Below are positions 1-64,000 of a DNA stretch of 64,000 nt, piece by piece; the stretch's first letter is position 1, and each line of letters starts with the position of its first letter. Under the pieces are notes generated by a model. The model made no database searches. It saw nothing but the letters and a program-made list of their open reading frames with translations, and had not been told where the DNA came from. The DNA lies in NCBI GenBank assembly GCA_028689665.1, contig JAQVCR010000003.1:124001-188000 (forward strand), given 5' to 3'. The stretch comes from Muribaculaceae bacterium (GTDB lineage: Bacteria; Bacteroidota; Bacteroidia; Bacteroidales; Muribaculaceae). Position numbers and translations under genes: made by a program.

Positions 1-510
1 TTTAATGACCTTAGACACGCCACCTTGAGTATATTTTAATCGAAGCTTTAATATCTTAGATGATCCTAGAGCGATAGGGTGTATTGATACTTTTAGTTTT
101 GTCCCAATTCTTTCATATTGAACATGAAACACAAGGTCGTTATAGTCGTAGTCGCCTGTTTTAGTATCTTCAAACATTACAGTCTGCCACAAGCTACTGT
201 ATGATGCATTGAGAGTACCTTCAGAGTAATCAATATTTATATCATCGGCACCTCTAGACGTAGAAGTCTTTGGTACTTTAATAGTAATAGGCTTGCTAGT
301 GCGTGCCAACACTTGACCATTATAAGAAACAGTAGTAATAAAACCGTCAACAACCGGAACCTTGTAGTCGGCTGTTGTAATCATTTTTTCAACCAATTCA
401 ACCTTTACAGGGTCGGTTTCAATGTCAGGATTAATCTCATTTTCTGTAACACACGAAGTTGAACAGAAAATTAATAAAGGTAAAGTTAAAAAATAGATTA
501 ATTTCTTCAT
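1..510 (-). CDS. Lipoprotein with LruC/DUF4842-like domain (C-terminus cut by window edge)
   Basis: Manual translation from ATG at 510 (minus): MKKLIYFLTLPLLIFCSTSCVTENEINPD...FEDTKTGDYDYNDLVFHVQYERIGTKLKV; lipobox-like Cys and the DYDYNDLVF motif; open to position 1. Confidence 0.65.
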   Translation of the reverse strand, partial: MKKLIYFLTLPLLIFCSTSCVTENEINPDIETDPVKVELVEKMITTADYKVPVVDGFITTVSYNGQVLARTSKPITIKVPKTSTSRGADDINIDYSEGTLNASYSSLWQTVMFEDTKTGDYDYNDLVFHVQYERIGTKLKVSIHPIALGSSKILKLRLKYTQGGVSKVIK

Positions 511-568
511 AAATAAAATATTTGTATATTCAATACTAAGTTTATGTTTGATTATTTAATGTATGTTG

Positions 569-1306
569 TTAAACGAAAGCTGTGTCATTTAAAATTTCAG
601 CTTTTGCGCTCAGTTTTTTATAATCTTTAGTAGTAATAAATTTTTGAATTTGTTCGAGATGAATGGTGTTGTGAATATCTGTACCAATAAAATCGACCAT
701 ATTATTCTCTAGTAGCCACCATGCTGTTTCTTTAACATCCTTCCCATAGTAGCCTGAAAAAGATAGGAGATTGACTTGTAAAAGCAAGTCGGAATCGTGA
801 AGCTCTTTGTATCTACTACGTTTCTGGATATAATATTTATATCTTTCGGGGTGAGCTAGAATTGGAATAAGACCTTTCATTTTTAATTCAAATACTAACT
901 CATCGAAGTTTAGTGCTTGCTGAATGAATGAATTTTCTATAAGTATAAAATTGTTAGGCAGTAATAAGAAGTCGTTAGCCTTAAATACCTTATTCTCAAA
1001 GAAATCGTCAAGACGATACTCGGCAGAGTACATAATGTCGATGTCAATATTTTCATTTTTTAGATTATCTTTGAGCCGATTAAAAGGAGCATCAAGAGTA
1101 GCTCTACTATTCTCAAATGTAGCTTCGGTAACATGCGGTGTGATTAGCATTCGCTTAATTCCTAATTGGTTGAGCGAACGTATAATAAATGTAGAAGTTT
1201 CTACGTTTTTCGACCCGTCATCAACCCCCGGAACCATGTGAGAATGGATATCGGTAGAGTAAAAAAGGGACTCTTGTACTTTGCTTTTTTTGAAAAAATC
1301 GAACAT
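569..1306 (-). CDS. CpsB/YwqE-type PHP-domain tyrosine-protein phosphatase
   Basis: ORF 245 aa; TDIHSHMVPGVDDGSKNVETS, ITPHVTE, LAHPERY and GTDIHN metal-binding motifs. Confidence 0.85.
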   Translation of the reverse strand: MFDFFKKSKVQESLFYSTDIHSHMVPGVDDGSKNVETSTFIIRSLNQLGIKRMLITPHVTEATFENSRATLDAPFNRLKDNLKNENIDIDIMYSAEYRLDDFFENKVFKANDFLLLPNNFILIENSFIQQALNFDELVFELKMKGLIPILAHPERYKYYIQKRSRYKELHDSDLLLQVNLLSFSGYYGKDVKETAWWLLENNMVDFIGTDIHNTIHLEQIQKFITTKDYKKLSAKAEILNDTAFV

Positions 1307-1452
1307 TACAGAAAAATTTCATTATTTGCACTACAAAAATACAAAATAAATTTCTTATATTTGATAAAAGATGTACATTTGTCAAATATAATTGTAACAA
1401 AAAAGATACAAACTAAGAATCAATATTGTAAATAACAAAAAACCTAAAATTT

Positions 1453-3318
1453 ATGAACCGGAAATTGAAAGTAAGAGACTTGACTATGCGCGATGGTCAA
1501 CAATCTTTATTTGCAACGCGAATGAAGCAGGAAAGTATTGACAAGTTATTGCCATATTATAAAAATGCTGGTTTTTACGCAATGGAAGTATGGGGTGGAG
1601 CAGTGCCCGATTCAGTTATGCGTTATTTGGGAGAATGTCCATGGAATAGATTAAAAACGATAAGTGATAAGATGGAAGGAAAGTCTTTACTTACAGCATT
1701 ATCGCGTGGACGAAATCTATTTGGATATGTGCCTTACCCTAATTCTGTTCTCGAAGGATTTTATAAAGAATCGATAAAGAACGGATTAAATGTTATGCGC
1801 ATCTTTGATGCACTTAACGACCTTGATAATGTAAAAGATTCGGTAAAATTAATTAACGAGATGGGTGGTATTGCCGATGGTGCTGTATGTTATACTGTCG
1901 ACCCAAAAGATGAAACACCAACAGAAAAAATAGGTTTTTTTGGTAAATTACTAGGAAAGAAGCCACAAGAACCAAAGAAAATATTTACCGACGATTACTT
2001 TATAGAGAAGGCAAAAGGATACGAAAATCTAGGTGCAAAAATAATAACAATAAAGGATATGGCAGGATTAATTAATCCTGCCAGAGTGGCATCACTTATG
2101 CCGAAATTGAAATCAGCCGTAAGCGTGCCAATAGATTTCCACACTCATTGCACTCCCGGATATGGACTTGCATCTGCATTGATGGCAATAATCCATGGCG
2201 TAGATATTCTAGATACTAATATTTGGTATTTTGGTGGTGGCTCGGCAGCACCGTCAATAGAGTTAGTGTATCTATTTGCAAAGAAACTCGGTGTAGAGGT
2301 AGATGTGAATATGGAAGCCGTAGGTAAAATACGCAATGAATTAAAAGAGATACGCAAAGACTTGAAAGACTTCGATCTAGGAAAGAGTTTCCCTATCGAT
2401 TTCGATCCATTGACCGACACACTTCCTGCAAACATAGATAATCTATTTGATGTAGCAATAAATGCGGCTAAATCGAATCAAGAACAAGCACTATTAGATG
2501 CATGCCATTCGATAGAAGATTATTTCAATTTCCCGAAGCCAAATCAAATAGTAAAGAATGCAGAAGTACCCGGAGGAATGTATTCTAATATGGTAGCTCA
2601 ATTAAAAGCATTGGGTTCAGAAGATGTATTAGAAGAAGCTATGGCATTAATACCAAAGGTAAGACGTGATGCCGGTCTTGTGCCATTAGTTACTCCGACA
2701 AGCCAGATTGTAGGTAGTCAAGCAGTATCGGTAGCTATAGATCGTAAAAAAGGGAATCCTGATTACACCAATGTATCTAATCAATTCATCTCACTAATAA
2801 AAGGTGAATATGGACGCACCCCGGTTGCAATAGCGCCCGAATTTAGAGAAAAAATCACAGGCGATGCAATGGAACATCCGTATGATGTTTCGACATATAA
2901 AGAGCCAGAGAATGTTACTCTGCCCGAATTTGATAATGTTAAGTTGGCTCAGACTAAGGAAGAATTTTTATTATTAGAATTGCTTCCAAGTGTAGCAACA
3001 GGATTTTTAAAGAAACGTAGAGAAGCTGAGTATGTAGCCAGTGGCAAATCAAAAGTAGAGGAATCGAAACCGGAAGTTAAAGAAGAACCAAAAGCCGAAG
3101 TTACCGGTGCTACAATTAAAGCTCCAATGGGAGGCAAAATTGTAGAAATAGACGTCAAACCGGGCGATACAGTAAAGGTTGGTACAAAACTATTGGTATA
3201 TGAAGCAATGAAAATGGAAAATGATATACTATCTGATAAAGCAGGAGTAATAAAACGCATTTTTGTTGTGGCAGATCAAGTGGTAGGTACAAACGACTTG
3301 TTGGTAGAATTTGAATAA
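1453..3318 (+). CDS. Oxaloacetate decarboxylase alpha subunit / pyruvate carboxylase subunit B with C-terminal biotinyl domain
   Basis: VRDLTMRDGQQSLFATRM carboxyltransferase N-terminus, K/E/P-rich linker, biotinyl motif YEAMKMEND. Confidence 0.9.
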   Translation: MNRKLKVRDLTMRDGQQSLFATRMKQESIDKLLPYYKNAGFYAMEVWGGAVPDSVMRYLGECPWNRLKTISDKMEGKSLLTALSRGRNLFGYVPYPNSVLEGFYKESIKNGLNVMRIFDALNDLDNVKDSVKLINEMGGIADGAVCYTVDPKDETPTEKIGFFGKLLGKKPQEPKKIFTDDYFIEKAKGYENLGAKIITIKDMAGLINPARVASLMPKLKSAVSVPIDFHTHCTPGYGLASALMAIIHGVDILDTNIWYFGGGSAAPSIELVYLFAKKLGVEVDVNMEAVGKIRNELKEIRKDLKDFDLGKSFPIDFDPLTDTLPANIDNLFDVAINAAKSNQEQALLDACHSIEDYFNFPKPNQIVKNAEVPGGMYSNMVAQLKALGSEDVLEEAMALIPKVRRDAGLVPLVTPTSQIVGSQAVSVAIDRKKGNPDYTNVSNQFISLIKGEYGRTPVAIAPEFREKITGDAMEHPYDVSTYKEPENVTLPEFDNVKLAQTKEEFLLLELLPSVATGFLKKRREAEYVASGKSKVEESKPEVKEEPKAEVTGATIKAPMGGKIVEIDVKPGDTVKVGTKLLVYEAMKMENDILSDKAGVIKRIFVVADQVVGTNDLLVEFE

Positions 3319-3332
3319 ATACTATAAATAAT

Positions 3333-3373
3333 AAATGCGCCAATCTATCAATTTAGATTGGCGCATTTTTTTT
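3333..3373 (+). terminator. Rho-independent terminator after the OadA/PycB-like gene
   Basis: aaatgcgccaatct-atcaatt-agattggcgcattttttttg: long stem plus T-run, 15 nt after the stop. Confidence 0.88.
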
Positions 3374-3446
3374 GCATAAGTTAAATTATTTAAATTTATT
3401 ATTCAGATTTTAAATACAAAAAGGAGGTCGGTTTAATCTATTTGCT

Positions 3447-3454
3447 TATATTTG
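3447..3454 (+). promoter_or_regulatory. Candidate -7 element (TATATTTG) of the multi-PAS kinase gene
   Basis: Matches the Bacteroidetes TAnnTTTG -7 consensus about 60 nt upstream of the ORF. Confidence 0.45.
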
Positions 3455-3513
3455 TCTTGTTATTTGTTTTATGATAGATAACATATTTTTCAAATTAAGT
3501 AAGATTGTTATAA

Positions 3514-6500
3514 TTGATGAAGATACTTCACCACTGTATTATGCGTTCGATACCATTTCTAATTGCTTTTAGTTGGATTCTATTATCGAGTTGCCTGCCT
3601 GCTAATCAAATAAATTGCAGCGCAAACATTAATCTATTTACTGATTTGCTAGGGACACTAGCATATATATCGGCACTAGATTGTTCTAATTCGTTGAATC
3701 ATATATATATTATGATAGCTATATTGCTTAGTATAGTGTTAATATTTATTATTATATCTGTGCTTTTAAAAAGGAAAGTAGAGAAAACGGCGAAAGATTT
3801 GTTATGGCAGAAGGAACAACTTGCATTAGCAATCAAAGCCGGAGATGTAAAGGTATGGGGTTATGATGTAAAGCGTAATTTGTTATATAATATAGAGGGC
3901 AAATGTTTTCCCGAAACGTTTACAAAGATAGAAGACGTAATTAATTGTATTCACCCAGATTATTTACATTTATGGCAATCTAGGCGAGACTCAATACTAA
4001 GAGGAGAAGATCCAAAAGAGTCGACAGTAATATGTTATAAATTTACAGAATCTGAAAATTGGACATATATTGAAGAAAATTTATTTTTAGTAAGAAACAG
4101 TGATGGAGAAGTAGAACGAATAGTAGGGACACACAAAAATATTACACAAAAATATAAGGAGAAAGCTCGTAAAGAATACATGCTTGAGCAATATCAGAAA
4201 GTTCTTGATGCCTCGTCGGTAAAATTAGAAATTTATGATAATCAAGGCGTACTATTATCTCTAAGTAACGAAGATGAACATAAAAGTCTTATAAAATTAG
4301 CTGAGAATTTTAAAGATAATGATTTTGTAAATGAAGAAGTATTGCAAAACATAGCTCAAAACAAATCGATCGTCTTAACAAAAAAAATTCAAAATACTCA
4401 TAACGACGGAGTCTCTTATGATCTAGTTTTCGTAGAGATAGCCATATCCCCGATACTTAATGCTTCTGGTCAATTAGATAATATAGTCATTACACTTATC
4501 GACGTAACCGATAATATTTCTAAAACGAAGGAGTTAATCTCCCTCAATGAAGAAAAAGAAATAATGTTATCGAATATGCCCGATGGCTATGTAATGTTTA
4601 ATAATGCCGGAGAGCCGGAGTATGCAAACAATTCATTTTGTAAAATATTGGGGATCGATAATTTTGAAGAATTTAGAAATAGCAAAATCAATATTTTTGA
4701 TAGCGAATTTTTCGGGCCTGATATTTCAAAGTGTTGCAAAGAAAATATTAATATTCAAGTAAAAATAAGCGTAAATTTCGATAAAATAAAACCACTATTT
4801 AGCACAAGAACCGAAGGCGTAAGGCATTTTTTAGTACGTTGTTGTTCTATATTATCGACACAATCACAGGTGAAAGGATATATGCTTATAATTAATGATG
4901 AGACATCAGAAGTAAATCACTCAAAAGCTATTAAAGAAAGCCATCGAAAGACCGAGCTGGCAGTACAAGTAAGTGGCTTGATACAGTGGGATTTCACGTG
5001 TAGTAATGAGAAAGTATCATTAAATAAGCCAAATGGAGATTCTTATGATGTTGATATAGATTATATATTGTCAAAAATCTGTGATGAAGATATAGATAAA
5101 GTATTGCAAATAATAGCCCAATTAAGGCGAGGAGATAAATCTCCATTTAAAACGGAGGTAAGAGTACATTTAGACGATGACATAAACAAATACTATAGTG
5201 TTACAGGAACTCCATTAAAATTAGATTCGCAAGATAATGTGATGTCTTATACCGGATTTATAAGAGATAATACGCTATCCTACAATCTAACACAAGAACT
5301 GAAATCGCAGAATGAACTGAATCAATTAGTCTTAGACAATATGAGGTCGGGAATTGTTTTTCTCGATTTAGATGGAATTGTGTTGTGGGAAAATGTATCG
5401 GTCAAATTCCCATTAGAAGTAACCGGTGGTAAATTGTTGTTCGAGGTTGGCAAGCATTGTTGGGATTCTCACAGTGAGGCAAAAATACCGTGTGAAGATT
5501 GTTTAGTAAAAGCCGTAACAAGTGGACGATGCACATCGATGGACACAAAGAAGAAATTATTATCGGGTAGTACAATTGAAATAGTTGCCAATGCCGCATA
5601 TAATGATAATAAGGAATTAAAAGGCGTTGTATTGAGAGTAGATGACATATCAATAAGGACACGATTATATGATGAAGTAGAAACTGCAAGAAATGATGCA
5701 CAAATGGCTTTACAGCTACTTCAAGATATTGTAGAACGAATACCGGGATTGATATTTATAAAAGACGCAAACGATGATTTTAGGTATATACTAGGGAATA
5801 AGATGTTTGAACAATTTTGTGGATATGATGCTAAATATGCCATTGGAAAAACAGACTATGACCTATATGATAAAGATGAAGCAGACGAATATGTAAATGC
5901 CGATAAAAGAGTAATAGAATCGGGAGGTAACGTAGTTATAGATTCAGTAACAAATCTAGCAGATGGCTCGAAAGTGTATTGGCAGATAACAAAATCGGCA
6001 ATTCACACTGTCGATGGTCGTACTCTTATTGTAGCTTTAGGAGCCGACTTGACAAAAGAAAAAGAATATAGCAACAGTCTTAAAATAGCTAAAGAGAAAG
6101 CAGAGGAAGCCGATAAATTAAAATCGGCATTCCTAGCAAATATGAGTCATGAGATACGTACTCCATTAAATGCAATAGTAGGTTTCTCGGAATTGGTAAT
6201 AAATACAGAAGATGTAGAGGATCGTAAGGCATATTGTAAAATAATTGCAACAAATAATGAATTGTTATTACGTCTTATAAATGATATTCTCGACTTGTCA
6301 AAACTAGATGCAGGAACAGTTGAACTATGCCCGATAGAATTTGATTTACCAAGCTATATCAAAGAGCTAGAGGCAGTAGTGAGGGTGAGAATGAAAGATT
6401 CGCCCGTAAAATTAATGATAGACAACCCATATAAAGACTATATTGTTAGCCTAGATAGAAATAAACTCACTCAAATAATTATGAATTTTGTTACAAATTC

Positions 6501-6777
6501 AATTAAATACACACCGAGTGGTTACATAAAGGTTGGGTATAAGGAAAAAGATGGAGGAGTTCTATTCTATGTAGAAGATTCCGGCATTGGAATTGCCGAC
6601 AATAAAAAAGATAAGATTTTCCAGCGCTTTGAAAAATTAGACCAATTTGCGCAGGGTACAGGATTAGGGCTGTCGATATGTAAATCTTTAGCCGAATTGA
6701 ATGGAGGAAAGATAGGATTTGAATCAGAGCAAGGGAAAGGCTCGTATTTCTGGTTCTGGAAAAAGCGAGGTATCTAG
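3514..6777 (+). CDS. Multi-PAS-domain membrane sensor histidine kinase
   Basis: 1087 aa; N-terminal TM segments, several PAS-like regions, HisKA SHEIRTPLNAIVGFSEL, HATPase motifs (DSGIGI, GTGLGLSI). No receiver domain at the C-terminus. Confidence 0.9.
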   Translation: MMKILHHCIMRSIPFLIAFSWILLSSCLPANQINCSANINLFTDLLGTLAYISALDCSNSLNHIYIMIAILLSIVLIFIIISVLLKRKVEKTAKDLLWQKEQLALAIKAGDVKVWGYDVKRNLLYNIEGKCFPETFTKIEDVINCIHPDYLHLWQSRRDSILRGEDPKESTVICYKFTESENWTYIEENLFLVRNSDGEVERIVGTHKNITQKYKEKARKEYMLEQYQKVLDASSVKLEIYDNQGVLLSLSNEDEHKSLIKLAENFKDNDFVNEEVLQNIAQNKSIVLTKKIQNTHNDGVSYDLVFVEIAISPILNASGQLDNIVITLIDVTDNISKTKELISLNEEKEIMLSNMPDGYVMFNNAGEPEYANNSFCKILGIDNFEEFRNSKINIFDSEFFGPDISKCCKENINIQVKISVNFDKIKPLFSTRTEGVRHFLVRCCSILSTQSQVKGYMLIINDETSEVNHSKAIKESHRKTELAVQVSGLIQWDFTCSNEKVSLNKPNGDSYDVDIDYILSKICDEDIDKVLQIIAQLRRGDKSPFKTEVRVHLDDDINKYYSVTGTPLKLDSQDNVMSYTGFIRDNTLSYNLTQELKSQNELNQLVLDNMRSGIVFLDLDGIVLWENVSVKFPLEVTGGKLLFEVGKHCWDSHSEAKIPCEDCLVKAVTSGRCTSMDTKKKLLSGSTIEIVANAAYNDNKELKGVVLRVDDISIRTRLYDEVETARNDAQMALQLLQDIVERIPGLIFIKDANDDFRYILGNKMFEQFCGYDAKYAIGKTDYDLYDKDEADEYVNADKRVIESGGNVVIDSVTNLADGSKVYWQITKSAIHTVDGRTLIVALGADLTKEKEYSNSLKIAKEKAEEADKLKSAFLANMSHEIRTPLNAIVGFSELVINTEDVEDRKAYCKIIATNNELLLRLINDILDLSKLDAGTVELCPIEFDLPSYIKELEAVVRVRMKDSPVKLMIDNPYKDYIVSLDRNKLTQIIMNFVTNSIKYTPSGYIKVGYKEKDGGVLFYVEDSGIGIADNKKDKIFQRFEKLDQFAQGTGLGLSICKSLAELNGGKIGFESEQGKGSYFWFWKKRGI

Positions 6778-6872
6778 ATTATACATAAATTAACACTACT
6801 ATCCTGATATAGGTGAATTTAGTGTTAAAATCGAGCGAATAAGGGGGTTTTGTGTATGTGTATCTAATTTGT

Positions 6873-6903
6873 TTTGTTTACAATATGATTGAATTTACTT
6901 TTG
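6873..6903 (+). promoter_or_regulatory. Promoter of the efflux operon (TTTG, 19 nt, TACTTTTG)
   Basis: TTTG at 6873-6876 and TACTTTTG at 6896-6903, consistent with the Bacteroidetes housekeeping sigma consensus. Confidence 0.6.
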
Positions 6904-6927
6904 TAAAAGAAATTTTATTGTAAAAGA

Positions 6928-8262
6928 ATGAATAATAAACAAGTAACTTTTAGTATTTTCTTCCTTTCTATATTTTTATTAGCAGCACTAAGAATGAATG
7001 GTGCTGAAACAAATGAAAATATATCTCCTACGACTTGGAGCTATCAAGAATGTCTTAACTATGCAATTGAGCATAATATAGATTTGCGAAGAGAATTACT
7101 TACTAGCGAAAGCAGTAAGGTGGATTTAGAAAAAGCAAAGGCTCAATGGCTTCCATCGTTAAATTTAGCGACGACACAAGGCTTTACAAATTATCCTAAA
7201 GATAATGGGAACTCCTATACAGGAACTTATGGACTTAACGCTTCTTGGACTATCTATGATGGTAATAGTAGGAATAATAATATAAAATCGAGTGAAATAC
7301 AGACTCGTATTAACGACTATAGTATAGAGTCGGTCAAAAACAATTTAGAGACACAGATATTAAGCTATTATCTTAAAATATTGTATTCTAAAGAGGCAAT
7401 AGAAATATCGAAACAGGCATTAGAGGTTAGCAAAATGCAGATGGAGCGAGCAGAGCAATTAATGAAGTCGGGGAAATTATCACGAGTAGATTTATCTCAA
7501 ATAGAATCGCAGTATCACACAGATAATTATAATTTAGTATCATCGCAAAGCAATTATTCAACTAATATAATGGAGCTTAAACAATTATTAATGTTAGGGC
7601 ATGATTATAATTTTGAATTAGATTCATTAAGTTTCTCAGAGCTATTAATTCTAGGTGATCTGCCATTAATCGGAGACGTATATAGTACAGCAATTTCCTG
7701 GTTGCCCACTTTTAAGAGCAGCACATTGCAACAAGAAATGAAAGATTATGATATTAAATCGGCAAAGGGAGGTTATTATCCAAGCATTTCACTAAATGCC
7801 GGTGTTGGTACATCAAATTCCACATCTAATAGCGGTAATTTTGGTAATCAGTTATACAAAGGATTAAATGAACAAATATCTGTAACATTCTCAGTACCGA
7901 TATTAGATAAAAAGACTAATAAGAGTGCCGTAGCAAAAGCTAATATAGAAAAATTAAATGCAGTACTTGAACATGAGAGTTTAGAGAATGAGCTATCAAA
8001 AACGATTGAATCAATATTTATTGAGGCAAGAAGCTCACAAGCTAAATATGTGTCAGGATTAGAGCAAGTTAAAAGTGCTCAGTTAACAAACGACTTAACG
8101 TCAGAGCAATTTAGATTAGGCTTAGTAAATACACTAGATTTGCTTACATCACATAATAATCTATTATCTGCTCAGCAAGAACTGCTACAGTCGAAATATA
8201 TGGCAATAATAAGTATAAAAATGATTGAATTTTATGAACATAAATCAATAACACTTCCATAA
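6928..8262 (+). CDS. TolC family outer membrane efflux protein
   Basis: WSYQECLNYAIEHNIDLRRELL start, repeated coiled-coil OEP architecture; followed by adaptor and ABC genes. Confidence 0.9.
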   Translation: MNNKQVTFSIFFLSIFLLAALRMNGAETNENISPTTWSYQECLNYAIEHNIDLRRELLTSESSKVDLEKAKAQWLPSLNLATTQGFTNYPKDNGNSYTGTYGLNASWTIYDGNSRNNNIKSSEIQTRINDYSIESVKNNLETQILSYYLKILYSKEAIEISKQALEVSKMQMERAEQLMKSGKLSRVDLSQIESQYHTDNYNLVSSQSNYSTNIMELKQLLMLGHDYNFELDSLSFSELLILGDLPLIGDVYSTAISWLPTFKSSTLQQEMKDYDIKSAKGGYYPSISLNAGVGTSNSTSNSGNFGNQLYKGLNEQISVTFSVPILDKKTNKSAVAKANIEKLNAVLEHESLENELSKTIESIFIEARSSQAKYVSGLEQVKSAQLTNDLTSEQFRLGLVNTLDLLTSHNNLLSAQQELLQSKYMAIISIKMIEFYEHKSITLP

Positions 8263-8267
8263 TAACA

Positions 8268-9500
8268 ATGAGAATAAAAAAAGAAATAACTAATTATATA
8301 ATCTTAGGATTAATACTTCTTACCTCATATTCGTGTAATGAAGAAAAGAAGGTAATATTAGAAACAGTAAAAGTCGAACGTGGTGATGTCTGTGATATAG
8401 TTACTGCGACCGGCACATTGGAGTGTATTACAAAAGTAGATGTAGGTACACAAGTTACAGGCATAATATCAAAATTATATGTTGATTATAATTCAAAAGT
8501 AACAAAAGGTCAATTAATTGCAGAATTAGAAAAGACATTGTTAGAAAGTGAATATAATTCTGCGACATCGAATATGGAAAGTGCCAAGCTCACTTATGAA
8601 TATAATAAAAAGAATTATGAGCGAGACAATCAACTTCACGAAAAGCAATTGATAAGCGATTACGACTATGAGACATCTCGTAAAGATTATATGTTATCAA
8701 AGTCGGCGTATGATAAGAGCATCTCAGATCGTGTAAAAGCCGCAAAAAATTTGAATTACACTGAGATTTATTCACCGATAGATGGTATTGTGATTTCGAG
8801 AGAAGTAGAAGAAGGACAAACAGTGGTATCGAGTATGAATGTTGCAAATTTATATACCATTGCCGATTTGAGCAATATGCAAGTGGTTGCCGATGTTGAT
8901 GAAGCCGATATAGGTGCTGTTAAAGTAGGGCAAAATTCTACTTTTATGGTAGATGCTTTTCCTAACGATGTCTTTTCTGGTAAGGTTACACAAGTGCGGT
9001 TAAGTCCGACAACAACATCTAATGTGGTAACATATCAAGTGGTAGTTGAAGTACCGAATCCTGATTTAAAGTTAATTCCGGGACTTACAGCAAACATTAC
9101 AATAAATGTAAAAGAGAACAAGAATGTAATGTTGTTGCCATTAAAAACAATGCGATTTACGCCTCAAGAATTTGAAAATGCAGAAGATCTACCACAAGCA
9201 TCATCGCCTATTCCACAAAATCCGAATACGAACGAAGGCGACAGCCCAAAAGATCCGGCATTAGCAACTAGTACATCAAAACGTCTTATTTGGCTTGTCA
9301 GGGATAATAAATTAATAGCGACAGAGATAGAGCTAGGCGAAGAAAATGGTGTAAATTTTGAAGTTAAATCGGGGGTAAAAGAAGGTGATGTAGTAGCTCT
9401 TCAATATAGCACAGAGGAGAAGACTGAAACTAGCAGCGAGGCACAGGGAGCGAACAGCCCATTTATGCCAAAACCTCCCGGAGGGAATAATAAGAAATAA
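8268..9500 (+). CDS. MacA-like periplasmic adaptor (efflux membrane fusion protein)
   Basis: Lipobox SYSCNEE, VTATGTLECITKVDVGTQVTGIISKLYVDYNSKVTKGQLIAELE; operon position. Confidence 0.9.
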   Translation: MRIKKEITNYIILGLILLTSYSCNEEKKVILETVKVERGDVCDIVTATGTLECITKVDVGTQVTGIISKLYVDYNSKVTKGQLIAELEKTLLESEYNSATSNMESAKLTYEYNKKNYERDNQLHEKQLISDYDYETSRKDYMLSKSAYDKSISDRVKAAKNLNYTEIYSPIDGIVISREVEEGQTVVSSMNVANLYTIADLSNMQVVADVDEADIGAVKVGQNSTFMVDAFPNDVFSGKVTQVRLSPTTTSNVVTYQVVVEVPNPDLKLIPGLTANITINVKENKNVMLLPLKTMRFTPQEFENAEDLPQASSPIPQNPNTNEGDSPKDPALATSTSKRLIWLVRDNKLIATEIELGEENGVNFEVKSGVKEGDVVALQYSTEEKTETSSEAQGANSPFMPKPPGGNNKK

Positions 9501-9502
9501 TT

Positions 9503-10246
9503 ATGGCAAAAGAGATAATAAAAATAGATAGCCTTCGACGTAATTTCACAGTTGGAAGTGAAGTGGTACATGCCTTGCGTAATATTTCATTTACAATCAA
9601 TGAAGGCGAATTTGTTACAATAATGGGAACTTCCGGCTCCGGGAAATCGACATTATTAAACACTCTTGGTTGTCTTGATACTCCGACTTCAGGCGATTAT
9701 TATCTTGATGGAATATCAGTAAAGAGTATGGGCAATAATGAGCGAGCAAGAATGCGCAACCGAAAGATTGGATTTATTTTCCAAAGTTATAATTTGTTGC
9801 CTAAAACAACGGCAATAGAAAATGTAGAATTGCCACTATTATATAATAGCGATGTGAGTGCAAAAGAGAGAGAACAGAAAGCCAAAGCCGCACTTGAGGC
9901 AGTAGAATTGGGCGATCGCTTATATCATAAATCAAATCAAATGTCGGGTGGGCAACAGCAGCGTGTTGCAATAGCGCGAGCATTAGTTAATGATCCGGTA
10001 ATAATATTAGCCGATGAGGCAACCGGTAATCTTGACACTCGAACAGCATTTAGTATTTTGATATTACTACAAAATCTCTATAAGAAAGGGAAGACAATAA
10101 TATTTGTAACGCATAATCCGGATTTAGCTAAATATAGTAGTAGAAATATTGTATTGCGAGATGGTAAAATAATTTCAGACGAAAAAAATTCCCAGATAAG
10201 TAGTGCCGAAGATACTTATAAATCGTTACCAATAATTAATGATTAG
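9503..10246 (+). CDS. ABC transporter ATP-binding protein (MacB/LolD type)
   Basis: Walker [10 protein letters not shown], signature [15 protein letters not shown], Walker [14 protein letters not shown]. Confidence 0.95.
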
Positions 10247-10252
10247 AATTAA

Positions 10253-11473
10253 ATGAATATAATTAATTTATTAAAGATAGCATTAAAAGCATTATCCAAT
10301 AATAAGATGCGTTGTTTTCTGACGATGCTGGGAATTATTATAGGAGTAGCATCTGTAATTTCGATGCTGGCAATAGGTCAAGGCTCCAAGCAAAGTATAA
10401 AATCGTCAATTGCCGAGATGGGTTCAAATATGATAATGATAATGCCCGGTACACAAGAGCGAGGCGGTGTAAGACAGAGTGGAGAGTCGCAGCAGACATT
10501 AAAGCCAATTGATTTTAATACTATAAAGGAAAATACCACAAAAATTCAAGCTCTATCACCTACTGTTAATAGTAGTGGTCAATTTATTAATGGTGCAAAT
10601 AATTATCCGTCAACCGTATTTGGCGTAAATCAAGATTATCTTGAGATACGCAAATTGACAGTTGAAGATGGTGCAATGTTCAGCGATCGTGATATTTTGA
10701 CAGCCACCAAAGTGTGCATTGTGGGAAAGACTGTAACAGATAATTTATTTCCCGATGGAGAAAGCCCGATAGGGAAGATTATAAGATTTAATAAAATACC
10801 TTTTACTATTGTAGGTACATTGAAATCTAAGGGATATAATAGTATGGGAAAAGACCAGGACGATGTGGTATTGGCTCCCTATACAACCGTAATGAAAAGG
10901 ATATTGGCTATCGATTATATTCAAGGGATTTACGCATCTGCAATAACCGAAGATATGACCGATGATGCAATAACAGAAATTACTCAATTATTGCGCAAGA
11001 ATCATAAACTCAAAGATGAAGCAGAAGATGATTTTACGATACGCTCGCAGAAAGAATTAAGCTCAATGATGAGCTCAACAAGTGATATGATGACAATGTT
11101 GTTAGCTTGTATTGCCGGAATTTCGTTGCTTGTTGGAGGTATTGGTATTATGAATATCATGTATGTATCTGTAACTGAGCGAACTAGAGAGATAGGCTTG
11201 AGAATGAGTATCGGAGCAAGAGGGAAAGATATATTATCACAATTTTTAATTGAAGCAGTGATAATAAGTGTAACAGGCGGAATAATTGGAGTAATTTTAG
11301 GTGCCGGTTCAGCATTTATTATTAAATTTGCTTTGAATTGGCCGGTAATAATAGAAATGTATTCAGTTTTGTTATCATTTGCAGTATGTACAGTTACCGG
11401 AATATTCTTTGGTTGGTATCCTGCAAAGAAAGCGTCGAAATTAGACCCAATAGAAGCAATAAGATATGAATAG
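10253..11473 (+). CDS. MacB-like ABC transporter permease (FtsX family)
   Basis: NNKMRCFLTMLGIIIGVASVI start, MacB periplasmic core, VTERTREIGLRMSIGARGKDILSQFLIEA. Confidence 0.93.
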   Translation: MNIINLLKIALKALSNNKMRCFLTMLGIIIGVASVISMLAIGQGSKQSIKSSIAEMGSNMIMIMPGTQERGGVRQSGESQQTLKPIDFNTIKENTTKIQALSPTVNSSGQFINGANNYPSTVFGVNQDYLEIRKLTVEDGAMFSDRDILTATKVCIVGKTVTDNLFPDGESPIGKIIRFNKIPFTIVGTLKSKGYNSMGKDQDDVVLAPYTTVMKRILAIDYIQGIYASAITEDMTDDAITEITQLLRKNHKLKDEAEDDFTIRSQKELSSMMSSTSDMMTMLLACIAGISLLVGGIGIMNIMYVSVTERTREIGLRMSIGARGKDILSQFLIEAVIISVTGGIIGVILGAGSAFIIKFALNWPVIIEMYSVLLSFAVCTVTGIFFGWYPAKKASKLDPIEAIRYE

Positions 11474-12587
11474 CATAGAGGAATATCAGGTAAGTAATAA
11501 GTTGAAATGGAGTAGACGAATCACGCATTTTTTAATATTATGCATTCTTTTCTTTCTACCCGATGTAATATTTAGCTTAGGCAATAAGCCCTCGTTAGGT
11601 TTTATATATTTGAAACCATTACCATACATTTTAGCATTCTATTTGAATTATTATATTCTAGTAGATAAATTATTCTTTCAACGAAGGAATAAGGTATGGT
11701 TTTTTGTTATCAACTTTGTATTACTTGTGGTATTTATATTAGGCATATACGCAGTAAGTAGAATAGATGTAAACCTGCCAGGCGGATTAGGTGGAAGACC
11801 TCCTCATTTACGTCATGATGGACCTAAACCTCCATTTGAGCAAGCAGGGATGCTAAATCGTCACATGATGAAGATTTTATCATTTATGATAAGAGAGGGC
11901 GTATTTTTTATTCTTACAATAGCCTTAAGTGTGGCATTAAAATTAGGGGAAAAGTGGGTGAGATGGGATCACCTGCAACAGAAAATGCTGGCAGAGCGAC
12001 AAGATAATGAGTTGAAGAACTTGAAAAATCAGTTAAATCCACATTTTCTTTTTAATACGCTTAATAATATATACTCACTTATAGCAATCAGTCAAGTGAA
12101 AGCGCAAAAGGCTGTGCATGAATTAAGTGGATTGCTGAGATATGTATTGTATGATAATAACGATAAAGAGGTGTCGTTGGAAAAAGATTTACTATTTGTT
12201 GAAAATTATATTTCTTTGATGCGCCTGCGTCTTACGTCGAATGTAAAATTAACAGTGAATATATGTCATGACAAAGTAGGAGATACATTAATTGCACCGT
12301 TATTATTTATTTCATTGATAGAAAACGCATTTAAACATGGAGTGTCGCAAGTAAAAGAATCGTTTATAAATATTGATATAAGTTTTGATGGCGAATTTGT
12401 TGAATGCAATGTGGAAAATAGTTATTTCCCAAAAGCAGAGAATGACAAAAGCGGTTCGGGTATCGGACTAATAAACTTAGAACGACAGCTATCTATAATA
12501 TATAAGGATAAATATGAATTTATCTCGATGCAGGATGACAATAAATATGTGTCTATATTGAAAATTAAATTAACTCAAACAAATTGA
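11466..12587 (+). CDS. LytS-family sensor histidine kinase
   Basis: LKNQLNPHFLFNTLNNIYSLI His_kinase motif and C-terminal ATPase SGIGLINLERQL; paired with a LytTR regulator. Confidence 0.92.
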   Translation: MNSIEEYQVSNKLKWSRRITHFLILCILFFLPDVIFSLGNKPSLGFIYLKPLPYILAFYLNYYILVDKLFFQRRNKVWFFVINFVLLVVFILGIYAVSRIDVNLPGGLGGRPPHLRHDGPKPPFEQAGMLNRHMMKILSFMIREGVFFILTIALSVALKLGEKWVRWDHLQQKMLAERQDNELKNLKNQLNPHFLFNTLNNIYSLIAISQVKAQKAVHELSGLLRYVLYDNNDKEVSLEKDLLFVENYISLMRLRLTSNVKLTVNICHDKVGDTLIAPLLFISLIENAFKHGVSQVKESFINIDISFDGEFVECNVENSYFPKAENDKSGSGIGLINLERQLSIIYKDKYEFISMQDDNKYVSILKIKLTQTN

Positions 12588-12588
12588 T

Positions 12589-13326
12589 ATGAAGAAATTA
12601 AGATGTTGTATTATCGATGATGAGCCATTAGCTCTTGAATTAATAAAGGGATATGTGCTACAAACTCCATTTTTAGAGTTCGTAGATGCATTTTCTTCAG
12701 CCTCGTTAGCGGTTAAAACGATAGTAGAAGCCGATTTAGATTTAATATTTCTTGATATCCAGATGGCTGAGTTAAACGGTATTGAATTTGCAAAGGTTGT
12801 GCCATTACGATGTCGGATTATTTTTGTTACAGCCTTTCAGCAGTATGCATTCGATGGCTTTAAAGCAAATGCCCTTGATTATTTGCTAAAACCGGTTAGT
12901 TATAGTGAATTCCTCGTATCGGCAAATAAAGCATTGAAATGGGTTGAATTAAACGAACGAGCTAAGGATAAAGAAGAAGATGAACCACAGTTTATAATTA
13001 TTAAAAGTGAATACAAACTTATTCAAATAGCAGTGGCAAATATTCTTTACATAGAAGGCTTAAAAGATTATGTGAAAATATACTTAGAAGACACTGTAAA
13101 TCCAGTAATGTCGCTAATGAGTATGAAAACGCTGGAATCTAGCCTTCCTGCATCAAAATTTATACGAGTTCATCGATCATTTATAGTACAGACCTCTAAA
13201 ATTAAGATGATAGAACGTAATAGAATAGTTTTTGGAAAGCAATATATTCCTATATCGGATACTTATAAGAACGTATTTGCTGATTATATTAGCAAGCATA
13301 CGCTTACCCCTAATAAAGAAGATTAA
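12589..13326 (+). CDS. LytTR-family response regulator
   Basis: Receiver CCIIDDEPLALELI...LDIQMAELNGIEFAK and LytTR FIRVHRSFIVQTSKI. Confidence 0.94.
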   Translation: MKKLRCCIIDDEPLALELIKGYVLQTPFLEFVDAFSSASLAVKTIVEADLDLIFLDIQMAELNGIEFAKVVPLRCRIIFVTAFQQYAFDGFKANALDYLLKPVSYSEFLVSANKALKWVELNERAKDKEEDEPQFIIIKSEYKLIQIAVANILYIEGLKDYVKIYLEDTVNPVMSLMSMKTLESSLPASKFIRVHRSFIVQTSKIKMIERNRIVFGKQYIPISDTYKNVFADYISKHTLTPNKED

Positions 13327-13525
13327 AAAGGCTCTAATGCTATATACACACAAATAACACTCTAACTGAAGTTGATTCAAAGATTGGTTTTATCGTGAGA
13401 TAAGGCCTTTCTTATTATAAATAGGTTGATATTTATTTACTTTAGGTTTGTTACTCACGAGCTATTATGTTAACTTTGCATTAAGGTTTAAATGCCAATT
13501 TAATGCGTATTATGCCTACTATTTG

Positions 13526-15859
13526 ATGATAATAAAACGTATTCAGAATCTATTAATAATTACACTTTGGCTGTTCATGGTACTTACAATAGTATCCTGT
13601 AGCTCGACACGACATGTTCCGGATGGTAAGTATTTACTCAATGACGTGTCGATAAAAGTTGTTGACACAAAAGATATAAAGACCTCAGAACTTTATAATT
13701 ATCTTCGTCAGACACCAAATCACAAAGTTTTGGGAGCATTAAAGTTGCAATTGGCATTCTATAATATCTCGGGCAAAGACTCGACAAAAGCATTTAATAA
13801 GTGGATTCGCAAGATAGGTACGCCTCCAATAATTTATGACTCTACACTTACCGAAACATCTTCAAAGCAACTAATCAAAGCGTTACAGAATAAAGGATAT
13901 TTAGAAGCAACGGTAAAGATTGATACAATAGGCAATGCCAAAAAGAAAAAGATGAAGGTAAATTATATAATAGAAGCAAATAAGCCACATATCATTTCTT
14001 CTATTTCGTATAATATTCCTAATGACACACTACGTAGTCTTATAATGGCAGATTCCTCATTATTTATTTTAAAATTGGATAATTTATTTGATCGTAATAA
14101 TCTAGAATTAGAACGCCAACAGATAACCGCGCGATTGAGAAATAAAGGATATTATGCATTTAACAGAGATTACATTACATTTACTGCCGACACTGCAGCC
14201 GGGTCAAAAGAAGTAAATATTACACTAAATGCGATGCCCCCTTATAAGAGCGACAAAATGCCTTATTATACAACGCATAAACCCTTCTATATACGGAATG
14301 TAATATTTGTAACAAACTATGATCCATTAACCATGCGCGATGTTACCGAGTATGTCGCTGAAGATACCGTAAAAAGGGGAAAGTTTGAAATTCTATATGG
14401 CACCGATCGTTATCTACGCCCCGGAGTAATAGAGGAGAGTTGTTTTATCGAACCCGGTTTGCCTTATCGAGCAATAGATACAGATAAGACTTATCAGGCA
14501 TTTGGACGTTTAGGAATTTTGAAATTTATAAATATAAACTATCGTCCCATAGGAGAAATAGATGGAAAAATATGGCTAGATGCATACGTTTTATTGACAA
14601 AAGGCAAATCACATAATATCACATTCTCACTCGAAGGCACTAATTCAGAGGGCGATTTGGGCTTTGGACTAGGAGCTTCATATCAGCATAGAAATATTGG
14701 AAAGGGGTCAGAAATATTATCTACAAAGTTTAGAGCATCTTATGAAAGTCTATCCGGCGATTTGTCGGGACTTATTAATAAAAACTATACAGAGTATGTA
14801 GGCGATGTGAGTTTAACATTTCCAAAATTTAAATTTCCATTTTTAAAACGTAGCTTTAAACAAAAGATATTGGCGACAACAGAATTTGCTACATCTTTCA
14901 GCTATCAAGAGCGACCTGAGTATACGCGTGTTATTGCAGGTGTTGGCTGGAAATATCATTGGACTGAAAAGCAAAACACAATGCGTCATACATTCGATTT
15001 GATAGATGTTAATTATGTATATCTACCAAAGAGTACAATAGATTTTCTTGAAGACATTACAAATCCATTGCTCAGATATTCATACGAAGATCACTTTATT
15101 GTAAGAGCCGGATATGTGTTTTATCATACTAATAAAAAGGGATTAGGAGCATTTAAACAACGTTTTCAGCCCAATATTTATACAATACGTGCCAGCGCCG
15201 AGATAGCAGGAAACTTTTTATATGCTATGTCTAATTTATTTGGGCAGAATAAGGATAATGAAACATATAAAATATTTGGGATAAGCTATTCTCAATATTT
15301 TAAATCAGAGGTAGATTATACATTCACTCATAAGTTTAATCCTCGCCACATGTTGGCTTTTCACGTTGGTGGTGGAGTAGGGGTGCCATATGGTAATTCA
15401 ACAATATTGCCTTTTGAAAAACGTTTCTATGCAGGTGGTGCAAATGGTGTGAGGGGGTGGTCGGTGAGAACCCTTGGTCCCGGGCGATATGCAGGGAATA
15501 ACTCGGTAAATAACTTTATTAATCAATGTGGAGATATACGCCTTGACTTAAGTCTAGAATATAGAGCTAAATTATTTTGGGTATTAGAATTAGGATTATT
15601 TGTCGATGCCGGTAATATTTGGACTATACGTCAATACGAAAATCAGCCGGAGGGATTGTTTAAATTCGATTCTTTTTATAAAGAGATTGCCTTAGCCTAT
15701 GGAATTGGTTTACGTCTTGATTTTACATATTTTTTAATACGATTCGACTTGGGTATGAAAGCTCATAACCCTGCAATAGGAGAGGAACAATGGCCAATAA
15801 TTAATCCTAATTGGAAGAGGGACTCTGCCTTTCACTTCTCGGTCGGCTATCCTTTTTAA
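13526..15859 (+). CDS. BamA/TamA-like outer-membrane assembly lipoprotein
   Basis: ORF track starts at a TTG (13448); the ATG at 13526 gives a better lipoprotein signal (MIIKRIQNLLIITLWLFMVLTIVSCSSTRHVPDGKYLL). C-terminal Omp85 motif RFYAGGANGVRGWSVRTLGPG. Confidence 0.88.
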   Translation: MIIKRIQNLLIITLWLFMVLTIVSCSSTRHVPDGKYLLNDVSIKVVDTKDIKTSELYNYLRQTPNHKVLGALKLQLAFYNISGKDSTKAFNKWIRKIGTPPIIYDSTLTETSSKQLIKALQNKGYLEATVKIDTIGNAKKKKMKVNYIIEANKPHIISSISYNIPNDTLRSLIMADSSLFILKLDNLFDRNNLELERQQITARLRNKGYYAFNRDYITFTADTAAGSKEVNITLNAMPPYKSDKMPYYTTHKPFYIRNVIFVTNYDPLTMRDVTEYVAEDTVKRGKFEILYGTDRYLRPGVIEESCFIEPGLPYRAIDTDKTYQAFGRLGILKFININYRPIGEIDGKIWLDAYVLLTKGKSHNITFSLEGTNSEGDLGFGLGASYQHRNIGKGSEILSTKFRASYESLSGDLSGLINKNYTEYVGDVSLTFPKFKFPFLKRSFKQKILATTEFATSFSYQERPEYTRVIAGVGWKYHWTEKQNTMRHTFDLIDVNYVYLPKSTIDFLEDITNPLLRYSYEDHFIVRAGYVFYHTNKKGLGAFKQRFQPNIYTIRASAEIAGNFLYAMSNLFGQNKDNETYKIFGISYSQYFKSEVDYTFTHKFNPRHMLAFHVGGGVGVPYGNSTILPFEKRFYAGGANGVRGWSVRTLGPGRYAGNNSVNNFINQCGDIRLDLSLEYRAKLFWVLELGLFVDAGNIWTIRQYENQPEGLFKFDSFYKEIALAYGIGLRLDFTYFLIRFDLGMKAHNPAIGEEQWPIINPNWKRDSAFHFSVGYPF

Positions 15860-15869
15860 ATTATTAGAA

Positions 15870-16547
15870 ATGAAGAAATTAGCAATTTTCGATTTAGATG
15901 GTACGTTGCTAAATACTATTACAGATTTAGGAATGGCAACAAATTATGCGTTGGGGAAAAATGGATTTCCTTCCCATCTTATTACCTCATATCCTAATTT
16001 TGTGGGTAATGGCGTGAGAAAGTTGATAGAACGTACATTGCCTTCCGATGCGACCGATTCGGATACCATAGATAGACTATTGATTGATTTTAAAGAATAT
16101 TATGATGGGCATAATACTGATTACACTGAGATTTATCCCGGGATAATCAATCTTATCGAGGGGCTTAATCTATTAGGAGTCAGAATTGCTGTAGCCTCAA
16201 ATAAGTACCAATCGGCAACAGAAAAAATCATAAAACATTATTTCCCGAATTTAGAATTTGCAGCTATTGAAGGACAAAGAGAAGGAATTCCGGTAAAGCC
16301 TGATCCCTCAATAGTATTTTCGATACTTGAAAAGGCAAATGTTATTAAACAAGATGCTATATTTATAGGCGATTCGGGGGTGGATATGGAGACAGCAAGA
16401 AGGGCTTGTGTCGATTCTATTGGAGTAACATGGGGATTCAGAGGCGAGAATGAGCTTAGACGAGCTTATGCAATGTATGTTGTTGATAAGCCTGAAAATA
16501 TTCTAGAAATAATTAAAAGTAATGGCATATATACTAGATATATGTAA
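15870..16547 (+). CDS. HAD family hydrolase, phosphoglycolate phosphatase-like
   Basis: AIFDLDGTLLNTITDL, IAVASNK, FIGDSGVDMETARRA. Confidence 0.88.
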   Translation: MKKLAIFDLDGTLLNTITDLGMATNYALGKNGFPSHLITSYPNFVGNGVRKLIERTLPSDATDSDTIDRLLIDFKEYYDGHNTDYTEIYPGIINLIEGLNLLGVRIAVASNKYQSATEKIIKHYFPNLEFAAIEGQREGIPVKPDPSIVFSILEKANVIKQDAIFIGDSGVDMETARRACVDSIGVTWGFRGENELRRAYAMYVVDKPENILEIIKSNGIYTRYM

Positions 16548-16559
16548 ACTAGACATATT

Positions 16560-18179
16560 TTAGTCTTCTTTTTGTGCTTTCGATTTCGATTCGGTCTTTG
16601 ATATTGAGCTACTTATATCTTTCTCTTCTTTAGTATCAATTTCGTTTTTATACTTGTCGATTACTTTATATTCAAGATATGCTAAAGATTGATCGGGAAG
16701 AATGCGGAATTTGTTACCAATACTCATTTTCCATTTCATATATTCAGAAATCAATCCTTTTTTAAGATATGCATCAACAAAAGGGTGAACATATAGAGTG
16801 AAATTCTGTATGTTAAGCTCGTTTATAATATATTCTATTTTTTCTTTGATACGGTCGGTAAAAAGCAATGAAGATTGTACTTCACCCTTGCCATAACAAG
16901 AAGGACAGGCTTCGGAAGTTACAATATCAAGAGCCGGGCGTACTCGTTGACGAGTGATCTGCATAAGTCCAAATTTACTTAGTGGCAAGATGTTGTGTCT
17001 TGCTCTATCATTTGCCATTACCTCTCTCATGTGATCATACAAGGCTTGTCGATGTTCGGCTTGCCCCATATCGATAAAGTCAATAACAATAATCCCCCCC
17101 ATATCTCTCAGTCTAAGTTGTCGAGCAATTTCGTCGGCAGCTCTTAGATTTACTTCAAGGGCGTTACTCTCTTGGTTAGCTCCACTCTTTGAACGGTTTC
17201 CAGAGTTTACGTCGATGACATGTAAAGCTTCGGTGTGTTCAATTATAATGTAGGCTCCAGATTTAAAAGAAACTGTTTTTCCGAACGATGATTTAATTTG
17301 TCTAGTAATATTGAAATGATCGAAGATTGGCTCTTCTTTATCATATAATTTTACTATTTCTTTTCTATCAGGTGCGATAAGACTGACATAGTTAGAGATT
17401 TGATTATAAATCTCTTCATCGTTGACATAAATATTTTCAAATGAAGGGCTGAAAATATCGCGAATTACGCTTAAAGCTCTACTATCTTCTTCATATACCA
17501 TAGCCGGTATTTCTGAACGTTGAGTCTTAGCAATGGCATCTTCCCAATATTTAATTAGCGTTTTAAGTTCACTATTGAGCTCAGCTACACGTTTGTTTTC
17601 GGCAGATGTGCGAATAATGACTCCATAGTTTTTGGGCTTGATGCTTTCAATCAACTGTCGGAGACGCATTTTTTCTTCTGTAGCTTTAATTTTTTGTGAC
17701 ACAGAAATCTTATCACTAAAAGGTATTAAAACTAAGAATCGCCCTGTAATAGAGATCTCAGTAGTTAGTCGAGGCCCCTTTGATGAGATTGGTTCTTTAG
17801 CAATTTGCACCAATAGTTCTTGCCCGAGAGAAACGACTTCAGAAATTGTTCCATTTTTATTGATGTCGGTTTCGCTCTTAATCTTACTTATATTAGGTAG
17901 CTTTTTTTTATCCTCAAGTGCAAGCTTAATATATTTTGCGTATGTGTTGAAATGAGATCCGAGATCTAAGTAGTGAAGGAAAGCGTCTTTTTCATAGCCA
18001 ACATTAAGAAATGCAGCATTAAGTCCTGGCATTAGTTTCTTTATTTTGGCTACGTAGATATTTCCCACAGCGTAAGACACGTCGCGAGATTCTTTCTGAA
18101 GAGATACTAACCTGCCATCTTCGACAAGTGCTATGGATATATTGTTTGACTTTACGTCTACTACTAGTTCACTTCTCAT
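16560..18179 (-). CDS. rng: Ribonuclease E/G family protein (RNase G)
   Basis: N-terminal S1-like region, HVIDVNSG, GGIIVIDFIDM, CPSCYGKGEV zinc link. Confidence 0.92.
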   Translation of the reverse strand: MRSELVVDVKSNNISIALVEDGRLVSLQKESRDVSYAVGNIYVAKIKKLMPGLNAAFLNVGYEKDAFLHYLDLGSHFNTYAKYIKLALEDKKKLPNISKIKSETDINKNGTISEVVSLGQELLVQIAKEPISSKGPRLTTEISITGRFLVLIPFSDKISVSQKIKATEEKMRLRQLIESIKPKNYGVIIRTSAENKRVAELNSELKTLIKYWEDAIAKTQRSEIPAMVYEEDSRALSVIRDIFSPSFENIYVNDEEIYNQISNYVSLIAPDRKEIVKLYDKEEPIFDHFNITRQIKSSFGKTVSFKSGAYIIIEHTEALHVIDVNSGNRSKSGANQESNALEVNLRAADEIARQLRLRDMGGIIVIDFIDMGQAEHRQALYDHMREVMANDRARHNILPLSKFGLMQITRQRVRPALDIVTSEACPSCYGKGEVQSSLLFTDRIKEKIEYIINELNIQNFTLYVHPFVDAYLKKGLISEYMKWKMSIGNKFRILPDQSLAYLEYKVIDKYKNEIDTKEEKDISSSISKTESKSKAQKED

Positions 18180-18310
18180 TATTAGAAGCTATGATTTAAT
18201 ATATTTATTGATATATCACTGTCTCAGTTGCTTATATATCAATTAAATAAGTATGCTTGGTATTATATGTTATACCTAAAATAAGAAAATTATTAAATTT
18301 AAAGCACAAA

Positions 18311-18361
18311 GAACAAACTCGATAGATTAAATAATTATAATTACTACTATTCGGTTTGTTC
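18311..18361 (-). terminator. Possible terminator-like imperfect hairpin downstream of the 29-aa gene
   Basis: gaacaaactcgatag / ctattcggtttgttc pair 14 of 15 with a 21-nt loop; U-tract weak (tttgtgcttt), so the terminator role is uncertain. Confidence 0.35.
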
Positions 18362-18399
18362 TCGTTGTGACTCTAATCTAGAAAGTTAGTGACAGAAAA

Positions 18400-18489
18400 T
18401 TATTTTTTCTTATGTCTATTCTTTCTAAGTCTTTTTTTGCGCTTGTGCGTTGCCATTTTGTGGCCTTTTCTTTTCTTTCCGCTTGGCAT
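18400..18489 (-). CDS. 29-aa highly basic AURKAIP1/COX24-domain-type (ribosome-associated) protein
   Basis: Manual translation of minus strand: MPSGKKRKGHKMATHKRKKRLRKNRHKKK*. Below the 60-aa ORF-track cut-off. Sequence matches my memory of the short conserved Bacteroidetes proteins annotated AURKAIP1/COX24 domain. Confidence 0.8.
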   Translation of the reverse strand: MPSGKKRKGHKMATHKRKKRLRKNRHKKK

Positions 18490-18541
18490 CTTAGTAAAGT
18501 ATTATTAATTAATAAATATTATTTTAAAGTTTGGCCTCTAA

Positions 18542-18814
18542 TTATTTAACTTCCTCCATAAATACTTTCGCAGGCTTAAAAGCTGGAATTTTATGCTCAG
18601 GAATGATAATTGTGGTGTTCTTTGAAATGTTACGAGCTGTCTTTTGAGAGCGAGTCTTAACGATGAAGCTTCCAAATCCACGAAGATAAACATTTTTATC
18701 GTTAGCGAGGGAATCTTTCACGATCTCCATAAATTTTTCTACTGTCTCAAGAACTGCGGCTTTTTCGATACCGGTAGTTTTTGCAATTTCGTTTACGATG
18801 TCTGCTTTAGTCAT
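18542..18814 (-). CDS. HU family DNA-binding protein
   Basis: MTKADIVNEIAKTTGIEKAAVLETVEKFMEIVKDSLANDKNVYLRGFGSFIVKTR...IPAFKPAK. Confidence 0.95.
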   Translation of the reverse strand: MTKADIVNEIAKTTGIEKAAVLETVEKFMEIVKDSLANDKNVYLRGFGSFIVKTRSQKTARNISKNTTIIIPEHKIPAFKPAKVFMEEVK

Positions 18815-19107
18815 TGTATTTGTAATTATCTTATTAATGATTTAATATTCCGAAAAAATGAATGCAAATGTTTCACAGCGAGGAGCTTAATCGCTTCTTT
18901 TTATGATTACTCGCAAATCAGTTGCAAATATCGTACTTTTTTTTGAATTAGATGATACAAAAATGATTTTTTATCAAAAAAACTACACAAAAATGTGGTT
19001 TTTCTATTTATAGAAATGAAAATAGTTGGAATGTTGAGATTTTACAAATTTTAAATCTCTAATTCTGCATCTTATGTTTATCGATTCTCAATATAATTAT
19101 AAATGAG

Positions 19108-19115
19108 TATCTTTG
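19108..19115 (+). promoter_or_regulatory. Candidate -7 element (TATCTTTG) of the queuosine-precursor transporter gene
   Basis: TAnnTTTG match 20 nt upstream of the start codon. Confidence 0.5.
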
Positions 19116-19135
19116 CATTTTATTTATATTAAAAT

Positions 19136-19816
19136 ATGAGAAGTAAAATATCGGTGCTTTTTTTACTACTTACTTCAATGTTCTGTGTCTTTCTTATTTT
19201 GGCGAACTTGATGGAAGTAAAAGTAGTTAGATTTGGAGTCTTTACTGCCACTGCGGGACTTGCTGTTTTCCCAATTTCATATATTATTAATGATTGTATT
19301 GTTGAAGTATATGGTTTTCGTAAAGCTAGGCTTGTAATATGGCTTGGTTTTTTAATGAATTTTATTTTTGTAATGTTTCTTCAGCTCGCAATTGTATTGC
19401 CTAGCGATCCTTCGTGGACTCATCAAGAAGCTATAGATACTATATTTGGAAATACTCCGCGCATATTATTAGGTAGTTTTGTGGCATTTATTTGTGGCTC
19501 GATGGTAAATGCTTATGTTATGAGTAAAATGAAAGTTATAAGTAATGGAAAGATGTTCTCTTTACGAGCTGTGTTGTCGACTTTATTTGGCGAGACAGTA
19601 GATTCGTTCATCTTTTTCCCGGTTGCATTTTTAGGGGTATTGCCATTGTCTACAATTATATCATTGATATGGACTCAAGCTTTACTAAAGACAATTTATG
19701 AAATTATTGTACTGCCTGTAACTATAAAAGTGGTGAAAGAAATTAAGCGACATGAAGATTTAGATACATTTGATAAAAATATTGATTATAAATGGTGGAG
19801 GATAGACCAAATATGA
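19136..19816 (+). CDS. Queuosine precursor transporter (YhhQ/VUT family)
   Basis: FLILANLMEVKVVRFGVFTATAGLAVFPISYIINDCIVEVYGFRKAR. Confidence 0.9.
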   Translation: MRSKISVLFLLLTSMFCVFLILANLMEVKVVRFGVFTATAGLAVFPISYIINDCIVEVYGFRKARLVIWLGFLMNFIFVMFLQLAIVLPSDPSWTHQEAIDTIFGNTPRILLGSFVAFICGSMVNAYVMSKMKVISNGKMFSLRAVLSTLFGETVDSFIFFPVAFLGVLPLSTIISLIWTQALLKTIYEIIVLPVTIKVVKEIKRHEDLDTFDKNIDYKWWRIDQI

Positions 19817-20532
19817 GTGAAACGATGCTAGGGAATATTAATACGGTATTTATTGATCTTGACGATACAATATGGGATTTTACTAATAATTCCAAAATTG
19901 CGCTGAGGTATGTATATGATTGCTATGAAATTAGTAAAAAGGATATTGAATATAAAGATTTTATTGACAAATATGAGTCTATCAATACTAAGCTGTGGGA
20001 ATTGTATCATTATGGAAAGATTGAGAAGGACTATCTTGTAAATGAGCGATTTAGATATGCACTTGCCGAGAATGGTTATAATGAAGAAAATCTGCAATCG
20101 TTGGCTTGTGATATGAATATAGAGTATTTGGATTATTTGTCTAAATTACCAAACATTGTTCCGGGGGCAAAAGAATTACTTCAATATCTTTCTAATAAAT
20201 ATAGTGTAGGTGTGTTGAGTAATGGATTTAAAGGTATTCAAGCTCAGAAACTTAAATCGGGGAAATTAGATAAATATATCGATCTAGTAGTATTGTCGGA
20301 TGAGGTTGGTATAACTAAACCTTTAAAGGGTATTTTTGACTATGCTATAAAAGCTCGTAATGCAAATCCTAAGCAGACAATAATGATTGGCGATAATTAT
20401 GATGCCGATATTTGTGGGGCTAATAATGCCGGATGGAAGACGATCTTCTTTAATAGAAAAAAATTGGAACTTGATGAAAATATCGCCGATGCCACTGTCG
20501 ATAGGTTAGAGGATATTATGTCGATTATTTAA
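19813..20532 (+). CDS. YjjG-like HAD noncanonical pyrimidine nucleotidase
   Basis: TVFIDLDDTIWDFTNNS, GVLSNGFKGIQAQKL, MIGDNYDADICGANNAGW. The internal ATG at 19813 (ATGA overlap with the upstream stop) is more plausible than 19792. Confidence 0.88.
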   Translation: MSETMLGNINTVFIDLDDTIWDFTNNSKIALRYVYDCYEISKKDIEYKDFIDKYESINTKLWELYHYGKIEKDYLVNERFRYALAENGYNEENLQSLACDMNIEYLDYLSKLPNIVPGAKELLQYLSNKYSVGVLSNGFKGIQAQKLKSGKLDKYIDLVVLSDEVGITKPLKGIFDYAIKARNANPKQTIMIGDNYDADICGANNAGWKTIFFNRKKLELDENIADATVDRLEDIMSII

Positions 20533-21122
20533 AGTATCGACGTGCCATCAATATTTTCTATTTTATTTGAAAATAGCGTGGCATCGTCGCTATTTATTGT
20601 AATCTCCATATAGCAATTGTTGTCGAATATTTGTGATATTACTGTAATATTATCAGCTTTTATTATCTTCATCACGTCATTCAAATAGATGTAAGGAAAA
20701 TTAAATTTTACTATACTTTGCTCGTGGCATTCAATAATTTTGGCATTTGCTATTGCATCGGCGGCAGCTTCTCGATATGCTACAATAAGCCCTGATGTAC
20801 CTAATTTAATTCCACCAAAGTAGCGTACTACAATAATAAGTATATTTGTAAGATTGTTAGAGTTAATCTGTCCAAGGATAGGCTTCCCTGCTGTTCCCGA
20901 AGGCTCTCCGTTATCGTTCGATTGAAATTCATTTCGTGCTGCACCGAGCATATAAGCCCAACATACATGTCTTGCATCAAAATAATCTTTTTGAAAAGTT
21001 TTGATGTGTTCTTTAGCCTCGTCGGCAGAGTTTATAGGTATAGCAAAGGAAATGAATTTGCTCATTTTCTCTTTATACAAGCCTTCTGACTTTTCTTGAA
21101 TTGTGAGATAATAATCGCTCAT
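20529..21122 (-). CDS. YigZ/IMPACT family protein
   Basis: FDARHVCWAYMLG...SNDNGEPSGTAGKPIL...VRYFGGIKLGTSGLIVAYREA. Confidence 0.93.
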   Translation of the reverse strand: MSDYYLTIQEKSEGLYKEKMSKFISFAIPINSADEAKEHIKTFQKDYFDARHVCWAYMLGAARNEFQSNDNGEPSGTAGKPILGQINSNNLTNILIIVVRYFGGIKLGTSGLIVAYREAAADAIANAKIIECHEQSIVKFNFPYIYLNDVMKIIKADNITVISQIFDNNCYMEITINSDDATLFSNKIENIDGTSIL

Positions 21123-21200
21123 ATTTTATATATAAGGGGCTAACTTTATTGATGCAAAGTTAACCCCTAAATTGTAAATATCAAATATTAGATGTTGTTG

Positions 21201-22361
21201 TTAATATTTATGTGTCGTGTTATTCATTTCGTCGGGTGTTATAGATTTCTTATCCATTGAATACCAAACGTAGGCAATATATCCTACGACAAATGGTATT
21301 ATTAGTGATACGATACTCATAGTAGTGAGCGTAAATTCACTAGAAGAGCTATTATATATTGTTAGTGAGCTAGACGGATCGATTAAAGAAGGGTAGTAGG
21401 GTGTGCCGTTGTATCCTGCAACCCAGAATAAAGCTAATACTACCAATATAGTCCCTATTCCACTAAACCAGATACCTCTTCTAAAAGTATCGCTTAAAAT
21501 TGTCCTAATTATAGCATATAACACTAGGATTACACCTAATAAAAATACTATTAATGCCCACCACAGAGTAATGAAATTTATCAAATATTTATAATGAATC
21601 ACTTCAAATGAATTTGGAATAGTAGAAATCCCGTCTTTTGTGATTAATTGATAGCCATCTGATGTGAGAAGAATTGCTACAAAGGTGAGAAAGAATACTA
21701 CAAAAATTGCTCCGTTTATTATTAACGATTTTTTTTGAGCTTTTAGTTGTGGCTCATAGTTTATGTTATTGATAAAATATAAAGATGCTTGTGTGCGTGC
21801 AAGGAATAAGACAGTGAATCCGAGTAATAGATTTTTCCAACTAATCATCGCTTCAAGCCCGCGTGTCGAGGTCCATGTAGAAATTACCGGTGAATTAGGA
21901 TCTAAAAGTCTTTGTTTTTCAACCGTAAATTCGCCACCGAAGAAGAATGTAGCTACAGCAACGCCCAATAATACACACCCGACGATTCCATTAATAAATA
22001 GGAAGCAATCAAATGTTTTAGTACCAAATACGTTTCCCGGTTTGCGCCTAAATTCGTAGGACACAGCTTGTATAACGAAGCTAAATAAAATAAAAATCCA
22101 TAGCCAATATGCGCCACCAAAGCTGGTAGAATAAAACAATGGAAAAGAAGCAAAAAACGCACCACCAAATACTACTAATGTTGTAAAAGTAAGTTCCCAC
22201 TTGCGTCCTAGTGAATTTACAAGCATTGTTTTTTCCATATCGCTTTTGGCTTGCCAAAGCAAAGTCTGTCCTCCTTGAACGAATAATAAGAAGACTAGAA
22301 TTGCGCCTAAAACAGAAATTAGTAACCACCAATAAATCTGTAAATATTCATATTGTATCAT
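21201..22361 (-). CDS. cydB: Cytochrome bd ubiquinol oxidase subunit II
   Basis: Multi-TM CydB-like ORF directly downstream of cydA. Confidence 0.92.
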   Translation of the reverse strand: MIQYEYLQIYWWLLISVLGAILVFLLFVQGGQTLLWQAKSDMEKTMLVNSLGRKWELTFTTLVVFGGAFFASFPLFYSTSFGGAYWLWIFILFSFVIQAVSYEFRRKPGNVFGTKTFDCFLFINGIVGCVLLGVAVATFFFGGEFTVEKQRLLDPNSPVISTWTSTRGLEAMISWKNLLLGFTVLFLARTQASLYFINNINYEPQLKAQKKSLIINGAIFVVFFLTFVAILLTSDGYQLITKDGISTIPNSFEVIHYKYLINFITLWWALIVFLLGVILVLYAIIRTILSDTFRRGIWFSGIGTILVVLALFWVAGYNGTPYYPSLIDPSSSLTIYNSSSSEFTLTTMSIVSLIIPFVVGYIAYVWYSMDKKSITPDEMNNTTHKY

Positions 22362-22373
22362 AGTTGGAGTTTT

Positions 22374-23939
22374 TTAATGTTCATTTTGAATGTCGGTCAA
22401 TGATTTATTCTTGATTTGGTGTAACATAATACTTACTTCGGCAATTAAAAGCCCTGTAAATATAATGGCAAATAAGAAGAATGTGATTTGTACTGATGTC
22501 GATGAAACATCAGAAATTGCTGCACGAGTAGGCATTAGCCCTTCTATTACCCAAGGCTGTCTTCCCAGCTCTGCTGTAATCCACCCACATTCGCTACATA
22601 TCCATACGGCAGGAATAGATAGTATTGCGATCCATTGCATTAGCTTAGATTTCTGAAGTACAGTCCCTTTAAAAGCCATTATGGCGACAATAATAAAGAA
22701 AAATAGTAAATAACCTCCGATAATCACCATTATGTGAAAAGAGTAAAATACCAAGCAAGTGTCTGGTATAGCTTCGCTTACATCATCAAAATATCCATAG
22801 CCAAAGTAGTTATAATTTGCTTGTAGCACATTGTTGGCACTGTCGAGTAGCTCTTTATTTCCTTCAATTTGAGCTTTGTCATATAGCCGTAGCGCATTAT
22901 GCGCTATCTTCCCTCGCTCAATTCGTTCAGCATAAGAAATATTATAAATAGTGTCGCCGTTAGCAGTAAGCTCTATTCCGTCAATCAGGTCGTTAATACC
23001 CGGGACAAAAGCGTCGGGGTTGCCTGTTGCAAGCCATGACAGTCCTTTAGGAATAGAAATGTCGAAAATCAATTCTTTTTCGTTATTGTTATATTCCTTC
23101 TGTGGGTTTAAAAATCCCCAAGCAATAATTTTCTGTCCACATTGCCCACGATATAAACCTTCCATTGCTGCGAGTTTCATTGGCTGCACTTTATATACGG
23201 CTTTAGCCGAACCATCGCCAAAGTGTATTGTTAATAAGATTCCTATAATTCCTACCCACGATGCAACTTTAATGCTTTTTATTGCCATATCTGTATTTCT
23301 TTTCTTTAGTAGCAACCAGCCACTTACACCAATAACAAATACGGCGGCAAGTGCCCAGCCACTAAGTACTGTGTGGAAAAATTTATTAATGGCAACGGGT
23401 GATAAAGCAACATCGGCAAAGCTATCCATCACATTTCGCATTTGTGCCGGATCGAATTGCATTCCTACAGGATATTGCATCCATGCATTAGCAACTAGTA
23501 TCCATAGTGCCGAAAGACTTGCTCCTATTGCTGTGAGCCATGTGGCTGCAAGGTGAAAACCGGGGCTTACTTTTTTCCACCCGAAGAACATAACAGCGAT
23601 AAACGTTGATTCCATAAAGAATGCAAGCAGACCTTCTATCGCTAATGGGGCTCCAAAAATGTCGCCTACAAACCAGCTGTAATTCGACCAGTTAGTTCCA
23701 AATTCAAACTCAAGGATAATACCTGTCGCTACTCCTATGGCAAAGTTGATGCCGAACAGCAACATCCAGAATTTAGTTATGCCGAGCCATTTTTTGTCTT
23801 TTGTACGAATGTATATCGTTTCCATAATGGCTACTATTACCGATAGCCCCAATGTCAATGGCACAAATAACCAATGATATATCGCTGTGAGTGCAAATTG
23901 AGCTCGCGACCAGTCGACTACATTTATTAAGTCATTCAT
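22374..23939 (-). CDS. cydA: Cytochrome bd ubiquinol oxidase subunit I
   Basis: DWSRAQFALTAIYHWLFVPLTLGLS N-terminus, FGTNWSNYSWFVGDIFGAPLAIEGLLAFFMESTF. Confidence 0.96.
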   Translation of the reverse strand: MNDLINVVDWSRAQFALTAIYHWLFVPLTLGLSVIVAIMETIYIRTKDKKWLGITKFWMLLFGINFAIGVATGIILEFEFGTNWSNYSWFVGDIFGAPLAIEGLLAFFMESTFIAVMFFGWKKVSPGFHLAATWLTAIGASLSALWILVANAWMQYPVGMQFDPAQMRNVMDSFADVALSPVAINKFFHTVLSGWALAAVFVIGVSGWLLLKKRNTDMAIKSIKVASWVGIIGILLTIHFGDGSAKAVYKVQPMKLAAMEGLYRGQCGQKIIAWGFLNPQKEYNNNEKELIFDISIPKGLSWLATGNPDAFVPGINDLIDGIELTANGDTIYNISYAERIERGKIAHNALRLYDKAQIEGNKELLDSANNVLQANYNYFGYGYFDDVSEAIPDTCLVFYSFHIMVIIGGYLLFFFIIVAIMAFKGTVLQKSKLMQWIAILSIPAVWICSECGWITAELGRQPWVIEGLMPTRAAISDVSSTSVQITFFLFAIIFTGLLIAEVSIMLHQIKNKSLTDIQNEH

Positions 23940-23969
23940 AGTGTAAATATTTAATTAAAGGTTAGTATA

Positions 23970-24209
23970 TTATTTATCTTTTAATAGCTCTTTCCTTACA
24001 TAATTGGCTTTATCTTTATCGTTATCAAATTTCGAGTCGAGAATGTCGGGGAAAAAGAAAATTTTCATAATGAAGAAGAATATAAATAATTTAATCAATA
24101 TAATTATCCATAGAGTTTTACCAACGGTCATAGATTTAAATCCTTCTAAATAGAAATTAAAAATTCTACTTATAAGTGGTTTCCTATATTTAGATCCTTC
24201 CATAATCAT
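23970..24209 (-). CDS. DUF4492 small single-TM protein upstream of cydA
   Basis: 79 aa with one strong TM (LWIIILIKLFIFFFIMKIFFF), same strand and immediately upstream of cydAB. Confidence 0.75.
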   Translation of the reverse strand: MIMEGSKYRKPLISRIFNFYLEGFKSMTVGKTLWIIILIKLFIFFFIMKIFFFPDILDSKFDNDKDKANYVRKELLKDK

Positions 24210-24474
24210 GCATTTATGATTTATTTTTACAAATATATTAAATTATGTTATGATTATAATCATATTTATGATTAGCTTTTACAAATTCATCTAAAAAAAT
24301 TACAAAAATGGAATTTTTAAATTATAGTAATAGTCTAATATATAGCAGAAACAACATATTTTAAGAAATATTCATTCGCTTTTATCATCTAAGTGGCACA
24401 GAAAAGAGAAAATAAATGATAATTTTGCATAGAAATTCTCCACAAAATTAAAAACGAAATAAACAAAAATAATT

Positions 24475-24930
24475 ATGGCAAATTGGTTTGAGTGCAAAGT
24501 GCGATATGACAAAATGTTAGAAACAGGTATACAAAAAGCAGTTACCGAGCCTTATTTAGTAGATGCTCTATCTTTCACAGAGGCAGAAGCCCGCATAATT
24601 GAAGAGCTTACTCCTTTTATATCAGGAGAATATACAGTTGCTGCTGTGAAAAGAACAAATATAACAGAAATATTCTGGGACGAAACAGGTGATAAATGGT
24701 ATAATGTAAAGACTAATTTTATTACTATTGATGAGAAGACGGCAAAAGAAAAGAAAACGTCATCACATATTCTTGTACAAGCATCTGAATTTAAAAATGC
24801 TTTAGATACCTTTATGGAGGGTATGAAAGGGACTCTTGCCGATTTCGAGATTGCAACAATTGCAGAAACTCCATTAATGGACGTTTTCAAATATAATAAA
24901 GCAAGCGACGAAAAGACGGAACAAAAATAA
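24475..24930 (+). CDS. DUF4494 domain protein
   Basis: MANWFECKVRYDKMLETGIQKAVTEPYLVDALSFTEAEARIIEEL...; overlaps the start of the next gene. Confidence 0.8.
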   Translation: MANWFECKVRYDKMLETGIQKAVTEPYLVDALSFTEAEARIIEELTPFISGEYTVAAVKRTNITEIFWDETGDKWYNVKTNFITIDEKTAKEKKTSSHILVQASEFKNALDTFMEGMKGTLADFEIATIAETPLMDVFKYNKASDEKTEQK

Positions 24931-25601
24931 TGAACGATATTGCTCAACAAATATTCAACATTAAGCAAGAATTACCTTCAGGGGTAGTTCTTGTTGCTGT
25001 GTCAAAGTTCCATCCAATAGAGGCTCTTATGGCAGCTTATAATTCCGGACAACGAATATTTGGAGAAAGTAGAGTGCAAGAGCTGATTGCTAAAGTTCCA
25101 CATATGCCTGCTGATGCAGAATGGCATTTTATAGGACATCTGCAGACGAATAAAGTGAAGTCATTGCTCCCCTGTGTATCAATGATTCAAAGTGTTGATT
25201 CATTGAAGCTTTTAAAAGTTATTAATGATGAGGCTGCAAAAATAGACAAAATTGTAGATGTCTTATTAGAGTTTCATGTAACTCACGAAGATTCAAAAAC
25301 AGGATTTACCGAAAATGAATTTGTAGATATAGAGACAGAATTATTGTCGCAAAAATATAATAATGTAAGATTCTGTGGAATAATGGGTATGGCAACAAAT
25401 ACAGATGATCAAGACATTATTTTATCAGACTTTAGCAAGCTACATATAATTTTCGATAAATTAAAACAAACGATATCCTCTAATAATCCAGAATTCAAGA
25501 CCTTAAGCATGGGAATGAGTGAAGATTATAAGATGGCTGTAAGCCAAGGTTCAAATATGGTAAGAGTAGGCTCTTCAATATTTGGAATTAGAGAATATTA
25601 A
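24930..25601 (+). CDS. YggS/PROSC family PLP homeostasis protein
   Basis: VLVAVSKFHPIEALMAAYNSGQRIFGESRVQE, EWHFIGHLQTNK, LSMGMSEDYKMAVSQGSNMVRVGSSIFG. Confidence 0.94.
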   Translation: MNDIAQQIFNIKQELPSGVVLVAVSKFHPIEALMAAYNSGQRIFGESRVQELIAKVPHMPADAEWHFIGHLQTNKVKSLLPCVSMIQSVDSLKLLKVINDEAAKIDKIVDVLLEFHVTHEDSKTGFTENEFVDIETELLSQKYNNVRFCGIMGMATNTDDQDIILSDFSKLHIIFDKLKQTISSNNPEFKTLSMGMSEDYKMAVSQGSNMVRVGSSIFGIREY

Positions 25602-25713
25602 ATCAAAATAATTAATTAATTATAAATAATTAGGACTTATAAGAAAATAAGTATTAATTTTGACCATGAAAGTGCCATGGCACACATATTTTAATTCTAA
25701 ACCAAAACTTGAG

Positions 25714-26988
25714 ATGGATAACATTAAACAACATCAATCAAAAAACATTCCAGCTATAGTAATTATGTTCTGCTTGTTTGGAATGATTTCGTTTGTTACA
25801 GGATTTCAGAATCCCTGTGGCGTAATCGTAAAAGAACAATTTGGGTTAAGCGACCTTGAATCGCAATTGGGAAATTTTGCTAATTTTATAGCATACGCCT
25901 TTATGGGATTTCCTGCCGGTCTAATCTTACAAAACAAAGGTTATAAATTTACAGCTATCACAGCCGTATTGATCGGGCTAGCCGGTGTGGCTTTAATGTT
26001 TGCTTCAACTTTACCTGATACTACTACAGCTGAAATGATGACACAAAACAAGACTCTTGTATATTCTCTTTATATAAGTGGAGCATTTGTTGCCGGATTC
26101 TCAATGTGTACTCTTAATACAGTTGTTAACCCTATGTTGAACCTATTAGGTGGCGGTGGAAAAACCGGAAACCAATTGTTGCAATTTGGTGGTGCTACCA
26201 ATTCATTATGTGCAACTATAGTTCCTATCTTGGTGGGCTATCTTATCGGTGGTAACATTGCACAAGCAACATTAATCAATACACGTACAGCCCTTTATAT
26301 TGCTATGGCTATCTTCTTTGTAGCATTTATTGTGCTAGTAAATTCTAAATTGCCAGAGCCAAACAGAGAAGCCAATAATAAAGAAAAAGTAGATATCTGG
26401 GGAGCATTTAGATTCCCGGTATTCGTTGGAGGTATAATAGCAATTTTCTTGTATGTAGGTATTGAGGTTGGTGTAGCTAACTTCCTTAATCTATATCTAA
26501 CCGACAAGAACGGCGTGGCAATGACAACAGAATTAGCCGGTGCAATTGTCGGTTCATATTGGTTCTTGATGCTAATTGGTCGTCTTATCGGCGGTTCGGT
26601 CGGAGGAGCAGTTTCTTCTAGAACTATGTTAACCGTTGTTTCTTTATTATGTATTGTCTTATTAATTTGTGGTATTTATTTACCACAGACTAAAGTAACA
26701 ATGCTAGGTTACACATTACCTCTTAATGCAATTTTCTTTGTACTATGTGGGTTATGTACATCAGTAATGTGGGGCGGAATCTTCAACCTTGCAACAGAAG
26801 GGCTAGGAAAATATACAGCAATTGCTTCAGGTATATTTATGGTAATGGTATGTGGCGGTGGAATCCTACCACTTCTACAAGGATTCGTAGCCGACTTTAG
26901 CGATTATGTAACTAGCTATTGGGTATTAGTTGCTGCAACAGCATATCTATTATTCTATGCACAAGTAGGTAGTCGCAAAAAAGCATAA
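25714..26988 (+). CDS. FucP-like MFS sugar:H+ symporter
   Basis: 12-TM MFS with LFGMISFVTGFQNPCGVIVKEQF. The ATG at 25714 (MDNIKQHQ) is preferred because upstream starts overlap the promoter-like TAATTTTG and a palindrome. Confidence 0.85.
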   Translation: MDNIKQHQSKNIPAIVIMFCLFGMISFVTGFQNPCGVIVKEQFGLSDLESQLGNFANFIAYAFMGFPAGLILQNKGYKFTAITAVLIGLAGVALMFASTLPDTTTAEMMTQNKTLVYSLYISGAFVAGFSMCTLNTVVNPMLNLLGGGGKTGNQLLQFGGATNSLCATIVPILVGYLIGGNIAQATLINTRTALYIAMAIFFVAFIVLVNSKLPEPNREANNKEKVDIWGAFRFPVFVGGIIAIFLYVGIEVGVANFLNLYLTDKNGVAMTTELAGAIVGSYWFLMLIGRLIGGSVGGAVSSRTMLTVVSLLCIVLLICGIYLPQTKVTMLGYTLPLNAIFFVLCGLCTSVMWGGIFNLATEGLGKYTAIASGIFMVMVCGGGILPLLQGFVADFSDYVTSYWVLVAATAYLLFYAQVGSRKKA

Positions 26989-27109
26989 AAAATTATATTA
27001 ACGACAAATTTCTAAAAAAGTCGTTATAAAATAGATAGTTTCACGCTCAATATTGTTATATTTGCAATAATAAGAGTGTGAAACTATTTTTTAGCAAACA
27101 TTAATAATT

Positions 27110-29137
27110 ATGAGTCAAATTAATTTTAATCGAGGAGCCGATAATATACGTATATTGGCAGCATCTATGGTTGAAAAGGCAAACTCAGGGCACCCGGGAG
27201 GTGCAATGGGAGGCGCAGATTATGCAAATGTGCTTTTTTCAAAATATATAGTCTATGATCCAAGCGATCCAACGTGGATAGCTAGAGATAGATTCTTCCT
27301 AGATCCAGGACACATGTCGCCAATGCTATATTCTGTTTTGGCACTGACAGGTCGCTATACATTAGAAGAGCTACAGCAATTTCGTCAATGGGGGAGTGTA
27401 ACGCCCGGACACCCGGAAGTAGATGTTTGTCGCGGAGTTGAAAATACATCAGGCCCACTCGGACAAGGACACACTATGGCTGTAGGATGTGCCATAGCCG
27501 AGAGGTTCCTTGTTTCACGTTTTGGCGAATCAATCTCTCATAAGACATATGCTTTTATATCCGACGGCGGTATTCAAGAAGAAATTTCACAAGGCGCAGG
27601 ACGAATAGCCGGATATTTAGGTTTGAGCAACCTTATCATGTTTTATGATAGTAATAATGTCCAACTTTCTACCGATGTCGATGATGTAACTTCTGAAGAT
27701 ACGGCGGCAAAATATAAGGCATGGAATTGGAACGTATTAGAAATAGATGGAACAAATGCCAATGAAATAGCTAATGCACTTGATATTGCTATTGCAGAAA
27801 CCTTACGTCCAACAATAATTATAGGCCATACGATAATGGGTAAAGGCTGTGTTACTGCTGATGGTCAGAACTTTGAAGGGAAATGCAGTACTCATGGACA
27901 GCCATTAAGCGCATCGGGTGCTTGTTATGACAAGACAATAGAAAATCTTGGTGGCGACCCTAAAAATCCGTGGCTAATTTTTGATGATGTGGCACAAATG
28001 TATGCAGCAAGAAAAGCCGAGCTGATTAAAATTTCGGCAACTAGAAAAGCAAAATTTAATGAGTGGGCAACTGCTAATCCTAAGGCCGCAAACGAATTGC
28101 AGGGCTTTATTGATGGCAAAATCCCCGAAATTGACTATTCTGCAATTGCGCACAAAGCTAATATAGCTACTCGTGCAGCTTCTGCAGATGTCCTATCAGT
28201 GTTAGCCGAGAAAGTGAAAAATATGATTGTATCGTCGGCCGACTTAGCAAATAGCGATAAAACTGATGCTTTTCTTAAAAAAACAGGAGCATTAAAAAAT
28301 AATGACTTTAGTGGTGCGTTCTTACATGCAGGCGTATCGGAACTATCAATGACTGCAATATTAAACGGAATCATGCTGCATGGGGCAATGAATGGAGCGT
28401 GTGCTACATTCTTTGTATTCTCAGATTATATGAAGCCGGCAGTAAGAATGGCAGCTTTAATGCAATTGCCTGTAAAATATATTTGGACACATGATAGTTT
28501 TAGGGTAGGTGAAGATGGCCCAACACACGAACCAGTAGAGCAAGAAGCTCAATTGAGGCTAATGGAAGAGCTAAAAAACCATGCCGGGAAAAACAGTATG
28601 CTTGTACTTCGTCCGGCAGATAGTGCTGAGACTAGTGTCGCTTGGAAAATGGCGATGGAAAATATAGATACTCCCACTGCTTTAGTACTTTCAAGGCAAA
28701 ATGTAAACGACCTACCATCAAATTCGGGTAATAGATATAATGATGCCCTGAATTCTATTCATGGAGCTTATATAATAGTAGACAACATTAATCCAGATGT
28801 GATACTTGTTGGTAATGGCTCAGAAGTGTCTACACTTGTCGACGCCGCTAAAATACTTCAAGCAGAAGGGATAACTTCAAGAATTGTTTCGGTACCATCT
28901 ATTGGATTATATAATAATCAACCACAAGAATATAAAGACAGCATCATCATTCCGGGGAAGAAAGTATTTGGACTCACCGCAGGGCTACCTTCTACACTTC
29001 TTCAGATTGTAGGCGATTATTCAAAAATATTCGGACTTGATCATTTTGGGGCATCGGCACCATATAAGGTATTAGATGATAAATTTGGGTTCCTTCCCGC
29101 TGAAGTTGCCAAAAAAATACAAATGAACTTAAAATAG
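27110..29137 (+). CDS. tkt: Transketolase
   Basis: EKANSGHPGGAMGGADYANVLFSKY, GPLGQGHTMAVGCAIAER, WTHDSFRVGEDGPTHEPVEQ. Confidence 0.95.
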   Translation: MSQINFNRGADNIRILAASMVEKANSGHPGGAMGGADYANVLFSKYIVYDPSDPTWIARDRFFLDPGHMSPMLYSVLALTGRYTLEELQQFRQWGSVTPGHPEVDVCRGVENTSGPLGQGHTMAVGCAIAERFLVSRFGESISHKTYAFISDGGIQEEISQGAGRIAGYLGLSNLIMFYDSNNVQLSTDVDDVTSEDTAAKYKAWNWNVLEIDGTNANEIANALDIAIAETLRPTIIIGHTIMGKGCVTADGQNFEGKCSTHGQPLSASGACYDKTIENLGGDPKNPWLIFDDVAQMYAARKAELIKISATRKAKFNEWATANPKAANELQGFIDGKIPEIDYSAIAHKANIATRAASADVLSVLAEKVKNMIVSSADLANSDKTDAFLKKTGALKNNDFSGAFLHAGVSELSMTAILNGIMLHGAMNGACATFFVFSDYMKPAVRMAALMQLPVKYIWTHDSFRVGEDGPTHEPVEQEAQLRLMEELKNHAGKNSMLVLRPADSAETSVAWKMAMENIDTPTALVLSRQNVNDLPSNSGNRYNDALNSIHGAYIIVDNINPDVILVGNGSEVSTLVDAAKILQAEGITSRIVSVPSIGLYNNQPQEYKDSIIIPGKKVFGLTAGLPSTLLQIVGDYSKIFGLDHFGASAPYKVLDDKFGFLPAEVAKKIQMNLK

Positions 29138-29213
29138 GATATAAACGTTATAGCTTATAAAGAAGGCATTTTGTTAAAAGATAACAGTATTTTATATTTT
29201 TTTTGTGAAATAG

Positions 29214-29243
29214 TTTGTCTGTGAGAAAATATTATTATCTTTG
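29214..29243 (+). promoter_or_regulatory. Promoter of the OmpA-family gene (TTTG, 18 nt, TATCTTTG)
   Basis: TTTG 29214-29217 and TATCTTTG 29236-29243, about 70 nt upstream of the ATG at 29313. Confidence 0.65.
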
Positions 29244-29312
29244 TGGAGCAAATTTGTTGAAATTAGAAAGACTATAACAAAGAATAACAACCAAAACGTA
29301 ATTTTTACATCT

Positions 29313-30500
29313 ATGAAAAAGATTACTTTATTAGCATTATTATGCTCAATGTTTATGGCACCTCTAGCTAATGCACAGGAGGTTACATACGTAGAAGACC
29401 CTTCGCAAGGATATCTTCAAAATAAGTTTAAAGATAATTGGTTTATTTCAGCTGAAGCCGGAATAGGTGGACTTGGAAGCCAATTTGACTCTAAACTTGG
29501 ATTTGGAAAAAGAATTATGCCAACGGCAAACATTTCTTTTGGTAAATGGTTCTCTCCAATAATTGGTTTGAGACTAGGAGTAGATGGCCAAAAACTTAAA
29601 GGAGCTACTAATACAGGTCTTTATATCGACCCAAAAGAAGCTAAGGTTGATGGTTATAATATCCAAAAATATTGGCAAGTAGGACCTGCTGCCGATGTAA
29701 TGTTAAACTTAACAAATTGGTGGTGTGGCTATCGTCCAGGACGCGTTTATAACGGTATCTTATATGCTGGTATGTCTGCTCATTGCATTCTTGCAAAAGA
29801 TGCAACTAAAACAGACGACTATAAATATAGCGGTACAGCTTTTGGCGCACGTCTAGGTTTATTGAACACATTTGCAATCTCTAAACAAGTTGATTTCTTA
29901 ATCGACCTACGCATGGACATGAACCAAACTCACATTGATAATCACAACTTCGATTTATACGGATCGTTGATGGCTGGTTTTGCTTACAAATTCAAAAAAC
30001 GCGAATGGAATGCTCCTATCACAGCTGTTTGTCCTCAATACAAATATACAGATGCTGAAGGTGATGCTCTAGTTTCTCGTCTACAAGCTGCCGATGCTAA
30101 GATTTCATCTCTAGAAAATCAATTGAAGAATTGTATGAATCGTCCTCAACCTAAAGCTAACGCTGCAGCTGTTGAAAATACTACATTAGCTACAATTTAT
30201 TTCCCAATTGGTTCTTCAAGAGTTAATGGAGCAAATGCTAATTTAGTAAAAGCATTAGCAAATGCAATGAAAGATTCAGATTCTAAATATACTGTAACAG
30301 GTTGGGCTGATAGCTATACCGGTTCTGCTAAATACAACGAAAAACTACGTGAAGCACGTGCTAACAACGTAGCTAAGATTCTTAAAAAGAGAGGCGTTGC
30401 AGCAGATAAACTTACAGTTAATTCAAATTCTGAGAATTTGACTAAATTTGGTTCTAAGAGTGCTTCTCTAGACCGTGCTGTAACAATCAGTGTTGATTAA
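29313..30500 (+). CDS. OmpA family outer membrane protein
   Basis: Signal peptide MKKITLLALLCSMFMAPLANAQEV, beta-barrel, C-terminal OmpA domain (YTVTGWADSYTGSAKYNEKLREARANNVAKIL). The ORF-track start at 29241 is upstream of the likely start. Confidence 0.92.
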   Translation: MKKITLLALLCSMFMAPLANAQEVTYVEDPSQGYLQNKFKDNWFISAEAGIGGLGSQFDSKLGFGKRIMPTANISFGKWFSPIIGLRLGVDGQKLKGATNTGLYIDPKEAKVDGYNIQKYWQVGPAADVMLNLTNWWCGYRPGRVYNGILYAGMSAHCILAKDATKTDDYKYSGTAFGARLGLLNTFAISKQVDFLIDLRMDMNQTHIDNHNFDLYGSLMAGFAYKFKKREWNAPITAVCPQYKYTDAEGDALVSRLQAADAKISSLENQLKNCMNRPQPKANAAAVENTTLATIYFPIGSSRVNGANANLVKALANAMKDSDSKYTVTGWADSYTGSAKYNEKLREARANNVAKILKKRGVAADKLTVNSNSENLTKFGSKSASLDRAVTISVD

Positions 30501-30519
30501 TTAGCATAAAAATATTTTT

Positions 30520-30550
30520 AAAAAGCATCTCTATATGAGAAGCTTTTTTT
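30520..30550 (+). terminator. Rho-independent terminator after the OmpA gene
   Basis: aaaaagcatctc-tatat-gagaagcttttttt hairpin with T-run. Confidence 0.8.
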
Positions 30551-30596
30551 ATATGCAAAATTTTACTTTTTACGCTATATATTCTAAATTTGTAGA

Positions 30597-31964
30597 ATGA
30601 AAAAAATTGAAAGGTATAATTCAGTATTTACAGTATTGATATTAGTTTTGGCTGTTTTATTTAATAATACAGTCGCAGCTTCAACATTCCAAAATGATAC
30701 AATATATAATGATTTGAAAAATGATTCAACAGCTATTTTAAATGATACTGTTAAGTCGTCTATTAATCATGGAGATGCTAATACTTTTACTTGCTTTTCT
30801 GTTTCTGATTCTGTGAAGAAAAAGACATCGTTTAAAGATGTAACAGGACTTATATATAATTCCAGACCATTCAGAATGTCTTGTGTCGGTATTCCTTTAG
30901 TTGTTGCCGGATTAGCAGTTAAAAGTGGAGATGATCGTATTCGCGGAATGCGTAATGAATATTCAAAGGAATATAATACAATTGTTGATGACTATACACA
31001 ATATTTGCCCGGAGCTCTCCTTTTGGGGCTAAAATTAGGAGGCGTTAAGAGCCGTAGTTCTTGGCTTAGAATGGCTGTGTCTGATGCTTTTTCTGCAGCA
31101 TTAATGGCAGGAATGGTAAACACAATGAAGCATACTATTAGTGTTGAGCGACCAGATGGATCGAATGATCATTCTTTTCCTTCAGGACACACTGCAACTG
31201 CATTTATGTTTGCAACTATGCTACATAAAGAATATGGAGCAATAAGCCCTTGGTATAGTATTGCAGGATATTCAATAGCTACTTATACGGGCGTTAGCCG
31301 TATATTAAATAATAAGCATTGGCTTAGTGATGTGCTTGTAGGCGCAGGCATTGGAATTTTATCAGCCGAGTTAGGATACTTTTTAGCCGATTTGATATTT
31401 AAAGATAAAGGAATTAATTCTTTCCCTAAGTATAAAGAATTTGATTACGACCACAAGCCTTCTTTTCTAGGCGTTTATTTGGGCGTTAACTTCGATGTAA
31501 GCACTTTAGAATTAGAAGATAATACAACAATTGATTTAAAGGCTGGAGCCAATGCCGGGCTTGAAGGTGCGTATTTCTTTAATCGTAATTTTGGATTAGG
31601 TGGTAGAGTAAATGTTTCAGGTTTTCCTGTTACTCTTAATGGTGTTGTAGAGAATAAATTATTACATCTCAGTACAATATATGCCGGTCCATATTTTTCA
31701 GTTCCATTAATTCCACAGATTTTACTTGGAGGTCGTGCTATGTTGGGCTATGCAGATTATTCTAAATGTATATTGTCGTCATTAACATTAGGAGGGAAAG
31801 GCAATCTAAGTTTTACAGGCGGGGTGTCGCTTGCTTTATTACCCAGTAAAAGTTTTAATGTTCGGTTTTTTGCTGATTATTCTTTATGTGGCTCGTATGT
31901 AAAATCGATTAAAGACAATAGCCATTTTATAACAATAGGTGCAATTGCTGCAATGAATTTTTAA
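30597..31964 (+). CDS. PAP2-family phosphatase with C-terminal outer-membrane beta-barrel-like domain
   Basis: PAP2 motifs KHTISVERPDG...SFPSGHTATAF...YTGVSRILNNKHWLSDVLVG; then about 160 aa of alternating strand-like sequence ending in AIAAMNF (terminal Phe). Confidence 0.85.
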   Translation: MKKIERYNSVFTVLILVLAVLFNNTVAASTFQNDTIYNDLKNDSTAILNDTVKSSINHGDANTFTCFSVSDSVKKKTSFKDVTGLIYNSRPFRMSCVGIPLVVAGLAVKSGDDRIRGMRNEYSKEYNTIVDDYTQYLPGALLLGLKLGGVKSRSSWLRMAVSDAFSAALMAGMVNTMKHTISVERPDGSNDHSFPSGHTATAFMFATMLHKEYGAISPWYSIAGYSIATYTGVSRILNNKHWLSDVLVGAGIGILSAELGYFLADLIFKDKGINSFPKYKEFDYDHKPSFLGVYLGVNFDVSTLELEDNTTIDLKAGANAGLEGAYFFNRNFGLGGRVNVSGFPVTLNGVVENKLLHLSTIYAGPYFSVPLIPQILLGGRAMLGYADYSKCILSSLTLGGKGNLSFTGGVSLALLPSKSFNVRFFADYSLCGSYVKSIKDNSHFITIGAIAAMNF

Positions 31965-32007
31965 TAGTTGTTGCTTAGAAATTGAGTTTGTTTTGGGCAA
32001 AAGCAAA

Positions 32008-32040
32008 AGTAGGAAAAAACCACTTTTGTTTTCTCCTACT
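32008..32040. terminator. Bidirectional terminator between convergent PAP2 and Usp genes
   Basis: agtaggaaaaaaccacttttgttttctcctact stem between convergent stop codons. Confidence 0.5.
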
Positions 32041-32066
32041 CTAAAAATTTAATATTTCATTTATCG

Positions 32067-33188
32067 TTATACCGGTACTACCAGCATAGGAATATCGCCA
32101 TGAAATAACATTCGGTGGGCCATACTAGGATTGAATAATCTAGCGAAAATATTTCGCTTTTTATTCGGAATAATAATCAAGTCGATGTTATTATTAATAG
32201 TATATTTTTCGAAATCATTGAGAAACTTTGTATCAGCAAAAGTCTTAATACTAAATGTGAAATTAGGATAGTGCAAATTACAATAGTCAAGCACAGCTTC
32301 GTTGCGTTGTTCGATATTAGTTATTTTCTTTTCTAAGATAGGAATTAAAGTAACATCTAATTTGTTATCGCAGAATAGCCTAATAAAAATATCTAGTGAT
32401 ATTAAATCTTCTTGATACAGATTACTAAAGAAAACTACTCTCTTTATATCGCTTATATTATTGAGCGATATATTTTCGGGAACTGTAAATACCGGGAATT
32501 TTCCTGCATCTAATACCTCAGCTGTTACACTACCAATAAGATCTATTTCCTTTTTGTCTTTTCCTCGAGTACCCATAATTATTAAATGAGATCTTATCTG
32601 CTTAGCATATTCTAGTATTGCATCTTCAGGAACACCTTCGGCTATTACAGTGCTAAATTCCGCTTTTTTTAATGATTTATTGGCTATCGATTCTCTAATC
32701 TTTGTGGCAAAGCTATTCATTTTAGCGTGTATGGCTTTGTCAAGCTCTTCATCATCTTCAATATTAATAATTTCGGAACTATATCCGTCGCTGTTAAAAG
32801 GAAGGCTACCGGAGTAGTTTGTGCTAATATACGAGTGTAATAAAATGACTTTACCACCTAATTTGTTGGCAAAGTCAAAACCTACAGAACATGCTTTAAG
32901 TGAATAATCAGAAAAGTCGATAGGAATAAGAATCTTTGGTGCATTTATTTCTGCATGTTTTATCGATTCGATATCGACCTTATCAGGTTCTCCTTCAATG
33001 ATTTTTAATGCCAAAGGAAGGTCTTCTTCGTAAATACGAACTCTAACTCCAGACGATATTACAGGTTTAACTAGATTGACATTGTGTATTGTTGAAGTAA
33101 TGCCATTCTTTTCGAGTAACGCCTTTAGTAATAAGGCCTGTTCGTATGTGTGAATTGCTAACGTTATTAATTTTCCTTTATCCGGCAT
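32067..33188 (-). CDS. DUF2007-like domain fused to tandem universal stress protein domains
   Basis: N-terminal EQALLLKALLEKNGITSTIHN...VRVRIYEEDLPLALKII; Usp motifs KILIPIDFSDYSLKA and LIIMGTRGKDKKEIDLIGSVTAEVL. Confidence 0.85.
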   Translation of the reverse strand: MPDKGKLITLAIHTYEQALLLKALLEKNGITSTIHNVNLVKPVISSGVRVRIYEEDLPLALKIIEGEPDKVDIESIKHAEINAPKILIPIDFSDYSLKACSVGFDFANKLGGKVILLHSYISTNYSGSLPFNSDGYSSEIINIEDDEELDKAIHAKMNSFATKIRESIANKSLKKAEFSTVIAEGVPEDAILEYAKQIRSHLIIMGTRGKDKKEIDLIGSVTAEVLDAGKFPVFTVPENISLNNISDIKRVVFFSNLYQEDLISLDIFIRLFCDNKLDVTLIPILEKKITNIEQRNEAVLDYCNLHYPNFTFSIKTFADTKFLNDFEKYTINNNIDLIIIPNKKRNIFARLFNPSMAHRMLFHGDIPMLVVPV

Positions 33189-33233
33189 CTTTAATAAAAA
33201 TATAGTTATTACTAATAAGTAAACGTAAATTTA

Positions 33234-33494
33234 TTATTCTTTGTTCTCCTCTTTTTCAAGTATTTCGAGAGCCATATCATAAATTAATGTGTCATCGAGT
33301 ACAACGATTCCTCCATCAGGTCCTGGCTCAATATGTAACCCACAATTTTTACCGAACTCATAGTTAGTACCACCGAAATAATTTCTAACGGTTTGAACAG
33401 TAACATTCAGTTGGTCGGCAATTTTGTGCATTGAACCAGTAGGTAAGCTGTCTTTGATACGACGAAGCTCATTAAATGAAATTGTTTTTGTCAT
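33234..33494 (-). CDS. Small helix-turn-helix DNA-binding protein (Bacteroidetes-specific type)
   Basis: 86 aa; GSMHKIADQLNVTVQTVRNYFGG HTH-like segment. Confidence 0.65.
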   Translation of the reverse strand: MTKTISFNELRRIKDSLPTGSMHKIADQLNVTVQTVRNYFGGTNYEFGKNCGLHIEPGPDGGIVVLDDTLIYDMALEILEKEENKE

Positions 33495-33588
33495 GATACT
33501 ATTGTTTTTTATGTTAATAATATGTTATTTAAGTTTGGTCTAAATTTATCCAATAACTTTTGATTAACCAAATAAAAACGTATAAATT

Positions 33589-34266
33589 TTATATGCCGTA
33601 AAACATAAATATTGAGCTGATGGTAACTAATAGGATATTAACTATTATTGCGATAGTGGCTCCATTTACATAAATGTGTTTAAATGGTGTCTGTATTGGA
33701 ATTTCTAGTATTTTTATTCGTCTAGCTTGTTGATATAAATAATAGCAAAATAATGCCGAGCAAATGCCAATTATTGTTCCACCAATTAAGTCGCCCGGAT
33801 AGTGTACGCCTAAGTATAATCGGCTATAAGATACAAGTACAGCCCAGATAATTCCGATTATTGTAAAGTATTTATTCTTAAAAACGAGAGTAAATAGTGT
33901 TATAAAAGCAAATGTATTAGCAGCATGGCTAGAAACGAAACCAAAAGGGCCTCCACGATAATCATTCACTAAATGAATTGTAGATTCAAGAGCTATGTTA
34001 TGAGATGGGCGGAATCGCTCTACTATTTCTTTAATTATTGTTGACGAAGTCTGGTCGGCAATTGTGATACATAAAGTTGTAAGGATTATAATCAATATTG
34101 CTTGTTTCCAGTTTTTAAAAAATAGTATTGCAATTAATACTCCATATAATGGATACCATGTCGATTTTCCTGAAATCATCCACATAAAATAGTCGAAAAA
34201 CAGATTGTGGAATGAATTGAAAAAGGTAAATATCTGTGTATCGTAGTAATTTAATAGCTCTATCAT
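33589..34266 (-). CDS. PAP2-family membrane phosphatase
   Basis: EIVERFRPSHN, GFVSSHAANTFAF, SRLYLGVHYPGDLIGGTIIG with several strong TM helices. Confidence 0.9.
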   Translation of the reverse strand: MIELLNYYDTQIFTFFNSFHNLFFDYFMWMISGKSTWYPLYGVLIAILFFKNWKQAILIIILTTLCITIADQTSSTIIKEIVERFRPSHNIALESTIHLVNDYRGGPFGFVSSHAANTFAFITLFTLVFKNKYFTIIGIIWAVLVSYSRLYLGVHYPGDLIGGTIIGICSALFCYYLYQQARRIKILEIPIQTPFKHIYVNGATIAIIVNILLVTISSIFMFYGI

Positions 34267-34278
34267 AAATTTTTAATT

Positions 34279-35070
34279 TTAGATAATATCAATATTATCT
34301 TTTTTTATCCACGCTCGATGGGTGTCGTCTGCTTTGATGTCATACCAACGTTCTATCTTTCCGTTAGTTTTATTGTCGACAGAATCGAGTATGTATATCT
34401 TAGTGCCTTCGTTGAGTATAAATGCCTCTTCACTTTTGTCTTTTGGTATTCTCGGGGATGTGCTGAGAGTTACAGATTGTGTCGTTATAATGGCGTAGTG
34501 CCGATTCTCAACTTTGTTTCGTGAAGAGAATGCATAATAGTTTGTTATTATTACAAGAATTGCGAGAGCAAAGCCTCCGAAAAATCCTACTTTTCGTGCA
34601 AGTACAGATGTTGCAAATACATATAGAGCAATTGCCGAAAGCAACAATATAAAAAGAATTATCGCTATTATTGCCCAATTGTTTGAAGTCATTATGTTGC
34701 GAATGTCTTGAAAAGATTTAATAATTATATTTGCTTCGTCGACATCAGTCTTATCTACTATTTTAGAATTTACAAATTCAAGATTAGTCCTTGCTTCTTC
34801 ATTAGAAGGGTCAATATTAAGTGCGCGCTCATAATATAATATGGCTTTTCCTTTATTTCCAAGTCGATAATAGGTATTACCTATATTAAAAAATAATTCA
34901 CTAGATATTCCTTCTTTTTTCTCGGCTTCAAGATAAAGTCGTTGAGCTTCGATATAATTATCGGCTGTGTAGGCTGCCTCAGCTTTTGATGAGAGGCTTT
35001 GAGCATTGCTTATTAGATAGAAACAATTGCTCGCTACGAATATTGTTAATAGTATATATATCTTTTTCAT
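34279..35070 (-). CDS. batE: BatE-like TPR/SH3 protein
   Basis: Signal peptide, TPR (FNIGNTYYRLGNKGKAILYYERALNIDPSNEEARTNLEFV), TMs, C-terminal SH3-like region; Bat operon position. Confidence 0.85.
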   Translation of the reverse strand: MKKIYILLTIFVASNCFYLISNAQSLSSKAEAAYTADNYIEAQRLYLEAEKKEGISSELFFNIGNTYYRLGNKGKAILYYERALNIDPSNEEARTNLEFVNSKIVDKTDVDEANIIIKSFQDIRNIMTSNNWAIIAIILFILLLSAIALYVFATSVLARKVGFFGGFALAILVIITNYYAFSSRNKVENRHYAIITTQSVTLSTSPRIPKDKSEEAFILNEGTKIYILDSVDNKTNGKIERWYDIKADDTHRAWIKKDNIDII

Positions 35071-35074
35071 TGTT

Positions 35075-36931
35075 CTATAATTTCTTAGTGCTTTCGAGTT
35101 TGTCCATTATATCACTTATTGTTGAATATATAGATTCCATCTTGGCATCTGTCTGTTCGGGCGCATATTGTGCAAATTCGCATTCGTTAAGTGTGTCTAG
35201 AATAGAGCTAATTAATTCTTTACTTGCTCCATATTTTTCTAGTTCATTTGCAATATTTTCTTTGTTAAGATTCGACACCGGTATTCCTAATTTATCGCTG
35301 AGGTAGCCCCAAATAGCTTTGAGCGATTCGTTATAGAATTTGGAACTTTCGTGCTGTATCATATAAGATTTAGCTAGTTTTAGGCGTTTTTTAGCAATTT
35401 TACCAGCTTTCTTATTCTTCATTAATTGAATATTCGATCTAGCTTTTAGTGTCTTTCTATACATTATCATGATAGAAATCAGTATAGCAATAGGTAGTAT
35501 ATACAATAGCCAATATATAGGAGATGATATTATGAATTTAAAATCTTTGTTGAGGTTTAGATCCCCTGTCTTTATGTGTAGTATATCGGTATTCTTTTGA
35601 ATTATATTTTTCTTGTCTGTTGAAGTCGCCACATTTGCACCTTTTGCTACTTTAAATTTATATGCTTCGGTGGTAAGTGTAATATATTTCTTTGATGCTG
35701 GATTGAAATAAGTAAAATGGCTTTCGGGAATGGTAAATTCGCCTACAAATTGAGGGATGAATGTATATTCCCATTTTGTTGTTCCGCTCATATTACTTCC
35801 TGAAGGTGTTGCGTTAACTGTCGATTGTGGGTCGTATACTTCGAATTGTGAAGGGAAGTTTACGATTGGAGACTTTACGTATTTGATATTTCCTGTACCG
35901 CTGATGTTAAAAGAAAATGTTGCGGCTTCATTTGTCTTAAACTTGTTTGTGTTAAGTTTTGATGATATTTTAAAATCGCCCACTGCTCCGTTGAAACTTG
36001 CTGGTTTAGGTTGAGGAAGAGCCATTACATTAACCGATCCTTGGTTCGATTTCACTTTCAATTGTTTCTCAACTGGCTGACGAATAATTCCAAACATAGA
36101 TCTATGCTCCTCGTATTGTATTACAGTGAGGTCATAATTTCCTGATGTTATTGTCAGTTTACCCGATTGTTGGGGGTATAGTATACATCTTTTTAACTCG
36201 GCCACCATATAATTCTCACCATTCACATTTTCTATGCTATTAAGCTGTGCTGTGATTGGTAGGTCTTCAATTAGGAATCCATTAAATGAAGGCTGTAAAG
36301 TAGCCATAAATTGGCTTATTTGATATTTGGTGTATAATTTTATTGTACATACAGTCGCTTCTTGTTCATAAACAGAGGGCTTAGATAATATAATCCTCAC
36401 AAATAAATCTTTGGCGTTTACATTCTTTGATGACGCTTGTGAATTTATATTATCAATCTGCACACTTTGTGATTGATTGCTTGAATTTGATGCTGTCTTA
36501 TCGGGTGGTAAAATTTCGAGGGTAAATCCATTACATTTAATAGTTTTCCCATTAACAATTATTGTAGCTCCTGCAACATTATATTTACCAACTTTATCGG
36601 CTCGGTATACGATTGTATATTCTTGAGATGAGCTACTCGAGCTCACTCCGTTTATCCATTGTTGGCTGTAAGATGTAGAAGTCGATGGTCCGTATAGTTT
36701 TGTAGCTCCACCAATTTCGCTAGTTTTCAATCCGCTGCCTTCAGCATTACGAAGGATATATGTAACTTGGAATTTATTTCCTTTAATTACTTGGTGCGGA
36801 GCTTGTACAGAGAATGATGCATTCTGCGCATAGCAAAATAATGTTGATAATAATAATAGTGATAAGACTATATATCTATTATTGCTAAGTCGTTTCATTT
36901 TCTTGTTATTGTTAATTAATTTCTCTACCAT
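35075..36931 (-). CDS. batD: BatD (oxygen tolerance) family protein
   Basis: ASFSVQAPHQVIKGNKFQVTYILRNAEGSGLK; operon context. Confidence 0.9.
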   Translation of the reverse strand: MVEKLINNNKKMKRLSNNRYIVLSLLLLSTLFCYAQNASFSVQAPHQVIKGNKFQVTYILRNAEGSGLKTSEIGGATKLYGPSTSTSYSQQWINGVSSSSSSQEYTIVYRADKVGKYNVAGATIIVNGKTIKCNGFTLEILPPDKTASNSSNQSQSVQIDNINSQASSKNVNAKDLFVRIILSKPSVYEQEATVCTIKLYTKYQISQFMATLQPSFNGFLIEDLPITAQLNSIENVNGENYMVAELKRCILYPQQSGKLTITSGNYDLTVIQYEEHRSMFGIIRQPVEKQLKVKSNQGSVNVMALPQPKPASFNGAVGDFKISSKLNTNKFKTNEAATFSFNISGTGNIKYVKSPIVNFPSQFEVYDPQSTVNATPSGSNMSGTTKWEYTFIPQFVGEFTIPESHFTYFNPASKKYITLTTEAYKFKVAKGANVATSTDKKNIIQKNTDILHIKTGDLNLNKDFKFIISSPIYWLLYILPIAILISIMIMYRKTLKARSNIQLMKNKKAGKIAKKRLKLAKSYMIQHESSKFYNESLKAIWGYLSDKLGIPVSNLNKENIANELEKYGASKELISSILDTLNECEFAQYAPEQTDAKMESIYSTISDIMDKLESTKKL

Positions 36932-37755
36932 TGATTTTTAGTGCGACGTCGCTCGTTTTCTTGTTCTTTAGCTCTAGCAGCATTTATCTTTTGTTGTGTA
37001 CCTTTTTCATTGTCTTGTACTGCATTAAGAATTTGCTCGCTATTATCCGGGCTACCGGTGGCTTGCTGAGGCTCTTGTTTCTCTTTTTTGTCCTCTTTGT
37101 TTTGTTGATTATTATTTTGAGGTTGTTGTTGCTTATCTTGATCTTTTTTGTCTTGATCTTTTTTATCTTGTTTGTCTTGATTCTGTTGTTTGTCTTTGTC
37201 TTGTTGCTTGTCTTGGTCTTTATTATCCTTATTTTGTTGTTGTTGTTGCTGCTGTTTTTTCTGAGCCAGCCTTAAATTTTGACGAGCTTGCTCATCGTTT
37301 GGATTCAGACGAAGTGCGCTTTTATACATTTCAATGCTTTTTCCATAATCTTCTTTATTAAAATCCATATTTCCAAGATTATAAAATGCTTTAGACATGA
37401 GTGATGTATTTTTCCCTATCGATGTTAAGTCGTTTAGTAGGGTTCTAGCTTGAGAAATTGGACTCTTTTTGTCGTTAGGATCGTCGTTAGGTGCGGCTTG
37501 TCTGATTAGAGCAGTGGCAAGATTATACATTCCTATTTCCGAATCTTTATTTTCTTGTAGTGCTTTGCGATATTCCACTTCGGCATCTGCATATCTTTTA
37601 GCATTATACATTTCGTTCCCTTTGCGAATATAATTTCGCTCAGTTCTAATTGTTTTAATTTCTTCTTTCTTATTTTCCGGAGCTGCCAGTAGCATTCCAT
37701 TAGCAAGAAGAGTAATTATAAGAGTAAATATGTATTTATTTAATTTTTTTGTCAT
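36925..37755 (-). CDS. batC: BatC-like TPR protein with Q/D/K low-complexity linker
   Basis: TPRs followed by KKQQQQQQQNKDNKDQDKQQDKDKQQNQDKQDKKDQDKKDQDKQQQPQNNN; operon context. Confidence 0.88.
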   Translation of the reverse strand: MTKKLNKYIFTLIITLLANGMLLAAPENKKEEIKTIRTERNYIRKGNEMYNAKRYADAEVEYRKALQENKDSEIGMYNLATALIRQAAPNDDPNDKKSPISQARTLLNDLTSIGKNTSLMSKAFYNLGNMDFNKEDYGKSIEMYKSALRLNPNDEQARQNLRLAQKKQQQQQQQNKDNKDQDKQQDKDKQQNQDKQDKKDQDKKDQDKQQQPQNNNQQNKEDKKEKQEPQQATGSPDNSEQILNAVQDNEKGTQQKINAARAKEQENERRRTKNQW

Positions 37756-38785
37756 CTTTACTAAAGAAATTAATGTTTTTGAGCCATGAAATTTTGCGAT
37801 CTAGTACAAAAATATTGATTATTAAGATAATAAGAGTTATCCATGCAAATACAGGGAATTGTTCATCGTGCTTGCTATACACGATTTTCTCCATATCAGC
37901 TTTTGCCAGAGTTTTTAATTTGTTGTCGATTTCTCCTATTGCATTATTCTCGTTTGCCGATACATATTCGCCATCACCAGCTAAGGCAATTTCTTGTGCC
38001 ATTTTCTCGTTCAGGTATGTTGTAACTATATTTCCATTATCGTCTTTTAGAAATTCATTATTGCCATTAAGTGGAATAGGTGATCCTTTAACCGATCCTA
38101 TACCTATAACGTTAACTTGTATTCCTTTATCTTTTGCTTCTTTTGCCATTCCTACGGCATCGTCTTCATGATTTTCACCATCAGTAATTATTATAATTGC
38201 CTTTTGTGAATTTTCATTTGGTGTGAATGAATTCATCGCAAGTTTTATGGCTGTACCGATGGCTGTACCTTGTGTAGATACCATATTAGTATTTATACTA
38301 TTAAGAAACATCTTTGCCGACACGAAATCGGAGGTTATTGGAAGTTGTGTGTAGGCATTTCCTGCAAAGACAATTAATCCGACTTTGTCATTATCAAGTT
38401 TGTCGATTAGTTTCTCAAGCATTAATTTTGATTTTTGAAGTCTAGATACACCATTTCTATCATCGGATGCCGATGCTCGCATCGAATTAGATACATCTAG
38501 AGCAATCATTACTTCAATACCTTTAACTTTAACCGTCTGTTCCTTTGAGCCGGCTCGTGGACGGGCTATTATAATAATAATCATCATAACAGCAAAGATT
38601 GCTAGCGAAATTTTAATCCACGGTTTATAAATAGAGACATCGGGCATAAGTTCCTTAATTACATTAGGGTTGCCAAAACGTTTCAATTTATTTGTTCTTG
38701 AGTAGCGAGAGAATATGAATATTGCTATTAATATAGGTATTAATAGTAGTAAATATAAAGCTTCTGGATTTGCAAAACTAAACAT
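37736..38785 (-). CDS. batB: BatB VWA-domain protein
   Basis: EVMIALDVSNSMRASASDD MIDAS motif, flanking TMs. Confidence 0.9.
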   Translation of the reverse strand: MFSFANPEALYLLLLIPILIAIFIFSRYSRTNKLKRFGNPNVIKELMPDVSIYKPWIKISLAIFAVMMIIIIIARPRAGSKEQTVKVKGIEVMIALDVSNSMRASASDDRNGVSRLQKSKLMLEKLIDKLDNDKVGLIVFAGNAYTQLPITSDFVSAKMFLNSINTNMVSTQGTAIGTAIKLAMNSFTPNENSQKAIIIITDGENHEDDAVGMAKEAKDKGIQVNVIGIGSVKGSPIPLNGNNEFLKDDNGNIVTTYLNEKMAQEIALAGDGEYVSANENNAIGEIDNKLKTLAKADMEKIVYSKHDEQFPVFAWITLIILIINIFVLDRKISWLKNINFFSKDDKKIK

Positions 38786-38800
38786 AAAATAATAATATTA

Positions 38801-39790
38801 TTATGGAATATTTCTCAAAATGGTGTTTCTTACAATAATGTCAAAGCATACGATAATCAAGAGTAATATAGCCCAAGGCATATAATTATCTTCTGTATGG
38901 CTGAATTGTTTAACGTCCATTTGGGTCTTTTCCAGTTTGTCAATTTCAACGAAAATATTCTTTAAAGTATTTTTGTCGGTAGCTCTGAAGTATGTACCTC
39001 CGGTAGTTGCCGCAATTTTCTTTAGAGTCATTTCATCTATTACAACGGGTAATGATTGGTATTCCATTTTACCATAGAAATTGTAGCCTACCGGGTAAAG
39101 GGCATTTCCGTTTGTTCCAATTCCTATTGTATAAATTTTAACACCAATTTTTTTTGCTATTTCAGCTGCGGTTAGGGGTGCTACTATACCAGTGTTATTT
39201 GAGCCGTCGGTGAGTAGAATGATGCTCTTTGATTTAGCTTTTCCGGCTTTAATTCGATTAATAGCTGTTGCTAGACCGTCGCCAATTGCTGTACCATCTT
39301 CAAGCATACCCATTTTAATATCTTGAATGTAATTAATTAATACCCCCTTATCTGTAGTCATAGGCACTAAAGTAAAGCTCTCGCCTGAAAATATAACAAT
39401 ACCTATGTTGTCGGTTTCACGCCCTGTAACAAAGTGCGATGCAACTTCTTTAGCGGCCTCAAACCTATCGGGCTTAAAATCGCGTGCAAGCATACTTGTC
39501 GACACATCGAGTGCTATTACAATATCAGTACCTTCGGTTTCCGATGTCTGCCAGCGGTCGCGAGTCTGAGGTCGGCACAAAATAATTATTAAGCATCCAA
39601 TCGCAGCTAATTTAAAGGCAAACATAGCGTGTCGTAAATACACCTTCCATGAAGTCGGCAATTTGTCGAAAGGCATAGTCGACGATACAAGAATTGTCGG
39701 ATTAGCTTTTTTGTTCTTAATTACATACCATATAATGATTGGAATGAAGACTAAGAACAACCAGAAATATTGAGGATTTGCGAATGTCAT
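38801..39790 (-). CDS. batA: BatA VWA-domain protein
   Basis: TDIVIALDVSTSMLARDFKPDRFEAAK, SIILLTDGSNNTG. Confidence 0.92.
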   Translation of the reverse strand: MTFANPQYFWLFLVFIPIIIWYVIKNKKANPTILVSSTMPFDKLPTSWKVYLRHAMFAFKLAAIGCLIIILCRPQTRDRWQTSETEGTDIVIALDVSTSMLARDFKPDRFEAAKEVASHFVTGRETDNIGIVIFSGESFTLVPMTTDKGVLINYIQDIKMGMLEDGTAIGDGLATAINRIKAGKAKSKSIILLTDGSNNTGIVAPLTAAEIAKKIGVKIYTIGIGTNGNALYPVGYNFYGKMEYQSLPVVIDEMTLKKIAATTGGTYFRATDKNTLKNIFVEIDKLEKTQMDVKQFSHTEDNYMPWAILLLIIVCFDIIVRNTILRNIP

Positions 39791-39805
39791 TTTCCGTATA
39801 TTTTT

Positions 39806-40801
39806 TTATTTCTTTTGTTTATTTTTATTCTTAATCTCTTTATTTGCTATTTCATTTTCGGCTTCTACCTTAATTACAGGTCGTGTGTCTTCAACAAAGT
39901 TTACTGCTCTATTGAATGCAGCTTCGTTGTCATCGGGGAGTGGTCGAATATTGGCAAATTTCACGTAGTCGGCAATCTCAAGAATTAATTTCAATTGTTC
40001 ATTTACTGCTTTAGTTTCGTCATTTCTTTTTAGAGTATCTATTATCTGCGACGATGTCATTTCGATAGCATTTATCTTGAATCGACGATCAATGTATTGT
40101 CTAAGAATATCTGTAAGTCGGGTGTAATATTCTTTTTCTTGACCAGCCTGCCACATTTTAGCTGCTTTAAGTGCTTTAAGCGCTCCAACAGCTTCTTCGT
40201 AAGGAGGAATTTCTTTCTTTTTAGGCTTTAATATAGGTTTTCCTTTCTTTGATCTTGAATAAATAATAATACCTAAGACTACTAAAATAATAACAATAAA
40301 ATATACCCACCAATAATTATAAATGAAATCGGGGATATAGTCGAATATGAAGAATGGAGCTTCTTCGACAGTCTTGTAGTCATGAATTGTTTTTAAAGAA
40401 TCCGTTGCCACCGGAACGACTTTAAGATTTAGTTTATTAGAGACGACCGTGTCTCGTCCTATGATGTATTTAGCAGCAGGAATTTCCCAAATACCAGAGT
40501 CGAAAGATTGAATTATGTAGGCTCGATCTATTTGGATTCGGTTATTGTCTAAATCTGTAGTGTCGCTTTTAGGCTGTCCGATAATTTCAACATTTGGTGC
40601 AATTAATTTAGGGTTTTCTATCAGAAGCATGCCTTCTTTACCTTTGTCTTCAACTATTTGATAGCGTAAGACTGTTTGTTTTCCCATTAATATTGCCACA
40701 GAATCTAATTTAGCTTGAATTGTCGTCTTTGCTACGATATTTTGTGGCAAAAAAGAAATTAAAGCTAATAGTAAGATTGAATATTTTATTATATGCTTCA
40801 T
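39806..40801 (-). CDS. Bat-operon membrane protein (DUF4381-like)
   Basis: Signal peptide, single TM (WWVYFIVIILVVLGIIIYS), position between DUF58 and BatA. Confidence 0.7.
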   Translation of the reverse strand: MKHIIKYSILLLALISFLPQNIVAKTTIQAKLDSVAILMGKQTVLRYQIVEDKGKEGMLLIENPKLIAPNVEIIGQPKSDTTDLDNNRIQIDRAYIIQSFDSGIWEIPAAKYIIGRDTVVSNKLNLKVVPVATDSLKTIHDYKTVEEAPFFIFDYIPDFIYNYWWVYFIVIILVVLGIIIYSRSKKGKPILKPKKKEIPPYEEAVGALKALKAAKMWQAGQEKEYYTRLTDILRQYIDRRFKINAIEMTSSQIIDTLKRNDETKAVNEQLKLILEIADYVKFANIRPLPDDNEAAFNRAVNFVEDTRPVIKVEAENEIANKEIKNKNKQKK

Positions 40802-41673
40802 CTTAAACCGCGTTTTTTAAATAGTCCCATTAGGGCTTTAACATAATCTTCATCGGTAGCAATTGATACCAATTCTACTTTACATCGTTGTGCGGTAGTA
40901 TTCATATATTGCTGACGTTCATACCACCATTTGTTATATACTTGTCTTACCTTTGAAGAACTAGTATTTACCCATTTTTCTAATCCTCTCTCGGCATCAA
41001 CGACTTTCATTAGCCCTACGTTGGGTAATTGTCCTTCTCGCTTATCGTATACTTGAATAGAAGTAACATCATGTTTTCTATTTGCTATTGATAATGCTTT
41101 ATAGTAGTCGTGAGTGTCGATAAAGTCGGAAATCAAAAAGGTTGTGCAACGTTTCTTTATTGCATCGGTAAGATATTCAAGAACGTTGACAATATTTGTG
41201 TCTTTGTTCTCGGGCTTGAAGTCAAGCAATTCTCTGATTATTAGTAGTATGTGCTTTCGCCCTTTTTTGGGTGGAATGAATTTTTCTATTTTATCGGAGA
41301 AAAATATTACTCCAATTTTATCATTGTTTTGAATAGCTGAGAATGCAATAGTAGCAGCTATCTCTGCCATCATCTCTTGTTTTATAACCCCTTCGGCACC
41401 AAAGTTTTTACTACCCGAAAGGTCAATGAGAAGCATTACGGTTAATTCCCGCTCTTCCTCATATACTTTCACATAGGGACGGTTATGGCGAGCCGTAACA
41501 TTCCAATCAATGTCGCGAATATCATCGCCATATTGGTATTCTCTGACTTCAGAGAATGTCATACCTCTACCTTTAAATGCCGAATGGTATTCTCCTGCAA
41601 AGATATTTTGAGACAGACCCTTTGTCTTTATTTCGATTTTGCGAACCTTCTTTAATAGCTCATTTGAATCCAT
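40798..41673 (-). CDS. DUF58 domain protein
   Basis: GEYHSAFKGRGMTFSEVREYQYGDDIRDIDWNVTARHNRPYVKVYEEERELTVMLLIDLSGS. Confidence 0.95.
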   Translation of the reverse strand: MDSNELLKKVRKIEIKTKGLSQNIFAGEYHSAFKGRGMTFSEVREYQYGDDIRDIDWNVTARHNRPYVKVYEEERELTVMLLIDLSGSKNFGAEGVIKQEMMAEIAATIAFSAIQNNDKIGVIFFSDKIEKFIPPKKGRKHILLIIRELLDFKPENKDTNIVNVLEYLTDAIKKRCTTFLISDFIDTHDYYKALSIANRKHDVTSIQVYDKREGQLPNVGLMKVVDAERGLEKWVNTSSSKVRQVYNKWWYERQQYMNTTAQRCKVELVSIATDEDYVKALMGLFKKRGLR

Positions 41674-41756
41674 TACTTAATAATAGTTTTAACCGTTAAT
41701 GACTATATGCTTTTATCATGGCTTATTAATTAGCAGCCTTTGATAACGTATTGAAA

Positions 41757-42752
41757 TTAAGGTACGGCTATTTTATCAAGAATTTCGCTAATTACTTCGT
41801 CTGAAATAATATTATTAGCTTCGGCTTCGTAAGAAAGACCAATACGATGACGTAATACGTCGTGGCTTACAGCTCTTACGTCTTCGGGAATTACATAGCC
41901 ACGACCTTTTAGAAATGCGAATGCGCGTGCTGCAAGGGCTAAGCTAATTGATGCACGAGGAGATGCGCCAAATGAAATAATACTTGTCAAATCGTTAAGC
42001 CCGCAATCGGCAGGGAAACGTGTAGCAAATACTATGTCGACTATATATTTTTCTATTTTTTCATCGATATATATTTGTTTTACTATTTTCCTTGTTTCTA
42101 GAATATCTTCGATACTTACTAATTTTTGTATTTCGGTAAATGCCGATTGTATATTTTGTCGAATTATTTGTTTTTCTTCTTCTTTATTTGGATATCCAAT
42201 AACTACTTTCATTAAGAAACGGTCGACTTGTGCTTCTGGAAGTGGATAAGTTCCTTCTTGTTCTATTGGATTCTGTGTTGCCATAACTAGGAATGGCTTG
42301 TCGAGAATGAATGTCTGGTCGCCAATTGTTACTTGTCGTTCTTGCATTGCTTCAAGTAATGCACTTTGAACTTTAGCCGGAGCTCGGTTGATTTCGTCGG
42401 CTAGTACGAAATTAGCAAAAATAGGGCCTTTTTTTACTTCAAATTTTTCCTTTTGAACACTGTATACCATAGTACCGATAACGTCGGCTGGAAGTAGGTC
42501 GGGAGTAAATTGTATACGGCTGTATTTTGCATCGATAAGCTGTGCTAGAGTTTTTATTGCTAGAGTCTTTGCTAGTCCAGGAACACCCTCAAGGAGAATA
42601 TGCCCATCAGCAAGAAGGGCAATTAACAAAGTGTCGATTAAGTGCTTCTGACCAACAATAGTCTGATCCATTCCCTTTGTTATGAGTTTTACAAAGCCAC
42701 TTTTACTTTCAATCAAATCATTTAATTCGCGGATATTAACAGATTCACTCAT
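41757..42752 (-). CDS. MoxR family AAA+ ATPase
   Basis: HILLEGVPGLAKTLAIKTLA, VLADEINRAPAKVQSALLEAMQERQVTIGD, MATQNPIEQEGTYPLPEAQVDRF. Confidence 0.96.
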   Translation of the reverse strand: MSESVNIRELNDLIESKSGFVKLITKGMDQTIVGQKHLIDTLLIALLADGHILLEGVPGLAKTLAIKTLAQLIDAKYSRIQFTPDLLPADVIGTMVYSVQKEKFEVKKGPIFANFVLADEINRAPAKVQSALLEAMQERQVTIGDQTFILDKPFLVMATQNPIEQEGTYPLPEAQVDRFLMKVVIGYPNKEEEKQIIRQNIQSAFTEIQKLVSIEDILETRKIVKQIYIDEKIEKYIVDIVFATRFPADCGLNDLTSIISFGASPRASISLALAARAFAFLKGRGYVIPEDVRAVSHDVLRHRIGLSYEAEANNIISDEVISEILDKIAVP

Positions 42753-42952
42753 AGTGTTTTCTATTTAATTATTATGTTTTATATTTTATCGTAATTTATT
42801 GCGATGTATTTATCATCGCTTTCTCGTGGTGCAAATATATTATTAATCTAAAGATATATGTTAATTCTAACTGTTAATTTTTTATATTAATAGTTAGAAT
42901 ATTCAACCGTTATATGAGCTTAAGCAGATATGGCAACTAATAAGATGTAATG

Positions 42953-44062
42953 TTATTCGAATTTTTTGAAAATCAGATAAGCCTTTTGTTTTGCTTCAAT
43001 TAAGCTTTCTGGATTGTTTTTATCAATGTTATATTTATTAGCGTCGGGGATAATAACAACTGTTCCGGGTTTTATTTTGTTTGGATTTTTGAGAATGTCT
43101 TTATTCTCTTCGTATATATATACCCAAAAGTTGTAGTCGCCATAATTTTCGCGAGCCATAGTGGTTAGAAATCTATTTTTACCAATAGTGTCGAGTTTTA
43201 CTTTTACTTTTAATTCTTTTGCTTTGGATAATATAGCAAATGAGTCGGCCTCTGCCTGTATTTTTGTGGCTTGTGCGTTTGTTATTTTAGCCTCGGCAAT
43301 TGTATCTGTTTTAATATCAGATGAATAATTATTAATAATCATTGGTAATCCGATAAATTGAGATACTATTATTAGTAGAATGCTTAAAGAGCATGTTGCA
43401 CTTATAAATCCCCAGAAGAAACCTTTAGCGAATTTATTATTTCCTTTTTTGTCATCGTTGTTGAGTTGCTCGTCCTCATTTTCTATCATATCGGCTTCTT
43501 GATTGTTTAATTCTTCTTGATTGTTTAGTGTCTCTGTGCCTTCTTCTTGTGGTATGCTATCTAGTATTTCGGGTTGTGTATCTTCGGCAATGTCTACATT
43601 GTCGTTTTCGGCGGTTTCTGTATTATTGATATTTGTTTCGTTATTGGTGGTGGGTATAGGGGGAGGAAGAATGCTGTTTGTATTATCCTCTTTATCTATA
43701 CATTCTGAATTGTTTAATTGAATTATGATATCATCATTGCAATCGTCTAATGTTACAGTTTCAAATCCGGCAAAGGCGATATTTACTGCGTCAGCTATTT
43801 CTTTGTCGGGAATAAAAGATACTTTATTCTGGGCTGGGATTTCCATTTCTTGACCACTATTCACCTCTATTATTTTACGAGGCTCAGAAGTGGTAACCTT
43901 AAAAGTTCCTAGCCGTTTGATCTTAACAGATTTTCCGGCTGTAAGATTTTCTTCAATAATGGCAAAGAAATCTTTAAAAAAAGATTCGCATACTTTTTTT
44001 GATATGTCGCAATTTTGCGATATTGTTTCTATTAATTCTTGATACGATATTTTATTGTTCAT
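42953..44062 (-). CDS. HU-domain protein with internal TM and C-terminal LysM-like domain
   Basis: N-terminal HU fold (ISYQELIETISQNCDISKKVCESFFKDFFAIIEENLTAGKSVKIKRLGTFKVT), acidic linker, TM (GFFWGFISATCSLSILLIIVSQFIG), C-terminal NYGDYNFWVYIYEENKDILKNPNKIKPGTVVIIP. Confidence 0.82.
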   Translation of the reverse strand: MNNKISYQELIETISQNCDISKKVCESFFKDFFAIIEENLTAGKSVKIKRLGTFKVTTSEPRKIIEVNSGQEMEIPAQNKVSFIPDKEIADAVNIAFAGFETVTLDDCNDDIIIQLNNSECIDKEDNTNSILPPPIPTTNNETNINNTETAENDNVDIAEDTQPEILDSIPQEEGTETLNNQEELNNQEADMIENEDEQLNNDDKKGNNKFAKGFFWGFISATCSLSILLIIVSQFIGLPMIINNYSSDIKTDTIAEAKITNAQATKIQAEADSFAILSKAKELKVKVKLDTIGKNRFLTTMARENYGDYNFWVYIYEENKDILKNPNKIKPGTVVIIPDANKYNIDKNNPESLIEAKQKAYLIFKKFE

Positions 44063-44098
44063 CTCTTTTTACTTATATGTTATCCATATTGGTATATT

Positions 44099-44380
44099 CT
44101 ATTTATCCGGACGTAGCTTGTTTTTGAGGACAGAACTAGCTTTAAATGAAAGAGATATTTTGGGTGGAATAAGTATTTTTTTGCCCGAAGAAGGGTGCGT
44201 ATTTATGCGCTCTAATCGTTTCTTAGGTTCAAAAGTACCAAAGCTAGGTATTGCGATAGAGTCCATCTTAGCGCATTTATCTTTAATCACGGTTACCAGT
44301 CCGTCGATCATTAAGTCGATTTCTTGATTGGTTTTCCCTGTCTTTTCAGATAATTTCTTAGCGAATTGTTTAGAATCCAT
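44099..44380 (-). CDS. HU family DNA-binding protein
   Basis: MDSKQFAKKLSEKTGKTNQEIDLMIDGLVTVIKDKCAKMDSIAIPSFGTFEPKKR; start at the internal ATG (44380) fits HU N-termini better than 44431. Confidence 0.85.
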   Translation of the reverse strand: MDSKQFAKKLSEKTGKTNQEIDLMIDGLVTVIKDKCAKMDSIAIPSFGTFEPKKRLERINTHPSSGKKILIPPKISLSFKASSVLKNKLRPDK

Positions 44381-44487
44381 ATTGTGATAATTTGTATTTA
44401 CAAAGATACTAATAGAAAAGTTTAGGAGCAAAAAATAAGCGATAATCTACTGATTATTCATATTTACTGTTTGAATCTTAAAATACG

Positions 44488-44527
44488 AATAGCCGATAAC
44501 GTTCATAATTAAAATTTATCGGCTATT
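44488..44527 (-). terminator. Hairpin terminator downstream of cvfB-like gene
   Basis: aatagccgataa ... ttatcggctatt 12-bp perfect stem in the intergenic region after the minus-strand stop. Confidence 0.55.
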
Positions 44528-44542
44528 GTTATATAAGAATGT

Positions 44543-44565
44543 ATTAATTAATTAATTAATTAATT
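44543..44565. repeat. (ATTA)n tetranucleotide microsatellite
   Basis: attaattaattaattaattaatt, directly adjacent to the cvfB-like stop codon. Confidence 0.9.
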
Positions 44566-44567
44566 TC

Positions 44568-45398
44568 TTATTTGATAATTGTGCCATTATCTGTAATAGC
44601 TATTTTGTCTTTTTTTAGAAGATGTCCAATAGCTTTTTTGAAATCTTTTTTGCTACAATTAAATGTATTTCTTATGTCTTCGGGTGATGAAGAGTCGTTA
44701 AATGGCATAAAATTATCGCGCTCGCACATATATTCTAATAGACTGTCAGATAGTGAATTAGTTCTTTCTTTACACTTGGCTCCTAGAACTAAATCTATTT
44801 TTCCATCATCTCTTACCGATTTCACATGGGCTGTGTGATGTTCGCCAATATTTATATCAGTGAATATCTCATTGTGATATATCATACCCCAATGTAGGTT
44901 GTTAATGATAACTTTATAACCGAGGTCGGTGCGTTTATTAATAATAATATCTACAGTTTCTCCTATTTCGTATTTAGCAATTGTGTTGTCGAGAAATTTA
45001 TCAAGTTTCGCCGATGCTACGATGCGTTTTGTATTGTCATCAAGATAGATATATACGAGATAGTAACGCCCTTTTTCCATTCTTACTTTTTGCTCTCTGA
45101 ATGGTACTAATAGGTCTTTTGGTAATCCCCAATCTAGAAAAGCACCGATTGAATTAACTTGCGAAACTTTTAAAAAAGCAAATTCTCCTACCACTCCAAT
45201 TGGTGTATCGGTAACCGCCACTAATCTGTCTTCTGAGTCGTTGTAAATAAAAACGTCTACTTCGTCGCCAATCGACATGTTATCGTCGACATAACGGAGG
45301 GGAAGTAATATTTCAATTCCGTTTCCGGCATCAAGATATGCTCCGAAATCTACAAATTTCAGAATCGGAAGCTTATTGTATTTTCCTATTTCTACCAT
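44568..45398 (-). CDS. CvfB-like S1 RNA-binding protein
   Basis: MVEIGKYNKLPILKFVDFGAYLDAGNGIEILLPLRYV...VVGEFAFLKVSQVNSIGAFLDWGLPKDLLVPFREQ; start set to ATG at 45398. Confidence 0.88.
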   Translation of the reverse strand: MVEIGKYNKLPILKFVDFGAYLDAGNGIEILLPLRYVDDNMSIGDEVDVFIYNDSEDRLVAVTDTPIGVVGEFAFLKVSQVNSIGAFLDWGLPKDLLVPFREQKVRMEKGRYYLVYIYLDDNTKRIVASAKLDKFLDNTIAKYEIGETVDIIINKRTDLGYKVIINNLHWGMIYHNEIFTDINIGEHHTAHVKSVRDDGKIDLVLGAKCKERTNSLSDSLLEYMCERDNFMPFNDSSSPEDIRNTFNCSKKDFKKAIGHLLKKDKIAITDNGTIIK

Positions 45399-45507
45399 AA
45401 CTTTTTTATTGTTTTGCGAATATCGTAATAAAAAATTGAATGTCATCTATTTTGTAAATAAATAATTTAATGTACTTTTATAACATCATATATTTTTTGT
45501 AGCTGTA

Positions 45508-46365
45508 ATGAAGTCAAAATACATATTATTTTTTATGGCAGTAGAGCTGCTATTTGTGCTAAACTCCTGTAAATCAGTTGCTACCAATGAGGGGCAGACA
45601 CGTGATTCAGTGGAATTTGTAACACAAACTATGTGCGATTCTATGAATTATATTATTAGCGATAATTCCAAAGGAATTGTCAAAGTAATATTAAATGCTG
45701 AGTTTCCACAATTTTATAAAAATGAGGCAAAGACAAATAATTTAAAAAGGCTATATTCTTCTGTAATTTTGGGCGTAGATTCGGCTAATCAAACTAATTC
45801 GCAATTATTACATATTTATTCTATGAGTATGTTGTCAAAATATGCACAGACTTATACTGATGATATTTCTGAATCGGAATCAGAATGTGATAAAATAGAA
45901 TACTCAGCTAGTCTTACGGCTGGAATAAATATATATTCAGTGTTTAATCAAAATGAATTATTATCGATTTGTCGAGAGCGAATAATAAAGAACAACACAG
46001 AATCGCAACAGATAGAACGACAATATTTTAATATTGATTTGAACCAAATGATGGTGATTAAGTTAAATGATATTTTTGATGAGGAAGATATATCTAGAAT
46101 TAGCGATATGCTAAAGGTCAAATTATTAGAGATTAATAAAGTCAAAGATGAAAAAGATTTAATAGAATTGGGCTACTTCAATCTAGATAACTTAATGGCT
46201 AATAATAATTTCTACATAGATGAAAAAGGTATAACTTGGAATTTCTTACCATTAGAAATAGGTTGTTTCAGCTTGGGAGAGACAAAGATATTTTTATCTT
46301 ACAATGATTTACAACCTTTATTTGGCAATGAAGAAAATATGTTTACAAAATATCTAAAAGAATAA
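45508..46365 (+). CDS. DUF3298/RsiV-like lipoprotein
   Basis: Lipobox LNSCKS; C-terminal FYIDEKGITWNFLPLEIGCFSLGETKIFLSYNDLQPLF is DUF3298-like. Confidence 0.7.
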   Translation: MKSKYILFFMAVELLFVLNSCKSVATNEGQTRDSVEFVTQTMCDSMNYIISDNSKGIVKVILNAEFPQFYKNEAKTNNLKRLYSSVILGVDSANQTNSQLLHIYSMSMLSKYAQTYTDDISESESECDKIEYSASLTAGINIYSVFNQNELLSICRERIIKNNTESQQIERQYFNIDLNQMMVIKLNDIFDEEDISRISDMLKVKLLEINKVKDEKDLIELGYFNLDNLMANNNFYIDEKGITWNFLPLEIGCFSLGETKIFLSYNDLQPLFGNEENMFTKYLKE

Positions 46366-46369
46366 ATTA

Positions 46370-46990
46370 ATGCAAACTATAAAATCTTATTTCCCGGCTC
46401 TTACTCCATTACAGACTGAACAATTTGAGAAATTAGGAGTTTTATATCCCGAATGGAATGATAAAATTAATGTTATATCGCGTAAAGATATTCAGAATCT
46501 ATATATAAATCATATCTTACATTCATTAAGCATCATAAAGTTTATTGAGTTTAAAGATAATTCAAAGGTACTTGATATGGGGTCGGGCGGAGGTTTTCCC
46601 GGAATACCTTTAGCAATAATGTTCCCGAATGTGTCATTTCTTCTGGTCGACCGTATTGGCAAAAAACTAAAGGTTGCTCAAGATATTGCTAATCAATTAG
46701 GATTGACTAACGTCTCGATCCAACATGGCGATATTAAGGAAGTGAAAGGAAGGTTCGATTTTATAGTAAGTAGGGCAGTTATGAGGCTGGATGAACTAGT
46801 TCCGTTAGTTAGGAATCTCGTATCGAAAGAAAGTGTTCATTCAATACCTAATGGACTGATATGTCTTAAAGGGGGAGAGCTATCTGATGAAATATGCAGT
46901 GTAAAATTCCCTGTATTAGAAACCGACTTAAAAACGTACTTTAAAGAGGACTTTTTTAAAACAAAGAAAATAATATATGTTCAATTATAA
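46370..46990 (+). CDS. rsmG: 16S rRNA (guanine527-N7)-methyltransferase
   Basis: KINVISRKDIQNLYINHILHSLSI, VLDMGSGGGFPGIPLAIMFPNVSFLLVDRIGKK. Confidence 0.95.
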   Translation: MQTIKSYFPALTPLQTEQFEKLGVLYPEWNDKINVISRKDIQNLYINHILHSLSIIKFIEFKDNSKVLDMGSGGGFPGIPLAIMFPNVSFLLVDRIGKKLKVAQDIANQLGLTNVSIQHGDIKEVKGRFDFIVSRAVMRLDELVPLVRNLVSKESVHSIPNGLICLKGGELSDEICSVKFPVLETDLKTYFKEDFFKTKKIIYVQL

Positions 46991-47002
46991 CATATTTATA
47001 TT

Positions 47003-47644
47003 ATGAAAGTGTCAAGATTTGTATTTAATCCATTTGGCGAAAATACTTATATTATTTGGTGTCAAAATTCATTTGAAGCTGCAATAATTGACCCCGGAAT
47101 GTATAACGATAAAGAAATTAAAGCCATTGATGATTTTCTAATTGAAAATAAACTAACATTGACGCATTTGCTGTTGACACATTTGCATATCGATCATGTG
47201 TTGGGCGTAAATCACATAATGTCGCATTATGGATTAAAGCCCGAATGCTCGGTTGAAGAAAATGCTTTAGGTGATAGGCTTGTTGAGCAATCGCAAATGT
47301 TTGGACTTAATATCAACATCAATGCTATAAGAATAGAGAAAATATTAAATGATGGGGATAAAATTAAGATTGGAGATGATGAGTTAGTAGTGATTAAGGT
47401 AGCCGGACATTCGCCCGGTGGATTAGCTTACTATTCATCTACATCTTCGGTACTTTTTCCGGGGGATATAATTTTTGCTCACAGCATAGGACGGGCAGAT
47501 TTGCCGGGTGGCAATTATAATTCTCTAGTAGATGGAATTAAAAATAAAATTTTAATTTTACCTGATGAAACTTTGGTGTGTCCCGGACACGGAGACACTA
47601 CAACTATAATATATGAGCGAGATTCTAATCCATTCTTATGCTGA
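47003..47644 (+). CDS. MBL-fold metallo-hydrolase (glyoxalase II-like)
   Basis: LTHLHIDHVLG, HSPGGLAYY, LFPGDIIFAHSIGRADLPGG, CPGHGDTTTI. Confidence 0.93.
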   Translation: MKVSRFVFNPFGENTYIIWCQNSFEAAIIDPGMYNDKEIKAIDDFLIENKLTLTHLLLTHLHIDHVLGVNHIMSHYGLKPECSVEENALGDRLVEQSQMFGLNININAIRIEKILNDGDKIKIGDDELVVIKVAGHSPGGLAYYSSTSSVLFPGDIIFAHSIGRADLPGGNYNSLVDGIKNKILILPDETLVCPGHGDTTTIIYERDSNPFLC

Positions 47645-47785
47645 TTAATTACAAGTTTTTTTTTGAAAATTGATAATTTATTCTCTTTTGATGCCAATTT
47701 AGAGAATTTTAGAGCTAAATTGAAGAAAAAATGAATTTTTTTTGAAAAAAAAACATGTTTAGCTATCTACTAAATAAATAATTTG

Positions 47786-47793
47786 TATATTTG
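47786..47793 (+). promoter_or_regulatory. Candidate -7 element (TATATTTG) of the Hc1-like gene
   Basis: TAnnTTTG match about 40 nt upstream of the start codon. Confidence 0.5.
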
Positions 47794-47833
47794 TTTTCAA
47801 TTATTTTATGTCTAACTTTAAATACAAACACTG

Positions 47834-48010
47834 ATGAAAGAATTAATGGCGAAATTTGAGGCTTTATCAGAGGCTTTCAAAAAAGATGCTACTGCTCAAA
47901 TTGAAAATGGAAACAAGGCAGCCGGAACTCGTGCTCGCAAAGCTTCGTTGGAACTAGAAAAACTTATGAAAGCATTCCGTAAAGAATCTTTGGAAGCTGC
48001 TAAAAAGTAA
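47834..48010 (+). CDS. Histone H1/Hc1-like protein, 58 aa
   Basis: Manual translation: MKELMAKFEALSEAFKKDATAQIENGNKAAGTRARKASLELEKLMKAFRKESLEAAKK*; just under the ORF-track cut-off; own promoter and terminator. Confidence 0.85.
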   Translation: MKELMAKFEALSEAFKKDATAQIENGNKAAGTRARKASLELEKLMKAFRKESLEAAKK

Positions 48011-48032
48011 AATCTCAATCTCCAAAAGTAAT

Positions 48033-48074
48033 AAAGTCCTATCATTTTAGAAATGTTAGGACTTTGCTTTTTTG
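48033..48074 (+). terminator. Rho-independent terminator after the Hc1-like gene
   Basis: aaagtcctatcattttagaaatgttaggactttgctttttt hairpin and T-run. Confidence 0.8.
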
Positions 48075-48122
48075 TATACTATTATATTGGTGTGAATTTT
48101 GAAAATTAATCTTGAAAAATAG

Positions 48123-48161
48123 AAATCGGGAGATAACATTATTAATGCAATCTCCCGATTT
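48123..48161 (-). terminator. Rho-independent terminator after the TrpB-like gene
   Basis: aaatcgggagat ... atctcccgattt stem followed on the minus strand by ctatttttc. Confidence 0.7.
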
Positions 48162-48181
48162 AAGAAATAAATATAACTATA

Positions 48182-49546
48182 TTAAATTAATTTCTCAAGT
48201 CCTTTTGTATTTTCTTCTACTTGATCTTCTGTTACCTCATAGTTAGTCAAGTCGCCTGCTAAATATCTATCGTATGAAGCCATGTCTATCAGTCCGTGTC
48301 CCGAAAGATTAAATAAAATGACCTTCGATTCTCCTGCTTCTTTTGCTTTTTTAGCTTCACGAATTGCCGATGCAATGGCGTGAGAAGATTCGGGCGCAGG
48401 AATGATTCCTTCAGTACGTGCAAATATCGTTGCTGCTTCAAAAGTCTCTAGTTGAGGTATATCGACAGCTTCCATCTGCTTATCTTGTTTTAATTGGCTT
48501 ACAACTGATCCTGCTCCGTGGTAACGAAGCCCTCCGGCGTGAATATTTGCAGGTGCAAAGTTATGCCCTAGTGTGTACATTGGAATTAACGGGGTGTAGC
48601 CGGCTTCATCGCCAAAGTCGTATTGGAATACTCCGCGAGTCAATTTAGGGCAAGATGCCGGTTCGGCTGCGATAAATCGAGTATTACGTTCGCCAGTAAA
48701 GTTGTGGCGCATAAATGGGAATGATATTCCTGAGAAATTACTTCCGCCACCGAAACAACCTATTATTACATCGGGGTATTCTCCAGCCATTTCCATTTGC
48801 TTTTCTGCTTCAAGTCCTATTACAGTCTGATGAAGAGCGACGTGGTTTAATACTGACCCTAGTGTATATTTACAATTTGGAGTATTCATTGCTAATTCCA
48901 CAGCTTCACTGATTGCTGTGCCTAGCGAACCTTGATAATTGGGATGCTCGGTTATAATCTTTCGTCCGGCTTTAGTCGACATACTTGGTGATGCAATCAC
49001 TTCCGCTCCATAGGTTTGCATTATTGAACGGCGATAAGGCTTTTGATTATATGAAATCTTTACCATATATACTGCCAACTCAATTCCGAAATGTTTTGCC
49101 GCCATAGATAGAGCAGCTCCCCATTGTCCGGCACCTGTTTCTGTCGTAATGTTTGTTATTCCTTCTTTTTTGCAATAATATGCTTGAGGAATAGCCGAAT
49201 TAAGTTTGTGAGAGCCTACCGGGCTTACACTTTCGTTCTTAAAATATATATGTGCCGGTGTATCTAAATATTTTTCTAATCCTCTAGCTCTTACAAGTGG
49301 GGTGGGACGCCATATCTTATACATTTCTCTTACTTCATCAGGTATTTCTATCCATGAATCTTTATCATTAACTTCCTGGCGAGATGCTTCTTGTGAAAAT
49401 AGAGGGAAGAAATCCTCTGCTTTCATTGGCTCTTTTGTTGCAGGATTTAGGAATGGTCTTGGCTTATTTTTCATCTCAGCCATAATGTTATACCATGCAG
49501 TTGGTATGTCTTTTTCTTGTAAAAGAAATTTCTTCGATTCGTCCAT
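48182..49546 (-). CDS. TrpB2-type tryptophan synthase beta-like protein
   Basis: WRPTPLVRARGLEKYLDTPAHIYFKNESVSPVGSHKLNSAIPQAYY with N-terminal extension and GAGQWGAALSMAAKHF; TrpB2 subgroup, no trpA or other trp gene nearby. Confidence 0.9.
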   Translation of the reverse strand: MDESKKFLLQEKDIPTAWYNIMAEMKNKPRPFLNPATKEPMKAEDFFPLFSQEASRQEVNDKDSWIEIPDEVREMYKIWRPTPLVRARGLEKYLDTPAHIYFKNESVSPVGSHKLNSAIPQAYYCKKEGITNITTETGAGQWGAALSMAAKHFGIELAVYMVKISYNQKPYRRSIMQTYGAEVIASPSMSTKAGRKIITEHPNYQGSLGTAISEAVELAMNTPNCKYTLGSVLNHVALHQTVIGLEAEKQMEMAGEYPDVIIGCFGGGSNFSGISFPFMRHNFTGERNTRFIAAEPASCPKLTRGVFQYDFGDEAGYTPLIPMYTLGHNFAPANIHAGGLRYHGAGSVVSQLKQDKQMEAVDIPQLETFEAATIFARTEGIIPAPESSHAIASAIREAKKAKEAGESKVILFNLSGHGLIDMASYDRYLAGDLTNYEVTEDQVEENTKGLEKLI

Positions 49547-49650
49547 ATTGTTTTTATTTTTAATGACACTGCAAATATAAATACTTTTTTTTGAATATAC
49601 AAGTAAATAATGAAATAAAATGTAGTAATAATAAATAAATATGCAATAAA

Positions 49651-50832
49651 CTATCGTTTATGCTTGCAATTATGTATAATTATAACAATTTGCATCGCAA
49701 TTAAAATACAAAATGCTGCATAAATAATTATTATGCCAATAATTAATGATGATATTGGCATCGATATATGATAATAGAAAAGATTAAGCCAAGAATTAAT
49801 TGTGTAGAACGAAATAGTAAGAGCCGGGATTAATGCGATACTTATTAATTTAGTATACTTTGAACTTAAACTTATAAATAATTGCATATTTTCGGCACCA
49901 TATATTTTGCGTATATTTATTTCATATATTATGGATTGTCGATCTGTTAATACTATTCCGATGATTCCGGAAAATGCAATAAATATAGATATTAATGATA
50001 ATAAAATAATAAGTTGTATGTTTTGAAATTCTTGACAATAAGTGATAGGAATTTCATCATAATAATTTCTTATATTATGATGAAATTCAGGTTGTATGGA
50101 ATTAATTGTTTTGATAATACTTTCTTTTACGCATTCTTGATCGAAGTCTGAGCTTATTCTTATATTAATATATGTCATCGTATAATTATCGGTGATGTAT
50201 ATTGCTAACGGCTCAATGGGTTCTCTAAGACTTTTATATTTAAAATCTTTTATATATCCTGCAATTTGAATGATATTGTCGGTAGAAAAGGGTATTATAG
50301 CACCAATTGTGTCGTTGGGGTATTGCTTATGACCAATTTCGTTTATATAATAGTAATTGCTAATCTTATTATTACATTTTTTTATACTTTTAGTCTTTTC
50401 AAATTGATATACATCAAAGCAGCCTTTAGTCATAACTAACATATTATATGATCCAGTATTTCCTATACTCCAACTGGGTATATTGTCAGTCCGTAGTTCT
50501 TTTTAATGTTACAGTTTATGGGCGTTTTTACGGTAATGTAGAATATAGGTATTGAAATTAGTATTCCTATTAATAAAGACAAAAACACTATTAAAGAGAA
50601 GATACCAGGATTATAAATTATTGAAATTTGTAGTGGAGAAATATATGATAAAATAAAATTGGAACAAATGCTTGTACTTAGAGCTATCCCCATGATACAT
50701 GAAATAAAATTTACAATTATATATTCAGCACTTACCTCAAAGTATAATCTTTTTTTTTGATATTCCGATAAGCCTTTTTATATTGATTTCTCTTAATCTG
50801 AGAGAATTAGTTGATAGTGCATATAGAATGTA
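49651..50832 (-). pseudogene. Degenerate, 5'-truncated FtsX/MacB-like ABC permease
   Basis: Fragments in three frames: 49651-50442, 50463-50693 and a further segment to about 50830 reading ILYALSTNSLRLREINIKRLIGISKKKII. Frameshifts lie near 50463-50480 and at a 9-nt A/T run (about 50751-50759). N-terminal half missing. Confidence 0.75.
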
Positions 50833-50988
50833 ATTAAACCTGAAGAAGAAGGAACAATTGAAAGTACGGAACGAAAAATGATTGTTACTTCGTTAGAAAA
50901 ATATGGAAGTAATCTTTCTCTTGTAGCTTTAAAATTAGGAATTTCAAGACAGACACTTTATAATAAGATGAAAAGATATGAAATATAA
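50827..50988 (+). pseudogene. C-terminal Fis-HTH remnant of a sigma-54-type (NtrC-family) response regulator
   Basis: Frame ending at TAA 50986-50988 reads NVIKPEEEGTIESTERKMIVTSLEKYGSNLSLVALKLGISRQTLYNKMKRYEI; no receiver or AAA+ domain upstream, only stops and antisense permease sequence. Confidence 0.75.
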
Positions 50989-52282
50989 ACTACATTATAG
51001 ATTAATTAATTATTTATTGCTTCTTTCTTTTGTCTCGGTGTTACTGGGAATAGCAATTATAAATAAGTCAATATTAATTATATTATTTACCACGGTAGCT
51101 GTTATTTTATTTGTTTATGGCAGCTATGGCTGTTATAGTAAAGTAGAAAAGAATATTAGTAGATTAGCCGAAGCTGTAAAAAATAGAGATTTCACCTTTA
51201 TTATTAATAATAGTTCTACTATTCAAGGAATATCTAATTCTTTAAACGAAATTATAGATGTTTTAAAGACCGAGAAATTCAATCTTGAAGAGAAAGAAAA
51301 ATATTATGGATATATTATTAATAATATTCCGATGAGTATTATTGTTTTAACTGAAAAGTTTGAGATAATTTCTTGTAATGAAACCACATTATCGATGTTT
51401 AACTTAGAAATATTATCTAATTTGTCGCAATTATCGAGATATAATGGGTTAGATGAAATTTTGCGCAATATTGACCATTCTGAGAGCCGGTATTTATTTG
51501 TGAAAATAAACGAATGTGAGATGAATTTGTTAGTCAGGGCAAATAATGTGAATATAAGTAATGTGATATATAAAGTTATTACTATTGGTGATATTCGACA
51601 AGAGATTAATCGAAATGAGTTGGATTCATGGATTAAGTTGACGCGTGTCTTGACACATGAGATAATGAACGGTATTGCGCCTATTAATTTTATGTGTAAT
51701 GCCATAATTAGTGAAAATAAAGATATTTCCCCTGCTGTATTAAGTGGGATTAATGTAATATCAAATATTTCTAATCGTATGATGAAGATGGTCGATGCTT
51801 ATCGTCAATTTAGTTTATTACCAACACCTAATCCTAAGCCGATTTATGTGGCTAAGATAATAAGCGATATAAGATTATTATTATCAGAAGAGTTAAGCGG
51901 AGTAAAAGTAAATGTTGATGTTTCACCCGACGATTTATTAATTTATGCTGATGAGTCTTTAATCAGGCAAGTAATTATAAATATACTTAAGAATGCAATA
52001 CAAAGTATGAACTTTAATAGTCTAACGACGCCGGAAATTAAGATTCAATCATTTATTGATTCGAAAGAGCGCATTTATATTAATATGTTTAATAATGGCG
52101 AAGAAATAACAGATGATGTTGAAGATAATATGTTTGTTCCTTTTTTTACTACAAAAAACGAGGGTAGCGGAATTGGTCTTTCTGTGTCAAGGAAGATTAT
52201 GATGCTCTCCGATGGCTCTCTAGAATATGAGCATCGAGCAGGTGAGAAATACACAACGTGCTTTAAACTAATATTTAATTAA
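50978..52282 (+). CDS. NtrB-like membrane sensor histidine kinase (apparently orphaned)
   Basis: 434 aa; two N-terminal TMs, PAS-like region, WIKLTRVLTHEIMNGIAPI H-box, EGSGIGLSVSRKIMMLSDGSLEY. Confidence 0.88.
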   Translation: MKYKLHYRLINYLLLLSFVSVLLGIAIINKSILIILFTTVAVILFVYGSYGCYSKVEKNISRLAEAVKNRDFTFIINNSSTIQGISNSLNEIIDVLKTEKFNLEEKEKYYGYIINNIPMSIIVLTEKFEIISCNETTLSMFNLEILSNLSQLSRYNGLDEILRNIDHSESRYLFVKINECEMNLLVRANNVNISNVIYKVITIGDIRQEINRNELDSWIKLTRVLTHEIMNGIAPINFMCNAIISENKDISPAVLSGINVISNISNRMMKMVDAYRQFSLLPTPNPKPIYVAKIISDIRLLLSEELSGVKVNVDVSPDDLLIYADESLIRQVIINILKNAIQSMNFNSLTTPEIKIQSFIDSKERIYINMFNNGEEITDDVEDNMFVPFFTTKNEGSGIGLSVSRKIMMLSDGSLEYEHRAGEKYTTCFKLIFN

Positions 52283-52320
52283 AAAAAGAGAGGTAAAAAG
52301 ATTTCTCTATTTACCTCTCT
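52281..52320 (-). terminator. Terminator of groESL (shared with convergent kinase gene)
   Basis: agagaggtaaa ... tttacctctct stem, followed on the minus strand by a T-run (complement of aaaaaaa). Confidence 0.78.
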
Positions 52321-52344
52321 AGTTTGTATTTGGTGTATTATATT

Positions 52345-53985
<1,641 letters not shown>

Positions 53986-54033
53986 CTATCAAAAATTTAA
54001 AATTTCGTTATATATATAATAAGGTGTAATTCC

Positions 54034-54306
54034 TTATGCTAGAATTGCCAAAATGTCCGATTGACGCATCATTAAATACTTAGTTCCGTCAAGCTCGATT
54101 TCTGTACCTGCATATTTGCCATAAAGTACAGTATCGCCTGCTTTCACTATCATTTCTTCATCTTTTGTTCCGTTTCCTGTCGCAATTACTTTGCCTTTTA
54201 GAGGCTTTTCTTTAGCTGAATCAGGAATTATAATTCCACCAATTGTTACTTCTTCAGCTGCTGCCGGTTCAATTAGAACTCTGTCTGATAATGGTTTAAT
54301 ATTCAT
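54034..54306 (-). CDS. groS: Co-chaperonin GroES
   Basis: [46 protein letters not shown]...[11 protein letters not shown]. Confidence 0.97.
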
Positions 54307-54378
54307 AATGTATAATATTTAATAAGTTTATAATTTTATCTGTTGTTAGAGCTTTAGTCTCTTAACTATTATCGTATA

Positions 54379-54395
54379 AGCATATTTTGTGCCAA
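54379..54395 (-). promoter_or_regulatory. Sigma-54-like -24/-12 motif upstream of groES
   Basis: Minus strand TTGGCACAAAATATGCT: GG-N10-GC spacing, TGGCAC intact, TGC at -12; about 75-90 nt upstream of the groES ATG. Confidence 0.4.
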
Positions 54396-54512
54396 TCTTG
54401 TTGCTATTGCCATTTTGGCAGTATAATATTGCGTATCAATAATAATTATAATTGTCTTTATACTGTCAGAAATGAAGTTTTTAATTTGATTAAATAATTA
54501 TTGTTCTAAAAA

Positions 54513-54543
54513 TTTGTTTTTAAATTAAAAAGTTTTACCTTTG
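54513..54543 (+). promoter_or_regulatory. Promoter of the 1405-aa secreted protein gene (TTTG, 19 nt, TACCTTTG)
   Basis: TTTG 54513-54516 and TACCTTTG 54536-54543. Confidence 0.65.
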
Positions 54544-54627
54544 AATTGTCGTGCCAAAAACACTATTAATAACAAAAAATTAAAAGATAGAATTAACCCT
54601 ATTTATTAACTAAATCAAAAAAAAACA

Positions 54628-57600
54628 ATGAAAAGACGATTACTGTATTTAGCCTTTGCGCTAATTACTGTTTTAGGATTTTCCAACCATGCTAGCGCAT
54701 TGAATGCTTATGCATACGACTTGGCTGCTAGTTATGGAGAGGGAACTTCTAAAATAACTGTGAATTACGCCCTAAATGATGTGGCGGAAAGTGCAGCTAT
54801 CACTTTCTTCACGAGTGATAGCCAAAAACACAATGTTGACCTTACCGGAGATCTTCTTACGAAAGGTTCACATTCAATAGAAGTTGATGCCTCAGCTTTT
54901 GCTGCAGGAAATGCATCGTGGTCAATTTCTGTAACAAGTGCTAAGGTAGATGTTCCTACTGCACAGACTCCAGCTTATCAATTCTATCACCCACAAGGTG
55001 TCGCAGTTGATAACAACTTTGAAAGCCCTTATTTCGGACGTATCTTGGTTACTGAATGTATGACAGTTACAAGTGCTACATACCAATCAGGTAACGCAGC
55101 CGATGGTAAAGGTATTTATGCATTCGACCCACAATTAAATCCAATACCAAATAAAACTGGTACATTCGCATTTAAAGGTGGGCTTACTTATGAAGAGTCA
55201 CTTTCTACTACAGGAACTGCTTATGACCCTCGTAAAATAAGAATCGCTGAAGATGGTCGTATCTTCTTGACACGTCAAGCAGGTCTTGCCAGCTCTTTAT
55301 GGGAAGTAAACGCTGCCGATCTTAATGCAGATTTTACTGAGATCTTTAAAGGTACTGTGGATCCGGAAACTTATGAGCTTAAAACTACTGATGGCGCTAT
55401 TATCTCTAGAGCCAATGTTGGATTTGACGTTAAGGGTGCAGGTGAAAACCTTCAATTACTTTTACTTCAAACTAACAAATCAGGTATTGGTTACTCTTAT
55501 TCAGGATTTAGCGTAGATGAGTATAATCTAGGTACAGCTACTTCTTGGGACAAGATTCCTACAAAAAATATTGATTGGCTTACCGGTCAATGGACTATCC
55601 AAGCAAACAATACTAATGTAGTTTATGATAATGAAGGTGGTATATGGTATGTTCAATACCGTGCAACTCCAAGCGACGAGCAACCATCTATTCTTCACAT
55701 CAATGCAAAAGGTGAAGAAGATTATCGTAACATAGAAATTGTAGCCGGTGGTGCAGGTATTAGATTCAATAAAGATTTTACTTTATTGGCTGTTGCTAAT
55801 GCTAAAAAGCAAGTTGGTGTATATGCTGTAGGTAAAGACGAAACAGGTAAACCAACATTAACTCTTAAATTTGAATTTGCTACAACTATTGGAACAAACT
55901 GTAACGATATAGCATGGGATATCGCTGATAACCTATATATAGTAGGTAATAGCGGCGAATGGTTTAAAACATTTGCTCTACCTCGCGATGTAGCTACTGC
56001 TGTAACTCAAGCTAGCTCTAAACAAGGTCTTGTAATCCCTGAGCCTAAACCAGTATCTCCATATACTTTGACTGAGGTTAAAACAATTAAAGAAGGTCTA
56101 CCAGCAGTAGCAGAAGCACGTCAAGCAGCATTTGCTAATGGTAAACTATATATCCAAAACAAAGCAGATAAGCAAGTAGAAGTTTGGACAGCCGAAGGAA
56201 AAACAGCCGAAACATTTGCATCTGGCGAAGGAACAAACATCGCTAGTGATGAAGCCGGAAACATAATTGTACGTATAGGTGCATTCCCTAACAAGTTTGC
56301 TAATGGTACAGCCGAATTACGTATTCTTCCAGCTGATGGTTCAGCTGCTGTTGATGTAACATTAGACGGTCTACCAGAAGGTCGTTGCGACTTCTTTGGT
56401 AAAGTACGTGGAAATGTTCTTGATGCAACAACCGGTGGTACATTATACATAGCTCCAACAGGACTAGTAGGTGTAGTAGTTATTCCTATTATTGCAGGTA
56501 AACAAGATGTAGACAATACATTTACAATGCCTTTGACAGCTGTAACAGCTGCTGATGGTGGAACAGTAGTTTATCCTTATGGAGAAACCGACCTAATTTA
56601 CAACAGAAGAACTGCAGGTAATTCAATTCGTAAGATTGTAGTTGAAGGTGAGACAGGTGATGATTCTTATATCTTTAACACCCCTGAGCACTATGCAGCT
56701 AATGGTTGTTCAGTATTTACAATGGGTGGCGTAGAATATATGTTATATCCTACATCAACAAGTTCAGCTTACAAAGACGGATTTGCAATTGCTCTTGCAA
56801 CTAATGCAGAAGAGAATCCAATCTTAGTAAAACATGATGAGACTTTCGCTGCTGCTTCTAATTCTTTCCAATCAAACTGGTTATTTGCAGAAGTTATTTC
56901 AGACACTCAAGCAAATATTTACCAATATTGTCCGGGTGGAATGATTGCTAAATATGTATTTACTGCTCCTGCTCCAGTTGTAGTTGAAAAACCTCTTTAT
57001 ATTATTGGTCAAGTTGCTGGTAATACTGAATGGGCAGCTAACGTAGGTGCAAAAATGACAGAAACTGAAACTGCAGGTATTTACACAATCACTACCACAA
57101 TTAATGGTGCATTTGGTTTTGCTACAAAACTTGCTGCCGGTAATAATGCAGCAGATTGGGATGTCCTAAATGCTAATCGTTATGGTTGCGCAGTTGATGG
57201 CGAATTGCTTAAAAATAAAGTATCTGCTAAATTAGAAAAAGCAGTAGGTGCATTTAATATCAAAGCTGGTGAATATCTTGTTACTGTTGATATGAATGCA
57301 ATGACTATCCTTTGTGAATCAACAGCACCGGAAGTTCCTGCAGTATATACTTTAGTTGAATTACGCAAAATGACAGAAGGCCTTCCAGTAGTAGCAGATG
57401 CACGTCAAGCTACATTAGCTAATGGCAAACTTTATATCCAGAACAAAGCAGATAAGAAGATTGAAGTTTGGTCACATAATGGTAAACTAGAAGAATCTTA
57501 TGAATCTGGCGAAGGAACAAATATCACAAGCGACGAAGCCGGAAATATAATTGTACGTATCGGTGCATTCCCTAACAAGTTTGCTAATGGTACAGCAGAA

Positions 57601-58845
57601 TTACGTATTATCCCTGCTGATGGTACAACTCCGGTTGACGTAACATTAGAAGGTCTTCCAGAAGGTCGTTGCGACTTCTTTGGTAAAGTACGTGGAAATG
57701 TTCTTGATGCAACAACAGGTGGTAAATTATACATAGCACCAACCGGACTTGTAGGTGTAGTAGTTGTTCCTATTATTGCAGGTAAACAAGATGTAGACAA
57801 TACATTTACAATGCCTTTGACAAATGTAACAGCTGCTGACGGTGGAACAGTAGTTTATCCTTATGGCGAAAATGATTTAATTTACAACAGAAGAACAGTT
57901 GGTAATTCAATTCGTAAGATTGTAGTTGATGGAGAGACAGGTGATGATTCTTATATCTTTAACACTCCTGAGCATAATGCATCAAACGGTTCTGTTATAT
58001 TCACAATGGGTGGTGTAGAATATATCCTTTATCCTACAACTGCTAGCGCATCTTACAAAGACGGATTTGCAATTGCTCTTGCAACTAATGCAGAAGAGAA
58101 TCCTATCTTAGTAAAACATGAAGAGACCTTAACTGCAGCTTCTAACTCATTCCAATCAAACTGGTTATTTGCACAAGTTGTTTCTGACACTCGCGCACTT
58201 ATTTATCAATATTGTCCTGGTGGATTTATTGCAGCATATGAGTTCAATACAGTAGATAATGTATATCCAACAGAAATATATGCTATTGGTAATTTGAATT
58301 CTACTGCAGGTGATTGGAAGACTAATGATGCTTCTAATGCTCTTAAACCTGTTGAAGGTGTTAACTTAGGCGAATATTCAGCTCTTATCACAGTAGCTAA
58401 AGCTAGTGATAATGCAAATGGATTTGTTGCTTTAAGTACTGTTTTAGGTGCAACAGATGCTGATTGGACAACATTCAATACAGGTCGTATTGGTGCTACT
58501 AGTCAAAATCAATTATTAAAAGAAGGTGTTGTAGCTCCATTCGTATTAGGTAATGATTTTTCATTTATGTTGGTTCCTGATACTTATACTCTAAGTATTG
58601 ATTACGCTTTCGGTGAAATCCTTGCTAAGAAGTATGTAGGTGTTTCTAAACCAAGTGTTACCGCAACAGCTAAGGTTATTGGTGGCGTAGGTGAAATCAA
58701 CGTAATTGGTGAAAATATCCAATCTATCGAAGTTTATACTATTGGTGGCGCATTGATTAGCACAAACGAAGCTAATATTCAATGTGTAGCTGGTATATAT
58801 CTAGTAAGAGTTGATGGACAAGTTACTAAGGTTATTGTTAGATAA
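54628..58845 (+). CDS. Large secreted repeat protein with T9SS type A-like C-terminal sorting domain
   Basis: Signal peptide MKRRLLYLAFALITVLGFSNHASA; NHL/propeller-like segments (HPQGVAVDNNFESPYFGRILVTE); duplicated 300-aa module; C-terminus INVIGENIQSIEVYTIGGALIS...GIYLVRVDGQVTKVIVR. Confidence 0.85.
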   Translation: MKRRLLYLAFALITVLGFSNHASALNAYAYDLAASYGEGTSKITVNYALNDVAESAAITFFTSDSQKHNVDLTGDLLTKGSHSIEVDASAFAAGNASWSISVTSAKVDVPTAQTPAYQFYHPQGVAVDNNFESPYFGRILVTECMTVTSATYQSGNAADGKGIYAFDPQLNPIPNKTGTFAFKGGLTYEESLSTTGTAYDPRKIRIAEDGRIFLTRQAGLASSLWEVNAADLNADFTEIFKGTVDPETYELKTTDGAIISRANVGFDVKGAGENLQLLLLQTNKSGIGYSYSGFSVDEYNLGTATSWDKIPTKNIDWLTGQWTIQANNTNVVYDNEGGIWYVQYRATPSDEQPSILHINAKGEEDYRNIEIVAGGAGIRFNKDFTLLAVANAKKQVGVYAVGKDETGKPTLTLKFEFATTIGTNCNDIAWDIADNLYIVGNSGEWFKTFALPRDVATAVTQASSKQGLVIPEPKPVSPYTLTEVKTIKEGLPAVAEARQAAFANGKLYIQNKADKQVEVWTAEGKTAETFASGEGTNIASDEAGNIIVRIGAFPNKFANGTAELRILPADGSAAVDVTLDGLPEGRCDFFGKVRGNVLDATTGGTLYIAPTGLVGVVVIPIIAGKQDVDNTFTMPLTAVTAADGGTVVYPYGETDLIYNRRTAGNSIRKIVVEGETGDDSYIFNTPEHYAANGCSVFTMGGVEYMLYPTSTSSAYKDGFAIALATNAEENPILVKHDETFAAASNSFQSNWLFAEVISDTQANIYQYCPGGMIAKYVFTAPAPVVVEKPLYIIGQVAGNTEWAANVGAKMTETETAGIYTITTTINGAFGFATKLAAGNNAADWDVLNANRYGCAVDGELLKNKVSAKLEKAVGAFNIKAGEYLVTVDMNAMTILCESTAPEVPAVYTLVELRKMTEGLPVVADARQATLANGKLYIQNKADKKIEVWSHNGKLEESYESGEGTNITSDEAGNIIVRIGAFPNKFANGTAELRIIPADGTTPVDVTLEGLPEGRCDFFGKVRGNVLDATTGGKLYIAPTGLVGVVVVPIIAGKQDVDNTFTMPLTNVTAADGGTVVYPYGENDLIYNRRTVGNSIRKIVVDGETGDDSYIFNTPEHNASNGSVIFTMGGVEYILYPTTASASYKDGFAIALATNAEENPILVKHEETLTAASNSFQSNWLFAQVVSDTRALIYQYCPGGFIAAYEFNTVDNVYPTEIYAIGNLNSTAGDWKTNDASNALKPVEGVNLGEYSALITVAKASDNANGFVALSTVLGATDADWTTFNTGRIGATSQNQLLKEGVVAPFVLGNDFSFMLVPDTYTLSIDYAFGEILAKKYVGVSKPSVTATAKVIGGVGEINVIGENIQSIEVYTIGGALISTNEANIQCVAGIYLVRVDGQVTKVIVR
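56062..56961 (+). repeat. Intragenic 900-bp module, copy 1
   Basis: Encodes YTLTEVKTIKEGLPAVAEARQ...YQYCPGGMIAKYVF; aligned with copy 2 by eye without indels. Confidence 0.92.
57346..58245 (+). repeat. Intragenic 900-bp module, copy 2
   Basis: Encodes YTLVELRKMTEGLPVVADARQ...YQYCPGGFIAAYEF; shares long identical DNA tracts with copy 1, e.g. ggtcgttgcgacttctttggtaaagtacgtggaaatgttcttgatgcaacaac. Confidence 0.92.
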
Positions 58846-58868
58846 GCAATAGTAAACTATAAAAATAA

Positions 58869-58902
58869 AAGGTTGCAACCAAGTGGTTGCAACCTTTTTT
58901 TT
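58869..58902 (+). terminator. Rho-independent terminator
   Basis: aaggttgcaaccaagtggttgcaacctttttttt. Confidence 0.88.
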
Positions 58903-58925
58903 ATAACAAAAGAAAAACAAATCAA

Positions 58926-59714
58926 TTATTTACGATAAACTATGTATGCTTGCTGTGGAGAAGAGTATTTTTTAGCAAATTTATGTTGGGCTATTTGGTA
59001 TAGTAATCCCCCAAAACGTTTTGCTTTCATAGGGCATATTGATATACAATGAGCGCAAGAGATACAAAGCTTTTTATTAATCTTTTTGGGATTATTTGCA
59101 TCTATAGCTTGTACCGGGCATTGATTGACACATAGATTACATAGATTGCACCTATTAGAAGTCTTGGGATTAAGTGGTATTTTTTTTATTTCTCTATATT
59201 TATGATTACCATTTATATTGAGCGGTACAGTAGTTGAGTAAAAATTTGGATTAAGTAAAAAATTATAGCTGTTTTTTGCGAAATCTTTAATTATAGATAT
59301 ATCATTATCATTAGGTCTTCCATTTCCTACAATTGGAAATATAGAATGCCGGGCAATAAATGCCGCCGCAGATATTACATAGAAATTATTAGCCGAGACT
59401 ATATCATTTAGCTCTATAAGTGCATCATCAAAATCACGATTGCCATATACTGTAATTATAATGGCCGGAGTATGACTTCCTTTAAAATGTTTGATTTTAT
59501 TGCCTACTACTTGTGGCACTCTGCCGGAATATACAGGAATAGCAAAAATTGCAATCTCATCGGAAGGTAAAAGAATATCATTTGTTACATCAAGATTAAG
59601 TAAAGAAAATCTTTTTTTCGTGTCGATCAAGATATTAGAAGCGACAGTATTTATTATTTTCTCTGTAGTTCCGCATGCACTAAAGTAAATCAGATTGACA
59701 GCTTTATATTCCAT
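58926..59714 (-). CDS. EFR1-family flavodoxin/ferredoxin (EFR1)
   Basis: Flavodoxin-like N-terminus (YFSACGTTEKIINTVA, FAIPVYSGRVP) plus two 4Fe-4S motifs CNLCNLCVNQCPVQAI and CISCAHCISICPMKAK. Confidence 0.9.
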   Translation of the reverse strand: MEYKAVNLIYFSACGTTEKIINTVASNILIDTKKRFSLLNLDVTNDILLPSDEIAIFAIPVYSGRVPQVVGNKIKHFKGSHTPAIIITVYGNRDFDDALIELNDIVSANNFYVISAAAFIARHSIFPIVGNGRPNDNDISIIKDFAKNSYNFLLNPNFYSTTVPLNINGNHKYREIKKIPLNPKTSNRCNLCNLCVNQCPVQAIDANNPKKINKKLCISCAHCISICPMKAKRFGGLLYQIAQHKFAKKYSSPQQAYIVYRK

Positions 59715-59725
59715 ATGTTTAGAAT

Positions 59726-60676
59726 CTATTTACGTGTAGTTTTCTCGATTATAAATCGTGGCCGTTGTTTCACTTCTATATAAATTTTGCCAATATATTC
59801 ACCTATTACTCCTAAGCCCATAAGTATTAGCGATCCTATAAACCATAGTGAAAGCATGATAGAAGCCCATCCGGGAATATTCTTGCCAAGTAGAATAGAT
59901 ACGATTACATAGATTAATACAGATAGAGTGATTAACAAAAACAATAGACCTAGAGAGAAAATCATTCGTATGGGGCGAATAGAGAAAGATGTGATACCTT
60001 GAATTGCAAAGCTCATCATTTTCATTAACGGATATTTTGATTTTCCAGCTTTACGCTCTTTACGCTCATAATACACTATTTCGGAAGAAAAGCCTAAAAG
60101 AGGAACTATTCCTCGCAGAAATAAGTTCCGTTCTGGATAGGAGAGAAGTAATTCAACGGCATTGCGGCTCATTAATCTAAAATCGGAATGATGAGGATAT
60201 ATTGAATTCTCACTTTTCTGCATAATATCATAAAAGACATCAGCAGATTTCCGTTTAAATATTGAATCGCTTTTTCTATTATTTTTTATACCATATACGA
60301 TTTCGGCACCGGCATTAAATTTACTAATCATCTTTTCGATAGTATTTATATCGTCTTGAAGGTCGGCATCAATGGTAACAACAACATCAAAATTTTCTTT
60401 TATCGCTTCGGTTAATCCAGCTACAATAGCATTTTGTTGACCGAAATTGCGCGATAATTTAATTGAAATAAAATTCTCAGTATTTAGTGCAGTATTGTTT
60501 AATATACTCCAAGTACAATCTTTACTGCCATCATCGACGCACACGATATAGCTATCATTAGTAATAATATTATTTGATACGAGTTTCTTTAATATATTGA
60601 ATAGCTCGTTAATAGAATATTCAATTATTTCCATTTCATTGTAGCATGGTACTACAATAGCTAATTTAACTGCCAT
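59726..60676 (-). CDS. Family 2 glycosyltransferase (GtrB/DPM1-like, two C-terminal TMs)
   Basis: IVVPCYNEMEIIEYSINELF, CVDDGSKDCTW, VTIDADLQDDINTIEKM, RKERKAGKSKYPLMKM. Confidence 0.94.
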   Translation of the reverse strand: MAVKLAIVVPCYNEMEIIEYSINELFNILKKLVSNNIITNDSYIVCVDDGSKDCTWSILNNTALNTENFISIKLSRNFGQQNAIVAGLTEAIKENFDVVVTIDADLQDDINTIEKMISKFNAGAEIVYGIKNNRKSDSIFKRKSADVFYDIMQKSENSIYPHHSDFRLMSRNAVELLLSYPERNLFLRGIVPLLGFSSEIVYYERKERKAGKSKYPLMKMMSFAIQGITSFSIRPIRMIFSLGLLFLLITLSVLIYVIVSILLGKNIPGWASIMLSLWFIGSLILMGLGVIGEYIGKIYIEVKQRPRFIIEKTTRK

Positions 60677-60730
60677 ATTTTACTGAATTAAATAGTCATT
60701 ACAAATATAACTATTTAGTTTAATACATTG

Positions 60731-63700
60731 CTATTTAATGGTGTCGGTTATTTCTATTCGTTTCAATAATGTAGAGTCTTGTCGCTGTGGCGTTAATATA
60801 TAACCTGTTTTTTTTCGTGGCTTTAAAAAATCGAATGGCGATTCAAAATCGTATTTAAATACAATACCGACCCCTTGAGTAGTGAGTGCACTCTTTACAT
60901 AATAATTTTGGTCGTTATAGTGGTTATATGCTTTTAGTCGGATATTTCCATTTTTTGTAAGTAGATATTCAATATCAAAATCTCCGATGAAATTTGAGCT
61001 ATTGGCATTAAGTGATTTGTCTCGATAGCCAAAATTACCATTGAGTAACAATCTATTATTTAAGAGTTGGCTTGAAAGAGCTACATCTACTTCGACATCA
61101 GAGAAGTCGCCCTTATTTGTTCTGAAATTCGGTGCAATTGACCATTTATCACTAATTTGCCCAAGCAGATTACTTAATTGTGATGATATTGTTGATGATG
61201 CGACATTAGCAAATTCATTATTTTTTGTTGTATTGCCCATATATTCAGGTGTGTAAAATCTGTTTAATGCGACAAGATATATAATTTGACGATTCATCAT
61301 ATCGTCGGTACTGATAATACTCTTTATTTTGCGTACTGCATCTTGTGTGAGTGTCGGAAATTCTAAGTCGAAAGAAATAGCTGGCTGTCGCATATCTCCG
61401 GTAGCATTTAATACAGCATGCACAGGTACACTTGTACGATTAAGATCCTTATCGAGTGCGAAAGATTCATCGAGGTCGGTGAGATTTGCATTCAGTGAAT
61501 ATATAGCCGAAATATCGAGAGCTGCGGCAAGTGGATTACCATTGAAGGTTATTGCACTGGCTTCCTTGATAGAAAAATCTTTAATAATAATATCTTGAAG
61601 AGTAAAATTATAATTTCCTTTTTCAATGGTATATTTACCGAGCATTGTCATCTCATCGTCGACCGAATTATATGCTAATCTTAAATTACCTGAACCGTTT
61701 GCTTTAATTCTATCGCCACCTACAGGGTCCATTATCAGCACCATCTGAGCTTGAGGGGTAACTTCAAGTTGAATCGTGATGTTCATTTGAGTAGGTTTAG
61801 AATTATTTACGACCTTAGCCGATTTCAGCAACCTTACTATTTCGGGAACAGTATCTATCTCAATTTCTTTCGGCTTATTTCGGTCGGTTATTGTTATAAA
61901 ATTATAATCACCGGCAGCTTGGTTATTCGATAAGACAAATGTGAATTTTGAATTATTGGCTGTCGACATATTTACATTTATATTCATTAACCCCGGTTCC
62001 CCTTTAATAAATGCAGATCCATTACCGAATATTGTTCCATACCATTTTTGATTCATATCAGAGCTAATATCGTAGCATAATAAATTTCGAGCATTTGTAA
62101 CTGCTAGGTTGATAATAGCATCATGAAATTCGTGGTGTAGGATATGCCCATTAAGGTTGGCTGTATGTCCAAATTTATCGTGAAGAGTAATATTATTTAT
62201 TACAATATCATTAGGCTTTATATGAATCGAATCGGTGCATGAATACTCTGTGTTGAGGTAATCAATTTTCATTTTGAAATCTTCGGCATATAAATCGCCA
62301 AAAAAGTTTATACGTTTAAAATCGCCAAATAATACGCCATGACCACTTGCAAAGCCCGAAATCTTAGATGTGAATGCGCCCATAAACGGTTGTAGAAAAC
62401 GTACGTCGAGTTTCTTTGCATAGAAGTCAAAATATAATGAATCCATAGTGGGATATATTGCTCCGCTTACTTTAGATTCTAATCCGTTAGCTTGTTTTAT
62501 ATCAGCATTAAGTACAATGCCTTTTGTGCTGGGTTCCCAATGGCTCTCAATATCGGCATTTCCAAGTAGAGAATTATTGTAGCTAAAATTATTGACATGT
62601 AGATTTGGAGTGGCTAAAGTGGGAATTTTAGTGAAAAGATTCGATGCAGAGAATTTACCGGTGGCTCTACCCCCAAATGTTACATTTGAAATAGCTAAAG
62701 TCTCAAAGATATAATCTAGATTGATATCTTTTAGCTCTACAGCTAGGTTGTCTTCGCTATTGTGAGAAGCTTTACCATCTATCCTAATAAATTGTTTATC
62801 ACATTTTACTTCAAAATTATTTACAATGATTGCATCTTTAATAATGTCGATTTTAGATGGTAAAATATTCCATGCAGTGTCGTTAAATGCAACATTTGTT
62901 GGATTAATAGAAATTGTTGCATTCAAATCCTTATTCTCATCTCTTGATACAAGGGTAGATAAATTTAGCTTGCCGTTATATGCTTCTTTTCTGTCCATCC
63001 ACCACGATACATCAGTGTCAATTATATTATTAATTGCATTTATGTTTAGGGCAAGTGAAATATTGCCTTTCTTGTTTGGATAAAGTGTCTGAACGGCTAA
63101 TGAGTATGTATCGTTTTTCCCGTCAATATTTAGATTGATTGACGATCCTTCTATCAATTTGTTCTTTTGTTGTAAATAATCAGAGTGAATGAACAATTCG
63201 CATTTCTCGTCTTTAGCATTAAATGCGCCGGCTAATGTAATTGGATGTATAATCGTAACAGGAGCTTTGAAAAATGGAAGTATTTGGTTGTCAGGCTCTA
63301 TTTTAAAGTCAAACTTAAAATCGTTTGTGGCGTTTGATAGATTATTTTGGGAATAATCTATATTTGGAAATAGGGAGGGAACTGCTTTGGCAAGTATAGT
63401 TTTTATCGATGGTACAAGATCTTTGAAATTATAGCAGCCAATAATATTACCGTTAATAAAATCAGAACTAATTTTAATATTTTGTGGATAGTCTGAACTC
63501 TTGGCATCTATTTCAATCTTATTAATATTAATACCTTTTGAGTCTTTATCGGCAAAACTAAGATCATAAATTGACAAAGCTCCATTGGCATTATCTATGC
63601 TATTCCCGGTAAAGAAAGCATTTAAATTAAGCGATAATTTATTATTGGGATATTTCGACGATAGATTTAATGCTGCGAGGTTTACATTAGAGAGCTGTGC

Positions 63701-64000
63701 AGAGATATTTAATTCAGAATTCTCGCGATCTATTATAGCATTTCCATTAACTGCTAACGAAATATTTTCGTCGTTTAGATTTACGCTTCCTTGATATTTA
63801 TTTTGATTAGCTTCTACATCGGTAATAATATTGTTATATCTATAACCTTTAAAATCGATGTATTTAATTTCGCCTTTCATACTGCCCGAAATTTCCCGAC
63901 CTTTTTTTAAGCCATCGATGTCAACATCTAAAGCTAGACTATTTAGTAACTCTGTTTTGTTTAGCAGAGTGCCAAGCTTGAAGTTTTCGGTACTTACTCG
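60731..64000 (-). CDS. TamB/translocation-and-assembly-module-like protein (5' end beyond window)
   Basis: AsmA/TamB-like beta-rich protein; C-terminal SIISTDDMMNRQIIYLVALNRFYTPEYM...DVEVDVALSSQLLNNRLLLNGNFGYRD. The frame stays open from the ORF-track Met (63880) to 64000 (GTLLNKTELLNSLALDVDIDGLKKGREISGSMKG), so 63880 is not the true start. Confidence 0.88.
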   Translation of the reverse strand, partial: RVSTENFKLGTLLNKTELLNSLALDVDIDGLKKGREISGSMKGEIKYIDFKGYRYNNIITDVEANQNKYQGSVNLNDENISLAVNGNAIIDRENSELNISAQLSNVNLAALNLSSKYPNNKLSLNLNAFFTGNSIDNANGALSIYDLSFADKDSKGININKIEIDAKSSDYPQNIKISSDFINGNIIGCYNFKDLVPSIKTILAKAVPSLFPNIDYSQNNLSNATNDFKFDFKIEPDNQILPFFKAPVTIIHPITLAGAFNAKDEKCELFIHSDYLQQKNKLIEGSSINLNIDGKNDTYSLAVQTLYPNKKGNISLALNINAINNIIDTDVSWWMDRKEAYNGKLNLSTLVSRDENKDLNATISINPTNVAFNDTAWNILPSKIDIIKDAIIVNNFEVKCDKQFIRIDGKASHNSEDNLAVELKDINLDYIFETLAISNVTFGGRATGKFSASNLFTKIPTLATPNLHVNNFSYNNSLLGNADIESHWEPSTKGIVLNADIKQANGLESKVSGAIYPTMDSLYFDFYAKKLDVRFLQPFMGAFTSKISGFASGHGVLFGDFKRINFFGDLYAEDFKMKIDYLNTEYSCTDSIHIKPNDIVINNITLHDKFGHTANLNGHILHHEFHDAIINLAVTNARNLLCYDISSDMNQKWYGTIFGNGSAFIKGEPGLMNINVNMSTANNSKFTFVLSNNQAAGDYNFITITDRNKPKEIEIDTVPEIVRLLKSAKVVNNSKPTQMNITIQLEVTPQAQMVLIMDPVGGDRIKANGSGNLRLAYNSVDDEMTMLGKYTIEKGNYNFTLQDIIIKDFSIKEASAITFNGNPLAAALDISAIYSLNANLTDLDESFALDKDLNRTSVPVHAVLNATGDMRQPAISFDLEFPTLTQDAVRKIKSIISTDDMMNRQIIYLVALNRFYTPEYMGNTTKNNEFANVASSTISSQLSNLLGQISDKWSIAPNFRTNKGDFSDVEVDVALSSQLLNNRLLLNGNFGYRDKSLNANSSNFIGDFDIEYLLTKNGNIRLKAYNHYNDQNYYVKSALTTQGVGIVFKYDFESPFDFLKPRKKTGYILTPQRQDSTLLKRIEITDTIK

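Follow-up and report, generated by a model that had tools for sequence, protein, structure and literature searches.

The window, that is, the whole 64,000-nucleotide stretch of Muribaculaceae DNA analysed here (G000:C12:124001-188000), belongs to a draft genome of 2.30 Mb in 54 contigs, the completeness of which is 86.8%. The locus in question is bounded by an intact trpB-like gene on one side and an intact groEL gene on the other (Table 1). Between them lie an intact gene for an NtrB-type histidine kinase (HK) and the remnants of two genes in opposite orientations: a permease of the MacB/FtsX type, of which the C-terminal part is left (49651-50838 in total), and the tail of an NtrC-family response regulator. 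Residue numbers in the table refer to the genome G077, which is described below.

Table 1. Features between the trpB-like gene and groEL in window coordinates.
Feature	Positions	Strand	Remarks
trpB-like gene	48182-49546	-	Intact, 454 aa; PALP (PF00291, E 3.6e-45); synteny anchor
Permease remnant, C-terminal piece	49651-50478	-	Periplasmic part and second FtsX domain; 275-codon open frame
Second scar	50466-50480		Frame change and ~85-95 permease residues gone (G077 ~420 to 505-515)
Permease remnant, middle piece	50466-50744	-	Most of first FtsX domain; matches G077 permease
Permease remnant, first piece	50740-50838	-	Begins FNYIL, residue 303 of G077 permease; ungapped score 51, z 7.0
Third frame break	50752-50760		Nine-T run (T9), read directly from the sequence
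Main junction (proposed deletion)	50839-50853		Permease homology stops at 50838, regulator homology begins at 50854
Regulator remnant	~50840-50986 (homology 50854-50986)	+	Fis/HTH_8 tail and stop codon only, NtrC family; HTH_8 match
Histidine kinase	50978-52282	+	NtrB type, intact, 434 aa; overlaps regulator stop
groEL	52345-53982	-	Intact, convergent neighbour

The HK, which does not appear in the first-pass annotation of this DNA, starts inside the last codons of the regulator. It contains a HATPase_c domain (PF02518, E 1e-14), and its H (HEIMN), N and G boxes are conserved in the alignment. The best named matches of the trpB-like gene are in Heminiphilus faecis (87%) and a Paramuribaculum draft (86%). 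Further along the window, a 1405-aa ORF (54628-58845) adjoins groES and contains a long internal near-duplicate, with two similar halves around FGKVRGNVLDATTGG.

The permease and regulator remnants

Six-frame translation confirmed that an FtsX permease can be read on the minus strand in three open frames, as the first-pass annotation had described. The two FtsX domains are recognisable in register in different frames, with scores of 21.7 and 20.8 bits against a Pfam cut-off of 25.5. The first piece, FNYILYALSTNSLRLREINIKRLIGISKKKIIL, corresponds to the beginning of FtsX domain one in the relatives' permeases: its 33 residues (FNYILYAL...) align with the G077 permease without a gap (the z value in Table 1 is relative to shuffles), and the same register is obtained against the other permeases of the compared set. 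The middle piece matches residues 341-419 of the G077 permease (26% over 84 aa, E 4e-6 in a pairwise comparison), and the C-terminal piece matches the same protein with 27% identity over 199 aa (E 7e-23, tblastn). The N-terminal MacB_PCD domain was not found at the locus; its only two matches in the genome (C12:134316 and C3:8209) are in other permease genes. The C-terminus of the remnant (49651-49690, ...IHNCKHKR) does not have the NPVxxLKxE-like ending of its relatives.

The frame changes within the permease had been interpreted as extra frameshifts, one of them in a 9-nt homopolymer. One break does lie at the run of nine T. The other one, at ~50466-50480, is a deletion rather than a point frameshift, because it coincides with the absence of ~85-95 residues, a range set by the alignment of an ambiguous middle part: between residues 419 and 577 of the G077 permease, the window contains ~72 residues versus 157 in G077.

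When each piece is read in its own frame, the 401 codons of the permease contain no in-frame stop. Since 54.5 nonsense changes are expected per unit of neutral divergence, the divergence since inactivation is bounded at ~0.055 substitutions per site, which is our own estimate under a simple transition-biased model. The absence of nonsense codons suggests that the decay is recent. The same bound for the HK is 0.057, so its open frame alone is no proof of function.

On the plus strand, only the Fis-like helix-turn-helix tail of the regulator is left, again as first described. The tail matches HTH_8 (PF02954, E 3.5e-12), the Fis-type C-terminus of this family. In G077, where the regulator has 446 aa, its counterpart is residues 403-444, with 71% identity over 42 aa (E 5e-12). 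The matches of both remnants are far beyond chance. The REC receiver domain is absent from the locus, where the full G077 regulator used as a query matches only through its own residues 400-445. Likewise, the Sigma54_activat AAA+ domain was not found at the locus, and its matches in the same genome are in other genes. There is no ATG in frame ahead of the tail in the six-frame translation; the first in-frame ATG is inside the HTH.

Both genes are truncated on the N-terminal side exactly where they meet. As permease homology extends up to 50838 and regulator homology begins at 50854, we place the junction between these positions, and the 3' parts of the two genes are joined there head-on. The regulator had previously been read from ~50827, beginning with NVIK, but the conserved FNYIL of the permease is encoded by the complement of 50824-50838. 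NVIK is therefore the permease translated on the wrong strand, and the regulator actually starts after 50838.

An intact counterpart and the extent of the loss

The comparison with relatives that carry an intact regulator-permease pair identified a compact array in G077 (G077:C15:57000-76500, L136), which belongs to another genus of the family. The array has the same order and orientations as the window and consists of the kinase and the regulator and, divergently from these, a DUF2807 gene, an outer-membrane barrel gene (OMP_b-brl_3), an ABC ATPase gene, the gene for a 786-aa MacB/FtsX permease, and trpB. The trpB-like genes of the two loci are 85% identical, and the distance from the trpB-like ORF to the end of the permease is ~105 bp in the window versus ~140 bp in G077. 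Among the 397 family genomes searched, G077 has the HK closest to that of the window, although the identity is only 37%, and its regulator gives the best match to the tail among those compared. G077 thus provides the intact syntenic counterpart expected for a pseudogene locus formed by deletion.

In comparison with this array, the window is without the REC and AAA+ domains of the regulator, the N-terminus of the permease, and the genes for the ATPase, the barrel and DUF2807. On the G077 map, the missing part amounts to ~6.5 kb (6.48 kb). It runs from residue 402 of the regulator back to its start, across the divergent promoter region and three whole genes, and through the first 302 residues of the permease. 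Both the ancestral gene content and this size are approximate, because G077 is from another genus and its HK is only 37% identical. The content is approximate also because the family searches with both the HK and the trpB-like gene found the two on one contig in G077, G153, G059, and G113, and in the latter three trpB and the regulator are farther apart or have other genes between them. Direct adjacency of trpB and the permease was seen in one relative only, G077, and a scan of 80 trpB loci found a permease array beside trpB in none. The HK is absent from the two other genomes that share G077's genus. When contigs of GTDB genomes were scanned for the kinase, no relative was found and none from the window's genus, and the family searches did not yield another genome of that genus either. 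A simple scan of the intact divergent regions for sigma-54 (-24/-12) motifs gave nothing convincing, and a literature search on such regulator-permease arrays in Bacteroides gave nothing on point. Two side observations were made on trpB-like genes in other genomes: G070 contains two adjacent copies that score alike against the query and are both 84% identical to it (G070:C23:49905-52709), which are either a tandem or an assembly duplicate, and in G010 there is one in-frame TGA within the gene match (G010:C29:28827-30173).

In 17 of 18 relatives, defined by a kinase match at E <= 1e-60, a full-length regulator lies directly upstream of the HK.

We found the missing parts nowhere else in the assembly, which is 86.8% complete: there is no regulator 5' part, no matching MacB_PCD domain, and no orthologous barrel, the barrel query giving one weak partial match only. 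Nor does the assembly contain a second copy of the junction region. The genome still has rpoN and two further genes for sigma-54 activators, so the wider sigma-54 machinery has not been lost. In addition, a second, intact-looking MacB-type set is located in the window at ~9554-11449, where an ABC ATPase 49% identical to that of G077 lies beside the best MacB_PCD/FtsX permease of the genome.

Origin of the scar

The first-pass annotation proposed one deletion across a divergent promoter region that removed the 5' halves of two adjoining genes. The intact G077 array supports a deletion across the divergent region well, but the loss is larger than two 5' halves. Moreover, the two genes were not necessarily adjacent before the loss, because three whole genes lie between them in G077. 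We consider it highly probable that the locus is the relic of an ABC transporter operon under two-component control, in which the loss of several kilobases joined the 3' ends of the regulator and the permease. In the ancestor, the genes for the kinase and the regulator very probably pointed away from an array whose last member, beside the trpB-like gene, was a MacB/FtsX permease. The loss would have removed the receiver and AAA+ domains of the regulator, the N-terminal 302 residues of the permease, and everything in between, including the divergent promoters, and would have joined the two 3' ends head-on. The internal deletion near 50480 and the frame break at the T run may have occurred before or after this loss. 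The locus is thus an ordinary and fairly recent gene-loss scar in a decaying two-component/ABC operon, and it is more complex than first read.

A single large deletion is likely as the simplest history. The same junction could have been produced by several smaller deletions of the array and the regulator that met at this point. Small deletions do happen at this locus, as at least one more is present in the permease, and three whole genes are gone by the G077 map. Nevertheless, several events would have to end exactly where both remnants can still be read, and the lack of nonsense codons noted above leaves little time for them; we therefore regard stepwise loss as unlikely, though it is the strongest of the alternatives.

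Misassembly is a more doubtful explanation. The draft is known from the assembly alone and is incomplete, and two separate regions might have been wrongly joined at the junction while intact genes exist in the cell. However, no repeat of the junction occurs elsewhere in the assembly, both sides correspond to a single syntenic locus of G077 with the correct order and orientation, the permease bears another scar at some distance from the junction, and the missing parts are on no other contig. Hence, we consider this improbable. It is equally improbable that the remnants are functional, either because the HK signals to another regulator or because a small protein is made from the HTH tail or from the permease fragment. 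The motifs of the HK are intact, rpoN and the other sigma-54 activators are present, and the C-terminal piece of the permease has a long open frame, but intact frames are also expected under recent loss, the promoter region of the pair is deleted, and no in-frame start codon precedes the HTH tail. Truncated genes joined head-on would also result from a translocation or from an inversion that broke each gene once, but we rejected relocation of the 5' halves as very improbable because these are not found in the 86.8%-complete assembly, where the remaining sigma-54 activator and MacB_PCD matches all belong to other genes.

Under the preferred reading, loss of several kilobases from the operon, the HK has neither its cognate regulator nor the promoter that preceded the pair, and the circuit has most likely ceased to work. 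The intact HK should accordingly not be labelled in annotation as part of a working two-component system. Deletion-type pseudogenes of bacteria provide the general setting (PMC2916853, PMC3899985): as in the window, genes are inactivated by deletions and frame breaks, and the neighbours are intact. By that comparison the mechanism is not unusual, and the window differs in that two divergent genes and the content between them were hit together. Taken alone, the locus has little significance beyond being a clear example of a sensor-controlled transporter operon vanishing from a lineage of gut Bacteroidales; its scar has datable pieces and an intact relative for comparison.

A similar scar in another genus

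The one exception among the 18 relatives is G118:C33 (L062), from another genus of the family. As in the window, a permease without its N-terminal part is joined head-on to an HK of the same clade, and the regulator is missing. In contrast to the window, the regulator is wholly gone, and the join is near the first codons of the HK, at ~880-895 of a 4.6-kb contig in a draft that is 80% complete. This is a different event, because its breakpoints differ from those of the window. It could be an assembly fault, and it is possibly a case of parallel loss. That selection independently favoured loss of the regulator and the array in the two genera, sparing an HK that was rewired to another regulator, seems improbable. 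The G118 case nonetheless hints at repeated loss of the operon, which is countable across the family.
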